This document shows positions 1 through 64,000 of a stretch of DNA of 64,000 nt, in pieces (the stretch's first letter is position 1; every line of letters starts with the position of its first letter). The stretch comes from Hyaloraphidium curvatum. Taxonomy: Eukaryota > Monoblepharomycota > Hyaloraphidiomycetes > Hyaloraphidiales > Hyaloraphidiaceae. The stretch is from the NCBI GenBank assembly GCA_025558095.1, contig JAIVFI010000039.1, forward strand, positions 310,001-374,000. Reading direction: 5' to 3'. Under the pieces are notes generated by a model. The model saw only the letters and a list, made by a program, of their open reading frames with translations. It did not search any database and was not told the origin of the DNA. The position numbers were made by a program, and so were the translations under genes.

Positions 1-1144
1 CCGGATTCCCGTTCAGCACCGTCTGCGGCAGGAACGCGGCCCGCGCGCGCACGTCCTCCTTGGTCTTGTACAGGTACGCCAGCGCGTCCTGCTCGCTCCG
101 CTTGTCCTTGTCGATCTTGGGGAGCTCGTCCCGCATGGACCACAGCAGCGCCAGGAAGCGCTGCACCCACGGCGAGCGGCGCAGCAGCAGCGAGCCCGCG
201 TTGAGGCCGTTGCAGTCCCGGCTGAGGATCATCTCCAGGTCAGGGGCGTCCTTCTTGCCCTTGTGGTTCTCCCGGTGCACCTCCTTGGCGGCCACGACGA
301 TCGACGCCAGGGACACCGAGTAGTTGGTGATGAGGGTGTCGATGTCGAACCACCAGGCCCAGTGTTCGCGGCCGCCCTTGGGGACCGGCACGGGCTTCTT
401 TGTCGACCAGTCCGCGGAGCCGGGCGGCACCGGGAGGTCGAGGCGCTCCCTGGGGATGCTCGAGCACCCGAACAGCGCGAGTTCCATGGCGGGGATCTTG
501 CTCCACACCGGGTCGTTCTCGGCCAGCGTCTCGAGGTGCAGCTCCCACGAGTAGCCGTGGCGGCGCACGTAGCGCTGCTTGTTGAGCAGCGTCTTCTGCA
601 GCCACGGCTTCTGCTCCGTGGCCATGTTGACGAAGGTGAATGTGAGCAGCTTCTCTGCCTCGCCGGCGCGGGGCAGCGGCCGCGAGGCGCGTGCAGCCGA
701 GGGGCCGACGGCGCCCAAGTCCTCGACGGGCGTCGCGTCTGCTTCGTCGGCCCTGCGCGCCAGCTCGTCGTCGCCGCCCTGCTGCTCGCCGTCGCCCTCG
801 TTGTCCTCCCTCTCCCTCTCCGCGGGCTGCCCGCCGTCGTCCGACGCGTCGCCGCCCTCCTCGTCCGCGTGCGCGGCGCGCTCCCTCCGCGCGGCCGCCC
901 GCCGCACCGCGTCCGCGTCCGCGCGGCCGCCGTCGTCCGCGCCGCCCGCAACCGCCACCGCCGCGGGCGCCGATCCGCGCCGCAGCACCACGAACAGCAG
1001 CAGCAGCCCGACCACCGTGAGCACCACGGTCGACGGCGCAACAGGCCACGCGTCGCCGCCAGGGCTCCACCGCCGCCGCCGCTTGTGGTACTTGCCCTCC
1101 TCCTCGTCGAGCGACGACGTCCGCGGGAAGTGGGGATGGTACAT
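1..1144 (-). CDS. GT34 family glycosyltransferase (MNN10/GMA12-like), 3' part beyond the window
   Basis: The first 381 residues are present; the frame stays open to the window edge. It is a type II membrane protein: a basic N-terminus (KRRRR at residues 21-25), one membrane anchor at about residues 38-54, then a long low-complexity Ala/Arg/Glu/Asp-rich stem. The catalytic domain holds WAWWFDIDTLITN, with the metal- and nucleotide-sugar-binding DxD, followed by SRDCNGLNAGSLLLRRSPW. Both blocks are characteristic of GT34 alpha-galactosyl/mannosyltransferases. Such enzymes act in the Golgi, adding galactose or mannose to N-glycans or mannans. The start is the first ATG of this frame; the other two minus-strand frames here are also long because of high GC. 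Donor sugar and linkage cannot be read from the sequence. Confidence 0.85.
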   Translation of the reverse strand, partial: MYHPHFPRTSSLDEEEGKYHKRRRRWSPGGDAWPVAPSTVVLTVVGLLLLFVVLRRGSAPAAVAVAGGADDGGRADADAVRRAAARRERAAHADEEGGDASDDGGQPAEREREDNEGDGEQQGGDDELARRADEADATPVEDLGAVGPSAARASRPLPRAGEAEKLLTFTFVNMATEQKPWLQKTLLNKQRYVRRHGYSWELHLETLAENDPVWSKIPAMELALFGCSSIPRERLDLPVPPGSADWSTKKPVPVPKGGREHWAWWFDIDTLITNYSVSLASIVVAAKEVHRENHKGKKDAPDLEMILSRDCNGLNAGSLLLRRSPWVQRFLALLWSMRDELPKIDKDKRSEQDALAYLYKTKEDVRARAAFLPQTVLNGNP

Positions 1145-1327
1145 TGTGCACGTGGAACGAAGGGGGAGGATTGGGAGAGAGTCACGGCGCCGGCCTCGCT
1201 CCTCGCTCGCACGCGATCGAGCAGTGTGGCCACACATCCATCTGTCCTCTTGAGTCCGAGTTTCTCTCCAGTTCATCTATCTTATTCGTCCATCTTTCTC
1301 AGGCAACGTTGCCCGCCCGGCATCCAA

Positions 1328-2485
1328 TCAGCCCTTTCTCCCGACGTTCGCCAGGTCCTTCATTTCCGGCACCGGGTAGGGCACCGTCTCGCCCTTCACA
1401 AACGCCGTCACGTTGGCGATCACCGCCTCGGTCATGAGCTGGAACGCCCTCGCCGTGATCGGCGCGTAGTGCGGCGTCAGGACCACGTAAGGCCCGCCGC
1501 CGGTCCCGTCCCTCCCCATCTCGAACAGCTCCGGCGGGACCTCCGGCTCGGCCTCGAACACGTCCAGTCCGGCGCCGGCGAGCTTGCCCTCCTTGAGGTA
1601 CCGCACGAGGGCCTCCTGGTCGATCGCCGAGCCACGCGAGATGTTGACGACGTAGCCGTCGGGCCCGAGGGCGTCGAGCATCGCCGCGTCGACGATGTGC
1701 CGGTTGCTCGCGTCGGCGCGGAGGCACACGGCCAGCACGTTGGACCACTTCGCGAGCTCCATCGGGCTCTCGAAGAACTCTGCGGGGCCTGATCAGCGAC
1801 AATTTTCTCGCGCCGCTTCAGCAGAGACCCACTGTAGTCCGGATCCGCGCCCTCCTTCGAGTTCCGATTGCAGTACGCCACGTTCATCTCGAACGCCTTT
1901 GCCCTCTTGGCAACCCGCTCGCCAATATCTCCCATTCCAAGGATACCGATGTTCAGCCCCCCCATCCCCGGCGACGGCTTGTGCCTAATCGCGAACATCG
2001 GCTTCCCCTCCTTCGTCTCTGGCGCCCACTGCCCCGTGCGCACGTAGGCGTCTGCCGCCAGCACCCTCCTGACGGTCGCCAGGACCAGGGCGAAGCACAT
2101 GTCGGCGACGCAGGAGGAGTTGGAGCCGGGGCAGTTTGCGACGGCGATGCCGCGGGCGCGGCACGCGGCGAGGTCGATGGTCTTTCGTGCAGGGCCGCGG
2201 GAGGCAATCGGCGGACCGTGAGACGTGCCACCGGAAGGCACGCACGGCGCCCACCTCGTACCCGACCCCGATCGCCGCCACCAGCGCCAGCTTCGGCGCC
2301 AACGCCAGCTGGTCGTCCGTCACCTTGAACCCGCCGTGGACGACAAACACCTCGGCGCGCTCCAGCACGTCCCCCGGCGCGTCCGCGAGCGTGGCAAAGG
2401 GGCCGGCGAGTTCCAGGCCGAGGGCGGTGAGCGGGCCGACGAGGGGGGGGAAGTGGAAGGAGACGAGGCACACGGGGGGCGGCAT
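1328..2485 (-). CDS. D-isomer-specific 2-hydroxyacid dehydrogenase (glyoxylate/hydroxypyruvate reductase-like)
   Basis: Three exons, complement(2255..2485), (1833..2181) and (1328..1779), join in frame to 343 aa; introns are 73 and 53 nt with GTGGGC and GTGGGT donors. The Rossmann motif is GILGMGDIG (GxGxxG). The catalytic Arg is in NISRGSAID, the Glu in DVFEAEP and the His in TPHYAP, so the active site looks complete. The end of the second beta strand reads YCNRNS, with Arg rather than Asp, which in this family favours NADPH. It should interconvert 2-oxo and D-2-hydroxy acids in the cytosol. It diverges from the F-box gene starting at 2705, sharing a 219-bp upstream region. Exact substrate unknown. 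Confidence 0.88.
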
Positions 2486-2704
2486 CGCGTTCCGGTGGGC
2501 GGTGTGCGCGTCGGGGAGGGAGGGATTCGACGCGATCGCGACCTTCGCGCGTCGGCGAGACCGAAAGAGAGGGATTCGGCGCGATACGAGCCGGGAGGCG
2601 GGGACAATCGAACCTTCCAATCGAACCGTGCAGCAGCCGACCGCGCCGTGTGGCAAGTGAGCCAGTTGTCGAAGCGAATCACGCTGCTTCGTCCCCCCGG
2701 CAAA
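2486..2704. promoter_or_regulatory. Shared upstream region of two divergent genes
   Basis: 219 bp separate the start codons of the 2-hydroxyacid dehydrogenase (minus) and the F-box gene (plus), so the promoters of both must lie here or overlap the 5' ends. I see no clear TATA box and name no specific site. Confidence 0.4.
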
Positions 2705-3987
2705 ATGGCGTCCAACCGCGACTCCCTCCTCACCCGCGCCGCCGAGTTGTCCGCCGCCGCCGACCGGCTGGAGCGTCAGGCCGCCGCGCTCCGACTCCAG
2801 GCCGCCGCGCTCGTTTCCCGCGCGGCCCCCGCGGACGGCATATCCCCGGCGATTCCCCCCGAAATCTGGGCGAAAATCGCGTCGTTGCTCGCGAAAACCT
2901 GCCCGGCGTCGCTGGCGAGGCTGGTGCGGTGTTCGAGGGGGGTGAATGAAGCGTGCGTGCCCGAACTGTACCGGGACCTCGGCATATGCACCCAGAGGGG
3001 CACGGGGATCAAGCTTTCCTGGGCGGCCGCCGCGAAGCTGCCGTTCGGCAATCCTCTCCGGTTCCTGCACGTGCGGAGGCTGTCCCTGTGGCCCAGGGAC
3101 ACGAGCACCACGGACCTCGCCGAGCATCTGGACGAGGTGCTCCTCTGGGTGCCGCTGCTGGGCCTATGCCCCAACGTCCAGCACGTGGAGGTGGCCGTGC
3201 ACAAGAACCGCTTCGGTCAGGTCTGGTGTCGTTCGGTTTTCGGCGCCCTCGCCGAGCTGCCTCGGCTGCAGGAGGTGTCGATCCTCGCGGTCTGCACGAA
3301 GCATTTCCAAGGTGTTGGCTGGATTTCTGTCGAGAACGAGCTCGGCTTCGGACCGAGATACGTGTTCACCTTGCCGCAGGTTCAAAAACTGCATGTTCGG
3401 CAGCTCGGGCGCTGGAATGCTCCGGACTTGACGCTCCGCAACCCTGATGAAAGCGATTGCACCCTCTGGCGCCGCGTTGCCGTCTGCGGCAACCTCGAGG
3501 AATGGAGCCTCGTCGCCCGCAGGAGCCTTGCCCCGGCTCTTCTCGAGCTGTACCCCAAGGCCGTGGCGAAGCTCAAGACACTGCGCTGGCTCGCACTCCG
3601 CAACGGCCCTTCCCCCGACATCCTCTTTTCGATGGACGAGTTCAGGCCGCGCGAGGTGCATCTGTCCTTCGCCGGCTTCTGGAAGCCCTCGTACTGCTCC
3701 AAACCCGTCGAGCTGCTCGAGCTCGACAACGCGGACCCCGCGGCCGTCGTCGCGGCGCTGCCTCCCACGCTCAGGGTGCTCCGCCTGCGGAGGGCAAGGC
3801 GGATCGTGCGCGGCGCGGCCGGGGTGAAGAAGGCGCTGGAGTCGCGGGCGGGGCTGCGCGTGGAGGTCCTGGAGGGCAAGCACGACGGGGGACGACAATC
3901 AAGCGGGACAAACCAAACATCTCGAATTCGCCGGTCGCGTGCCACACAGGGCAGCACCGCCGTCGCCTCTCCTTCATCGAGCGCGAC
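2705..3987 (+). CDS. F-box-like protein with N-terminal coiled coil; 3' end unresolved
   Basis: The frame opens at ATG 2705. It begins with an Ala/Leu/Arg-rich helix (about residues 8-40, containing ADRLERQAAALRLQAAAL), then an F-box-like segment (IPPEIWAKIASLLA), then about 300 residues with scattered leucine-rich stretches such as LPRLQEVSIL and LKTLRWLAL. This layout is common for fungal F-box proteins that recruit substrates to SCF ubiquitin ligases. The 3' end is a problem: the frame stays open to 4669, past the start of the MYND gene, and I found no frame-consistent intron giving an earlier stop. The end given is only the last base before the MYND ATG. It could be fused to the next gene or carry a sequence error. 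Confidence 0.5.
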
Positions 3988-5315
3988 ATGTCCACAAGGC
4001 AGAGTGCTCCGATGGCGCCCTCGGCGGACGATGTCGCGCGCATCGCCGACGCTGTCGCCGCCGCCCTCGCCACGGCCATGGCCGCGGTCGGCGTCACCGT
4101 CACCGTGTTGGCGGCGGCCTGCCGGCACATCGTCGAAGCCAAGGCCGCGCGAAACTTGCCCGCTGCCCTTACGTGGCTCTCGGACGCACGTCGGATCAAT
4201 GCCAGGCTCGGGGGGGAAAACAACGAGGCACTGGCAGCGGCTCTCACCTGCTTCGCGCACGACTTCCTGCTCGACCCTTCCTGGTTCGCGAAGCACAAGG
4301 TGGTCAAGAGCGTCACAAAGCGGGCATGGGGTTCGATGCAGCGCTCCTGGGACCTCGGGTCGAAGTACGATGCCCTGCTCCGGGTCAAGGTCTTCACCTC
4401 GACGATGCTGTCTATCCGGAAGGTCGCGGCAGCATTTTGCCAAGACTCCGTCACGGCATTCGCTCTCACGAACCCGACGACGGCCCCGAAACCTTTTGGA
4501 AGCTGTTTGCGCGGCAGACTTGGGAATCCACAGCCGGAGTCCTCGTTCCCTCATCCGAAATCCAGATCCGCGATGCTGCCTCCCCCATCCTGCAAACGCT
4601 ATGGCCCTGCCTGGCGTCCCTGGACAAACTATGCGACTCCTACGCAGTTCGCCGGCGCATCCGTGGTGACCCCTCAACGCTGTTCGACTTCCACCGCATG
4701 TTCGCAATTCTCGCTCTTTGGATGCCCCGCACGACCTCGCAAAACGGAACGATGACTGCCGAGAGCCTGCGGAAAATGATCTTTCGCCTGGGTTGCGGCA
4801 TCGCCAAGATGCTGGACCGGTCCTACTGCGCTACTGCAAGCCGGCGCTACGCACCTCCGTTTACGAACATGTTCAAGTGGTGCCGGCAGCTCCTTGCGTC
4901 CATCATGGCCGCGCAGCCTTCGTCCATCAGTGATCCTGTCTTTGCCGACTGGCAGGAGACGGTCAACTCGGTCGTGCGCATTTTCCTGTGCTACAACAGC
5001 AAGATCGATCCCGCATGGCTGGCTTCCGATCTCCCGATCTCGTTGGATCTGAAGCCCCTTGCACCCACGCACATGTCTGCCGAGCAGTTCTGCGACGAGT
5101 GCTGTGGCACTGCGGGCAAGGGGAGGAAGCTTCGGCGGTGCTCGAGGTGCTCGTTCGCGTGCTACTGCTCCAAGGACTGCCAGCGCCAGGCTTGGCCTGA
5201 GCACCGGTCGGACTGCGACGAGTTTGCGGCCTTGAAGATCACGGTGGAGGGCGCTTGCGAGGGATTGACGGGCTCGAAGAAGGTCAAGGGCGGGTCGGCC
5301 CAGGGAGCGCAGTGA
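3988..5315 (+). CDS. MYND-type zinc finger protein
   Basis: The C-terminus carries a full MYND finger: CDECC, then CSRCSFACYCSKDCQ and HRSDCDEF, giving the C-x2-C, C-x2-C-x4-C-x3-C-x7-H-x3-C ligands. The N-terminal 300 or so residues are helical and unrecognised. MYND fingers bind proline-rich peptides and are abundant in chytrid-like fungi. The N-terminal half (frame of ATG 3988) and C-terminal half are in different frames. A 53-nt intron 4450..4502 (GTCACG...GGAAG) restores the frame, joining QDS to LFARQTW and giving 424 aa, but the donor is weak. A real frameshift is the alternative. The start is the first ATG before MAPSADDVARIAD; the preceding gene's frame overlaps this region. Confidence 0.6.
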
Positions 5316-5421
5316 CGGGATATTACAGGGGACGGATGTCGACACTCGCAACAGCCAGTTCATTTGTCAGACAGCGCAAATGAAACGATGATCAAGCATC
5401 GAAACCGTCCCTGGGGGTGAC

Positions 5422-5441
5422 GGATTGGATTGGATTGGATT
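5422..5441. repeat. (GGATT)4 microsatellite
   Basis: Four perfect tandem GGATT units lie in the 254-bp gap between the MYND gene and the convergent acyltransferase. I see nothing else in the gap. Confidence 0.9.
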
Positions 5442-5569
5442 GGGGTACCGGGGACCGACGTCACCGCCGCTCACTCTTGAACCTAGCCACAATAACCATG
5501 CAACGTTCTCATCAAGACAAGACGTTTGATACGATCGAAGCCCCATCCAGCATCCGCCTGCCGTTGCCA

Positions 5570-7403
5570 TCACCTCGCCTTCCCGTCCTCCTCCTGCAGC
5601 ACCCGCATCGCCCTCTCCCTCCCCAGCCTCCCCGCCGCGGCCCTCAGCTTGCCCTCCTCCGCAGCCGCGCACTCGGCCTGCAGCGCCCTGAACTCTTCCG
5701 CGAACAGCTCGCACACCCGCCTCGCGTCCCCGGGGGCGAACCATTCCGTGGTCGAGCCGGCGATGCTCGGGTCCTCGTCCATGTAGAGCGTGAGGGCGAC
5801 GTCGTCTCCGTAAGAGAGGATCGTCATATTCATTCCTTGAGGGCCGGGAGGAGGGCCCAGCGGGAACATCCGCTCGACGACGGCCGGTCCGAACCCTGCG
5901 AAGCGATCCCAGGTCAGCTCCCATCCCCGCCGACCGCCGCCGCGCAACACCCACTCATCTTCCCCGTCGGCCCGGGCACGTTGCTGATGCCCCCGTGTAT
6001 CTTGCCCATCCCCATCAGCGCCAGCCTCTTGGACACGAGCCAGGGGAACGCCATGCCCTTCTGCGACTCGTACGTCATCCTCGGCTCGATGGACTTCTTC
6101 AGGCGGTCCATGCGCCGCGAGACCTCCAGGGCGCGGGCGGTGGGCGAGGGAATGTCGGAGGGGACGCCGAGCATGTAGCCCGAGGAGCGGTTGGAGATGG
6201 AGAAGTCGCTGCATCGGGGCCAACGTGAGCGGACGGTTCCGGGCCGAGCCAGGACGGCGGCACCCACAGCTCGGAGCGGTAGCTCGTCGGCACCCCGAAG
6301 ACCAGGTACCCGTCCTTGAGCTGCCCCTTCTCCGCCAGCGCCCTCTGCACCGCGCCCACCAGCAGCCCGACCATGACGTCGTTGACCGTGCACCCGACGG
6401 TCTCCTTTGCCGCGCGCAGGGCGCGCAGCGACACCGGCTCCGACCACGCGAGCTGCTTCCGCGGCAGCCCCTCCCTCTGCGCCTTGGGCTTGGAGGACCA
6501 CGGGGATCGCCGCGAGGCGGGCGTGGCGACGAGGAGGAAGTACATGTTCTGCAGGTAGAGCAGGATGCTCCAGAGCAGCACCAACGCCTGCTTGGCGGCG
6601 TCGACCAGCCGGTCGAAAAAGGTCTTTGCGGTCTCGACGAAGCTGGACCTCCGGCGCGCGGCGACGCCCTTGCCGGCCTTGAACTGCATCCTCGACACCT
6701 CCGAGGCGCGCTTGCCCGGCACCGCGCGGCCGAGGGCCTGGTCGTACGAGGCGGTCCACTTCAGCCCGGCCTTGGTGGAGCCCTGCCCGTCGGTGATGGC
6801 GTGGTGGAACCGCATGGCGAGCACCGAGGTGCCGTTCCAGTCGATGAGCATCCACGACCACAGCGGCCGGTTCCAGTCGTACGGCGACGCGACGAAGTCG
6901 GCCACGGCGCGCTGGATCTCGGGCTCGGTGGTGCCGGCGGGGAAGGAGCGCGAGGAGAAGTGGTTCGACGCGTCGAAGGATTCGTCGTCGGCCCAGTACG
7001 GGCGGCCGAGCAGCCACACGTTCCTGACGAGGCGCTTGAGGTAGCGGTCGCCGGTGAAGCGGGCAAAATCGTCGGCGAGGCGGAGGCCCTCGTCGGGGGT
7101 GATGCGGTTCTGCAGGATGTAGGTGCCGGCGCAGGTGGACATGGCGTTGGGGATCTCGGCCACGAGGAAGGCGGCATCGTTGCCCGTGAGGTAGTCGCGC
7201 TTCGGGGGGAGGCCGTAGGGCAGCCTGGGTGGGAGGGCGAGACGGGCATCGAGGGCGGGGCCGATGACGATGGCGCGTCGTCACCGCACAGAGCGCAGAT
7301 AGGGGAGGGTTGTTGCGGGCAACTGTCAGGGGCGTCCGGTGCGGGAGACACGCACGGCCACCCACCACTCGGCGACGTCGGCAAAGAACGCGGACCACGT
7401 CAT
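5570..7403 (-). CDS. Wax ester synthase / diacylglycerol acyltransferase (WS/DGAT family)
   Basis: Four exons, complement(7366..7403), (6268..7224), (5955..6208) and (5570..5895), give 524 aa. All three introns (141, 59, 59 nt) begin GTGGGT and keep the frame. The acyltransferase motif HHAITDG lies at about residues 153-159 (HHxxxDG; the second His is catalytic). A hydrophobic helix follows (ALVLLWSILLYLQNMYFLL), then family blocks GCTVNDVMVGLL, SNVPGPTG and ILSYGDDVALTLYMDED near the C-terminus. The enzyme transfers fatty acyl groups from acyl-CoA to fatty alcohol or diacylglycerol, making storage lipid at ER or droplet membranes. Exon 1 codes for only 13 residues but contains the sole upstream ATG that splices in frame. 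Confidence 0.85.
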
Positions 7404-7634
7404 CGCGAAGTTCGTTCCCGGTTCGGCGCGGGGGCTGTCGGGGTTTCCGGGCCCTTTATGCCCGTCGGGAGGGAGCCGATAGGTCGGCAGGCGCAACCGA
7501 CAGTGGCTGTGCGCCGATCGGCCGACGGACCGCGCTTGCGGCTTCGCGTCCGATCGGACGGCGTCCCGACCGATCCTCGCCCGCTGATGATCCAGGCACG
7601 AGGCAGGGTATATTCCTCGCCGCCCGCGGGCGGG

Positions 7635-8846
7635 CTAGCTCCACAGCGCGTCGTACATCCCGTCCCCCTCGAGCGGCAGCCTGGCCCCCCCGTGCCGCCC
7701 AAACACCACCTGCGCCACGACGTCCCTCGTCAGCCCCGCCAGCCTGCCGTGCCGCATGGTCAGCGATCCGCGTCGGGAGGGGAACGGCGGGCGACCCACC
7801 ACTCGACCAGGTCGGGCGAGAGCACCGGCCCCTCGGCCTCCTCGGGGTCCGTTGAGCCCGAGGGGGGGGCGGCGGAGCACTGCTGCTTGACGGCGTCGAA
7901 GCGCTCGCGGATGCGGGACTGCAGGTCCGAGAAGAGGGGGGAGGAGGGGAGCAGCGCAGCGAGCTGGGAGAGGGATTGCTATCGCAGCGGAGCGAGGTAA
8001 GAATTGCAGGATGGGGACGGGCCGGAAAGACCCACGTAGAGGAGAGCGACCTGGTGCGCGAGGTACTTGTGGTTCCGCAGGCCCAGCACGTCCCTGTTTA
8101 GCTGCACCGCCATGGCCGCGCACTGGTTGAGCAGGTTCATCCTTGCCAGGTGTGCCCCCACGTCCCCCGGCATCCCGCGCGGGCTCACGGGCGACGGGCC
8201 CCCCGGCGCGGTCTGGCAGCCCAGCCGCTCGGCGGCGCGGGGGAACAGCCCCGCCAGCGCGTGCGCGTCGACGTGCGCGGCGAGGGAGCCCCCCAGGGCC
8301 TCCTCGGCGGCGTCGAGCGCGGCGTCGATCAGCTCGGCGATGCGCACGGCGTCGTCTGCCGCGGCGGGGCCCGAGAGGGACGCCTCGCGCTTGAGGAGGA
8401 GCTCGATGGCCGCGAGCTGCGCGAGGGCGGCGGCGCGGCGGGCGTCTGCGGCGGAGATGGAGGGGCGCAGCGGGGCGCCGAGGAACGTGCGGACTGCAGA
8501 CACGGCGGGGTGTTCAAGCGACGGGGCGGTCACGGGGGGAGGGAGTGGCAGCGCAGCGCGACGACCCACGTCTGGAGCCGCCCAGCGCGTCGGCCAGCGC
8601 GGCGTCCGGAGTCAGCCGCGCGAGCGGCGGCTGCCGCGCCCACGGCGGCGCGCGCAGAGGGCCCGCCGGCGCCGCTTCCCCCGCGTGGCCGCCGCCGGCG
8701 CCGTTCACCTCCGCGCCGGCCGGCCCGACGTCCCACCCGCCGCCGTCGCCCTCCACCGGCAGCGACTCGAGAGCCACGTCGCTAACGACCAGCGAATCGA
8801 ACGCGGACGGCGCCGAGTCCGCCGCGGACCCGAACAGGTCGTCCAT
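7635..8846 (-). CDS. Unrecognised helical protein, four exons
   Basis: Exons complement(8570..8846), (8036..8493), (7800..7978) and (7635..7743) join in frame to 340 aa. All three introns (76, 57, 56 nt) start GTGGGT and end in TAG or CAG, a strong sign of a real gene. The first 90 residues are acidic then Gly/Ala/Pro-rich, starting MDDLFGSAADSAPSAFDS. Residues 95-160 are strongly helical and Ala-rich. The middle has LNRDVLGLRNHKYLAHQV and the C-terminus ends EGDGMYDALWS. There is no signal peptide or membrane span, and I recognise no domain. A role as a scaffold or complex subunit is possible but not shown. Confidence 0.6.
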
Positions 8847-9608
8847 CCCGGACGCGTTCCAACTCGGAGCAATCAAGGGATTGCCGCTGGCTCCGCGTTG
8901 TAATGGTGCCGACCGGCAGAAGTAGCCGGCTGGAGGTGACGGCGTCCCATGGGCATCACATTGCCAACGCGTTCCAACCCCCCTCCGCGTGCTCGCCGCC
9001 CGCCGTCCGCCGTCCGGGGGATCGGTACGGCTTCCTTCGTGCCTGCGCCGAAGAACCAGGGCGGCAGGTGCCGGCGGCCGCGCAACTGGGCGACGCGCCC
9101 ATCCGACAACGGGAAAGCGATATCGATCATCTGCGGCAGGGAGAGCTGCGGTCGCCGCGCGCGACGGGGCGCAGGAGGGGGCGCAGCCCCCTCGAGGACA
9201 CGCGTCTACCATGGACAAAGCGGCCAGCTGGGGACCGTTCCTATCGATCGCTTTTGTTTTTGACCACCAACTTTGCTCCGGATATCGGCGAGTACATTTC
9301 ATTGATAGGTCGGCCATGGGCATGGGGTATAGGCTTCAAGCCCGCCCGAGGCGGTGCGGCCACCGCTTTGGGCGGTGCGAACCGATCGGGAGGCTCGTTA
9401 TGCTGCGGGGTATTTTCGTCTGACGCCCCTTTCCGGAAATCCGACGGAACGGAACCGTGGCAGTGGCGGTTATGCCTCCCAGCGGCTGTGGGCGTTCCAT
9501 GGATCGGATAGAAGCGGGGCTTGGGTGGGTCCACCGCAAAACTCCACCTCATAAGCGCCTGAGGGTCCGGCGTCAGCACAGGCAAATCGAGACCCCCGGA
9601 CAGCCAAC
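8847..9608. other. Intergenic region with an SDR relic
   Basis: 762 bp between the 340-aa gene and G8 copy 1. It holds the degenerate SDR fragment listed separately. The last 400 bp are less GC-rich and presumably include the G8 promoter. I see no intact gene. Confidence 0.5.
9066..9190 (+). pseudogene. Fragment of a short-chain dehydrogenase gene (third copy)
   Basis: This stretch resembles the first exon of the two SDR copies at 17145 and 48758. It shares the 18-mer ATCATCTGCGGCAGGGAG (9126..9143), preceded by a near match to AACGGGAGGGCGATTTCC and followed by a degraded match to the ACGCAGGAAGGGGCCGAG block. No open frame with a sensible protein covers it and the flanks do not match, so it is a relic. 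It lies just upstream of G8 copy 1. The match was made by eye. Confidence 0.6.
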
Positions 9609-12600
9609 ATGCGCCGCATCCTCCCGCTACTGTTCCTCGCCGTGCTGCTCGGCGCCCGCGCCGCGCGCGGGATCCCGGTGCCCCCGGCGACCTCCCTCGC
9701 GAACCGGCAGAAGCTCCTCTGCGGAAGGTTCACCGACGCCGGCTTCGACGAGCTGTCGGCCGCCACCCTCCACATCGCCTGCGAGGTCCACAAGCCCGAC
9801 AACCACCGTCCGGACTGCGTCCTCCGCCAGGGCGTCCGGTACGCGGTGCAGAGCAACCTCACCTTCGGGCTGCTGCACATCCCGCCGAAAACCGTCGTCG
9901 AATACGCCGATTGCGGACCCAACGCGGCCTTCCGCCTCTCGGCGGAGCACATCATCGTCGACGGCACGCTCCGCGCGGGACGGGAGGGCGACCCGTACGA
10001 TTCCAAACTGAACATCACCCTCCGCGCCGGCGACGAGATCATCTACGGGGACGTGAACCCGCCCCTGCCGGCGGGGATGGCCGCCTACAAGGGCAACTTC
10101 GGGATCATCCCCGAGGTCGAGAACCCGGCCAGCAAGTTCATCGGCGTCCGCCCCGGGGGCACCCTCGACCTGCACGGTCTGCCCAAGCTGCCCTGGACCC
10201 GCATCTCCAGGACCGCCGCGAAAGGGCAGAGGCACCTCTGCCTTTCCGAGAAGGCGGCGCAGCTGGCGTGGCTCGTGGGCGACGAGCTCGCGCTGGCCCC
10301 CACGAACTACCGCGGGTACGACCAGGCGGAGCGCGCGCGGATCGCCAAGATCGACGACGCCAGCGCCGACTGCGCCGGGGGCACCAAGATCTCCCTCGAC
10401 CGCGCCCTGGCCTTCGACCACTACGGCGACGCCCTCGCCGACGGCGAGGACCCCCGCATGCGCGCCGAGGTGGCCAACCTGAACCGCAACGTGCTCCTCT
10501 GGGGCGCCCTGGACGACATCGCCAAGGACCCGCAGGGGATCGGACGGTACGGCATGCACACCCTGTTCCTGTACAACTCGACCGTCCGCCTGGACAACGT
10601 CGAGGTGGCCAACGGCGGGCAGGAGGGGCACATGGCCCGCTACCCGGTGCACTGGCACCTGGCGGGGCACTCGGCGGGGAGCTACATGAAAAACTCGAGC
10701 GTGCACGACAGCTTCCAGCGGTGCGTGTCGCTGCACGGGTCGTGGGGCGCGCTCGAGGTCAGGGACAACTCGTGCTTCGACATCACGGGGCACGCCGTGT
10801 ACTGGTGCGTGGACCGGTCTGCCGCTCATCCGCCCGATCTGACCATCCCCGCGGCGACAGGGAGAACGGGATCGAGGTCAACACCGTCGTGAAGGGCAAC
10901 CTGGTGATGCTCGTCCGCCCCGGCCAGCTGCTCTGCAGCGACAACGGCGAGGGCTACTACACCGACGAAAATTTCAATCGGACCATGAGCACCGGCGGCG
11001 CCAACGAAGGCCCTTCGGCCTTCTGGATCCTGAACGGGAATAACATCATCGAGGACAACGTCGCCGTGGCCGTGGGCAAGGGTCCCAACGAGGGGATCGG
11101 GTACTGGCTCGGTGGGTAGCTCCGTCCGAGTACTGCACGGCCCCGTTCCTGACCGCCCGTGCGCAGTCGTCCCGCAATTCATCATGTCCCCCTCGTACGA
11201 GTTCTTTGGCAACGCGACGGTGCAGCGCCTCCTCAACGTGCCGCCCGAGTACCCCACGCAGAACCCCACCGAGATCCCCATGCTCTCCTTCAAGAACAAC
11301 GTCGCGCACTCGATGTTCACGGGGTTCAAGGCCGACGGCATCCTGCGCTCCGCGGGGAACGACCCGGGGTCATGCGTCAAGGAGTCGGCGGGGGTGTGGA
11401 ACCCCAAAGGCGAGAACCGATTCGATGGCTACTTTGCCTGGAAGAACCAGGTCGGGCTGTGGATCAACTCGGAGAACGCGGTGTTCAAGGGGATGATCCT
11501 TTCGGACAACGTGCGGGGCGCCTACATCGAGAAGATCCAGGTGGGCGGCCGTCGCTCCAGTCTGCCGCACATCGAGGCAGCTCCTGACACCCTTTCCCTT
11601 GCGATCAGGTCAACCAGCTCGTGCCGCTGAAGCGCGCGTCCCTCCCCACCTGCTACCCCGTCTCGGGCCTCGCCGCCATGGAGCTCTGCTACCCGGCCTA
11701 CGCCGCCCCGCCCGAGGAGCCGGGCAGCTTCATCCGGTTCGAGGACACCGTGATCCGCGGGCGCACGGCCAACCAGGCCAAGTTCTACGAGAGCCCGTGC
11801 GCCTCGTACGCCACGAACCCCGAGAACGCGGACTGCCTGCTGTTCGGGCAGGTCGGCGTCATGATGAGCATGGGCTATGCGTACTTCGAGGGCGTCACGG
11901 CCTCGGGGTACGGGACCGGGAACGGGATGAATTACGGGCTGTTTGGGCACAAGGAGGATCCCGGGTACAACGTGGGGCCGTTCTATGTCAGCAACGTGAC
12001 GTATCTGGACGGGTCCAACCCGGTGTTCATGGACGACATGAACCAGTCGGGGTGGGTGCTTCGTCGTGAATACCATTGTCTTCGCTGACCGTGGTGCGCA
12101 TGCAGGATGTTTGTCCGGATGAAGGCCGGCGCGCTCAACAGCATGCTACACTCCCCCGACGGCACGCTGGCCAACCCCCGCATCGCTTCCCCCGAGCTCA
12201 AGGCCATCGTCGCCCAGCGCAGTGGCATCACCATCGCCCCCAAGTCGCCGTCCATGGTCGATGCGCGCTGGGAGAAGCGGTGCTACTGCCCACCCGAGTA
12301 CGGCTACGCGTGCGCGTGCCCCGGGGACATGCGCAGCATCTTCGTCGAGATCATGGCACCATTTGCCGAGCCGTTCAAGGAACAGTCGACCTTTGACAAG
12401 CCGGACACCGTCGACAGCAGGTGCAAGAGCCTCTCGCGCAACCAGCTCAACTCGAGCTGGGGTACGCAGCACGGCTGCTTGCAGGACACCACCACGTTTG
12501 CTTCAGGCGCCGACCTTGGCAACAAGTTCCTCATGCAGTGGGCGGGGGGCTCGGTACTGGGATCGACTTCCGTCAACGGCACGCTGGCGATCCATCCGCC

Positions 12601-13171
12601 GCGGAGGCTGCTGGGCCACCCGCCCGCCTTCAACCACACCGTGTCTTTCGCGATCAAGCAGCTCGGGCAGCACCCGGACATGGTGCAGCCCGGCGACTTT
12701 TGGGTTGGCGGGATCGTGTTCCCGCCCGACGCCAGGGTCAACGGGGTCTACTTGAACTTCCTGAGCACCTTCCTGGACACCTCTTCCCTCATCGAGCGCA
12801 AATTCGATGCCCAGCCCTGCTCGGATCTCTGCAAATGCTGCCCGATCCCCGGCAACACCATCAGCGTCACCCGCCCCACCTATGCGGCCAACACCCTCCC
12901 GGGATCGCTGTTCTACCCCGCCGCCGCGGACCCTTCCAAATCGCGGGACGGCACGGTGCAGGTGTTCAACAAGGCGGGATTGTTCCCGCGCGAGGCGAGC
13001 TCGTACGATGCGCTGGTCGCCGGGCCGCCGGTGGGGTGGTTCGTGGACAGGAGAGAGGGGAGGACGGTGCTTTGGGCCAAGTTTGGTTGGACGGCCCAGG
13101 CGGTGAACGCGACGGCAAAGCCGGTGTTTCCATCGGATCCGACGCTGTCGTTCTTCGTGAACTTAGCGTGA
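9609..13171 (+). CDS. Secreted G8-domain protein, CEMIP/TMEM2-like (copy 1)
   Basis: Five exons, 9609..10804, 10861..11111, 11167..11540, 11609..12051 and 12106..13171, give 1109 aa; introns are 56, 55, 68 and 54 nt. A signal peptide is clear (about residues 1-21, LPLLFLAVLLGARAARG). The G8 domain follows with its glycine pattern (SAEHIIVDGTLRAGRE, KLNITLRAGDEIIYGD), then a beta-helix-like region (YPVHWHLAG, NSSVHDSFQRCVSLHG, DITGHAVYW) as in CEMIP-type proteins. The cysteine-rich C-terminal third (CYCPPEYGYACACPGD, CSDLCKCCPIPG) is less familiar. Relatives bind or cut polysaccharides such as hyaluronan; the substrate here is unknown. A close paralog lies at 45107..48602 and lacks the first intron. 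Confidence 0.88.
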
Positions 13172-13235
13172 TGTGTGCTTTTCTGTCTATGATTACTACG
13201 CGTGTCTTGCTCGGAAGAAACATGTTCCCGCTGAC

Positions 13236-16200
13236 TCATGCAAACACGTCCGCGACGTACCGCGTCTTCTCTCTCTCCATCGTCGCGAGCCACTTCTCAG
13301 CCTCCTCTTCCCCGGCCCCCGTCGCCTCCCTGTACATGTGCAGGCATTCCGCGCGCACCGCGGGAGCCAATCGCCTGGCATCTCCGCACAGGAAGAAGTC
13401 GGCGCCGGCCTTGACGAGCTCCGCGACCTCGCTGCGGTGGTTCCAAAGGCGATTTTGCACGTACTTTGCTCCTCCACTGATTTCCGGCTTGCTCGAGAAC
13501 GCAGGGCGGAGGGAGACGATCCCCTGCTTCTCCAGCGCCTCCAGCTCCTCCCGGTAGATGAAGTCCACGTCGGGCGCGTCGCACCCGACAAAGAGCAACG
13601 TTGGCGCCGGCGCCTTCCTCTCCTGCGCCGCGCGCAGCGCACGATCCTGAAGGAACCCGCGGAATGGCGCGAAGCCGGTGCCGGCGCAGACCATGATCGC
13701 CGGCACGTCCACCGGAGGCGGGTGGAAGGCCGCGCGCGAGGGGCGCACCTCAACGGGGATCATGGATCCGGGGCGCAGGGACGCGAGGTGGGTCGACGAG
13801 CTCCCGCGGTGGCGGCGGCCGGAACCCGAAAGATGCGGGGCGTCGAGCACGGCGACGGTCAGCGTGCAGTGGGAAGGGCTCCAAAGGGGGGATGAGGAGA
13901 TGGAGTACTGCCGTTGCTTGAGGGCAGGGAGCATGTGTATGAACTCTGCGAATCCGAGCTTGGCCGAAGGGAACTTCTCCAGAAGGTCGAGCAGCGAGAG
14001 GCGCTTGGCGAGAATCTTGGACTCGTAGCCTTCGCCGGCCAGGTCGGCCAGCGCGGCGCGGTCTGCTTCGGATGTCGCCGACTTGAGCACTTCTGCGACG
14101 TTTGTTTTCGTCGCCGGCGCGGAGAGCTCGACGTAGGCAGACAGGAGCTCTCCGACCGACACCGGCTTCCCGACCGGGAGCCCCACGGCATCCTCGACGT
14201 CCGCCCTTATGACCACCTGCGCGTCGTACGCGAACGAAAACAGCTGTAGCGCCCGATCCACCTGCTCGGACGGGTTCAGGGGCAGCACCGCCAGGTAGTC
14301 GCCGGCGCGGTAGGTCATGCCCCGGGGGAGAGCGATTTCCACGTGTCGCTTCGACCGCCCGCCCGCGGCGGTGTTGACGAGCTCGCGATTGGCCACGATC
14401 ATGCCCATCGGCATTCCGGCGTAGCGCAGCACGGGCGAGCTTGAGTGCTCCTTGAGGAACTCGATCTCGAAGGGGTGGTGCGCTGACGCCGCAGCCGGCG
14501 CGTGGGGCAGGCCTGAGCTTTCCGCGAGCGACGGCCAGAAGCGCGGGATCCAGGCGTCAAAGGCGCCGAAGAAGTCGCCGTGCGCGTCCGACTCCCCGCG
14601 GGCCGTGATGCGGGTCCCCCCGAGCTCCTCGAGGCGGCGATCGACCTTGATGGGCACGCTCTGGAACGTCCGCGCCCAGTCGCTGTTCCCGGCGCCGTAG
14701 ACCGCGTAGCGCAGCCCTTCGAGCGGCTTGCCCTCGAGCTTGTCGAGCCAGGCAACGAACTGCGCGGCGTTCTCGGGCGGCAGCCCTTCGTACGACGCGG
14801 TCACCACCACGAGCGGGGCGTCCTTGGCGAGCTTGCGGGCGAGAGCGTCGAGCGGCACCACGGTCGGTGCGTAGCCGTGCCGTGGCGCGGCCGCCGCGAT
14901 CCGGCGGGCGAGGTCCTCGGCCGACCCCGCGTTGGACCCGAACGCGACCGTCATCGGCAGCCGGGTGGCGGCGTCGCTCGAAGCGCCGGTGGCTGGGGCG
15001 GCCTCGATCGCGGGGCTCGCGTCCTTGCTTTGCACGGCGGCGCCGATGGCCGTTGCCGACGTGCCGACCTGCGTGTCGCGGCGCTTCACGTTGATGAACA
15101 GCCCCGCGGGCCTCAGACCCAATGCCTCGGCCATCTCGAACTTGTAGCCCTCGGCCTGGGCGACGTCGAATCGACGCAGCATCATCGCCAGGAACAGCGT
15201 GCTCTCCATGAGGGCCAATGGACGGCCGATGCAGATGCGGCCGCCGTTCCCGAATGGCTTGTAGGCGCCTGCCGGGATCTTGCTTGCATTCTCGAACGTG
15301 AACCGCTCCGGGTCGAACCTGAGCGGGTCTTTGAACACCCTCGGGTCGCGGTGGAGGGTGGGCGACAGCACGTAGATGGAGTCCGTGTTGCGCACAAGGT
15401 ACTGGCCGCCAATGAGGGTCTCCTCCTCGCGCGGGAAGACGGCAAAGCCGGGCGTCGTCGGCCACAGGCGCACGGTCTCTTTGAGCACCTTGTCGATGAA
15501 AGTGAGCTTGGCGAGGTGGTCGAAGCGCGGCCGTTCGGCCCCCAGCACGCGGTCCACCTCCTCCCGTGCGCGCGCCAGCGCGTCCGGGTTCTGCAGGAGG
15601 AAGTGCGTGGCGATGCTCATGAGGCCGGCGGTGTTTTCACCCCCCGCGATGAAGAACGTGGCGATCTGGAACCTGATGTTCTCGTCCGGCAGGGTCTCCC
15701 CGGTTTTGGGATCTTGGGCGTAGAGCATGGCGTTGAGTGCGTCCTTCTTGTCCGGCTCCGGGTGCGCACGCCGGTGGGCAATCAGGTCGTCCGCCACGCG
15801 GTGCGCAAGGCTGATGTCGTCGCGGTACTGGTGGCTGATGAGGTCCTCGACCTTGGTCATGAGCGCCGGGTGCGCAGCCCGGTTGGCGGTGGCGCCCATC
15901 ACCCGTGAGATTGCAGCGACGAAGGGGTGCATCTTCTCCGAGTAGAGCGAGTTGAATCGGAAGCCCAAGGCGCTGAGCCCGACCGTGTCGATGGCCACGC
16001 GGGTCGTGCTGTCAAGAAGCTGGCAGCCGGACAGGATCAGGTTGGAAATCGAGGCGCACGCCGCGGACACCCACGTCGATGCGGGTGCCGTCCTCCATCC
16101 GCTCCCACTTGAGCATGAGCTGCTCCACGATGTCATGCGCCGGCTCGAACATGTTGGCCAAGCCTGCCGGCCCGAAAGCAGGGGCGAGGATGCGCCGAGC

Positions 16201-16709
16201 CTGTGTGCCGGGACCGTTCACTGGGTGTCAGCGCTGCGGCTGGTTGGAGGCATGGTACGCCGACACCTGCCTTGCCCCACAAGGGGTCTTCCGTCTCCGC
16301 GTTCGCCAGGCCGTTGCCTGTCAAATCACGCAAACTCTGCAGCGGGCCGGTGATCCGCTTCTGGAACCGCGTCTCGTCCGAAACTTCGGCTGCCAACTCG
16401 TACGACGTCCTAAGTTTGCTCTGTGAGCTGCGGAACGTGCACGTTCAAGGACGGGGGTGCTCACACGAGGAACAAATTGTCGCCGAAGAGCTCGAGCTTG
16501 TAAATAGGTCCGTACTTCTCGGCCAGCCTCATCATGCCCTGAATCGGCGCCTTCGGGTCCATGTCCAGGAGATTGCCCAGGAGCGGGAGGGGCCGCGGGC
16601 CGGGAACGGCGGCAGCCTTCGCGAAGGCGCGCGGCCGTTCCCGCTGGGAGACACCGAAGGCACGCGCGGCGCCGGCGAGCGCCGTGGTCGCCCGCGCCAT
16701 TGCTCTCAT
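13236..16709 (-). CDS. Self-sufficient cytochrome P450-reductase fusion (CYP505/BM3-like)
   Basis: Exons complement(16465..16709), (16271..16409), (16075..16200) and (13236..16019) give about 1097 aa, normal for the family. The P450 half shows the I-helix FIAGGENTAG (about 294-302), ExxR as ETVR (351-354) and the heme loop FGNGGRICIG with Cys433. After a short linker come a flavodoxin-like FMN domain (from about 525, VAFGSNAGSAEDL), the FAD motif RQYSISSSP and the NADPH site CAGTGFAPFRGF; it ends TRYVADVFA. It should hydroxylate fatty acids near the omega end using NADPH alone. Intron 2 fits best as a GC-AG intron (16201..16270), giving WGKARRIL; GT alternatives leave small insertions. It is convergent with G8 copy 1, with a 64-bp gap. 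There is no membrane anchor. Confidence 0.9.
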
Positions 16710-17144
16710 ATTGCCAAAGGCAACACGGCTCCCTCTGGGAGCACCGCAGTCGCGCGACGCGAGCCGTTTGGAGGTTGAGATAAAGTCGCTGCTGCGGCGG
16801 CAGATTTTCTGCGGAGAACAACCGTCTATAGCCGCCCGCCGATCCCCCGCGGTCGAAGATCAACAACAGCGAAAAAGTGTTCATGTACACTTCACGGCTG
16901 GAAGCCGTAAAGCTGAAGGCAGCGGCTTGCGTCTGTTGCATGTCGCATACCCGAAGGTCGTCGAGCGTCGTCCGTCCTTCGGTCTGAAATGCAAGGCATG
17001 CCGCACATATACTTGATTTTCGATCGATTGAGGTCGGAAACTACTCTCGTACGTTCCTTACAACAGCGCGGGTTTCAGTCGCACAGCCGCGGAGCCCCGT
17101 GGCGTCGAGTCACACAGGAGTCACCGCTCCGAACAACACCCAGA
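16710..17144. other. Intergenic region between divergent P450 and SDR copy 1
   Basis: 435 bp, less GC-rich than its neighbours, which must hold both promoters. Apart from the paired GAGTCAC sites next to the SDR start, I see no gene or repeat. Confidence 0.4.
17107..17124 (+). promoter_or_regulatory. Paired GAGTCAC motif upstream of SDR copy 1
   Basis: GAGTCAC occurs at 17107..17113 and 17118..17124, 11 bp apart, ending 20 bp before the start codon. The same pair, 10 bp apart, sits just before the start of SDR copy 2 (48719..48735). GAGTCA resembles a bZIP (AP-1/Gcn4-type) half site; that factor assignment is inference. Confidence 0.45.
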
Positions 17145-18131
17145 ATGCCTGTCCACTTCCCCGATTACGAGCACGAGCTCAACGACGCCTCGGCCGGCCG
17201 CGCACCCGGTCTGGGCCGGCTCGCCGGCAAGCGCATTCTCGTCGTCGCCGGCGGCCAGCGCGCCGTCCCCGGCGAGGAGCCGGCGACGAGCCCGCCCGGC
17301 AACGGGAGGGCGATTTCCATCATCTGCGGCAGGGAGGGCGCTGCTGTAGCCGTGCACAACAGGACGCAGGAAGGGGCCGAGGCCACGGCCGAGCTGGTCA
17401 GGCAGGAGCAGGCTTGCCCCAAAGCCGTTGCCCTCGCGGGAGACGTCGCTGGTGCGTTCCCTCATCGCGAATGCCCCGCCGTCGACTGAAAATCATCATT
17501 GCATTCAGACGAAGAAAACGTCAAGCGGATCGTCAAGGGGGCCGTGGAGCAGCTCGGCGGCCCTCTTGACGGCCTGGTCATCAACGTCGCGACGGTTTTC
17601 CCCACCCCCGGCCTCGAGCTCGACCTCAAGGTCCTCGACGAAGTCATGCGCGTTAATTTCACCTCCCACGTAGCGTTCCTCAAGCACGCCTTGCCGCACC
17701 TCCGCCCTGGCGCCTCCATCATTCTGATATCCTCTGCCTCTTACGCCCCGCTCTCGTCCGGTAACATCCCCTACGACTGCAGCAAGGCGGCTCTCGAGGG
17801 CCTCCTCCGCAACGCCGGCGCGCAGCTCGCACCCTCGGGGACGCGTGTCAACGTGCTGAGGATCGGGGGCGTCGACACGCCGCTGGGCCGTGTGGCGAAC
17901 AAGCTCAACCCCGGAAGAATGCAGACCAACGTGCCGCTGCAGTCGAGGCTGGGGACACCGTGGGAGCAGGCTTACTTCGCCCTGTTCCTGCTTTCGGACG
18001 AGTCGGCGTACGGTGGGTCCTGAGCTGGCTCTCTTGTGATCCGCCGGCTCATTCGGCAGCCAGTGACCGGACAGGTGCACACATGCGACGGCGGGGCCAC
18101 AACGCTGCGCAGCGTCTACGGGAGCGTCTGA
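17145..18131 (+). CDS. Short-chain dehydrogenase/reductase with altered cofactor loop (copy 1)
   Basis: Exons 17145..17451, 17509..18012 and 18064..18131 give 292 aa; introns are 57 and 51 nt. SDR hallmarks are the active site YDCSK (YxxxK) after ILISSASYAP and the C-terminal VTGQVHTCDGG block. The N-terminus is odd. The usual TGxxxGIG loop is replaced by LVVAGGQRAVPGEE, about ten extra residues, and PPGNGRAISI, so the last glycine step reads NGRA. The NNAG motif is NVAT. Cofactor binding may therefore be changed or lost. There is no signal peptide. Copy 2 (48758..49747) shares the same gene structure, and a 160-bp part of exon 1 is almost identical. Substrate unknown. Confidence 0.8.
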
Positions 18132-18398
18132 GCGCGGCAGATGCACACACGGTCTTTTGTCTTGAGCTGATTCGCGAGCAAGAAGGAATGAAGGTCCAGC
18201 CTGCGAGCTCGAAACGCTTTCTTTTCCCTTCGTTACTGTCCGGCATAGCATGTGTGGGGATGCCTGTGTCTGCATCCGGAATAAGGACGGCGACGGGACG
18301 AGGACGATGCAGGGACGTGTGAGCGATCGGGCCGGGATCGATTGCCTCCCACTCATCCGCCACCCCGGAACAGCCGCCGACATCCCCGTGTCCCAAAA

Positions 18399-19726
18399 AT
18401 GTCCAACTGGAAGGGCAAGGTCGTCCTCGTCTCGGGCGGCTCCCGCGGCATCGGCCTCGCCACTGCCATCCGGCTCGCCAAGGAGGGCGCGAAAATCGCC
18501 ATCACCGGCAAGACGGCTGACCCGCACGCCAAGCTTCCGGGAACCATTTACTCGGCCGCCGGTGGGGCCCAGCTACAACTCGGGCAACGTGGACGGCGGA
18601 GCTGACGGCGTGTCGCGTGGAATCCGTGGGGCAGACGACTGCAAGGCCGCGGGGGCGACGGACACCATGGCGATCCCGTGCGACGTGAGGGACGAGAAGC
18701 AGGTCAACAACGCCGTGGAGCAGGTCGTGAAGCGCTGGGGAGGCATCGGTGGGCTGGGTTCGGGTGCCCGGGGGACTGCGCACGGATTCACCTATTCGCC
18801 TTCTCGTTCCCACCCTCCCCTTCGCCTGGCGGGCGTTCTCTCTCGCCCTCAATCAGACGTGCTCATCAACAACGCGTCTGCTATCAGCGTCACGCCGACC
18901 GAACAGCTGGGCTCCAAGGTGCCGCCGATCTCGATGACCGCAACGTCCGCCGACTGACTTTGCCGTTCCCATTGCTTTCTCGACCGCCGTTCCTATTGTT
19001 CTCGCAACGAGATGTTCGATTTGATGAACGCCATCAACAGGTGTGGCCGATCTCAATAACTGCGATGTCGGGCGATTGAGCTTTGCTGTTCTTCCAGTCG
19101 TGGTACCTGGCTCGTAACCAAGGCCTGCATTCCCCACCTCAAGGCCTCGGCCAAGGCCGGCCGCCAACCGCACATCCTGAGCATGTGCCCGCCCATCATC
19201 ACGGACCCCGAGATCCTTGGCCGGGGCACGGCGTACCTCACCGCCAAGATGGCCATGTCGATGGGCGTGCTCGGCCACTCGGGGGAGCTGCGCGAGGCGG
19301 GCGTGGGGGTCAACGGGCTGTGGCCGCGGTACGCCGTCTACACGGGTGGGATTGCAGCCGGCTTGAACCCTGTAGCCGAGCTTCTGACGCTCGTCGCTCT
19401 GCGGATCCGCAGCCGCCATCCGCATGATCGCGGGCGAGTCCACGGCACCCTACTGCCTGACCCCGGACGTGCACGCCGACGCGGCCTTCGTCATCCTCTC
19501 CCAGGACCCGAAGGCGTACTCCGGCCAGCTTACTATCGACACCGTCGTGCTCGAGTCCCAGGGGATCACCGACATCACGCCCTACAAGGTGGACAAGACC
19601 AAGAGGGACTCGGAGCTCAACGGTGTCACGATGATCCCGGAGAACTACAAGTTCAAGCTGCCGCCGAAGAAGGTTCTGTCGACGCCGTCGCAGAACCTGC
19701 TCGAGAGGTCGAACAGCAGGTTGTAA
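18399..19726 (+). CDS. HSDL2-like short-chain dehydrogenase, probably peroxisomal
   Basis: Six exons, 18399..18561, 18635..18748, 18857..18918, 19012..19040 (29 nt), 19098..19345 and 19413..19726, keep one frame for 309 aa. The protein starts with VVLVSGGSRGIG, then KTADPHAKLPGTIYSAA, CDVRDEKQ, LINNASAIS, TKACIPHL and YLTAK. This order matches hydroxysteroid dehydrogenase-like 2 closely. The serine expected before the active Tyr appears as Cys in SMCPP, while the Tyr and Lys are kept. There is no C-terminal SCP2 sterol-carrier domain, unlike animal HSDL2. It ends in SRL, a PTS1-type tripeptide, so a peroxisomal role in lipid metabolism is likely. It follows SDR copy 1 on the same strand after a 267-bp gap. 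Confidence 0.85.
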
Positions 19727-19851
19727 GCGCCGCCAAACAAGGCCTCCGATGAATAGATTCGACACGATCGGAATTATGGCCTGCGATAGAGGTCTGATCG
19801 GGGTGCGCGGACGCTGCCGTGCTGGGCGGATGATCGGCGGAGCTTCCAACC

Positions 19852-21447
19852 ATGGCAGACACCGAGGCCGGGCCCGAATCCTCCCCTGCGGGCGACGCCG
19901 CCACCTTCAGTGCGGCGGAATGGCTCGCTTTGCTTCCGGCCGCGGCACCTCGTGGGCGTCCGCAGCCGTGGGAGCGCCGCCGCGCGTCGCCGGACCCGCC
20001 CCGTGCCGCGGCCGCGCGCCGTGCAGACCCTTTGACGGAGACGCGGCTGCTCGCACTGCTCGCCCCCTCACCGGCACTGCGGCGATGGGTCGCCGTGCAG
20101 CTCGCGCTGCAGAGGGCGACGGGGCGCTTCTGGACCGCGCACTGGATTGCAAGCGTGCTGTTCCGCGTCGCGGTGTTCATGGCCATCCCGCTGGCTGCCG
20201 ACGTCGTCGCCCGGGGCATCTTTTCGCAGCGGCATCTGGTCACCGCCTTGGTGGCACAGACGTTTGTCTCCTTGGCATACGTCGTGGCGAACGTTCGCAG
20301 CGGTTTGCTTCAGCAGCGACTCGCGGAGGAGCTTAATCGAGATGGGGGCGACGAAGGCAAGGGCGAGGACGGCAGCGAAATGAGCAGCGGAGCGTCGTCG
20401 GACGAGGACGCAGTGTTGGACCGCACGGACTACGCGTTGGTGGCGAGATGGCTGCAGGCGTGCTCGTCTGAGGCGCCGGGCATGCTCGTTGCCCACTGCT
20501 CTTCCGATCCTTTCTGTCCCTGTGCACGCCAATTGTGCCTGGGGCACGTCCCAGGTAGAGCTTTCACGGTCTGGGCTATGCAAGGCTTCCTCACCGCGGC
20601 TGTGATCGCCCTTGCGTTTTCTTTTTTCGAAGCCTACACGCAATACGTCACGCTTGCGTGGTTCACATGGACGCACACCTGGAGCGCCGTGCTCGCGGCC
20701 CTGTGCCTCTTTGCGACGTCGACCTTTGCTTTGATATCTGGGTTCTCTCATCCATGGTCTAAGAGCTTCCCTGTGCTCACGCTCGAGGGGCGCCTTCAGC
20801 GTCGCGCCGTCAGCATCGCCCTTGGTACCCTCGTTTCTGATTTCCAAGGCGCAGCCGCGGAACCGGACGGCGCCCTCGCCGCCGCGGTATCCTCCGATGC
20901 CCCTCGCTTCAAATCGGACTCATCACTAGACTCTGTTGTCTACCGAGCCCTCACTCCCGTCCTTTCCTCCCGTTTCGCCGCCTTCCGTCTGGGCCGCACC
21001 ACCCGTTTCGTCTGGATCGTGCTGGACCTCATCACAATGCTCATCTACCTCGTGGGCTCCTCATGCATCCCGGCCTACATACTCACCTGGCTCCTTTACA
21101 ATGTGCTCTATCTGCTGTGGGATCTCTCGCTCGTCGCCGTCGCCAACTCGGACGCCGCGGCGATCGGCGCCGCCTACCTATCCGCGCGCAACGAGCTGCG
21201 CCGGCTCCTGGTCGTCGTCCCGCCGCGCCACGAGGCGCTCCGTGCCGCCCTGCAGGACCGGGAGCGCGCGCTGGATGCCGTGCTCGCCGAGACGGCGGCC
21301 TTTGGCGCCGCGTTCGCAGGCGTCAGGGTGACCCCCGGCGTGGTGAGGACGGTCGGGGCGACCCTGTGCACGGTCGCGATCGGCGTGTACGGGTTGATGC
21401 GCGGGAGCGGGGTGTCGGTGGAGCTCGGGAGCATATGCTCGGGCTAG
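19852..21447 (+). CDS. Multi-pass membrane protein of unknown function (paralog A)
   Basis: A single open frame of 531 aa from ATG 19852. The cytosolic-looking N-terminus contains FSAAEWLALLP. Hydrophobic spans occur near 95-115, 130-150, 250-275, 280-305 and 390-430, with another near the C-terminus (CTVAIGVYGLM). An acidic loop (GGDEGKGEDGSEMSSG) and a Cys cluster (CSSDPFCPCARQLCLG) separate the first and second membrane blocks. Paralog B (24280..25941) has the same order: EWLAL(L/F)P, a Cys cluster, membrane block, then VRT..TL.T..VG.Y at the end. I recognise no family. It is intronless here, whereas B has two introns. Confidence 0.75.
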   Translation: MADTEAGPESSPAGDAATFSAAEWLALLPAAAPRGRPQPWERRRASPDPPRAAAARRADPLTETRLLALLAPSPALRRWVAVQLALQRATGRFWTAHWIASVLFRVAVFMAIPLAADVVARGIFSQRHLVTALVAQTFVSLAYVVANVRSGLLQQRLAEELNRDGGDEGKGEDGSEMSSGASSDEDAVLDRTDYALVARWLQACSSEAPGMLVAHCSSDPFCPCARQLCLGHVPGRAFTVWAMQGFLTAAVIALAFSFFEAYTQYVTLAWFTWTHTWSAVLAALCLFATSTFALISGFSHPWSKSFPVLTLEGRLQRRAVSIALGTLVSDFQGAAAEPDGALAAAVSSDAPRFKSDSSLDSVVYRALTPVLSSRFAAFRLGRTTRFVWIVLDLITMLIYLVGSSCIPAYILTWLLYNVLYLLWDLSLVAVANSDAAAIGAAYLSARNELRRLLVVVPPRHEALRAALQDRERALDAVLAETAAFGAAFAGVRVTPGVVRTVGATLCTVAIGVYGLMRGSGVSVELGSICSG

Positions 21448-21579
21448 GTTGGGGTTCAGGGCTTCGGTGTTCACTGTATCTCTGTTTCAGAGGCAGTTTA
21501 CTGCCTTATTACACTAAACTATAACGTACGTAACTTTGACTCGATAGAACGGAACGTACTGATAAACGCAAACGTTTCT

Positions 21580-23569
21580 CTAATCCGCCTTCCGCTTCCT
21601 CTTGCCGGTCACAGCCGTGGTCGCAGGCGTGGTCGCAGCCTCGTTTGCGGCCTTGTTCGAAGCCCCGTTGGTAACTGCGGTCGCAGCCCCGGTCGCGGCC
21701 CTCTTGCCCAACCCTCCGACGCAGAACGAGTTGGCCGTGAAGATGCCGTCGGGATCCACGCGGTTCTTGATCGAAAGGACCCGGTCGTAGAGCTCCTTCG
21801 ACTCGTAGTAGTTCTGCCACACGTTGCTCATGTCGTACTCGGTGTCGGGGCCGTCGGTGTTCTGCGTGTTGCTGAACGAGGCCCTGGAGGTCGTCGCGGA
21901 GTCAGACACGGTCGAAAGGAGGCTAAGACCCGCAGCCCACGGACCATAGGATGCGGCGGTCCTGCTCGCCCATCGGTTTGCCCTTGCCGATCATCTTCTC
22001 GCCGAGCCGGAGCTTGTACTCGTGGGCCCACTGCTTGGCCCTGGGCGTCTCCTTGTAGAAGGCCATGGTGCCGAAGAGGAGGGTGGAGTCGCGCCAGCTG
22101 AACGAGGTGCGCCCGTCCGCTGCGTTGAGCTTGAACTTGCTGTATTTGCCGCCGTGGAGCTGCAGCTGCCCGCCGATCTGGATGTCGGCGCGCATCATAC
22201 CCTCGTCCAGGTGGTCGGCGAGCGTTTTCGCGAAGCCGTTCTTGGAGAGCGAGGTGGAGGCGGTCGCCCAGCAGCGCTTGACGTAGGGGAGGTTGAATTC
22301 GCGCTCGATCTTCATCTCCAGGTGGCGGTAGTCCTTGGACATCGGCCTGTGCGTCTTCTCGTCCAAGTCAACGTGCACCCTGGTGGGCAGTCGAGGTCAG
22401 CTTGATCGGGACAGCGGAGACAATCGGCTGCGTTGTGCCGCACCAGTGAGAAGGGTGGGTCCACTTCCCCTTCGCCGTCACGGCGCGGAACTTGTCAAAG
22501 ATTGCCTGCTGCTTGGGGCCAAACTTTTCCTCCTTGTTCAGGTTGGCCCAGACAACGGATACCATCAAGCCATTGGGCCAGAAGGTCAACTCCTCCTTGA
22601 GAAACTCCGGTTCGCCCTCGGTGTACTCGTTCGCGTGCTCACGTCGCATTTTGGCGTCCTTCGATTCGTGGAAGTGGAAAAGATCCACGTGCGATTTGAT
22701 GTTGGCGTACATGTTGCCCGAGACGATGGTGGCCAGGATGTCCCAGTCCGCAGCGAGATCGTCGTCGTCGCTGAGCTCGCAAATGAGCTGGCAGTACTCC
22801 TGGAACACCTCCTCGGAGTAGAAGGACATGAGCTTCATAACGCGCGAGTCCGGGTAGTCCTCGTCCTTGAGCGGGGTCAGGGTGATGCTCGTGATCACGC
22901 CCAAGTTGCCGGGAGAGCCGCCGAGCACGGCAAAGAAGAGGTCCTTCTCTTCCTGGTCCGTCGCCGTGCGGCGCGCGGTGTGCACCTCGCCGTCGGCGAG
23001 CACGATGTCGAACTCGGTGACGTAGTCGGAGGTGAGCCCGAACGCCCGTACGATGGCGCTGTAGCCGCCCGTCTGGATGTGGCCGCCGAGGTGGACCCGA
23101 TGGCACTCCCCGTGAGGCAGGAACAAGCCGTCTTCTTCGAATATTTTGTTCATCTCGCCGACGTTGATGCCGGGGCCGCACTTGAAGATGTTCTTCTCTT
23201 TGTCGTACGAGTTGAACTTCCACGATTTACCGGAGAGGTCGATCTGGATGTTGTCGCCGTTGGTGCTCGATGCCCCTAGGTATTGGTGGCCGCCTGGCGA
23301 CCAAGCACATGAGTGAGCAACACGTCGCGGCACGGCAAGGACTCCTACTCACCCGTCCTAACTGCGATGGCGATGCCCTTTGCCGCGGCATACTTCACCG
23401 CGGCCTTGACGTCTTCCACGTCTTCCACGTAGATGATGGCGGCCGGGTCCAGCTTCCCCTCCGGTTGACTTGTGTAGCAATACTGGTAGCGGGACGGGTC
23501 GAAAACCTTATCGCCGCGGTGCACGACCCGGCCTTTGAACGACGGAAGGTCGGTGAGAACGGGTGGCAT
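21580..23569 (-). CDS. FAD-linked oxidase, berberine-bridge-enzyme type
   Basis: Exons complement(23353..23569), (22444..23293), (21945..22379) and (21580..21883) give 601 aa; introns are 59, 64 and 61 nt. The PCMH-type FAD domain has RTGGHQY, with His75 as the expected 8-alpha-histidyl FAD attachment site, and GGHIQTGGYS further on. The BBE-type C-terminal element is NYYESKELYDRVLSIKNRVDP followed by the F...NSF block. Such enzymes oxidise sugars, alkaloids or polyketide-derived alcohols with O2. I see no signal peptide. After the normal end comes an Ala/Thr-rich tail of about 40 residues closing with GKRKRKAD, unusual for this family. The gene lies between two paralogous membrane proteins. 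Confidence 0.87.
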
Positions 23570-24279
23570 CTTGCGCTATCGGGCGGGAGACGGGGGAGGC
23601 AATGTCTGAAGCGTCAAACAGAGCCTCGCGGCTATGGTACCTGCGGAGCGCGGCGGACGGTTATTCCGGAACGCCGCACGATGCGGGCAATGCGGCGGAG
23701 ACTCACAGCGTGGAGGCTCGATCCGTTGCGGGCGGGCAGTTGCGGGGAGCTGTCAAACAGCCTCGGGCGGCGGCCACCTGCAGAGCGCGGCGGGCGGTTA
23801 TCAGGGGCGCCGCACAGTGCGACTATGCGGCGGAGACTCACAGCGCTGGAGTCGACTGCCGGTGCGGGCGGTGCTGCGGGATGCTGCGGCCAGCACGGGG
23901 GCCGTCACCCGCTCATCCTGGCTGGAATTCCATGTGGAAAACAGGAAAAACCTGTTCGGTGGCAACGGGAACAGGAGGTAAAGAACTCCCCAAAATGACA
24001 TTCTATGATCGTGCGAAGAACATTTCATCGATTTTCCGCTGTCCCGGAATCCGCTCTCGCGCCGCCCGTGCGACACCGGGGACGTACTTTACCCCAGCAC
24101 ATTAAGCCCAAGTGCTCGGATGCTGCATGTGAGGTATCTCCGAATCCAAGACCTGAGCAAAGCCACGGCGGTTGCGGGGTCAAAATCGCTCCCGTGTGGA
24201 GACAGGATGACGATCGCCGCGGGCGAACAGGTCCCACCGCGGCCGCGGCCACGGGGAGGCGCTTGCGGTTTCCCGACGC
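23570..24279. other. Intergenic region, 710 bp
   Basis: It holds the promoter of the FAD oxidase, the tandem duplication and about 390 bp of unremarkable sequence before the 3' end of paralog B. No supported gene. Confidence 0.5.
23612..23888. repeat. Imperfect tandem duplication, about 135-140 bp unit
   Basis: Two units (about 23612..23750 and 23751..23888) share TCAAACAG, then CCTGC(G/A)GAGCGCGGCGG, CGGTTAT, GCCGCAC and the near-perfect block GCGGCGGAGACTCACAGCG (ending at 23710 and 23845). It lies between the oxidase start and the end of paralog B. Both units have some open frames, but I see no gene. Confidence 0.7.
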
Positions 24280-25941
24280 TTAGGCGGGCACCGAGCACAC
24301 GGTCGACACCTGGAAGGTGATCCCCAGCCCGCGGAAGATGGTGTACAGGCCGACGCCGATGGTGAAAAGGGTGACAGCCGCCGTCCTCACCGCCGAAAAG
24401 TCAACAAGGAAACCCTGCGGGGATCGCGGAAGGTCAGGCGAGGAACTTCCGGCTCAGAATGCCACGGCAGCCCACCATCCACTTGCCCCGGACGTCCTCG
24501 CCCACGAACGCGGTGATGAGGTCCGCGTGGCGCCGCGCCGAGGGAGTGCCGATGCTGAGCAGCTCCACCACGGTGGACGCGTAGAGCTTCCGGATCTGTT
24601 CGATACTCGAGTTCCAGAGGGCGAGCAGGGCCAGGTCCCGCAGCAAGACCAAGGTGAATTCGGTGAAGAAGACGGGGATCCAGACCGGGATGCACTGCCC
24701 GCCGATGAGGTACATTATGGCCGAGCCGATGAGCTGAGCAAGGACCGTCGCGAACAGGGTGCGCCCGTGGGAGCTCCGTGCGAGGAACACGCGCCAGGTA
24801 CGCGAAAGCTCCTTGTGCAGCAGGGCGTACGGCTCGTCGCTCAGGTCATTCGTGGGGACCGCCTCTCTGTCCTCGACGTCGCGCTCACGGTGCAAGAGGT
24901 CGCGCAGGACAAGAATCACGGCACGGCTCCGCAGCCGCTTCGCAAGGTCCATCGGGGGATGCCCAGCAATGCTCGTCGGGTAGGGTGTGGAGATTTCCTG
25001 GAACATGAGGGTGAAGTAGAACAGAGTGACGAAGAAAATGGCCCAAGGCGAAGTGTAGGTCACCGGAGCCCACGCCACAATGACTGTCCAGTGGACGAGC
25101 GTATTTCCGATTGTCTCTGCCAATAGGCATCCCGTGCCGGTAATGAGTGCCTCGCGAGCTGCATTGTTAGGAGCGTCGCCGGCACACGATTTGCGGGGGC
25201 ACGGACAAAGGTCGTCCCTGTCGTCGTGAAGAGTGAGAGCGGAGGGACCGTCCTCAACGAGCTGGGTATATCGGGCAACGCCCGCGTAGGGGTGGGCCGA
25301 GAAGTCGCCTTCCTTGGACGTGTTGTGCATTTCTGGGCGGCAATCGAGGTGAGCGGCGGACGCGGGGCGCCAAACCCCGGCAGCCCACCTGCCAGGCCCT
25401 TCTCAGCAACCTTGTCGCGCACGCCGACGACGACGAGCCCCAGAGTGAGGACGAGAATCGCCGCGGTAGCGAACCCGAGCTGCTTCGTGGGATAGGGGTT
25501 TTCCACCCTGTCGTTCAGCACCCACAGCGCGACGAGCAAGAGAATTGAGGCCACGTTGATGCTAGCGTTGATCACGCTGAAGAGGCGCGATAGCCGTTGG
25601 ATGAAGAGGGAGTAGCCCAGGGCGCCCGCGGCCACGTGGTACGGCGCCAGGCCCGCGCGAAACGCGGCCTCGGTGAGGGGCTCGGCGGCCCGCAGCTCGG
25701 CCGCGCGGTCGACCGTCGCGGACGGCAGGAGGATGGTGTACGGGATGCTCGGCTCGTCCGGGAACAGGGCGAGCCACTCGCGGTCGGTGAAGTTGCGGCC
25801 GCCCTCGCGCGGGCCGGCCGCCGAGAAGGTCAGCGTCGGCAGCGTCGGGAAGGGGCTGCTCTCGGCGAGCGACGCCTCGGACGCCACGGACGCCATCGAG
25901 TCGCCGCGCGAGATCATCTGGATCACGTTCTCCCTCCTCAT
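24280..25941 (-). CDS. Multi-pass membrane protein of unknown function (paralog B)
   Basis: Exons complement(25389..25941), (24476..25332) and (24280..24414) give 514 aa; introns of 56 and 61 nt both start GTGGGC. The last intron is supported by paralog A: splicing it replaces a premature stop with GFLVDFSAVRTAAVTLFTIGVGLYTIFRG-type sequence matching A's C-terminus. It has an N-terminal Ser-rich stretch, FTDREWLALFP, several membrane spans (SILLLVALWVL, AAILVLTLGLVVVGV, AIFFVTLFYFTLMF, IMYLIGG) and a CPCPRKSC cluster. The start is the first ATG in frame; the frame is open a little further upstream without one. Function unknown. It is in opposite orientation to A across the oxidase gene. Confidence 0.75.
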
Positions 25942-26935
25942 GGCCGGCGGTGGTGCGCTGTCCGCCCGCCGGGCACTTCGCAATCACGGAGGCAGTGGTG
26001 CCGCTCCCCGCACGTGGGATGACGTTCAGCCGGCCTTGCGCCGTCGCTGTTCGTGGAGGGTAAACGAGGGGAAGGCGAATGGCGTGCCCGCATCGCCGCC
26101 AGGGACCAGACTAGCCCACCCCCAGAGCTGACCGCCTACTCGGCCGCCGACCCGATCATCATCACATCACCGGCAAGCACGCCGGCCGCCATGGCGCTTC
26201 CGCGCAGCAATCCATTTCCCGAGTTCCGGCAGCCGGGGAACCTCCACCCCAGTTCCCGATTTCCCGATTTCCCGAACGAGCGCCAAAGAACGCCAAAACT
26301 GATCCGATGCTGCCGAACCCCGCCGTCCTCCATCTATGATCTTTAACTTTTTCCCCCCAGCCTCCCATCCCGCCCCCGATCGCCCCGCAGGCCGTCCCCA
26401 CGCTGGATCGAACGATCCCCGCATCGGCCGGTCGGCACAGCCATGCGTAATCAGATCGCCAATCCTCCTCCCACGCCAATCCAGCGGACACTCCGACCCT
26501 CCGACTCTCTCCGCGACCAGCGCACGGCTTCTCTGCCTTTGATCCCGCACGCTCACCTTTCGACCGATCTGGCGACGCGCGTTTAAACAAAGCCTCAGAC
26601 GGCCATGGTCTGGAACCCGGCGGCCCGCTAACCGCCAACCGCACCGCCGATAACGTGGTTTCGGCTCCACAATCCGGCCCGCGAGGATCGCGGGCACCCC
26701 AGGGATGCAAATGCAGCGGTTTGCCGCGCCGGGGGATCCATGACAAGGTCGCGCGCCGCCGGCGCCGAGGGCTCCGGTTACCGGATCAGCCGGCCGGCGG
26801 TCCAGAACACGATATCTAGCATGTGCCGAACGGGTCGCGCGTGGTCGGTGCGCGAGGCTGCTCAGCTTCGCTGTCTCGCAAGTGACGGATCGGCGGTACT
26901 CGAAAATGGATTCACTGCAAAACCAGGACGTCCAT
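25942..26935. other. Intergenic region, 994 bp
   Basis: The longest gap in the window. It holds the upstream region of paralog B and the 3' flank of the acidic-tail gene. Long open frames here have no protein-like character. The only structure I see is a short TTCCCGAT tandem repeat at 26253..26275. Confidence 0.4.
26253..26275. repeat. TTCCCGAT tandem repeat, nearly three units
   Basis: Two full 8-bp units and a 7-bp third unit lie in the long gap upstream of paralog B. Confidence 0.8.
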
Positions 26936-27601
26936 TCAGGCCGACGCGGCAAGCACCTTGCCACCCCGCAGCCTGATCCCCTGCACCGGCTCTGGCTCGT
27001 CCTCCTCCCCGTCCCCATCCGTCTCGTCCTGCTCTTCCTCCTGCTCCTCTGCTTCGTCCTCGGCGCCTTCCTCGGTGCCCGAGTCCCCGGCTTCGTCGCC
27101 GTCCTGCGACTCCCCATCGTCGTCCCCATCTTCCCCATCCACGCCGTCCCCTTCTTCCTCCCCGTTCTCGTCACCCCACCCGTCCTCCGAATCCGAGTAA
27201 TCGAACCTCGGGTCCGGGCCGATGTAAAGCTGCCCGTAATCGTCCATTGGTCCCCGCCAATGATCGATCATGCAGTCGTCCAGCACGAACTCGGGCTCCC
27301 ACGGCATCTCGGGATCCCAGTCCACCTCGAACCCCCCGACGTTGACCCTCATCGTCCTGGGGGCCCGCTGCCTCTCCAGTCTGGCCATGTGCCTCGCGCG
27401 CGCGGCCGACGCGCGCGCTTCCCGCCTCGCCGTCGCCGTGGCCTCCCTCGCCGCCCTGGCCGCCGGATCGTCCACCCATCCCGGGCGCTTGTACGTGCGC
27501 TCCGCCTCCTCCAGCGTCGGCAGCCTGTCCACGCCGCAGCTCCTTCCGAGCCTCTTCCCCAGCCTCTCCCTGCCCTTGGGCGCGCAGACCTTCCGCTCCA
27601 T
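26936..27601 (-). CDS. Small protein with a long acidic tail, function unknown
   Basis: 221 aa from the ATG at 27601. The N-terminal third is basic and helical (KGRERLGKRLGRS, then an Ala/Arg-rich helix). A compact Trp/Asp-rich centre follows (VNVGGFEVDWDPEMPWEPEF, DHWRGPMDDYGQLYIG). The last 90 residues are mostly Asp/Glu/Gly. No family is recognised; acidic tails of this kind occur in histone- or ribosome-associated proteins. Its start codon overlaps that of the PhyH-like gene on the other strand. Composition bias means a shadow frame cannot be fully excluded, though the Trp-rich centre argues for coding. Confidence 0.5.
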   Translation of the reverse strand: MERKVCAPKGRERLGKRLGRSCGVDRLPTLEEAERTYKRPGWVDDPAARAAREATATARREARASAARARHMARLERQRAPRTMRVNVGGFEVDWDPEMPWEPEFVLDDCMIDHWRGPMDDYGQLYIGPDPRFDYSDSEDGWGDENGEEEGDGVDGEDGDDDGESQDGDEAGDSGTEEGAEDEAEEQEEEQDETDGDGEEDEPEPVQGIRLRGGKVLAASA

Positions 27602-28463
27602 GATCAGCAGCGACGCGCACTCCCTCGTCGCCGCGGAGTCGCGCGTCGCGGAGCTCGGCCTCGGGGCCAACCTGGAGCAAATCCGCCGCGAGGGCTACAC
27701 CGTGGTCCGCGACATTGCCTCCCCCGAGTTCACCGCCCGCCTCCGCGAGACGTGCCTGCGCCTGTCGGCCGAGTCGAGCGGCGCCAGCGCCGGGATGCTC
27801 CTCGCCCGGGACCCGATCTTTGTGGAGGTCGTCACCAACGCGAAGCTCCTCGCCCTCGCCGAAAAGATGTGCGGCAAGGGCTTCCTGCTCTCGCAACTCG
27901 TCTGCTCGGTGCGGCGCCGCGGCGCGCCGGCGCTGGGCCTGCACGCCGACCAGAACTGGTTCCCCGCGCCGTTTCCGAAGCAGAACCAGCTCTTTACCTG
28001 CTGCTGGACCATGGACGAGTTAACGGCGGAAAACGGCGCCACGAGCGTCATTCCGGGCTCGCACGTGCACAAGCGGCACCCGACCGCCGAGGAGGGCAAG
28101 AAGTTGGACGGGCTGGTCCCGATCGTCTGCCCGCCCAACTCGCTGGCCTGCTGGGACGGTTCCGTGTGGCATGGGTGAGCACGCTACTCTGTTTCTTGTT
28201 GCCAGTTTCCCCTGATCCGCATTCCGCCTGGCAGCAACTACCCGAGGACCACGCCTGGCGAGCGCGTCGTGCTCCACATCACCTTCGGCCGGCTCGCGCT
28301 CCGGCCCGTGGAGAACTACGACTTCCTGGGGGAGGATTGGTTGGCCGGCAAGCCGTACATCCTGCGGGTCATGCTGGGGCGCGAGGACTTCCTCGGCAAG
28401 TCGTCCATCACCGGAGCCGACTACGCGCGGGTGCCGCGGACGTTCCAGTGGGCCAAGCTGTGA
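27600..28463 (+). CDS. Phytanoyl-CoA dioxygenase (PhyH)-like Fe(II)/2-oxoglutarate oxygenase
   Basis: Exons 27600..28174 and 28235..28463 (60-nt intron, GTGAGC) give 267 aa. Iron ligands are visible as HAD (H115, D117) and a distal His in VWHG (H191). The 2-oxoglutarate-binding Arg is probably in YPRTTPGERVVLH just after the intron. The block CCWTMDELTAENGATSVIPGS is typical of PhyH proteins. The enzyme should hydroxylate a small molecule or lipid with O2 and 2-oxoglutarate; the substrate is unknown. The start at 27600 leaves a complete domain. The frame is open further upstream, over the divergent gene, but that extension is low-complexity. There is no peroxisomal tripeptide (ends AKL). Confidence 0.82.
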
Positions 28464-29160
28464 AGTGCGCTGGGGAAAAGGATTGCACGCCGTTCTACCG
28501 CTTGTTTTGTCGCCATCCAATGGCAGTTAGCTGGACTTTGATAAGCCTGCTTCGCGGGACAGCCGCCGTGCCCTCGCGGACCGATCCTTCGCTGGGGCTT
28601 CGCGGAGCAGCACAGCTTGGAGTCACTCAATTTGCTATCCACCTGCCGCAGCATGGGTGCGCGGTGGCAAGCGAGTGAGTGAGTTTGCTGATGCTGCCGA
28701 ATCATGTTTCTCGCTCGGACCGCGCGGCGTCTCCTGTAGGCATTCGTTTCGGATCTATTTGATCGCTCTGAAAATACATCGCGCATGCTGCAGGTGCAAT
28801 CTTGGTTTCCCGATGTGCAGTGGCGGGGATCGGATCTGGTTCCTGGTTTTAGCGATGGACGGGTGGTGAGTCAAGTGCCCCTCCGCACACTCACGAACAG
28901 TTGAGCGCAAACACGAGGCCGACGATTACCGACCGCAGCATCGAGTCCGGATATGTTGGACCGACAGTGAGGACATGCCCAGGGGGTTGGAAAAAGTCAC
29001 GGACGTGGGTCCTTGGGGATGCCGCAACGGCGCGGGCGGTGTTGCTGACCGATCCGGGATCCGTCGGCCCACTACTTGCCGCACGACAGGTTCAAGAGCG
29101 CGGGATCCCCAAAACGGCGCGGCGGCGGCACCTCGCACCGCACCACTCGCCTCGACAGCG
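28464..29160. other. Intergenic region, 697 bp
   Basis: Lower GC than the flanking genes. It holds the 3' flank of the PhyH-like gene and the promoter of the sugar-dehydrogenase-like gene. No repeat or gene seen. Confidence 0.4.
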
Positions 29161-32100
29161 ATGCGCTCCGCCGCCCAGTGGGCCGCCGCGGCCCTCGCCG
29201 TTCTCGTGACCGCCGCGTTCGCCGGTGAGCGTCCCAAACGGCCCCCGCCGACGCCGCCGGTGCTGACACCCCCTCCGCACCGCAGCCGCCCAGACGTGCG
29301 ACCCGAACAATCTGTCGGGTTGGACGCTGCCGCACGGCTTCGTCGTGCAGCCATACCACGATGGCAAGGTGAAGGTGGGTGCTCCGACAACTTCCGCATC
29401 GCCGCACTCCGCCTGACCCATTGACCCCGCAGTTCGCCCGGTCGCTGGCCATCTCGGGCAACTCCAAGGTCGGCGGTCCATGGGTCACCTACGTGTCGGC
29501 GCTCGGCCTCTTCGGCGGCGACCTGAACGGCGTGCAGAACATCACCGCGCTCGTCGACCTGCTCGGGCGGGGCTCCGCGGACTACCCCGTCAACGTCGTC
29601 CCCGGCTCCCTGCTCGGCGACTCCAACATGCCGAACGGCATCGCGTGGTACCAGAACACCCTCTGGATCGCGGCCCTCAAGCCGGGCGTGTTCGGGCGGC
29701 TCTACAGGGTGGACAACGTGGACGCCATCGCCCTGGCCAACCGGGCCGCCAAGCCCGAGGAGGTGGTGCTGGTGCGCGACGACCTGCCGTCGGCCTTCAT
29801 GCACGGCTGGAAGTACCTGCGATTCGACAAGAACGGCAACCTCTACGTCCCCATCGGTGCCGACGACAACATCGCTCTGAGTTGGTGGCGTCGCTGCCTC
29901 CGCCTTGCATGCTCTGACGATCTCGCGATTCGCAGTGAACGGAACTGGCCGGGACGGCATCCTCAACGACAAGGTTACACCGCACGTCACCAACCCGTAC
30001 CAGAAGAATGCGTCAACGCCGGTCTTCTACTACTCGTCCATCTACAAGTTCGGCCCCTATCCTCCGACGGCGGCCACGGTCCCTGAATGGGTTGCATTTG
30101 GGGTGAGGATTTGCACCTCCCGCGCACCGACTCTGGCCAACGTTTTCTCGACAGGTCCGCAACACGGTCGGCTTCGACTTCCATCCCGTCACCGGCGACC
30201 TTTTCTTTACCGACAATGGCCGCGACAACATCGGTGGCCCCAACATGGCGGACCCGGTGCAGGGCACGATCACCAGCAACGCCCCCGACTGCGAGCTCAA
30301 CTACGCCGGGTCGACGTCCGGCAAGCTCCCCGCCCCCCGGTACTTCGGCTACCCCTATTGCCACACCGGGCCCGCCGGCGACGTGCAGGCCTCGGCGCCC
30401 TTCCTCCGCCCCGCCGGGATCGGCAAGGACATCGTGGACCCCGACACCAACGCCAACGAGACCGCGGTCAAATGCAGCGGCCCCGGGATCGTCCACACCT
30501 CGGCCGTGCAGGCCTTCGGCCCGCACATCGCACCTCTCGGGATGCGGTTCGGCAAGACGGTCACCAACGGCAACTTCCCCACCGAGTACACCGGCCCGGA
30601 CGTGATCTACGCCGCGCACCACGGGTCGTGGAACAGGCCCAAGGGGCTGATCGGCGCCCGGGTCATGCTGGTCAAGCTCGCCAACCGCGGCACCTCGGCC
30701 GGCAGCAGCGCGCAGCGGAGGCTGGAGCTCCGTGACGGGATGCCCCTTGACGAGAGGCAGCTCGCGGGCCGCGCGAGGCCGGTGCGCAGGACGACCACGA
30801 AGCGGCAGCGGGGGCTCGCGCTGAGGACCACGTCCAAAAGGATCGTCAGGACGACGTCCAAGAAAGTGGAGGAGAAGTCCAAGACCAAGACCACCACCAC
30901 GACCACGGCACTCGCGAAGCCCACGCAGGGCTCCGTCATCGACACGCCCTTCGGCATCAAGGTCATGGACCCTTCCCTCGTCGTCCCGCCCAAGGTGTCT
31001 TCCTACCAGGCCTTCTTTGCGGGCGGCGTGCCCGGCGACACCGGCCTCCTCCCCGACGGACCCAACCCGCCGGTGATCGGCTCCGGCAGCCTGTTCAACG
31101 GACGCCCGGTCGACATGGAATGGCTCCCCGATGGCTCTATGCTCATCAGTGACGACCAGAAGAACCGCGTGCTGAGGATCGCGTACTGCGGAACCGGACG
31201 ATTCCCCGCTTCATCGACGAGGCTGGGCATGGGCCGCTGCGGCGGCGTTCTCGCCCACGGCACCACCGGGGACTCTTCGGGCGTGAGGCAATCGACGCGA
31301 TCGGCGGCTCTCTGGAATGGCGGATGCACGGTCAACCTCGACGGGATCGGCGCGTCCAAGGGCACCAAGGCGTACCGGCGCTGCATCGAGTGGGACGTGA
31401 CCGGGCTGGGCAACTACGTCACGCTGGCGTTCACCCTGGTGACCGACCCGAGGAGCTCGTCGCGCTATATCGTGGATGCCGCGCTGGTAACGTTGGACTA
31501 TGAAGGAACGAACGGGAAAGGATGGGTGGGCCTCGCCATGGGGAAGCTTGCCGGGGCTGCGGTCGCCAAGCGCGAGGATGATGACGAAGGAGAGGGGGGA
31601 GGCGAGGTGGACAGCATGGTCGGCCTCAACTCGATCATCGCCAAGCCCTCGTCGGCCGCCCCCTCGGGCGCGGTCGTGAACGACCTCCAGCTCGGATCAA
31701 GCACATGCTCGCGCCCCGTGGCGTCCTGCTTCACCGCCACCACCGGTTACCTCGCCGCCGGCACGTCTCCTTCGGCGGGTGTTGCGGGCCGCGCGCTGGT
31801 GCAGACATTCTCCCTTGTTCTGTCGGCGGCAAACCTCAAGACGGTCTCGGCCTTCATCGGGCTCGGCGATGTGGATGCGAGCACCGGGGCGCTGAAGCAG
31901 CACTGGTGGGTGTCGGAGCAATTGCATGCATGTCTTTTGCGTCTGACGGAGCTTGCCCTGCAGGAAGCTTGCCAAGGTCTCGCTGCCCTTCCAGTCTTCG
32001 GACGTCGGCGCCGAACCCGTCCAGGGGACCATGGTCATCAACCCTGGTCTGTCATGGGCGGCAGCCAACTCTGGCGGCTCGACTCCGGCCGCGTACCCCA

Positions 32101-32672
32101 CCGCGCCGCCGTGCGTCTTCAAGGGCGAGACCTTCGACTCGTGCACCACCCTCACGGATGCCGGCGCCAGCATGACCTTCTTCTACTCGTCCAACGCCAC
32201 CGACTCCACCACCCTCCGCGTCGCCATCCGCGCCGCCGTCAACGGCCTCGGCGGCTCTTCCAAGGGCTGGATCGCCTGGGGCTTCAACCCTTCGTCGCCC
32301 GGCAGCATGATCGGCACGATCACCGCGTTTGCGCGCTACTCGGCTTCCGCACCTGGCGGCGCGACCTCCGCCGTCTTCCGCCTCGGTGGCTACGCGACCG
32401 GTGCCTTCACCGTCCCCTCGCCGAGCCCTTTCTCCGACCTCACCGCATCCTCCGACACGGACGGCACCGGCACCTACCTCAACCTCCGTTTCACCCTCCC
32501 GTGGTCGCTGGCTGGACAGGGCGGGTTCCTGGCCAACTACGCGGCGGGGGCGTACAACGGTGGGTCGGCGACCGGGGCCGACGGGATGGCGGCGCACGTG
32601 GGGGTGCCGCCCAAGGCGTGCATCAGGGGGGCGGGGATGGGGCCCGTGTCTCCGTGTGGAGGGTGTGCTTGA
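29161..32672 (+). CDS. Secreted sorbosone/PQQ-type sugar dehydrogenase fused to DOMON domains
   Basis: Exons 29161..29224, 29286..29374, 29433..29880, 29936..30090, 30155..31905 and 31964..32672 join in frame to 1071 aa. A signal peptide is encoded mainly by exon 1. The beta-propeller resembles L-sorbosone dehydrogenase and fungal AA12 PQQ enzymes: WTLPHGFVVQPYH, VGFDFHPVTGDLFFTDNGRD, GPDVIYAAHHGSWNRPKG, DMEWLPDGSMLISDD. A Lys/Arg/Thr-rich insert of about 70 residues interrupts the propeller (TTSKRIVRTTSKKVEEK). Two DOMON-like segments follow (GKGWVGLAMG; then GWIAWGFNPSSPGSMIG, as in plant AIR12-type DOMON). A likely role is extracellular oxidation of sugars with electrons passed through a DOMON heme. 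Cofactors are inferred from families, not proven here. Confidence 0.8.
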
Positions 32673-32922
32673 TCTGCGTGAGGAGCGATTGACTTCTGTA
32701 TCTATCTGGGACATTGACATCGATATGAGCGTCGCCGGGTATTGCGTCCACGTGCTCAGCAAGCGGGGCTCAAAATCCGTCGTGCTGTTACATGCAGCGA
32801 TGAAGATGAATCTGATTGCACCGGGAATCTTCCTGCCGGTGAACGAGCGTCGTGTGTTATAGGCGACCCTGACTCGAGCGTGGACTGTCGGTGGCTTCCC
32901 GACCAGACCGCCACGTGCCAAC

Positions 32923-34147
32923 ATGCACGCGTCCGGCGCTGCGGCCCCGACGTCCAGCGTGCCGTGCCAGTTCTATCGGCTCGGCACGTGCCGCTACGGC
33001 TCGCGCTGCCGGTTCTTGCACGACGCGCCTGCCGCTCCGGCCACCCGCGCCTCCCCGACCCCCGGCGGCCGCGAGCACTGCCGCTTCTTCGACGCCGGAC
33101 GCTGCCGCTGCGGCGCCCAATGCCGCTTCGCACACGCGGCACACGTGGCGGAGGAGATTGCCGGGGAGCCGCGGGTGCCGGACCGGCCGCCCGCCCTCCA
33201 AGCTCCGCCCGCACGCCCCCCCGCGGAGCAGGCCCCGGCCGTCCCCTTCGAGCTCTTCCACCGCATCGCGGACTTCCTGGAGGCCGGCGTGGAGGGGCAC
33301 CAGTACTCGCGCTTTGCCGACACCGTGGTGCTCGCGCAGACCTGCCGCGCTCTCAGGGCGCAGCTGGCCGGGCGTCTGCGCAGGCGGTTCCTCGAGCTGT
33401 TGCGGGAATGGGACGTCGAGGTCTACGCGAGCCTCGTGCTCAACTTTGATCCGCGGAGGTGGGAACGCCGCGCCATGCCCTGCTCTTCCCGTTCGCGCCG
33501 ACCGTCAGCGGGGCCGGCACCGGCATGCGGCCCAAGGGAGACACATGGGTTCAGACGATTGCGGGGGCTCCCGTGGCGCTCAGCACGGTCGCGGGATCGG
33601 CCTACGGCAAGGGCAAGGTGCCCTCGCTCGGCGTGCCCCACGGCAGCCCGGTGCCGGGCTTCCCCGCTGAGGCGTCCCTCGCGCTCTGGATCAACCTGTG
33701 CGAAAGGGAGCCCGGCGACCCGTACGGCGCTGGCGTCCGCTCGCTGCAGATCTGCGGGGGACACTGGCCGCCCGAGCTCGTGCTGCCCCTCTCGATCCCG
33801 ATCCGCGGCGGGCCCCACTGGCGCCCGCGCACCGCCCGGCTGGACACCGGAGACCCCCGAATCAGCCTCGAGATCCGCGTGGAAGGTGCGCTCCAGCGGG
33901 TCTTCCTGAAGCGCATCTACGCCTCCGTGGATCTCCTGGAGGAGCTCTGGCGACGCAGCGCAGCCGCATCAGGAGGTCCGGACCGTTCTGGGCGAACGCT
34001 TCCGGGATCAGGGAGGTCGTGTGCGGGCGGTGCGGCATCTTTGGGCACCGCTTCGAGGACTGCCCGGTCGACCACATGGGGAGGGTGCTTCGTGCGACGA
34101 TCCCGCTCGACGAGGAGGAAAGGGAGGACGCGGTTGAAGAGTTGTAG
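32923..34147 (+). CDS. Zinc-finger protein: two CCCH fingers, F-box-like segment, C-terminal CCHC knuckle
   Basis: The N-terminus has two CCCH fingers, CQFYRLGTCRYGSRCRFLH and CRFFDAGRCRCGAQCRFAH, both C-x7-C-x5-C-x3-H. Then comes VPFELFHRIADFLEA, F-box-like. A 50-nt intron (33459..33508, GTGGGA) joins NFDPR to SGAGTGMRP in frame. Near the C-terminus a zinc knuckle CGRCGIFGHRFEDC is followed by an acidic tail ending EEL at 34147. A second frame change around 33930-34020 needs another intron; the best candidate joins GTGGAT at 33927 to an acceptor just before VVCGRCG, but this is not settled. CCCH fingers usually bind RNA, so an RNA-linked ubiquitin adaptor is possible. I know no family with this exact layout. 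Confidence 0.65.
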
Positions 34148-34207
34148 CTTCTAGCATTTGGCCCAGAAACGCGCTTCATTGTGTCTTGACTTCTCCAATT
34201 CCGTGTC

Positions 34208-35086
34208 TCACATCTTTGCCACCTCCTCGACCCATTCCTTTCCATACGCCTCCGCAATGACCTTCCGCACCTCCTCCACGAACCGCGCGGCGGATCCCTT
34301 GCAGTAGTGGATCTCATGCCCGACGTTGTCGAACGCGGCGATCCGCATCCGCGGCGCCAGCGCCGCAAAGTCCCCCTCGAGCCCGGGGGGAAACGCCGCC
34401 CCCCACTTCGGGTTCCCGATGAGCAGCACGCCGGGAACGTCCACCTTGCCCGAAGGCGTCAGGCTCCCGAACCCGCTGTCGAGCTGCAGGAACATCTCCT
34501 CGTCCATCGCCAGGAAGCCCTCCCCCACCGCCAGCTGCATCCTGGGCGACATGTGCTCTTCCTTGGTGCCGAGCCCAGGGCGGGGGTAGGCGGCGCGGGC
34601 GGTCTTAGCGGCGATGTCCTCGGCCGTCCAACCCTTGCGCTTGGCCGACGCGATGAACCGGCCCATAACGCGGAACCCGTCGATCAGATGCTTGTCCTGC
34701 TCCGACGACACATCGAACCAGGGGTTGGTATCCTCGATGACCAGCGCCCTGACCAGATCCGGCCTCTTTGACGCGAGCATGGCGCCCAGCCCGCCGCCGA
34801 GCGAGTGGCCCACGACCACGGCGGGGCCTGACACCTTTTCGAGGAACGCCTCGACGTCCGCGGCCATCGACGCGACGGAGTACCGCCCCGGCGTGCGGGA
34901 GCTGCCGCCGTGGCCGCGGACGTCGAGGGCGTAGCACCGCAGCCGCGGGAAGCGGGGAATGACCTCGGCCCAGCACGACCGGGAGGCGGTGAAGCCGTGG
35001 ATGAAGACGACGGGCGGGGCGGAGGGCGGGCCGGTGGCGGAGAAGGAGATGGTGGCGTCGGGGAGCTCCAGCGTGAGGGAGGCCAT
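34208..35086 (-). CDS. Alpha/beta-hydrolase
   Basis: An intronless frame of 292 aa. The fold markers are VVFIHGFTASRSCW (oxyanion HG), LDVRGHGGSS, the nucleophile elbow GHSLGG and the catalytic His in NVGHEIHY; the acid is probably the Asp in VEDTNPW or a later one. There is no signal peptide, so it should be cytosolic. It resembles the broad group of haloperoxidase/epoxide-hydrolase-like esterases, and the substrate cannot be named. Its stop lies 60 bp from the 3' end of the convergent zinc-finger gene. Confidence 0.85.
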   Translation of the reverse strand: MASLTLELPDATISFSATGPPSAPPVVFIHGFTASRSCWAEVIPRFPRLRCYALDVRGHGGSSRTPGRYSVASMAADVEAFLEKVSGPAVVVGHSLGGGLGAMLASKRPDLVRALVIEDTNPWFDVSSEQDKHLIDGFRVMGRFIASAKRKGWTAEDIAAKTARAAYPRPGLGTKEEHMSPRMQLAVGEGFLAMDEEMFLQLDSGFGSLTPSGKVDVPGVLLIGNPKWGAAFPPGLEGDFAALAPRMRIAAFDNVGHEIHYCKGSAARFVEEVRKVIAEAYGKEWVEEVAKM

Positions 35087-35302
35087 CGTTGTGCGGGTGG
35101 GATTCGCGGGAGACGTTTTGGAAGCTTCTGTGAGAAGGCTCTGAGAAGGCTCGTGGCTCTTCCCAGAATCCCCTGAGGCTCGGACTCCGAGTCTCCGCTA
35201 GGAAATGCAGCAATCATGGATTTCTACTCTACATGCTCTGCGATTCGTGGATGGATTGCATGCAAGCGATGCAGGGGACACGGAATCCTGCCGTCGCCAT
35301 CT

Positions 35303-35968
35303 TCACTCCTCTTGGTACAGCCTGCTGAACCGCGGCCCTCCCGCGCCGCCGGAGTGCGCCTCGATCTGCTCGCGCACCCTCCTGTGGTCGTCGTCCGCCT
35401 CGTCGTCCGACCCGTTGCCCTTCCGCCCCTGCGACGCCCGTCCCCGTGCCGGAGCCTGCCCCGCACCGGCAATCGCGGCCTGAGAAACCCCCACCGCATT
35501 GTTCTCCCTGTCCTCTGCCTCCTTGATCCCCGCCTCTAACGTCCTCCTGAACCTCGACGCGTCCCACCGGCCGGCAAACTCCACCGCGACCCTCCACTCG
35601 CCCTCCGCGTCCATTCGCTCCTTCCACTCGGCCCGCCGGCCCTCGAAGCACGCCTTTATCGCGGGCTCGGCGGGCTGCGCGAGCAAGAGGTCGCCCGAGG
35701 GGGAGAAGGCCGAGATCCAGGTGACCCCTGCGTCCGTTCGCTCGAGCTCCGCGGTGGCCGGTTCCGCGGGCCCCGGGGGGCCGTTCGGCGGGAGGCGGAC
35801 GAGCGTCGCGGCTGCCGAGAAGAGGGTGCCCGTTTGCGGCGGGGAGTCGGCGGGCACGAAGCGCGCGATGAGGGCGCGCAGGTGACGTGGGGGATAGGCG
35901 TAGAGAGCGAGGGCCGCGAGGGCGGCGCCTGCCAGGGCCACGGGGAGCACGGGGACGCGTAGGGACAT
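35303..35968 (-). CDS. Single-pass membrane protein of unknown function
   Basis: 221 aa from the ATG at 35968. One strong membrane segment lies at the N-terminus (about residues 8-26, LPVALAGAALAALALYAYP). A soluble region follows with VTWISAFSPSGDLLLAQ and a charged helical part (RRAEWKERMDAEGEWRVAVEF). The C-terminus is low-complexity and charged, ending SRLYQEE. The frame extends 60 codons upstream to another ATG at 36148, but that part is not protein-like and would bury the anchor. No domain recognised. Confidence 0.6.
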   Translation of the reverse strand: MSLRVPVLPVALAGAALAALALYAYPPRHLRALIARFVPADSPPQTGTLFSAAATLVRLPPNGPPGPAEPATAELERTDAGVTWISAFSPSGDLLLAQPAEPAIKACFEGRRAEWKERMDAEGEWRVAVEFAGRWDASRFRRTLEAGIKEAEDRENNAVGVSQAAIAGAGQAPARGRASQGRKGNGSDDEADDDHRRVREQIEAHSGGAGGPRFSRLYQEE

Positions 35969-36152
35969 TTCGATGAGAGGCGATGAGGCCGACAGGGCCC
36001 TGGAGAGAGGGATGTTTGGTTGTCCGACCCGTGGAGTCTGCGTCAACTCCGTTGCGCGCGCCTCACCCTGCTCGCGGCTGCCTCTGCAGACGTCCTGTCC
36101 TCCCTGTATCGATGAATCAAATGCCATCGGGGCGGTGCAGCCTCCCACGTCT

Positions 36153-37392
36153 CTACTCCATTTTGAACCACCTCTCGAGCTTCGCGCTCGCCCACGTCTC
36201 CTTCTCCTTCAGATACTCGGCCGTCGGGCCCGTCACCGCCACCACCGGCTCATCCCCCCCGAAGATGTTGGCGTCGAACTGGTGCACCTTGCCCTTGCCA
36301 AACTCAATGTAGCACACCCCCTTGTGCTGGTACTTGAACGGCCTCTCCTGCCCCGTGACCCGCGCGATGATCTGCTCCGCGACCGCGGCCGCGCCGTTCT
36401 CGGCGAAGCTGCCGGCCTTGGGCGCCTGCATCTGCCCGACGGCGATGCCCATGACGTCACCGATGGCCCAGACGTCCGCGTGCTCCGTCGCGAGCGTCTT
36501 GGGGTCCACCTTGATGAAACCCGAGGGCCCGTTGGACATGCCCGAGGCCTTGACCACCGCCGGCGCGGTGTGCGCCGGGATGCCGAAGAAGTAGTCGTAC
36601 GACATCTTCTCGTCCTTGCCCTTGATCGAGATGGTCTTGGTCTTGCCGTCGATCAGGGCCACGGGGTGCGACCCGTGGAAGGTGATGCCGAGCTCCGCAA
36701 GCCGCCCGTTGAGGACGGCGCTGCCCGACTTTGTCAGGGGCAGGACGATGGGGTTCGGGGATATGACCTCGATCTGGCACTTGTCGCGGATGCCCTTTTC
36801 CACGAGCAGGTCGTGGAGCTGCAGGACGACCTCGAACGGCGCAGGGGGGCACTTGTAGGGGGGTTGGAGGATCCCGAACACGATCTGGAAGGCCGTGGAC
36901 GGCTTCAGCTCCCCGAAAACCCACCACAGACACTGTTCCCACCTTGCCCTCGGTGATGCCGTCCACTACCGGCGCGCAGGCCTTCGCCCCGGGGACCGAG
37001 TAGAACTCGTTGGCCGTCCCCTCGTCCAGGGCCTCCTTGAAGCCCGGTGTCGCCTCGAAGGCATAGTCAGCCCCGAGCGCCACGACCAGATAGTCCGCCT
37101 CGTGTGTCCCCTGGTCCGTCGTGACGGATTTGGCGGCCGGATCGATCTTGACGACCTTCTCCGCGAGGAACTTCACGCCGGGCGCCCTGATCCGGTCGTA
37201 GGGCACGTAATCCCGGCGCTGGCCAAAGACCATGTCGATTTTGAAGAGGCCGACCATGAACCCGAGCGGGTTCGAGTCCACAATCGTGATGTCCACGGCC
37301 TTGCCGAGCTCCTCGATGAGCCGCGTCGCGAGCTCGAGGCCGCCGAACCCGGCGCCGAGGATCAGCACGCGCGGCTTCGCGGCGTCGGACAT
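36153..37392 (-). CDS. FAD-dependent oxidoreductase, sulfide:quinone reductase / flavocytochrome c-like
   Basis: Exons complement(36943..37392) and (36153..36884) with a 58-nt intron (GTGGGA) give 393 aa. The FAD site is LILGAGFGGLELA (GxGxxG) near the N-terminus; the second FAD motif is ADVWAIGDVMGIAVGQMQAP. Two cysteines fall where SQR-type enzymes carry redox cysteines: YKCPPAPFE, right after the splice, and KGVCYIEFG. The sequence around FGILQPPYKCPPAPFEVV is typical of the SQR/FCSD group. It may oxidise sulfide or a related donor and pass electrons to quinone; mitochondrial targeting is not obvious. An NADH- or ferredoxin-linked homolog remains possible. Confidence 0.8.
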
Positions 37393-37852
37393 GGCGGGGC
37401 GTCAAGAGACGGGTGCGTCCGCCGCGCGGGAGCTGACTGTGAGACCCTCGCCGGGCGGGATGTGGGTTGGTGAAGGGGGACAGCTTGGTCATCACAAGAT
37501 TCCTTGTCCCCCATCCCATCCCCAATCGCCCATTGGGACGTAAATCAGGAGATATATCGCGTTGGACGCGCTCCCGACGCGTAGGATTACCGGATCGGCA
37601 GATACCGCAGATGGACGACCCGGATGCGACGGGCTTTTGCCGTGTGGGTCTCCGGCCCCGGCTCTGTCGCCCCGAGGGACTCCTTGCCCTGGACGCGTTG
37701 GAGCCTCTCGGATGAACCGTCCGCGACGCTTTGGGATTCATCACAGGCGGATTCACATGCTCGCCTTTGATTGACTGACTGACGGACTTCTTGATTGACT
37801 GACTTTCGGACGGCGCCACCCCGCCCCCTCTGCGAACGACTGGGCCGCGACG
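37393..37852. other. Intergenic region between divergent genes, 460 bp
   Basis: It holds the promoters of the SQR-like gene (minus) and the surface protein (plus). The only pattern I see is a 14-bp direct repeat near its right end. Confidence 0.4.
37767..37804. repeat. 14-bp direct repeat TTGATTGACTGACT
   Basis: Perfect copies at 37767..37780 and 37791..37804, spaced 24 bp start to start, about 50-85 bp upstream of the surface-protein start codon. It could be regulatory or a simple duplication. Confidence 0.7.
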
Positions 37853-39597
37853 ATGCCCGCCTCGCTATTCCTTGCCCTCGCGCTGCTTCTTGCTGCCCCT
37901 GCTCGCGGCCAGGGCCCGCCGGAGTACACCTGCGGGAGCTACGAGACGTGCGTCGGCTGGCGGGATAAGGCGGTGGACCGGAACCAAAAGTTCATGGAGT
38001 GCGTCGGAGATTACTGCAGCGACCTGAACACATACATTCGACGCCGGTTCGGTGCCACAAGGTACCTCGACGACGGCAGCGGTTATACGTACTTGGATTG
38101 CTGTCTCTGTGACAGGAAGTACTACCAGGTACGGGCGCCCGGGACTTTCCCCACCTGCGGTAACGCTAACAGTTTGCAACAGGCGGCCGTAATCAACCAC
38201 AAGTGCCTCGACTTGACCTTGTCTTGGGTCGAGAAGAACCTCGCGAGGTGCGGGCAGTACAACTGCTCGCTGAAGGACGCCACCAGCACCACCACCACCA
38301 AGACGCCAACTTCGGGCACGACCTTCTCGACAGCCACGTCGGAGTCGGGACCTTCGGGCGCTTCCGGGACGATCGGTACTGGGACCGCCAACCAAGGCGG
38401 CCCTGGGACCACGATGGGCCCTGCTTCGCCGCCTGCACCTCCCACCGACGTCGGCCCCGCCACGTCAGCCGTCAACACCGCTGCGACGACGGGGGTCCAG
38501 ACCACGGGGACCATCCAGACCACGGCGGCCATCCAGACCACGGCTGCCATCCCGAGCACCCCGGCCCAACCCACGGATCCCCCCGCCCCGCCCTCTGATT
38601 TCCCGGCCCCGCAGCCCACGGCGCGCCTCGGCTGCCAGTTTTTGTGCACGCCCGAGGCCCACCGCGATGCGCTCGATGATGACCTGCCCCCCGGGGTCAC
38701 CGCCTTCGACGACGACGGGGAGCCCGTCTCGGACTCGGACCGGAGCTCGCTGGGACTCGACGGACTCGGCACGTCGCTCAGGAACCTGATCTCACTGCCC
38801 AAGGACGCGCTCGTGCACATCAAGCAGGCCGCAAAGCGACCCTTGGAGCGGCTCAAGGAAGCCTACAAGCCCGGGGGTTTGCTGGGGTTAATCGTCGTCG
38901 GCGAGCTGGGGCAGGACAGTCTAAAGATTGTGGATGGCGTGGGACAGGCGGTGCGTGCAAATCTGGGCTCCCCAAGCCGCAAGTCGGACTGACTCTCCTT
39001 GGTCGTTGGCAGTTCGAAGGCGTCACGGATCCGAACCAGGATACGGACCGGGCCATCACGACGATCGAAACCTCGATCAATAAGTTCGTGCTCAAGCTCA
39101 CCGGGGTGCGCCCCTCGGACGTGTCAACCGGCCCGGACGGGACCAGCAAGCGGAGCGGCATCGAGGCCCGCCAGGCGGGCTCCACCGTCACCTTTACCAC
39201 GGGGTACGCATATTCGGACAAGCTTTTGTCCGTAGGAGTCTACGATTCGGACGGGAACCTGTTTGCACGCGCGAGCTACGAGCTGCAGGGCACCGCGCCA
39301 TCTTTCCTCCCCGTGCGGATCCGGCTCGTTGCGATCGCGAGAAACGAGACGTCCGGTACGGCAAGTAGCGCAATGCCCGTATCGGCAAGCAGAACATCAT
39401 CGGCACCAACGGGCAGCACGGGCACCAGGACCAGTAGCACTTTGGCGACGACGACTCTGCCCGCACCGACGACAAGTGCGAGCAGGGCGGCGACGGCGCA
39501 GCCGACAACCTCCCGGCCCAGCGGTGCGGCGGGGTTCTCCAAGCGGTCGATTTGGGTTACGATCATTGCGATCGCCGTGCTGCTGCTCTTTTCGTGA
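37853..39597 (+). CDS. Mucin-like, probably GPI-anchored surface protein
   Basis: Exons 37853..38950 and 39013..39597 (62-nt intron, GTGCGT) give 560 aa. It has a signal peptide (LFLALALLLAAPARG), a Cys-rich N-terminal domain (CGSYETCVGW, CVGDYCSDL, DCCLCDRK) and a Thr/Ser/Pro-rich stretch with TTAAIQTTAAI repeats. A second folded part follows (FEGVTDPNQDTDRAI ... TTGYAYSDKLLSVGVYDSDG), then another Ser/Thr-rich tail and a terminal hydrophobic segment (IWVTIIAIAVLLLFS) with nothing after it, the pattern of a GPI-attachment signal. A 54-nt stretch (38129..38182, GTACGG...ACAG) may be a further intron; it is a multiple of three without a stop, so both forms are open. Function unknown; probably cell surface. 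Confidence 0.75.
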
Positions 39598-39761
39598 TCG
39601 CGGAAGGAGGCTGCGTCGGAGCGGCTTCTGATGGATGCGGCGGCGGAAAGTCAGCTCGTTGCTATAGGCGAGGGCCGTGAATTGTAGTTTATTCAATTCG
39701 TTGGATAATGGTATCAGTGGAACAGTCAGGTGTGGCTTGTCGACGGACGAATGAAGCAATG

Positions 39762-41378
39762 CTACGTGGTCTTGACCGTCGCCGTGATCGTGCGCGTAAC
39801 GACGCGCGTACGCGTCGCCGTCTTGAGCGTCACCGTCCTGGTCGTCCACCTCGACGTCGTCCTCTGCACCGTCTTGGTGCACTTTGACAGCGTCGAGGTC
39901 TTGGTGCATTTCGACGAAACGAGGGTCCTCGTGACGCTCTTGGTGCAGCGTGAGACGGTGACCGTAACGGTCTTTGACGACTGCACCGGCAGTATGTGCA
40001 GGCAGACGGAGCGGATGGTGCCTTCGTCGCCCTGTGCGGTGTCGTTGACGAGCAGGTTCCAGGTCCCGTTCGCAACCAGCCCCTTGAAGCGGGACAGCTC
40101 CCCAACGGGCTTGTACAACTCCGGGCCCATTGAAGGGTCGTAACCGTAGTTGCAGTACATGTCGGGATCGGTGGAATCGTCGAAGAACAGGGGGGGGTAC
40201 GAGTTCGGGCGCCCGCTGGCGTGGCCGCATGAGACGCTGTGCTGGAAGAGGGCAACGGTCCCTCCCGCGGGGTGGCGGATGGAGATTTCTAGGTCGCTCA
40301 TATAGCTGTGCGTCAGGTCCAACTCCACGGCCACGCTGCCGATGGAGCCGACGCCGCTGACGGGGAGGTTGAACGATGCTTTTCCGTATTCCGGGATGGG
40401 CACGGCAGACGTCTTGCAGATCCTCTTCACTGCAGGGTTCACTGTCATGGTCCTGCGGGTCATTGTCGCAGTAGTTTGAGTGCTCGTCGTCGTGCGCGTG
40501 CGGCGTCCGGTGACGAGGTCGACGGCTGAAGCGATGGCGTCCGCGTACTGTGATAGCCGCACAAACAACGACCGGGTGTCGGTGGTGCTGCCGCAAGAGT
40601 GGTACAACGACATGCCGACGACGGTCTTGTTTCCTGCCACGTCCAGCACCAGCGGGCCGCCCTCATCGCCCGAGCACGTGCCTTTGGACGGGTTCGCAGT
40701 CCAAATCTCGTTGCCGCTCACGTAGGACACGGCGAGGTCGACCTCGGCGAGCTGTGAGACGAACTTGCCGTCGGCGCCCATGCCCCAGCCCGCGGCCTTG
40801 ACGGCCGCGCCGACCGCCGGATCGGTCGTGCTGAGGACGGCGGGCACCAGCGGCCGGGAGCCGACGACGACGGGCTCGCTGAGGCCGAGGAGCATCATGT
40901 CGTAGCCGATGGGCTCGAAGGAGCGCACGGTGAAGACATAGGCCCCGTCGTCCTGCGGAGTCAGGGACAGGTTGAAGCGCCCGACCTCGACGGCGTCAGG
41001 CAGGTAGCCGTACGGGCTGACGCAGTTGGACGAGGTCAGCGCGGCGCGTGGCGCGACCAGGGTCGCCGTGCAGTTGTAGTTGCCCACGTTTTCCGGGTAG
41101 ACGACGCGGGCGACAAAGGGAAACGCGGTGGCCGAGGGGACCGGCTGCCCGCCGGCGACGTTCGGCGTGAGCTCGCGGGGAGCCAGGTTGCCGGCGGGGT
41201 CGTCCACGAGCTTTTGGCGGAGCGCCACACCGGCGCCGCCGTCCACGATGTCGTGGCGGCGGCCGAGTCCGGCGTAAGGGGAGGCGAGGGAACGGGGGAG
41301 CGCAGCGGCGGCGAGGGCGGCCAGCGCCGCCGCGAGGCACACGCGACAGGAGAGGGGCGAAGACGTGCGTTTCGTCAT
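39762..41378 (-). CDS. Secreted trypsin-fold pseudoprotease with P-domain
   Basis: 538 aa from the ATG at 41378, with a signal peptide over residues 10-32. The trypsin fold is clear: VAGGQPV, the Cys pairs, AGWGMG, and SGDEGGPLVLDVAGNKTVVGM. Two of three catalytic residues are changed: the His in LTAAHC is Asn118 (LTSSNC), and the active Ser in GDSGGP is Glu239 (GDEGGP). Asp160 (GYDMMLLGL) remains. A proprotein-convertase-type P-domain follows (about 360-470, SDLEISIRHPAGGTVALF, NGTWNLLVNDTAQGDEGTI). The last 70 residues are Thr/Lys/Arg-rich with regular Cys (SKCTKTSTLSKCTKT). It is probably an extracellular binding protein rather than an enzyme. It is intronless and convergent with the surface protein. 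Confidence 0.85.
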   Translation of the reverse strand: MTKRTSSPLSCRVCLAAALAALAAAALPRSLASPYAGLGRRHDIVDGGAGVALRQKLVDDPAGNLAPRELTPNVAGGQPVPSATAFPFVARVVYPENVGNYNCTATLVAPRAALTSSNCVSPYGYLPDAVEVGRFNLSLTPQDDGAYVFTVRSFEPIGYDMMLLGLSEPVVVGSRPLVPAVLSTTDPAVGAAVKAAGWGMGADGKFVSQLAEVDLAVSYVSGNEIWTANPSKGTCSGDEGGPLVLDVAGNKTVVGMSLYHSCGSTTDTRSLFVRLSQYADAIASAVDLVTGRRTRTTTSTQTTATMTRRTMTVNPAVKRICKTSAVPIPEYGKASFNLPVSGVGSIGSVAVELDLTHSYMSDLEISIRHPAGGTVALFQHSVSCGHASGRPNSYPPLFFDDSTDPDMYCNYGYDPSMGPELYKPVGELSRFKGLVANGTWNLLVNDTAQGDEGTIRSVCLHILPVQSSKTVTVTVSRCTKSVTRTLVSSKCTKTSTLSKCTKTVQRTTSRWTTRTVTLKTATRTRVVTRTITATVKTT

Positions 41379-41991
41379 TACCCGGCGGTTTGCTTTGGTT
41401 CTGAAATGGTCTGTTTGTATTGAACTGGGGATGGAAGGTGGTGAATCAGGTTTGAGGTGCACTGCCTCGAAACTTGGCCACACTGACGTCAAGGTGGAGT
41501 CACCAGTCAGGAGTCACCCGGGATCCCACGTTTGCGGGACCGATGGGCACTTGAGTTGCATACCTGCAGAATGCTTTCGCTCAACCCAATCCAAGGGGCA
41601 CTTCTCTCGTTGATAGATGGGTTCGGGGAAAAGCTTGCGGCCCGTCCAATCCGCGACGAGGAGGGTGAGGTCACGAAGCGCGGTTCGTTACCGCATTCGG
41701 GATGAAATTCTGATTCCGACGATGCGCGACGTTGTTGTTTCGTCCGATTCTGCGCCCATTTTCGTCCAGGATCGACGGATGGCCGATGGGAAGCCAGTCG
41801 GATCGGGCTGGGCACTGCGAGGAGGTCGACGATCGCGGTCGGTTGTAACAACGGATCCGAAAGTGCACGGCGATCTTGACGGCGATCGTGGTTCGTCCGA
41901 GGTCGCGTCCAACCCGAGCAACGAGTGACCGGCGCGGCCCGCGACGGCCGTCCCGCCCCACCGACCCACGGCACCCGACGCGTTGCCCCGC
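41379..41991. other. Intergenic region between divergent genes, 613 bp
   Basis: It holds the promoters of the pseudoprotease (minus) and tubulin cofactor E (plus). The GAGTCAC pair and CRE-like site are listed separately. No gene seen. Confidence 0.4.
41484..41517. promoter_or_regulatory. CRE-like palindrome plus two GAGTCAC motifs
   Basis: TGACGTCA (41484..41491), the perfect ATF/CREB-type palindrome, is followed by GAGTCAC at 41497..41503 and 41511..41517. The cluster lies 106-139 bp upstream of the pseudoprotease start codon. The same heptamer pair occurs before both SDR genes. Binding by bZIP factors is inferred. Confidence 0.45.
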
Positions 41992-43653
41992 ATGCCCACG
42001 CCCTCCCTTTACCCCGGCGCCCGCGTCGCCCTCCACGCCGACGGCCGGCACCCCGGCACCGTCCGCTTCCTCGGGCCCGTGGCGCACCCCGGCGCGCCCC
42101 CCGGGGACCACGCGTACCTCGGCGTGGATTGGGACGATCCCGCGCGGGGGAAGCATTCGGGGGAGGTCGGGGGGCGGAGGTATTTCGCGGTGGGGAGGGA
42201 AGGGGCGGGGAGCCTGGTGCGGGTGCCCGAACAGGGCGGGGAGGGGGGGAAGTGGGTGACGGGGAAGGGGAAGTGGCTAACGACAGGGGTGCCGCTAGCC
42301 GAAGCGGTCAGGGAAAAGTACGCCGGCGCGGCCGAGGTGGATCCCGGCGAGTGGGGCGGGAAGAAGGTCGAGGTGGTCGGGTGGGGCAAGCTTGAACGGA
42401 GGCTGGCGCGGCTGGGGGCGCTACGCGAGGTTTCCGTGTCCGGGATGGACGTGCGCGGCTGTCGCGACGCGGGGGAACTGGAGGACGTTCGGGGACTGCG
42501 CGAGGTCAGGGCACTGGACGTGTCGAGGTGCCTGTTTGCCTCGCTGCAGGAGATTGGCGAGGCGGTGGCGGCGATGGGGGCCGTGGAGGAACTCAGGGCG
42601 GGCGGAAACAGGCTCGTGGAGCTGGTGCCGGATGAGATCGCGTTCGCGGTCGGGGACAGGGCGCCTCAAACCGCCGCGGAAGACGGGCTCTCCAACGAGC
42701 CGACAGTTTCTCCTCCGCCCCCTTTACCATTCCTCACGATACGCACCCTCGCTCTCACCGCCCTCGTCGTGGCACCCAGCTGGCCCCGGATTTATGCCCT
42801 CCTGGAGCAGTTCCCCAACCTGCTCTCCCTGGCTCTGGGCTGGAACTCCCTCCCCGACCCCACCTCGCCGCCGGCCGGCCTCACCCATTCCCTCCGCGAG
42901 CTCTCCCTGGAGCACAACGCCCTCACCGCGCTCCCCGCCGCGCTCTCCGCCGCGTTTCCGGACCTGGAACGGCTCAACCTCGCCAACAACCTCGTCGCGG
43001 ACGCCTCCTCGGCCCCGGGTAGCTTCCCAGCTCTCCGCGCGCTCAACCTCTCGCACAACCTCCTCCCCACGCTGAGGGCGCTGCACCCGCTCAACGCCCT
43101 CCCCGCGACGGACATCCGCCTCTCGGGCAACCCGTGCCTGGCCTCGGTTCCGGCGGACGATGTATTGCCGCAGCTGGCCGCGCGCCTCGCCCGCGCGGAA
43201 AAGGTCAACGGCGCGCAGGTGGTGAGGAGGGAAGCCGAGGTGTGGTACGCTTCCCGCGCGTGGGAGGAGCGCTGCGCCTGGGCCTCGAAGGCGGCCGGTG
43301 AGGGGGGGTGGAGCAGGGCGAAGGAGGAGGGGTGGTGGGATTCGGAGCATCCCCGGTTCGCCGAGGTGGTGCGGGAACACGGGCTTCCGTACGAGATGTT
43401 CTCCCCGCCCGCAAGGGAGAAGGCGGCCAAGGGCACGCTGGCGGCGGGCATGCTCGATGTGACGCTGCGGGTGCACCGCGGGGGCCGGACGAGGGAGGTG
43501 GCGAGGAAGGTGCCGCGGGGGATGGATGCGGGGATGCTGGCGCGGATGGCGGGGGGAAGGAGGGCCGAGGTGAAGGGGAGCGAGATCGAGGGAGGGAGGG
43601 AGGTTGCGTGGTACCTCGAGGAAGGGGGGGTCGTGGACGTGTATACGGACTGA
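41992..43653 (+). CDS. TBCE: Tubulin-specific chaperone E (cofactor E)
   Basis: An intronless frame of 553 aa. An N-terminal CAP-Gly domain (about residues 5-70) has GTVRFLG and YLGVDWDDPARGKHSG. Leucine-rich repeats run from about 150 to 390 (LPALRALNLSHNLL, LERLNLANNLV, TDIRLSGNPCL). A C-terminal ubiquitin-like region starts near 480 (LDVTLRVHRGG...). This order is the TBCE signature. TBCE binds alpha-tubulin and works with cofactors C and D to build alpha/beta-tubulin dimers in the cytosol. The start is the ATG at 41992, directly before the CAP-Gly domain. The antisense 497-codon open frame here is a GC shadow. Confidence 0.88.
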   Translation: MPTPSLYPGARVALHADGRHPGTVRFLGPVAHPGAPPGDHAYLGVDWDDPARGKHSGEVGGRRYFAVGREGAGSLVRVPEQGGEGGKWVTGKGKWLTTGVPLAEAVREKYAGAAEVDPGEWGGKKVEVVGWGKLERRLARLGALREVSVSGMDVRGCRDAGELEDVRGLREVRALDVSRCLFASLQEIGEAVAAMGAVEELRAGGNRLVELVPDEIAFAVGDRAPQTAAEDGLSNEPTVSPPPPLPFLTIRTLALTALVVAPSWPRIYALLEQFPNLLSLALGWNSLPDPTSPPAGLTHSLRELSLEHNALTALPAALSAAFPDLERLNLANNLVADASSAPGSFPALRALNLSHNLLPTLRALHPLNALPATDIRLSGNPCLASVPADDVLPQLAARLARAEKVNGAQVVRREAEVWYASRAWEERCAWASKAAGEGGWSRAKEEGWWDSEHPRFAEVVREHGLPYEMFSPPAREKAAKGTLAAGMLDVTLRVHRGGRTREVARKVPRGMDAGMLARMAGGRRAEVKGSEIEGGREVAWYLEEGGVVDVYTD

Positions 43654-44146
43654 GCAACGGGGTGCGGGTCGGGGAAGCGCATCGATTTGAGATTGGCTGT
43701 AACAGGGTGTGTCGTAGAGGTGATCGGCCCGGTGCGTCGGTAGAGCGGAGCGGTCGGGTTGGAGCGCGTGGCCGGACCCTCCGGGAACCCCGCCGTCATC
43801 GCGATCCTGCCCGCCGAATCGCGGGCACTGGCGTCGCCGACGACCCATCGCGGTGCCGGCGCTCTTTCGGAGTGCGTCCCGGCGTGGCCGAGGCCGGCGG
43901 AGTTGTGCTGTCGGGTCGCTCGCGATCCCCCGCGACGCCGCAGCGGATTGCACGGGCGCCCGGCCACCGCGCACACCGTCCTTCGTTCCAGCTGCAAAGC
44001 GGCAGCACTTCTGGGAGCCCACGGAGGAGGGCAGAAAGCGGAGAAGGAGCACCCGCGAGCCCCGAGGAGCCCGGAAGCGGCCCGGTTCGCCGCCCGCGGC
44101 AGACATTCCCGTCGCGCCGCCCCACGCCGAGCGGCGCCCGCGGGGC
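43654..44146. other. Intergenic region, 493 bp
   Basis: It lies between TBCE and the Gag-like ORF. All frames are partly open, and the Gag-like frame itself runs upstream without an ATG, so a 5' exon is possible but not shown. No LTR-like repeat seen. Confidence 0.35.
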
Positions 44147-44812
44147 ATGGCGGCACCTGGGGCCGACCCATTGCTCTTTATCCACGAATATGTCTCGGAA
44201 CGGCTATCGTGGGGCAACTACCCTGCTTGGGCGCGGCAAGTGCGCTGCTTTCTGGCCGCCGCCGGCTACCCCGCCGACGTACTGGACCGCCCGCCGAATC
44301 CCCACGCCGGCATGGAGATCGAGCGTGACAGGCGGCTGGGCGGCGCGCTGAGCGCCACCGTCGAGCTGGCCAAGGCGCTCTCGGTCGGCGCCGGCACCGA
44401 GGTCCCGGGTGCTTTCGAGCTGTGGCACCGCTGTCGCCGGGCATACGACCGCGACCTCGAGACGAAAATCTCCGCGGGGCTGTTTAATCGCTATAACGCC
44501 TTTGTGTTCGACCGGCCCACCCTCCTGGCCAACGTCGAGGCGTACCTCGCCCTGGTGGCGGACCTGCGGCTGCACCCGGCGTTCCAGCCGCTGGTCGAGG
44601 AACCCTTCCTCACCCGGAACTTTCTCTCGCACGTGCCGCCGTCGCTGCGGCAGGCGGCCGAGCGGTGGGACATCTTCGACGACCGGAACGAGCTCTCGTT
44701 CCCGGACGTGGTGAGCAGGCTGCAGCGCGCCGAGGAGGAGCTGCTGGAACGGGCGAGGGAGAGGACGAGGAGCGGGGAGGAGGGGAGCGTGTGGCCGGGG
44801 GCGGGGAGGTGA
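44147..44812 (+). CDS. Solo copia-type Gag-like protein (UBN2-like), possible domesticated transposon remnant
   Basis: 221 aa from the ATG at 44147. The pattern fits the Gag polypeptide of Ty1/copia LTR elements: NYPAWARQVRCFLAAAGY near the start, then ELWHRCRRAYDRD, LLANVEAYLALVADLRL, FLTRNFLSHVPPSLRQAAE and a charged C-terminal helix. No protease, integrase or reverse transcriptase follows; the next gene is G8 copy 2. No zinc knuckle is seen in this ORF. The frame is intact and codon use matches neighbours, so it could be a kept host gene rather than fresh transposon debris. The family call is by eye and moderate. Confidence 0.5.
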   Translation: MAAPGADPLLFIHEYVSERLSWGNYPAWARQVRCFLAAAGYPADVLDRPPNPHAGMEIERDRRLGGALSATVELAKALSVGAGTEVPGAFELWHRCRRAYDRDLETKISAGLFNRYNAFVFDRPTLLANVEAYLALVADLRLHPAFQPLVEEPFLTRNFLSHVPPSLRQAAERWDIFDDRNELSFPDVVSRLQRAEEELLERARERTRSGEEGSVWPGAGR

Positions 44813-45106
44813 TCGCGCAAGGGATGGGGCTTGTCGATTTCGTGGAGGCTCCCTCGGGCCGCGGAAGCCGGGGATGCTGGCTGTAGTACACCTCTGTCGG
44901 TATAATGCGGGATCGATCGATGAGAAGCGATTGGCGTGGTTGCGGAAGGGCACGCCTGGCAGTGGTGCCAGGCTTCCAGACGGGGCTGCGCGAGACGATG
45001 GAAGTGAGGCGGAGCACGGCCGGCGCGCGTCCCCTACAAAGACCCGCGCACAGCGCGGCCGACCACCCTCGCCGGCCGCCTATCGCGACCTCAGACACCA
45101 CAAAGC

Positions 45107-48100
45107 ATGCGCAATAGCCTGCTCTATCTCCTCGCGGCGCTGGCCGCCTGCGGGACGCTCCCCACGCGCGGGATCCCGGTGCCGCCGGCTACCTCGATCG
45201 CGAACAGGCAGAAGATTTTGTGCGGCAATCTCGCCGGCTACACGGAGCTGTCTTCCGCCACGCTCCCCTCCGCGTGTGCAGTGCTCAGCCGCGGCACGCG
45301 TCCGGACTGCACGCTCCGCCAGGGCGTCCACTTCGCGGTGCAGAGCAACCTCACCTTCGGCCTGCTGCACATCCCGCCGGACACCACCGTCGAATTTGCC
45401 GATTGCGGACCCAACGCTGCCTTCCGCCTCTCGGCGGAGGTGATCGTGGTGGACGGCACCCTCCGCGCGGGGCGCGAGGACGACCCGTACGACTCGAAGC
45501 TGAACATCACCCTCCGCGCCGGGGACGAGATCGTTTACGGCGATGTCAATCCTCCCCTGCCGGCCGGCATGGTCGGCTACAAGGGAAACTTTGGGATCAT
45601 CCCGTCGGTCGAGCACACGGCGAGCAAGTTCATCGGAGTCCGCCCCGGGGGCACCCTCGACTTCCACGGCGTGCCGAAGCTCCCGTGGACCCGCATATCC
45701 AAGACGGCGACCAGGAGGCAGAACTACCTCTGCGTACTCGAGAAGGCGGCGCAGCTGGCGTGGCTTGTGGGCGACGAGCTCGCCCTGGCCCCCTCGAACT
45801 ACCGCGGCTTCGAGCAGACCGAGCGCGCCCGCATCGCAAGGATCGAGGACGGCAGCGCCGACTGCGACGGCAACGCCAAGATCTCGCTGGACCGCGCGCT
45901 GGCGTTCGACCACTACGGCGACGCCCTCGCCGATGGCGAGGACCCCCGAATGCGCGCCGAGGTTTCCAACCTGAACCGCAACCTCCTCATCTGGGGCGCC
46001 CTGGACGACATCACCAAGGACCCGCAGGGGCTGGGCGAGTACGGCGCGCACACGCTGTTCCTGTACGGCTCCACCGTGCGGCTGGACAACGTCGAGGTCG
46101 TGAACGGGGGGCAGGCGGGGCACATGGCCCGCTACCCGGTGCACTGGCACCTCGCGGGCGACGCCGCGGGGAGCTATCTGAAGAACTCGAGCGTGCACGA
46201 TTCGTTCCAGCGCTGCGTGGTGCTGCACGGGTCGTGGGGCGCTCTGGAGGTCAAGGACAACTCGTGCTTCGACATCACGGGGCACGCTGTGTACTGGGAG
46301 AACGGGATCGAGGTCGACACCGAGGTCACAGGCAACCTGGTGATGCTCGTGCGGCCTGGAAACCTGCTCTGCTCGGACAACGGGGCGGGCACGTACACCG
46401 ACGGCAACTTCAATCTGAACCAGAGCACCGGCGGTGCCAACGAGGGGCCCTCGGCCTTTTGGATCGTCAACGGAAACAACATAGTGGACGATAATGTCGC
46501 CGTCGCCGTGGGGAGGGGGCCCAACGAGGGGATCGGGTTCTGGCTCGGTGGGCAACTCGCACGCCGCATGCTTGTGGTGTCGCTCCTGACCGCCCGTGCG
46601 CAGTCGTGCCGCAGTTCATCATGTCCCCCTCGTACGAGTTCTTCGGCAACGCCACCGTGCAGCGGCTCCTCAACGTGCCACCCGAGTACCCCGTGCAGAA
46701 CCCCACCGAGATCCCCATGCGCTCCTTCAAGAACAACGTGGCGCACTCCATGTTCACGGGGTTCAAGGCCGACGGCATCCTCCGCTCCGCGGGGAACGAC
46801 CCAGGGTCGTGCGTCAAGGAATCCGCGGGCGTGTGGAACCCAAAGAACCAGAGCAACTTTGACGGGTACTTTGCCTGGAAAAACCAGGTCGGGCTGTGGA
46901 TCAACTCGGAGAAGGCGGTGTTCAGGGGCACGCGGCTCGCGGACAACGTCAGGGGGGCGTACATCGAGAAGATCCAGGTGGGCCGCCGTCGCTCCCGTTT
47001 GCAGCCCATCGAGGCAGTCCCTGACCCCCTAGCCACCGAAATCAGGTCAACCAGCAAGTCCCCCTCCTCCGCGCCGATCTCCCCACCTGCTACCCCATCT
47101 CGGGCCTCGCCGCCATGGAGAACTGCTACCCCGCCTACGCCGCCCCGCCCGAGGAGCCCGGGAGCTTCATCCGGTTCGAGGACACGTGGTTCCGCGGACG
47201 TACGGCCAACCAGGCCCGATTCTACGAGAGCCCGTGCGCCTCGTACGCCACGAACCCCGAGAACATGGACTGCCTGCTTTTCGGGCAGGTCGGCATCATG
47301 ATGAGCATGGGCTATGCGTACTTCAACGGGGTGAAGGCATCGGGGTACGTGACCGGAAACGGGGCGAGCTACGGGCTGTTTGGGCACAAGGAGGATCCCG
47401 GGTACAACGTGGGGCCTTTCTACGTCAGCAACGTCACGTACCTGGACGGATCCAACCCGGTGTTCATGGACGACATGAACCAGTCGGGGTGGGTGCTTCG
47501 TCGTGTGAATGCCGTGGTCCTCGCTAACCTGATGCGCAGGATGTTCGTTCGTATGAAGGCCGGCGCGCTCAACAGCATGCTCTACTCTTCCGACGGCACG
47601 TTGGCCAACCCCAAAGTCGCCTCGCCCGAGCTCAAGGCCATCCTCGCCCAGGGCAACGGCATCACCATTGCCCCGCGCTCACCGGCCATGGTCGACGCGC
47701 GCTGGGAGAAGCGGTGCTACTGCCCGCCCGAGTACGGCTTCGCGTGCGCGTGCCCGGGCGACATGCGCGGCATCTTTGTCGAGGTCATCGCGCCCTTTGC
47801 CGGCTCGTTCCCGGCGCACTCGACGGTCGACGTACCGAACGTTGTGGAGCAGTTCTGCCAGACCGGCGCGCGGTTCATGCAGAATTCGAGCTGGGGCGCG
47901 CAGCACCGGTGCCTGCAGGACACGACCACGCTGGCGTCGGGCGCGGACTTGGACGACACGTACCTCGTGCAGTGGGCGGGGGCCTCGGTGCTCGGGATGG
48001 CATCGGTTAACGGCACGCTGGCGGTCCATCCGCCGCGGCTGCTGCTGGGCCTGCCGTCCGGCAACCGCAGCCTGTCATTCGCCATCAAGCAGCTCGGGCA

Positions 48101-48602
48101 GCATCCGGACATGGTGCAGCCCGGGGACTTCTGGGTCGGCGGGATGGTGTTCCCGCCCGATGCCAAGGTCAACGGGGTCTACTTCGACTTCCTGAGCACC
48201 TTCATCGACACCTCCAACTCCTTCGAGAACACCTTCCCCGCGCAGTTCTGCTCCCAATCCTGCGGATGCTGCCCGCTCCCCGGCAAGACCATCACCGTCA
48301 CCCGCCCGACGTACGCGGCCAACACCCTCCCCGGGGCCCTGTTCTACCCCGCCGCCGCGGACCCGTCGGGGTCGCAGGACGGTACCGTGCGGCTCTTCAA
48401 CGGCGCGGGACTGTTCCCGCGCGAGGCGGACTCGTACGATGCGCTTGTTGCAGGGCCACCAGTTGGCTGGTTTCTCGACAGGAGCGCGGGGAGGACGGTG
48501 CTGTGGGCCAAGTTTGGTTGGACCGCCAAGGCGGTGAACGCGACGGCGGAGCCGGTCTTTGCGTCGGATCCGACGTTTTCGTTCCTAGTGGACTTTGCGT
48601 GA
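45107..48602 (+). CDS. Secreted G8-domain protein, CEMIP/TMEM2-like (copy 2)
   Basis: Exons 45107..46547, 46604..46977, 47046..47488 and 47540..48602 give 1106 aa. The two middle exons have exactly the lengths of copy 1 (374 and 443 nt), and the intron after the first of them is 68 nt in both. The protein matches copy 1 over its whole length: signal peptide, G8 domain (SAEVIVVDGTLRAGRE), beta-helix-like part (YPVHWHLAGDAAGSYLKN) and Cys-rich C-terminus (CYCPPEYGFACACPGD, CCPLPGKTITVTRP). Copy 1's first intron is missing without trace (GHAVYWENGIEV is continuous). The last intron (47489..47539, 51 nt) has no stop, so unspliced message stays in frame. It is expected to be secreted, acting on an unknown polysaccharide. 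Confidence 0.88.
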
Positions 48603-48718
48603 TCTGTGTCATTTATGGTCTGTATCTTTGTCTATCATGCTGAATGTGATTGTCTTCTTCGAATAGCTGCCATCCAGCGGCCGGGATCGACACAGCCTGG
48701 GAGCCTCGACTCGGCGTG

Positions 48719-48735
48719 GAGTCACATCGAGTCAC
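48719..48735 (+). promoter_or_regulatory. Paired GAGTCAC motif upstream of SDR copy 2
   Basis: GAGTCAC at 48719..48725 and 48729..48735, 10 bp apart and ending 22 bp before the start codon. It is in the same position as the pair before SDR copy 1. Confidence 0.45.
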
Positions 48736-48757
48736 ACAACTCCGCACAACTCCAAAG

Positions 48758-49747
48758 ATGCCCCACCACTCACCAGACTATGAGCACGAGCTCAACGATG
48801 CGTCCGCCGGCCGCGCGCCCGGCCTGGGCCGGCTTGCCGGGAAGCGCATTCTAGTGGTTGCGGGAGGCCAGCGTACCGTCCCCGGCGAGGAGCCGGCGAC
48901 GAGCCCGCCCGGCAACGGGAGGGCGATTTCCATCATCTGCGGCAGGGAGGGCGCTGCTGTAGCCGTGCACAACAGGACGCAGGAAGGGGCCGAGGCCACG
49001 GCCCAGCTGGTCAGGCAGGAGCAGGCTTGCCCCAAGGCCGTCGCCCTGGCGGGAGACGTCGCCGGTGCGTCCCCTCATCGAGAATCCCCCGCTGGCGATT
49101 CATAATCATCATTGCATTCAGACGAAGAAAACGTCAAGCGGATCGTCAAGGAGGCCGTGGAGCAGCTCGGCGGCCTGCTTGACGGCCTGGTCATCAACGT
49201 CGGGACGGTTAGCCCCACCCCCGGTCTCGACGTCGACATGAAGGCGCTCGACCAAATCATGCGCGTCAACTTCGCCTCCCACGTTGCCTTCCTCAAGCAC
49301 GGCTCATCCCACATCCGCCCCGGCGGCTCCGTCGTCCTCATCTCTGCCAGCACGGCCGCGCTGCCTTCCGGCAACATTCCCTACGACTCCAGCAAGGCCG
49401 CGCTTGAGGGCCTTCTCCGCAACGCCGGCGCACAGCTGGCACCCTCGGGAACGCGGGTCAACATCCTCAGGATCGGCATGGTGGACACGCCTCTGGGCCG
49501 GCTGGGGAACAAGATGATGCCCAAGCGGATGGAGGCATCGATCCCGCTCATGTCGCGACTCGGGACCTCGTGGGAGCCGGCCTACTACGCACTCTTCCTG
49601 CTGTCGGATGAGTCGGCTTACGGTGCGTGATGCTCGGACGCGGGATCGGGCAAGGAGCTGCCATCTGATCGTCGGATTCATTCAGTCACGGGCCAAGTCC
49701 ACACCTGCGATGGCGGCGTGACGACGCTACGCAGCATCTACTCGTAG
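48758..49747 (+). CDS. Short-chain dehydrogenase/reductase with altered cofactor loop (copy 2)
   Basis: Exons 48758..49064, 49122..49622 and 49686..49747 give 289 aa. Exon 1 and intron 1 have the same lengths as in copy 1 (307 and 57 nt). It has the same odd N-terminus (LVVAGGQRTVPGEE, PPGNGRAISI), active site YDSSK, NVGT in place of NNAG, and end VTGQVHTCDGG. It sits 155 bp after G8 copy 2 on the same strand, which supports duplication of a G8-SDR unit. Activity is uncertain because the glycine-rich loop departs from the SDR norm in both copies. Keeping the change in two intact genes argues for a real altered function. Confidence 0.8.
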
Positions 49748-50041
49748 GATCTTGCTTCGCAGCTTGATCTTCAAGTGTACTCAGACTGCGCAATGAACGA
49801 TAAATGCATGAGCTTTCTCTTGCCGCCAAACAATCTATCACCTGGTGGTCAGCTATGGTAGCTTCGTTGGCTGCGTGGTTCTGGCTACAGGCAGCGGCGC
49901 GGGAAAACCTTGGTGTGCCGGACGAGCGAGTGAATGCCGACGCCGAGGAGATGTTCCGCCACGTCTCCGCTCCGCAACTTCCATAACGCTGGGAGACAGA
50001 AAACGACCTCCACTCGGACACGCACCGTCGCGTCGTACAAC

Positions 50042-51577
50042 ATGGCGAGCCGTGAGGGCCCCGTCCACATCACCGGTGAGACGCTGGCGGCAGCGCGTGT
50101 CTGATTCGCGACCGACCGCCGCCGTGTCAGGCGTCATCTACCCCGCATGGGAGCTGCTCGACCTCGTGGGCCCCCTCTCCGTGCTTCTCAAGATTGCCAG
50201 GGCCGCTGGCCGCCCCGTTTCCGTATGCTTTGTCGCCGGGCAGACAGCCGAGCCCGTGCAGAACACCGCGGGCGTCCCTTTCGTGGCCCACCACACATTC
50301 GACGCCTTTCCCGACGTTCCTTCCGGAGCGGACCACGTCATCATCGTGCCCGGGGGTGTGGGTTCTTTCGCGCACTCACACGATGACGCCATGCTGCGGT
50401 TCCTGCGCCGTTTCGCGGCGAGGGAACAAACGGCGGTGTCGTCCGTCTGTACCGGGTCCTCGGTGCTGGCAAACTCGGGTGTGCTGGACGGAAGGTGGGA
50501 ACGATTGTAGCGACGTGCTTCTCGCGGGTTCCTGACCGTTCAATTGGCAAACAGGAAGGCAACGAGCAACAAGATGGTCTTCGACTTAATGTCGACCTAC
50601 AAGCCTTCGAAGGTGGACTACGTTGCGGACGCGCGATTCGTAAGGGACGGCAACATCTGGACGTCATCCGGGGTCTCGGCCGGTGTCGACATGGGCTTCG
50701 CCATTGGCAAGGAGATCTTTGGTGCCGCCGCGGCGGACAGGGTGGCCGCCGAGATCGGACACTTGCCCCTGCCCGATGGACAGGATCCGTTCGTCGGCAT
50801 TCACAGGGACAAGTGGCGCGGATCCTGGTCGGCGTGGGCTATGGCGACTACGCTTCACTGGGTGTCCGGATTCCTGATTGGTCGCCTCACATCGGCGTTG
50901 CGCACTGCTGCGAACGGGAAAGTTCCGAAGAAGATGCTGGTCTCGCTGCTCATCAGTGAAGGCACGGATTCGCTGTCGCTCGCCGCGATTTCCGAGTGCT
51001 TCGCCTGCGCACCTGAAGACATCGGCCAAGAAGTCGTGGCCTTGGGCTCCTCCAACGAGGTTTCAATCGGAGATACTTTGGCGGTGGATCCGGCCCAGAG
51101 GACGGTCGTCAAAGTGACCGCCGATCGCGCCCTTTCCGAGGACGCCTTCTCGGCATCGAGCTGGGGCAAGCTGACCTTCGTGGCCGTTCCCGAGTTTTCG
51201 GAGGTTCCCGCCAACTTTGCCGGCGTGGTGAGGTCGTTGGCTGGCCAAGATGGGCCGGCGGTGCTGCTTGGCGGGCCCAAGGTTGTGGCTGCCGCGGAAC
51301 GGGCTCTAGGGGGTTTCACAGGCGGCGAGAACGCTCGAGGCAAGGGGTGGCGGCGCGCCGGCAAGTTCATTCTCGTCACGGGAGGCGTGATGGCAGGTGA
51401 GATATCGGCAATCCAAAGGATCTTTCATTCGCCTTACGCGGTTGGCCAGGGATCACGGCAACTCTTGACGAGATCGCGAGGCAGACCTCGGAAAGCGTCG
51501 CCCGCACGGCGGTTACGGCCGGAGAGTTCGCTCCCGACCTAGTCCCGACATCTGTCAACGTGTTTGGAAAATTGTAG
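50042..51577 (+). CDS. Tandem DJ-1/PfpI-domain protein
   Basis: Exons 50042..50075, 50131..50494, 50555..51396 and 51450..51577 give 455 aa; introns are 55, 60 and 53 nt. The N-terminal DJ-1/PfpI domain resembles isonitrile-hydratase-like members: VIYPAWELLDLVGPLSVL, IIVPGGVGS, nucleophile elbow SSVCTGS (Cys118) and TSSGVSAGVDMGF. After a linker (about 215-250) a second DJ-1-like domain starts (KKMLVSLLISEGTDSLSLAAIS ... TADRALSEDAF), ending LVTGGVMAG. The second domain has AVLLGGPKVV where the Cys elbow should be, so it lacks the nucleophile. It is probably cytosolic; reaction unknown (amide, isonitrile or glyoxalase-type chemistry are options). Confidence 0.8.
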
Positions 51578-51712
51578 TGAAAGAGAAAGATGAGCTTGGA
51601 TCTCAAGAGGGGAATCACATGAAGAGGCTAAATCCGGAACTTGGTTGACCCGCAAGCGCGTTGCCCTCGCGCGGATCGAGTCACTCGCGAACTCCGCGCG
51701 TCCGACGAGAAG

Positions 51713-54020
51713 ATGCCCTCCGTGGCGACATATCTGTGGACTCTCCTTGCCGCGTACCTCGTCTATGGTCTCTACCGATATGCGCGCGCGCTGAAGCAGC
51801 GCTGGGACCTCTGGGCCGCGTTCGACCGTACTCCAGGAGCCGGACCCCTCGCTCCTATCCCCCGGCACCCCCTCCTCGGCCAAGTGTACTATTGGGTAAG
51901 GCAATTGTGACGCTTCGATTGGCAGCAGACACCGACCGGAGCCACTCCCTGAAGGTTGACAGGCAGGACCGGGAGCACGGGCTCGGCCTTCGGGTGTCAA
52001 AGCTCGAGGGATGGGCCAAGACGTGTCTGGAGGGCGTCGACGACGGGAAAGTTGTCAAAGGCGTGCCGAACAAGTTCATGAGAATGCAGTTCTTGAGCGA
52101 GTGGATTCCCCTGGGACCTGGACAGGTGGGATCGCGTGGTCTTGGTATCCTCGACCCGAGCCGTCAACTTGGGCCGTTCCACCTTAGTACCTATTTCCCC
52201 TGGACGCGGACGTGGTCAAGGACATGCTGAACTCGACCGCGGAGAGCGGTGTTGAAAAGGGCGACGCCTACAACCTGGTTGCCAGGCTCATAAAGGGCGG
52301 CATCCTTCAACTGCCGATGAACGAAAAGTGGAAGCACCAGCGCCGGCTGACCGAAAACGCCTTCCGGCTGGAGAACCTCAAGTCGGTTTCTCATATATTT
52401 ACCGCGTGCCACGGAGCTGACGCCGGTCACAACAGGTTCTCCCACAAGCAGATTGCCAAGGTCGTCAGCAGGGTTCTGGAGCGCTGGCAGGCCCGCCATG
52501 ACGCTTGGCGGGCCAGGATTGCCCGGGGCGAGGCCACCGAGTCGGAGAAGATCCCCGGGGACCCGAAGAAGAGGGCCGCGGACGGGTGGTTGGACATCCG
52601 GCCGGAGATGCTGCGGATTACCATGGACGTCATTTGCCAGTTGGTGTCAAACCACCCTTCACCCGTCGTAGGACTGACGACCGCACCCAGGGTCGGTTTC
52701 GGCAAGGATTTCGAGGCAGGATCGGACCGCGAGGCCTTGATGAAGGACGAGAGAGAAATCTTCCAGGCCGAGTCGCTCAAAAAGGTTCTGGATCCCGCGG
52801 ATCCCGACCAGGAGGTGCGTGCTATCGAAAGGACCCTGATAAGCAGCGCTGTGCTCATTCTTGCTTCGACTAAGCCCGGCGAACCCCTCTATCGGACCTT
52901 CAACAAGATCCTCACGAGCGCGAGCCAGCGGGATCGAAGACTCCCTATCATCGGTTACTTTTCGGTCCGTCTTGATGGCCTCCGTCTTTTCCAATTACTC
53001 ATTTCGTTCCGACAGGACGAGCAAACTGCTGTCCGTAATCGCTACGACCTGCTCGACAAGGTGGTCGGCGACATGGTGGATGCCAGGCTGGCCAAGGTCG
53101 CCCGGGGTGATCGTTCGCGCGACGGGACGCTCTTGGACGCCATTGCCGACGTCGGCGAGGACGGCAATCCGATCATGTCGCGGCATCAGGCCATGATCGA
53201 GCTAAAAACGGTAGGTTGATCCGCGAGCTGAATTGACAGTCTCTCATTCGTTCACCGCAACAGCTCCTCTTTGCCGGCCACGACACGTCGGGCAACGCCT
53301 TAACGTGGGCCGCTTACCACCTGGCTACTAACAAGGACGTCCTTGCCAAGCTCCGCCATGAGGTGGACCATGTCTTGCCGATGAAAACAAGCTACAGGTG
53401 AGTCCGTGCCTCACTTCATCTGTCCAATCAAGGAAGGCTGATGCCCTAACCTTTTCAGCGATCTGGAGCGCGCGCAGTACCTCAACAACTTCATCAAGGA
53501 GATCCTTCGTCTGCACCCTTCGGCGGGCTTCACCCGCCGCGTTTTCGCCGAAAACGGTGTCACGCTGGGCGGCGTTCACCTGCCCAAGGGCTCCGAGATT
53601 ATGTTCATCCCGCCGCTGATCCACAAGCAGGAGCGGTATTTCGAGCGGGCCCTGGAGTTCCTTCCCGAGCGCTGGGATGAGGGTTCCCCGCTCAAGATGG
53701 ACTCGCGGGCCTACTTCCCTTTCAGCCTTGGGCCGAGAAACTGCGTTGGTGGGTAGAGCGCTTACTCTCTTTCACATCTGCAGCCACTGATGACTATTCT
53801 GTGAACCACAGGGATGAAGCTTGCTAATCTGGAGCTTCGGTGCATCTTGGTGGAGACCGTCCGTCGATGGGACTTCGAGTACGACTCGACCCAGGGCGAG
53901 CCAATCACCTACCTCGGCATGACCCTGGACAGCGGTGCAATCCACCTGAGGCTTCGGCCGCGTACGGACAAGGACGCGGGAATGTGGCGCGGGGTTCCGG
54001 TGGAGCTCATGGAGGCTTGA
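51713..54020 (+). CDS. Membrane-anchored cytochrome P450
   Basis: An N-terminal anchor (YLWTLLAAYLVYGLYRY), then P450 hallmarks: helix-I FAGHDTSGNALTW, ExxR in KEILRLHP and the heme loop FSLGPRNCVG. Firm exons are 51713..51895, an exon ending at 52125, 52188..53210, 53264..53397, 53459..53748 and 53812..54020. The start of exon 2 is unsettled (51967 is one in-frame choice). The large third exon probably hides in-frame introns, for example near 52650 (joining CQLV to VGFGKDF) and 52970..53020. It should be an ER monooxygenase needing a separate reductase; substrate unknown and I do not assign a CYP family. It lies between the DJ-1-type gene and the ABCC transporter, all on the plus strand. Confidence 0.82.
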
Positions 54021-54357
54021 GCACCGGTCTGGCCGAGTTCGGAGCCGGCGCGGCCGGAGCAATCTCCGCTAATCTATGGAGCGAGCCGCTCAATCGATAT
54101 CGTGCTGCAAACTTGTCCATCACGCGAAATGACGGCAACCGGATTGATCGAGTTTTCCCGCCCGGACCTCATCCTTCGGCTCGACCAAAGCGCCGGACAG
54201 AGTCCCCTGTTGACCACACGGAACCTTTCCGGCACCGGTTTAACCGGGCTCGCTCTTCGACCTCACGTCGGGGAAGTAGTCCGCCCGGGATTCGGCCGGC
54301 CGGCACGCACCGCCGCGAGAGCGGGGACCGTTCCACCGGCTTTTCCTGCTCCCCGAA
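54021..54357. other. Upstream region of the ABCC gene, 337 bp
   Basis: It includes a 13-bp palindrome CCGGTTTAACCGG (54235..54247) about 110 bp before the start codon. Otherwise I see nothing specific. Confidence 0.4.
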
Positions 54358-57300
54358 ATGGCACCCGACGGGTCGTCCGGACCCACGGGCGCCATGAACT
54401 CCACAAGCAAGAGCATCAACCTCTTTAGCACCTACCGGCGCGGCGGGTCGAATCCGCAGCCCTCCGCAACCCCGGCCCCGGGCAAGGCCAGTTCGGGCCA
54501 GGCGGACACCCGCAATGAACCCCCGCGGAAGCAGGCCACGGTGTCCCCGGAGGATTCGGCCGGCCTGTTTTCTCGTGCCACCTGGCACTGGCTTACGCCT
54601 CTGCTGATCCTGGGGTACAAGAAACCTCTGGAGAACGAGGACGTTTACCCGCTGCCGAAGGACTTCACCGCCGAGGCCTTGTCGGAGCGCTTCCAGGCCG
54701 CTTGGGAGGAGGAGATGTCGCGTTGGACGCGCGTCGAGGAAACTGATCCGGTGACGGGCAAAACGCGCGTGTCGTGGAAGCCTCGGGACGGGACGAAGCA
54801 CCCGACCTGGTTCGGCATCGTCAAGCACACGGAGCCGTCGGTCCTGCGTGCCTGCGCCAGGGTCTTCTGGATTCCCTTCACCGCCGCAGGCATCATGAGG
54901 GGTATCTCGGACGCCACCCAGGTCACGAACCCCATCCTCCTCAACTTCCTGATCTCGTACATCGTGTCCGTGGGGAGCCCTACCAACACCTACAGCATCG
55001 GCTACGGGCTCGGGTTTCTGTTTGCCATCTTTTCCCTTACCATTCGTGAGGACATTGCCGTGCTGGGATGCCGCTGGGAGACTTTGCTGACCGACCGGCT
55101 TACTTCAGTCAACGCGTTCGCAATGCACAACAACTGGTTCGTCGCGAGCTTCTTGTCGAGACCGAAAATGCTCTGAACGCGATCTCGTACTCAGGTGGCT
55201 CGGCTCCAAGGTCGGCTTCGGCATCAGTCGGTCACTCATCACCGCAGTCTATTCGAAAAGTCTGCGGCTCAGTCAGGGTGCGCGACAGAAGTACTTTTCC
55301 GGAAAGACCGTCAACATGATGTGAGTTTGGATGCCCGCGGGGGTTTGATCTTCGCTGACTTGAGCCTGTTCCAGGTCAACGTGAGGAACTCTCGTCGCGT
55401 TTCACCACGCAGTTCTAACCCGTTTCGCCGGACCAGCGACACCGCTCGCATCGACCTAACTGTGCCTCAGCTGCACGCTCTATGGGCAGCTCCTCTTCTG
55501 TGGGGCTCCTATCGGCCTCGTGCCGGTTGAAGCTGACCTTCGCCTCGCGCTGTAGGATCATTGCCTCCCTCATCGTTCTCGTCATCATGCTTGGCATTTC
55601 GGGCCTCATTGGCTTCCTCGTTTTGGTCATTGTTGTCCCTATCTCGGGCCAGCTGATGAGAATCTCCATGCGCGTTCGAAAGAAGACCAACGTGCTGACG
55701 GACGAGCGGGTGAAGCTGACGCAGGAGTGCATCGGGGGGATCCGAGTGGTCAAATTCATGTCTTGGGGTGAGTTCGTGTCCAGCACACGGCGACGTGCGC
55801 TCATTCGTCCTTGCAGTCGATACCATTCTGGAGAGGATCACGGCGCTGCGGCTCGAGGAGATGGCCAATACCCGCAAACTTCTCATCATTCGTGCCTCGC
55901 TTAGCGCCATGGTGAACGCGCAGCCGGCCTTCGCTTCGGTCGCCATGTTTGGCACGTACACGGCCCTCGGAAACGAGATGACCGTGGCCCGCACCTTCTC
56001 GGCTCTCGCCCTCATGCAGGTCATTCGGTATCCGCTCATGTTCCTGCCGATGGCGCTGAGCCAGGCGGCAGACGCCTTGGTTTCTATTCACCGAATCCAG
56101 GGACTTCTGCTGGCGGAGGAGCTCGGGAGCCGTACGATCAAGGATTCGCCGGAGGACTTGGCCAAGCTTGAGGACGGTTCCGTCGCCAACGACGACAGCA
56201 TCGTCATCGGCAGCCCCGCGAATTTCGTGTGGGACGACGCGCCGGAAGACAACGAGTCCGACGGCAAGAAGGCGAAGGCGGACAAGAAGGAAAGGAGGCG
56301 GTCGGGGGCCACCAGCGGCTCCGAAGCTACAGCCAAGGACCGTGACGAGGAGCAGATGGAGACCATGTTCGAAGGGCCCATGGGCAAGGCCAAGACAGCT
56401 GCTCCGCTGGGGACGACCATGCTCAATGCCCGCGTGAACTCACCGGCGACCCTCGCGGCCGCCAGCAGGGCAGTTACTCAGGTTGATGGTGGTGCGGTAC
56501 GGCTTGCTCCCGTGGCCAAGGGTTTCGCATCGGAGCACAACTTCGGACTACACGACGTCGAGCTCAAGGTCCCGCGGGGATCCCTGGTCGCGATCGTTGG
56601 GTCGGTGGGCAGCGGAAAAAGTTCGCTGATCCAGGCCATCATCGGCGAGATGAGGTGCTCTTCCGGCGCGGGAGCGGTGGCATACGGGAAGGTGTCTTAC
56701 GCACCGCAAACGGCGTGGATCGTCAACGACACGGTGCGCGGGAACATCGTGTTTGGCAATGATTTCGACGAGGAACGATACGAGCGCACTGTGCGAGTGT
56801 GTGCTTTGGAGCGCGATTTCTCGATGCTGCCCGCCGGTGACTCTACGGAGGTCGGCGAGCGAGGCATCAACTTGAGTGGTGGGGCTCTCTCCGGTCGCGC
56901 TCGCTGATCGCGGCTGACCTGACTTCGACAGGTGGCCAGAAAGCCCGTCTATCTCTTGCTAGGGCAACTTACGCCGCGCTGAGCCAAAAGGTGCCGAGCG
57001 AATGCATCGTGGTCATGGACGGTAAGCTTCCCGCCCATCTTGGTCTGTGCGGAGGCTGACGTGAACGTCACCAGACCCGCTATCGGCCGTCGACGCCCAC
57101 GTGGGGAAGCACCTTATGGAGCAGTGTATCACCGGAGCCCTGGCTGGAAGCACGCGCATTCTTGCCACCCACCAAGTCCACGTGGTGGACCGCGCAGATT
57201 GGGTCATCGTGCTTGACCATGGCAAGATCCTGGAGCAGGGCCGTTTCGAGGATCTGATGCGTGCGGACGGAGGCTACCTGGAGCGCCTGCTGAACGAGTT

Positions 57301-59742
57301 TGCTGGTGGCAAGGGGCGAAAGAGGGGCCTTTCGCACTCGCGGCGCGTCAGCGAGGCTCGGCTTGGGATCGGGGAGCGGCGCAAGTCCAGCTCCCTGGCC
57401 ATCATGGTCAACGGTAAGGAGAGCTTGGAAGGCGCCGGAATTCCCGCCGAGGAGGAAGGACTGGGGCTGGATGAAGACTACGACACGGACGCCGAATCCG
57501 AGGGGGATGAGGATGATGATTCGGAGACCGAGGAGGACGAGGCGACGCCGCCGCCCAAGAAGCCTGCAGGGGAGCTCATCGTGGCCGAGGAGCGCGAGGT
57601 CGGCTCCGTTCCGTGGGCCGTCTACAAGAACTACATCCAGGCTTCCGGTGGTTGGGCCGTCTGGCTCACGCTGGCCGTCATGCTCGCCGGAATTCAGTGC
57701 AGTCGGATCGGAGCGGACGTTTGGCTATCTTTCTGGTCGACGAACCGGTTTCCGATATCGAACACGGCGTACACGCTCATCTACTTTGCTATTGGATTCT
57801 GCCAGGTGGGTTGGACCCGTCTGTCAGTGGCATGGGCCGCTTCCATTCTGACACGCTTTGTCTTCAGGCGGTCTTCATTTTCGGCGCCTTCTTCTTCTGC
57901 GCCTTTGTCGGCTACTTTGCTTCGCTCGCGATCCACGAGCAGGCGATGCGGAGCGTTGCGCGCGCGCCAGTGGCCTTCTTCGACACCACGCCCGCGGGGC
58001 GGATCGTCAACAGGTTCAGTCGCGACGTGGACGTCATGGACAACCTGATCCCGGAAATGAGCCGCGTCTTCTTCGCCTTTGCCGCCATGTCGGCCGGCAC
58101 CCTCCTCTACATCTCCGTCGCCGCGCCCTGGTTCCTTATTCCTGCGGTGCCGCTCGTCGCCCTGTACATCTTCATGACGCGGTTCTACCGGTACACGGCC
58201 CGCGAGATTCGTCGCCTCGAGGCAATCAGCAGGAGCCCGCTCTACAACCACCTGGGGGAAACCCTCAACGGCCTCTCCACGATCCGGGCGTTTGGTGCGC
58301 AGGACCGCTTCTTGGCAGAGAACCGCCGGAGGGTCAATAACAATGGGGCCTGCTACTACCACATGATCGCCGTTTCCCGCTGGCTGTCTTTCCGGCTCGA
58401 GGCGATCTCGGCGATGCTCATCCTGGCCACCATGCTCTTTGCCGTACTTGGGACCGGAACGGGTCTTTCGTCCACTCTGCTCTCGCTGGCCGTGACGTAC
58501 AGTCTGCAGGTGACATCGAGCATGCAGTGGACGGCCGAGAACGGTGAGTCTGGTACTCGACTGTCGCTAGCAGGTGTTTGACGGGGGAAACCGCAGGCTC
58601 AATGGTCGAGCGAGAGTTCAACTCCATCGAGCGTCTCACCTACTACGGCAAGGAGCTCCCGCAGGAGGCGCCTGCGATCATCGAAGGTCACCGTCCGCCA
58701 AAGGGATGGCCCAACCGGGGCTCCATCGAGTTCAAGCACGTGGCGCTGCGGTATCGGCCGGACTTGCCGCCAGTTCTGCGAGACGTGTCTCTCGACATCC
58801 ATCCTGGGGAGCGAATCGGCATCGTGGGCAGGTCGGTGTCTTCCGTGTCTGCAGCCCCGTCGTGTCAAGCTGACTAGCCTTCTAGGACTGGGGCCGGAAA
58901 GAGTTCCATAATCCAGTCGCTGTTCCGCATGACGGAGCTGTCTGAGGGGCAGATCATTATCGATGGAGTGGACATCTCGACGGTGAGCCGTTTGGGCCTG
59001 ACGCCGCTGAAAAAGCTAACGGTCGGTCCCCCCGTCCCTCGCAGATTGGACTGCATGACTTGCGGAGCAACCTCGCGATCATTCCCCAAGATTCCGTGCT
59101 CTTTACGGGAACATTGCGTTACAACTTGGACCCTTTCAACGAGTTTTCGGACGAACAGCTATGGGACGTGCTCTCGCGAGCCGGGGACCTCAAGGCCGTG
59201 ATCTCCGCTGCGCCGCTCAAGCTCGACATGGTGGTGGCGGACCAAGGCGAGAACTTCAGCCAGGGTCAGCGCCAACTGCTCTGCATGGCGCGCGCAATGC
59301 TTCGCGACGCCCAGATCATCGTGCTGGACGAGGCCACGGCCAGCGTCGACGTTGCGACGGACGCGATGATCCAGCGCACAATCCGCGAGGACGAGCGGTT
59401 CCGCGGCAAAACCATCATCACCAGTGGGTCTGTGCCGATCTCCGCGCCGATCCGGAACTGATTTTGCGATCTGCAGTCGCCCACCGCCTGGCCACGATCG
59501 CCGACTACTCGAGGGTCGTCGGAATGAAGGACGGGCAGGTCATGGAGGTCGGCACGCCGGCAGAGCTCCTTGCCAAGCCGGACGGGCTCTTCCGATCCCT
59601 CGTGGACGAGACGGGAGAGTCGAACGCGGAAGCGATCAGGTCTATTGCTCTCCGCAAGGACAACTCGAGCTCGTCGCTTCCCCCAATCACGCCGGTTTCC
59701 ATTCTCTCGAACAAGACGAGCGCGGCAAAGATCGATTCATGA
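54358..59742 (+). CDS. ABCC-type (MRP) full ABC transporter
   Basis: Thirteen exons: 54358..55045, 55109..55136, 55195..55320, 55437..55499, 55556..55767, 55817..56878, 56932..57021, 57075..57805, 57868..58543, 58597..58831, 58886..58982, 59045..59423 and 59477..59742. They keep one frame for 1550 aa. The layout is TMD1, NBD1, acidic linker ([18 protein letters not shown]), TMD2, NBD2. NBD1 has Walker [10 protein letters not shown], signature LSGGQKARL and VVMDDPLSAVD, with Asp for the catalytic Glu as in many ABCC proteins. NBD2 has [28 protein letters not shown] and AHRL. It should export organic anions or conjugates at the plasma or vacuolar membrane. The intron 55321..55436 is the least certain; exon 2 is only 28 nt. 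There is no N-terminal TMD0. Confidence 0.9.
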
Positions 59743-59970
59743 TATCATTGATTCCAAGTAATAGAGCGGCGGCAATTTCGCCATCTCGGACTCGGGAAGC
59801 TCGAGGCGGAGGGTCCGATCGGCAAAAGTCGATCCGAGGTGGCTGGGCCCGCGACAAAACACGTCCCGCCGCACCAACAGATCTTGCGACGAACCCAGGG
59901 TCTAAAGGTTCCGCCGTGCCGTCTCCAGCTACCTGCCCGCTCTGCTCGACCCGCGTTGAGCGTCGCAACA

Positions 59971-62288
59971 ATGTCTGAAGCCCCGGCCTCGACTCTCGTC
60001 GAGATTCCTCTCGCCACGGCTGCCCCGCATGCCCGCGCGACCTCTGCCGACTCCAAGACCGAGGTCGACTCCAAGGCCTCCAGCGCGGCCTGCGAGGTGC
60101 CGACGGAGCTCGTCTGGGAGAACGTCGAGTACAAGGTTTCGCTGGGCGAGAAGAAGGGCGAGAAGCAGATTTTGAAGGGGGTCAGCGGCCGCGCCAAGGG
60201 CGGAGAGGTCCTCGCCATCCTGGGAGGCTCCGGCGCCGGCAAGACCACCTTGCTCAACACTCTCGCCGGCCGGATACCTTCCGGCACGCAGACGGGGCGG
60301 GTGCTGCTGAACGGTCGGAAGCGGGAGCGCGCTTCCTGGAAGAAGACAGCAGGTCTGTCACGAGCTGCAGCAGTCGCATGTTCCAGGATCTGACCGGAAC
60401 ACTACGTGACGTGCAGGCTACGTCGAGCAGGTAGGGAGTCGTAGTGTTCTTCTCTCCAGTTCCGGTTTCCTCACAAGGCTTTCCTTAACTACAGGAGGAC
60501 ATCGGTTTCGCGGAGCTCACTGTCAAAGAAACCCTCACCTACGCGGCCAGGCTCCGGATGCCCAGCTCCCAGTTCACCAAAGAGCAGAAGCTGGCCCGCG
60601 TGGACGAGATCATTCGGGAACTCGGCCTTACGGACTGCCAGAACACCAAGGTCGGCGACCCGCAAACCGGTGGTATCTCTGGCGGCCAGCGCAAACGGGT
60701 CAGCATCGCGATCGAGCTTATCGCCAACCCCGCCATCCTCTTCCTTGATGAGGTGAGAAGGTATTCGCCCTGTTGGCCAACGTTTCCAACTTTGGTCCCC
60801 AGCCGACGAGTGGACTCGACTCCTTCACCGCCTTCAACATCTGCGAGTCCCTCCAGAATCTCGCCAAGAAGGAGGGCAAGCTCATCATCTGCTCCATCCA
60901 CATGCCCCGCGAAACGATCCTGGACCTGTTCGACAACATCATCTTGATGAGCCAGGGCTCGATCGTGTGGCACGGACCCCCTTCGGACGCGCTGGATCAC
61001 TTCTCCAAGCTCGGTTTCAGCTGCCCCAAGAATACGAACCCCGCGGACTACTTCTTGGACCTGATCTCCGTGGACAAGCGGACACCGGAGGCCCTGGCCG
61101 AGTCGACAGCACGCTACGAGGTCCTCAGCAAGGCCTGGAACGACGTCAGCGCCGGAATCTCGTACGAGCCTTCGGACGAGGTGCCGTGCGAGGAGGTGTC
61201 GGAGGGGCGGAACAACAACTACTTTACGGAAGTCGCCGTTCTCACGGATCGTGCGTTCAAGAACACTTACCGGAACCCGGCCGTGGCGTATGCGGTGAGT
61301 GTAACGAGGCGGCTAAAGGCCATTTCATCTGATCGCAAGCGCCTCCAGACGATCGGCCAGACTGTCGTGCTCGTGCTCCTCGTCGGACTGGTCTTTTTCC
61401 GCCTCGGCTACAGCGTGCAGGACGTGCAAAGCAGGGCGGGAGTCTTGTTCTTTACTCTTATCAACGGAACCTTCCTCAGCATGATGGTACGTGGCTGTTC
61501 AGCCACAGATCTAACAGTGGCTCACTCTTGCCATGCAGCCCGTTCTCCAGGTCTTTGTCTTCCAGCGCAAGATCCTGCGGAGGGAGCGCGCGGCCGGCAC
61601 TTACCGCGTCTCGGCGGCGTTCTTCGCCAACTTGACTGCTCAGCTCCCGCTGACGCTCGGGGCCATGTTCGCCTTCTCCGCACTGGTCTACTACATGGTC
61701 AACCTCAACAACGGGGCGACTCAATACTTCCGATTTATCCTGGGACAGTGCCTGGTCGCCCTGGTCGCGATGAGCCTTGGATTCCTGGTCGCCGCTGGCG
61801 CTCCCTCGCTAGAAGTCGCTCAGGTAAGCCATCGCGGGTGGATTCATCTCGCTTTCGCTAACGTTTGCTTCTCTGTACACCCTCTAGATCATCGCACCGA
61901 TGCTCGCGGTCGTCTTCAGTGGGTTGCCTTCGTGGCTTCGGTTTCGAACAACCACTCACGCTTCGTCGTCGCACTAGTAATCTTCGGCGGATCGTTTGTC
62001 AACGCCGACACAATTCCAGCTTGGATTGGATGGCTCCAGTGGATCAGCATTCTCCGCTACGGCTACACGGCTCTGATGCAGAACGAGTTCTACGGTGCCG
62101 TCTTTGAGTGCCCTCCCGCTGGCCCGTGCGCTTTCCCGACCGGGGAGGACGTGATCAACTTCTATGGGCTCTCAAGCCCGAGCATTTGGGCATGCTTCGC
62201 CATCCTCTTTGCCATGGCCGTGTTCTTCCTCGGCACCGCTGCTGTCGTGCTCCGAATTACGACCAAGCCGAACTTCAAGCTGCTCTGA
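59971..62288 (+). CDS. ABCG-type half ABC transporter (White/ABCG2-like)
   Basis: Eight exons: 59971..60352, 60417..60430 (14 nt), 60495..60752, 60803..61294, 61340..61486, 61539..61823, 61888..61918 (31 nt) and 61978..62288. They give 639 aa, the usual half-transporter length. The NBD comes first: Walker [11 protein letters not shown], signature [12 protein letters not shown], Walker B AILFLDEPTSGLD and H-loop CSIHMPR. Six membrane spans follow ([51 protein letters not shown] and others). The last outer loop has Cys residues ([11 protein letters not shown]) like ABCG2. It must pair as a homo- or heterodimer to export sterols, lipids or drugs. It is 228 bp downstream of the ABCC gene on the same strand. 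Confidence 0.9.
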
Positions 62289-62591
62289 TAGATCGATTCT
62301 GATTTGTGATTTCATCATCGTTCAAAAGACTATCCACTTTGCATTCCGCCCATCGCACTTCAAAGCACAACATTCCATCACCTCGAGTAAGCCTGTCGTG
62401 AGCGCTCAGCACGGTGCCAGTCGGGAGGTGACGATAATAATCGGCGGGGTCGGAGTGGTCTCTCGATCCCTTCACCTCATCGCATTGCGTGCTCACCAAC
62501 GCAACACGCTTTGCGCGCTTGAAGCTCACTGTTGTCCTCTGGAAGCTCACGGCTGTGCTTTCGGAAGCGCACGGCCGTGCCTCGGAACGCG

Positions 62592-63984
62592 ATGGCCCGG
62601 CCGTACGACGTCGTCGTCCTCGGGGCAACCGGCTTTACCGGCTGCTACGTTGCCGAGTACCTCGCCGAACGTTACGCGCCCGAGATTGCTTCCGGGACTC
62701 TGAAGGTCGGGCTTGCCGGCCGTTCCGAGGAGAAGCTGCGCGCCGTGGTCAAGGACTGCCTCGCCGTGGCCAACGGGAAGCTCAACGAGTCCCATTTCGG
62801 GATCATCAAGTACGACGCCGGGGATCAGACGTCCGTCGACGGCGTCGTAGGCAGCACGAGGGTCGCCATCGCTTGCGCCGGCCCGTATGCTCGGGTAGGA
62901 GGAGTGGCAGCCGCTTTTCGAGCCGAGCTCATGGCCCGCTAGCTGGGCACCGCGGTCGTCAAAGCTTGCGTCGAAAAAAGAACCCACTACTGCGATATAA
63001 CGGGAGAAGCGCACTGGGTCAAGTCCATGATGGACCAGTTCGGCGAAAAGGCGGCCGCGGACGGCACCTTCATCATCTCGTTCTGCGGATTCGACTCCAT
63101 TCCCTCCGACACGATGGCCTTTGTGCTCGCCGACTTTGTCAAGAAGCAGTATGGGGAAGAGACCAAGTCCATCAAGGTGACCATCTCAAAGAGTGAGTCG
63201 CCGGCAAGGTCGATCTTGTGGAACGAGATTGAAATTATCCGCAGACAAGGGCGGCGTGAGCGGCGGAACCCTGGCCTCCGTGCGCGAGATGCTGGACGGT
63301 GGATCCGGGAAAGCTCTCGATTCGAGGAACCTTTACGCCCTGAACCCGCCCAACCTCCAATCCGGACCGGATAAGCCGCGCTTTCCGTTCTACTACGACA
63401 AGGACTTCCGATCGTTCCAGGGCTTCTGGATCATGGAGGGCGTCAACGGTCTCGTTGTCCGGCGGACGCAAGCCCTCCTTCGCTATCCGTTTGGGAACTT
63501 CTCGTACTCGGAGACCCTCTCCTACAAGTCTCGGTTGTCCCTCATCGCCAGCACGGCGGCACTTGTGACCTTCGGCATCTTCCTCTTCCTTCGGCCCACT
63601 CGCTGGTTTCTTTATCGGTTCATCCTGCCGGCGCCCGGGCAGGGAACGGTCAGCAAGGAAGAGCGGCGAACGAACTTCATCGAGCTCAAGGGGATCGCCG
63701 AATCCGTGTCGGGGAAGCACGCGTTCGCCCGATTCTATGGGCCTGGGGACCCTGGCTATGCAGAGACTGCGAAGTGGGTGCTTTCGATCTAATGCTCGCG
63801 AGTCAACCAACCGGATTGGCATTGCAGGTACGTCGCCGAAGCTGGACTTTGCCTCGCTTTGCAAAAGGACCAACTGCCGGGCAAGGGCGGTGTCATCACG
63901 CCCATCGCCGCGTTCGGACAGGTCCTTGTCGATCGGCTGCGTAAGGCGGGGACCATCATCGAGGTCGGCGACAAGGAGATCTAG
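62592..63984 (+). CDS. Saccharopine dehydrogenase-like oxidoreductase
   Basis: Exons 62592..62894, 62943..63192, 63245..63773 and 63828..63984 give 412 aa; introns are 48, 52 and 54 nt. The N-terminal Rossmann motif is VVLGATGFTGCYVAEYL. THYCDITGE and FCGFDSIPSD follow, both typical of the SCCPDH/trans-enoyl-reductase-like group rather than true lysine-pathway saccharopine dehydrogenase. A hydrophobic span near 295-320 (LVTFGIFLFLRPTRWFLYRF) suggests membrane or lipid-droplet association. It ends GTIIEVGDKEI, complete within the window. It should use NAD(P)H; substrate unknown, possibly a lipid or polyketide-type intermediate. Confidence 0.87.
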
Positions 63985-64000
63985 AATGTGTTCGGAGGCG

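Follow-up and report, generated by a model that had tools for sequence, protein, structure and literature searches.

A gene that specifies a well-preserved trypsin fold with substituted catalytic residues raises an immediate question: is it the remnant of an enzyme, or does it encode a protein retained for some other function? Such a gene lies on the minus strand of the 64-kb stretch of Hyaloraphidium curvatum DNA analyzed here (the window, about 65% G+C), on a contig labelled C39. It consists of a single open reading frame of 538 codons, with an ATG at 41378 and a TAG at 39764-39762. The predicted protein matches the Pfam families Trypsin (residues 82-282, 54.4 bits against a cut-off of 20.6) and P_proprotein (residues 347-460, 36.3 bits against a cut-off of 21), which bears out the first-pass annotation of an intact frame encoding a trypsin domain followed by a P-domain. 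The order of elements is signal peptide, propeptide, S1 domain, Thr linker, P-domain and basic Thr-rich tail, and GC3 is 0.87 overall and between 0.85 and 0.91 in each domain. Table 1 presents the coordinates of these features together with those of the neighboring genes, one of which carries G8 and CEMIP domains, known from animal proteins that bind or degrade hyaluronan.

Table 1. Features of the pseudoprotease gene and of its neighbors in the window.
Feature	Position	Strand	Basis or remark
Complete CDS, without introns, 538 aa + TAG	39762..41378	-	ORF; GC3 0.87
Signal peptide, residues ~1-33	41280..41378	-	LAAALAALAAAAL after a basic N-terminal segment; helix predicted over residues 10-25; judged by inspection
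Propeptide, residues 34-73, ending before new N-terminus V74	41160..41279	-	V74 aligns with elastase residue 16
Arg-Arg, residues 40-41, putative Kex2-type cleavage site	41256..41261	-	dibasic pair also in C7 paralogue
Trypsin-fold (S1) pseudoprotease domain, residues 74-290	40509..41159	-	PF00089; pLDDT mostly >85; Z 28 vs elastase
His57 position = Asn118 (AAC)	41025..41027	-	alignment, codon reading
Asp102 position = Asp160 (GAC), retained	40899..40901	-	alignment, codon reading
Ser195 position = Glu239 (GAG)	40662..40664	-	alignment, codon reading
Thr-rich linker, residues 291-320	40419..40508	-	low pLDDT
P-domain (proprotein convertase type), residues 321-468	39975..40418	-	PF01483; profile match to 3hjr/3wqb
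Basic Thr/Cys-patterned tail, residues 469-538	39765..39974	-	37% Thr, net +16
Frame with G8 domain and CEMIP beta-helix domain	45107..47029	+	
CAP-Gly and leucine-rich-repeat protein, probably tubulin folding cofactor E	41992..43650	+	divergent neighbor
Secreted-looking Cys-patterned, Thr/Pro-rich protein(s)	37853..39594	+	no Pfam match; convergent neighbor

With a charge of -8 the trypsin domain is acidic, and it is the linker (+8 over residues 291-322, of which 34% are Thr) and the tail that make the protein positive. A profile built from the P-domains of the family matches the extracellular serine protease 3hjr/3wqb with E 4.7e-5, and a search with the tail alone returned only the tail itself, probably due to its simple composition. 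The dibasic motif of the propeptide reads GLGRR in this protein and GLGKR in a paralogue on contig C7. Judged from sequence, this layout with its conserved dibasic site points to an extracellular binding protein that would be anchored via its C-terminal parts.

The catalytic motifs read ALTSSNC (His), GYDMMLLGL (Asp) and KGTCSGDEGGP (Ser). When the protein is aligned to 44 bacterial trypsins, across which the columns flanking the catalytic sites are invariant or nearly so, N118 falls in the His57 column adjoining the invariant C119 (C58), D160 occupies the Asp102 column, and E239 stands in the Ser195 column between D238 (Asp194) and G240 (Gly196). An AlphaFold2 model was obtained with pLDDT mostly above 85 in the trypsin domain and with low confidence in the P-domain and tail. 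Its residues 74-289 superpose on elastase 16-245 with a Z score of 28.4 and an rmsd of 2.2 Å over 209 residues, so that the Pfam match and the structural comparison together establish a two-barrel S1 fold over its full length. The only His in the domain, H260, is next to the equivalent of Cys220 and away from the active site. The replacements of His by Asn and of Ser by Glu with retention of Asp, which the first-pass annotation had read from LTSSNC and GDEGGP, are thus confirmed both by alignment and by predicted structure, and the protein lacks the His57-Asp102-Ser195 triad of an active S1 peptidase. In addition, Gly occupies the Asp189 position, the C168-C182 disulfide has been lost and the 99-loop is shorter.

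Several trivial explanations were considered. Because the predicted structure superposes on elastase, a slipped alignment cannot account for the motif assignment, and misalignment is further ruled out by the bacterial trypsins. A sequencing error is rejected as the source of the Ser to Glu change: the GAG codon is at least two base changes from the usual Ser codon, which in the active paralogues is TCN in nearly every case and AGC in one, and Glu is also present in the C7 paralogue, encoded there by GAA. Incorrect splicing is excluded by the lack of introns. A search of viral structures yielded nothing beyond generic folds of the trypsin-like and viral protease kinds. Taken together, it is nearly certain that catalysis has been lost.

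The genome as a whole (31.9 Mb in 55 contigs) was then scanned. Pfam located 41 trypsin pieces, which were converted to gene models by splice-aware profile alignment; the paralogue models are therefore predicted ones. Introns near the His motifs were inspected by eye, leading to the correction of one model (L044, His to Ser), and single-protein searches of the genome added the third member of the second inactive clade described below. A scan of the contigs that used the mixed alignment brought out no conserved stretch. About 33 trypsin-like genes were found, of which ten have a broken triad, eight of these lacking both His and Ser. The residues at 57/102/195 are N/D/E in the gene of the window, E/lost/E in C7:776k, Q/D/Q in C1:1560k, S/D/T in C41:261k, R/D/R in C33:432k, L/D/S in C43:2k, S/D/S in C39:477k, N/D/P in C4:141k, E/lost/G in C4:140k and G/D/P in C5:615k. 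The triad is intact in the approximately 23 others, including C4:18k, which contains an in-frame stop. The genome also contains several Chitin_synth_1 matches, as would be expected of a fungus.

The first-pass annotation had described the pairing of trypsin with a P-domain as rare, and this does not hold for the host genome, where the two domains recur together in an expanded gene family. A strong P-domain follows the trypsin part in C39, C7, C13, C12, C1:469k, C1:1560k (which may be one gene or two), C43:382k and C41, and a weaker P-like domain does so in C33, C36:62k, C43:7k, C43:2k and C39:477k. Four of these, C13, C12, C43:382k and C1:469k, are active paralogues with the layout of the gene studied here. 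P-domains also occur in other genes of the genome, in tandem, without trypsin or beside other domains. In this fungus the P-domain has the look of a C-terminal module that has been shuffled. Tandem arrays were seen at C26:188.8-201.2 kb, C24:644-648 kb, C36:438-443 kb and C34:208-212 kb (L033, L034, L037, L036, L038), with no trypsin or subtilisin domain found near them, and at L040 (C31) a metalloprotease-like HEIGHNMGANHD reading frame adjoins a P-domain. A bacterial source of the trypsin-P architecture was rejected; none of the 44 bacterial trypsins scanned, which are a sample and not a census, has a P-domain, and some have a PPC domain.

Phylogenetic analysis placed the gene and its C7 paralogue (L029) as sisters, with support of 100/99. 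In the first tree, seven inactive and six intact genes fell in one weakly supported trypsin-P group, and the three short inactive genes of C4 and C5 formed a separate clade (100/100). Monophyly of all ten inactive genes is rejected (AU test, p 1.6e-64). Parsimony requires at least five changes of state (five to six across bootstraps), mostly in trypsin-P genes, a count that is uncertain in that many inner branches are weak, some tips are long and no more than two changes follow strictly from the branches with full support. The members of the second clade are L065 and L060 (C4:136500-143900) and L147 (C5:614300-616600), with the states E/-/G, N/D/P and G/D/P among them; the two on C4 are arranged head to head, their Ser motifs (TGDGGA and AGDPGAF) are far from canonical, and no P-domain was found in any of the three. 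A further pair, the near neighbors L046 and L047 (C43:1500-9000), are 59% identical with dN 0.33 and dS 0.55, one being intact (H/D/S) and the other having Leu for His (L/D/S); this is probably the youngest catalytic loss of the family.

The C7 paralogue provides information about the history of the inactive state. It has in common with the gene of the window S195E, the loss of His57, G189 and the loss of the C168-C182 disulfide; it differs in having Glu at both 57 and 195, in the loss of Asp102 and in the deletion of Gly193. Since the first four states are shared, the inactive state is most simply older than the split between the two genes, and the divergence between them would therefore have taken place in proteins that were already inactive. 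The two trypsin domains are 44% identical and the tails, at 57%, are the most similar region. Over the full length (518 codons, Nei-Gojobori) dN/dS is 0.40, with a bootstrap range of 0.30-0.52, and by part it is 0.40 (0.21-0.57) in the trypsin domain, 0.42 in the P-domain and 0.49 in the tail; these ratios are approximate, with dS high (about 1.5, near saturation) and codon bias strong. For the intact pair C12/C43 the corresponding value is about 0.35 (0.48/1.38). In a neutral simulation, the chance that the frame would be free of stops was 0.2% at 0.2 changes per site. The ratio of 0.40 implies that the inactive protein has been kept by selection, and the gene very probably continues to be so maintained. 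It accordingly belongs with the serine protease homologues, non-catalytic S1 proteins retained by selection.

This conclusion bears directly on the possibility that the gene is a decaying pseudogene or dead retrocopy without function. The gene lacks introns and its C7 sister has four, at least three of them at positions where other members of the family also have introns, including one within the His-motif codon and one in the linker, both common to other members. This is what would be expected of an old retrocopy. Against decay, there are 538 open codons, a GC3 of 0.87, the full-length dN/dS and the intact sister gene, so that neither a broken frame nor relaxed constraint is seen. A real decaying member of the family looks different: in L049 (C4:16800-19800) His, Asp and Ser are kept and an in-frame TGA occupies the Cys191 position. 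We regard loss of function as extremely improbable, and the simplest reading is that the gene is an old retrocopy that stayed functional. The first-pass annotation's view that this is a pseudoprotease rather than a pseudogene is thereby upheld, given that both residues are missing, that the state is common to a paralogue and that constraint, frame and predicted fold are all intact.

What might such a protein do? We propose a secreted S1 pseudoprotease that has lost catalysis and acts through binding, a proposal whose chances we consider evenly balanced. On this proposal the protein would enter the secretory pathway and its propeptide would probably be trimmed. The trypsin fold would then form without the ability to cut, with His57, Ser195 and Asp189 all absent, and the former substrate cleft, or a surface near it, would most likely hold a partner peptide or protein, as in UmbA (see below). 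The P-domain and cationic Thr-rich tail would most likely place the protein in the cell wall or in an anionic matrix. P-domains usually assist subtilisins in folding and stability and are not lectins, which counts against a binding protein. The binding role suggested in the first-pass annotation is nevertheless a reasonable inference. That annotation also named a lectin as a candidate; Pfam found no lectin family in this protein, which has the P-domain instead. More tentatively, secreted enzymes of the trypsin-P type may repeatedly have been converted to a binding role in this fungus (ten genes, with a minimum of five changes). The outcome would be a diversified set of adaptors built on dead trypsins, with P-domains and with tails that bind the wall, analogous to the UmbA adaptors or to insect serine protease homologues and undescribed in fungi; we consider this reading possible but doubtful.

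Other functions would also be compatible with a retained inactive fold. The protein might pair with or position an active trypsin-P paralogue, tuning its activation or choice of substrate in the manner of the insect homologues, non-catalytic proteins that are known to act in innate immunity. Four active paralogues of the same layout exist and have the P-domain and style of tail in common with this protein, and therefore may share its location; but the active genes are scattered across contigs, with none adjoining it, and such a regulator seems rather unlikely. Alternatively, the tail and P-domain might do the work of a structural protein of the wall or matrix, with the trypsin fold as a mere spacer. 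Conservation between the two inactive paralogues is indeed highest in the tail, and P-domains exist without trypsin in other genes, yet the upper bound of 0.57 on dN/dS in the trypsin domain indicates that the sequence of this domain matters, and we judge the spacer explanation unlikely.

The first-pass annotation had also suggested a decoy, which would soak up protease inhibitors or mimic a substrate-bound enzyme and so shield active trypsins. The fold is kept, and an inactive enzyme beside active relatives is the usual decoy arrangement. However, with Gly at the Asp189 position (in the C7 paralogue as well), a shorter 99-loop and no C168-C182 disulfide, the protein should be a poor target for canonical inhibitors with Lys or Arg at P1, so that this role is disfavored where such inhibitors are concerned and is quite improbable overall. 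Finally, the acidic cluster of Asn57, Asp102 and Glu195 might form a new hydrolase, metal or ligand site. Glu195 is common to both paralogues in spite of the 44% identity of their trypsin domains, and the C7 protein has a second Glu at 57, but that protein has lost Asp102 and Gly193, and we know of no S1 relative that uses a site of this type. We consider such a site very improbable.

Muszewska et al., in the main survey of serine proteases in fungi, report mostly conserved active sites and by design left out any sequence in which two of the three catalytic residues were replaced (PMC5567314), so that surveys of this kind would miss a family of dead trypsins. A prokaryotic survey lists P-domains with subtilisins and reports 42 inactive homologues over five families (PMC2605481). 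Within the open-licence literature we found no report of dead trypsin-P proteins, or of a pseudo-trypsin family, in fungi. Inactive proteases are familiar from animals and from the toxin particles of Streptomyces; for an expanded fungal set, the same literature yielded no report. With active and inactive copies of one architecture, several independent losses and a pair with measurable dN/dS, this single genome allows the passage from an enzyme family to a family of binding proteins to be tested directly.

Comparison with known systems places these proteins in context. Kexin, furin and the bacterial kexin-like proteases (3hjr) share the P-domain family with this protein, but their catalytic domain is a subtilisin (S8) and not an S1 domain. 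The CLIPA-type serine protease homologues of insects resemble the situation in this fungus in forming an expanded inactive S1 set beside active relatives; they often carry clip domains, act in immune cascades and, unlike this protein, have no P-domain. Azurocidin, or heparin-binding protein (1a7s, 1fy1), matches our protein by sequence at about 1e-7; it is an S1 homologue that is secreted, lacks catalytic activity and functions through binding, as is proposed here. It has one domain only, with the cationic charge on the trypsin fold, whereas here the trypsin domain is acidic and the linker and tail are cationic. Among experimental precedents the best is UmbA of the Streptomyces umbrella toxin particles (8w20), whose N-terminal trypsin fold lacks a complete triad and, as in this protein, precedes an accessory domain at the C-terminus; it is matched both by sequence (E 1.3e-4) and by fold (Z 27.4), although many trypsins match 8w20 equally well. 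Every UmbA of S. coelicolor lacks a complete triad and the purified trypsin domains are inactive; modelling, together with substitutions, indicates that UmbB is bound by its N-terminus in what was once the substrate cleft (PMC11062931). UmbA possesses its own lectin domains and binds UmbB in a bacterial toxin particle, whereas the fungal protein has a P-domain and Thr-rich tail; the likeness is that of a common trypsin fold and not of a shared complex.
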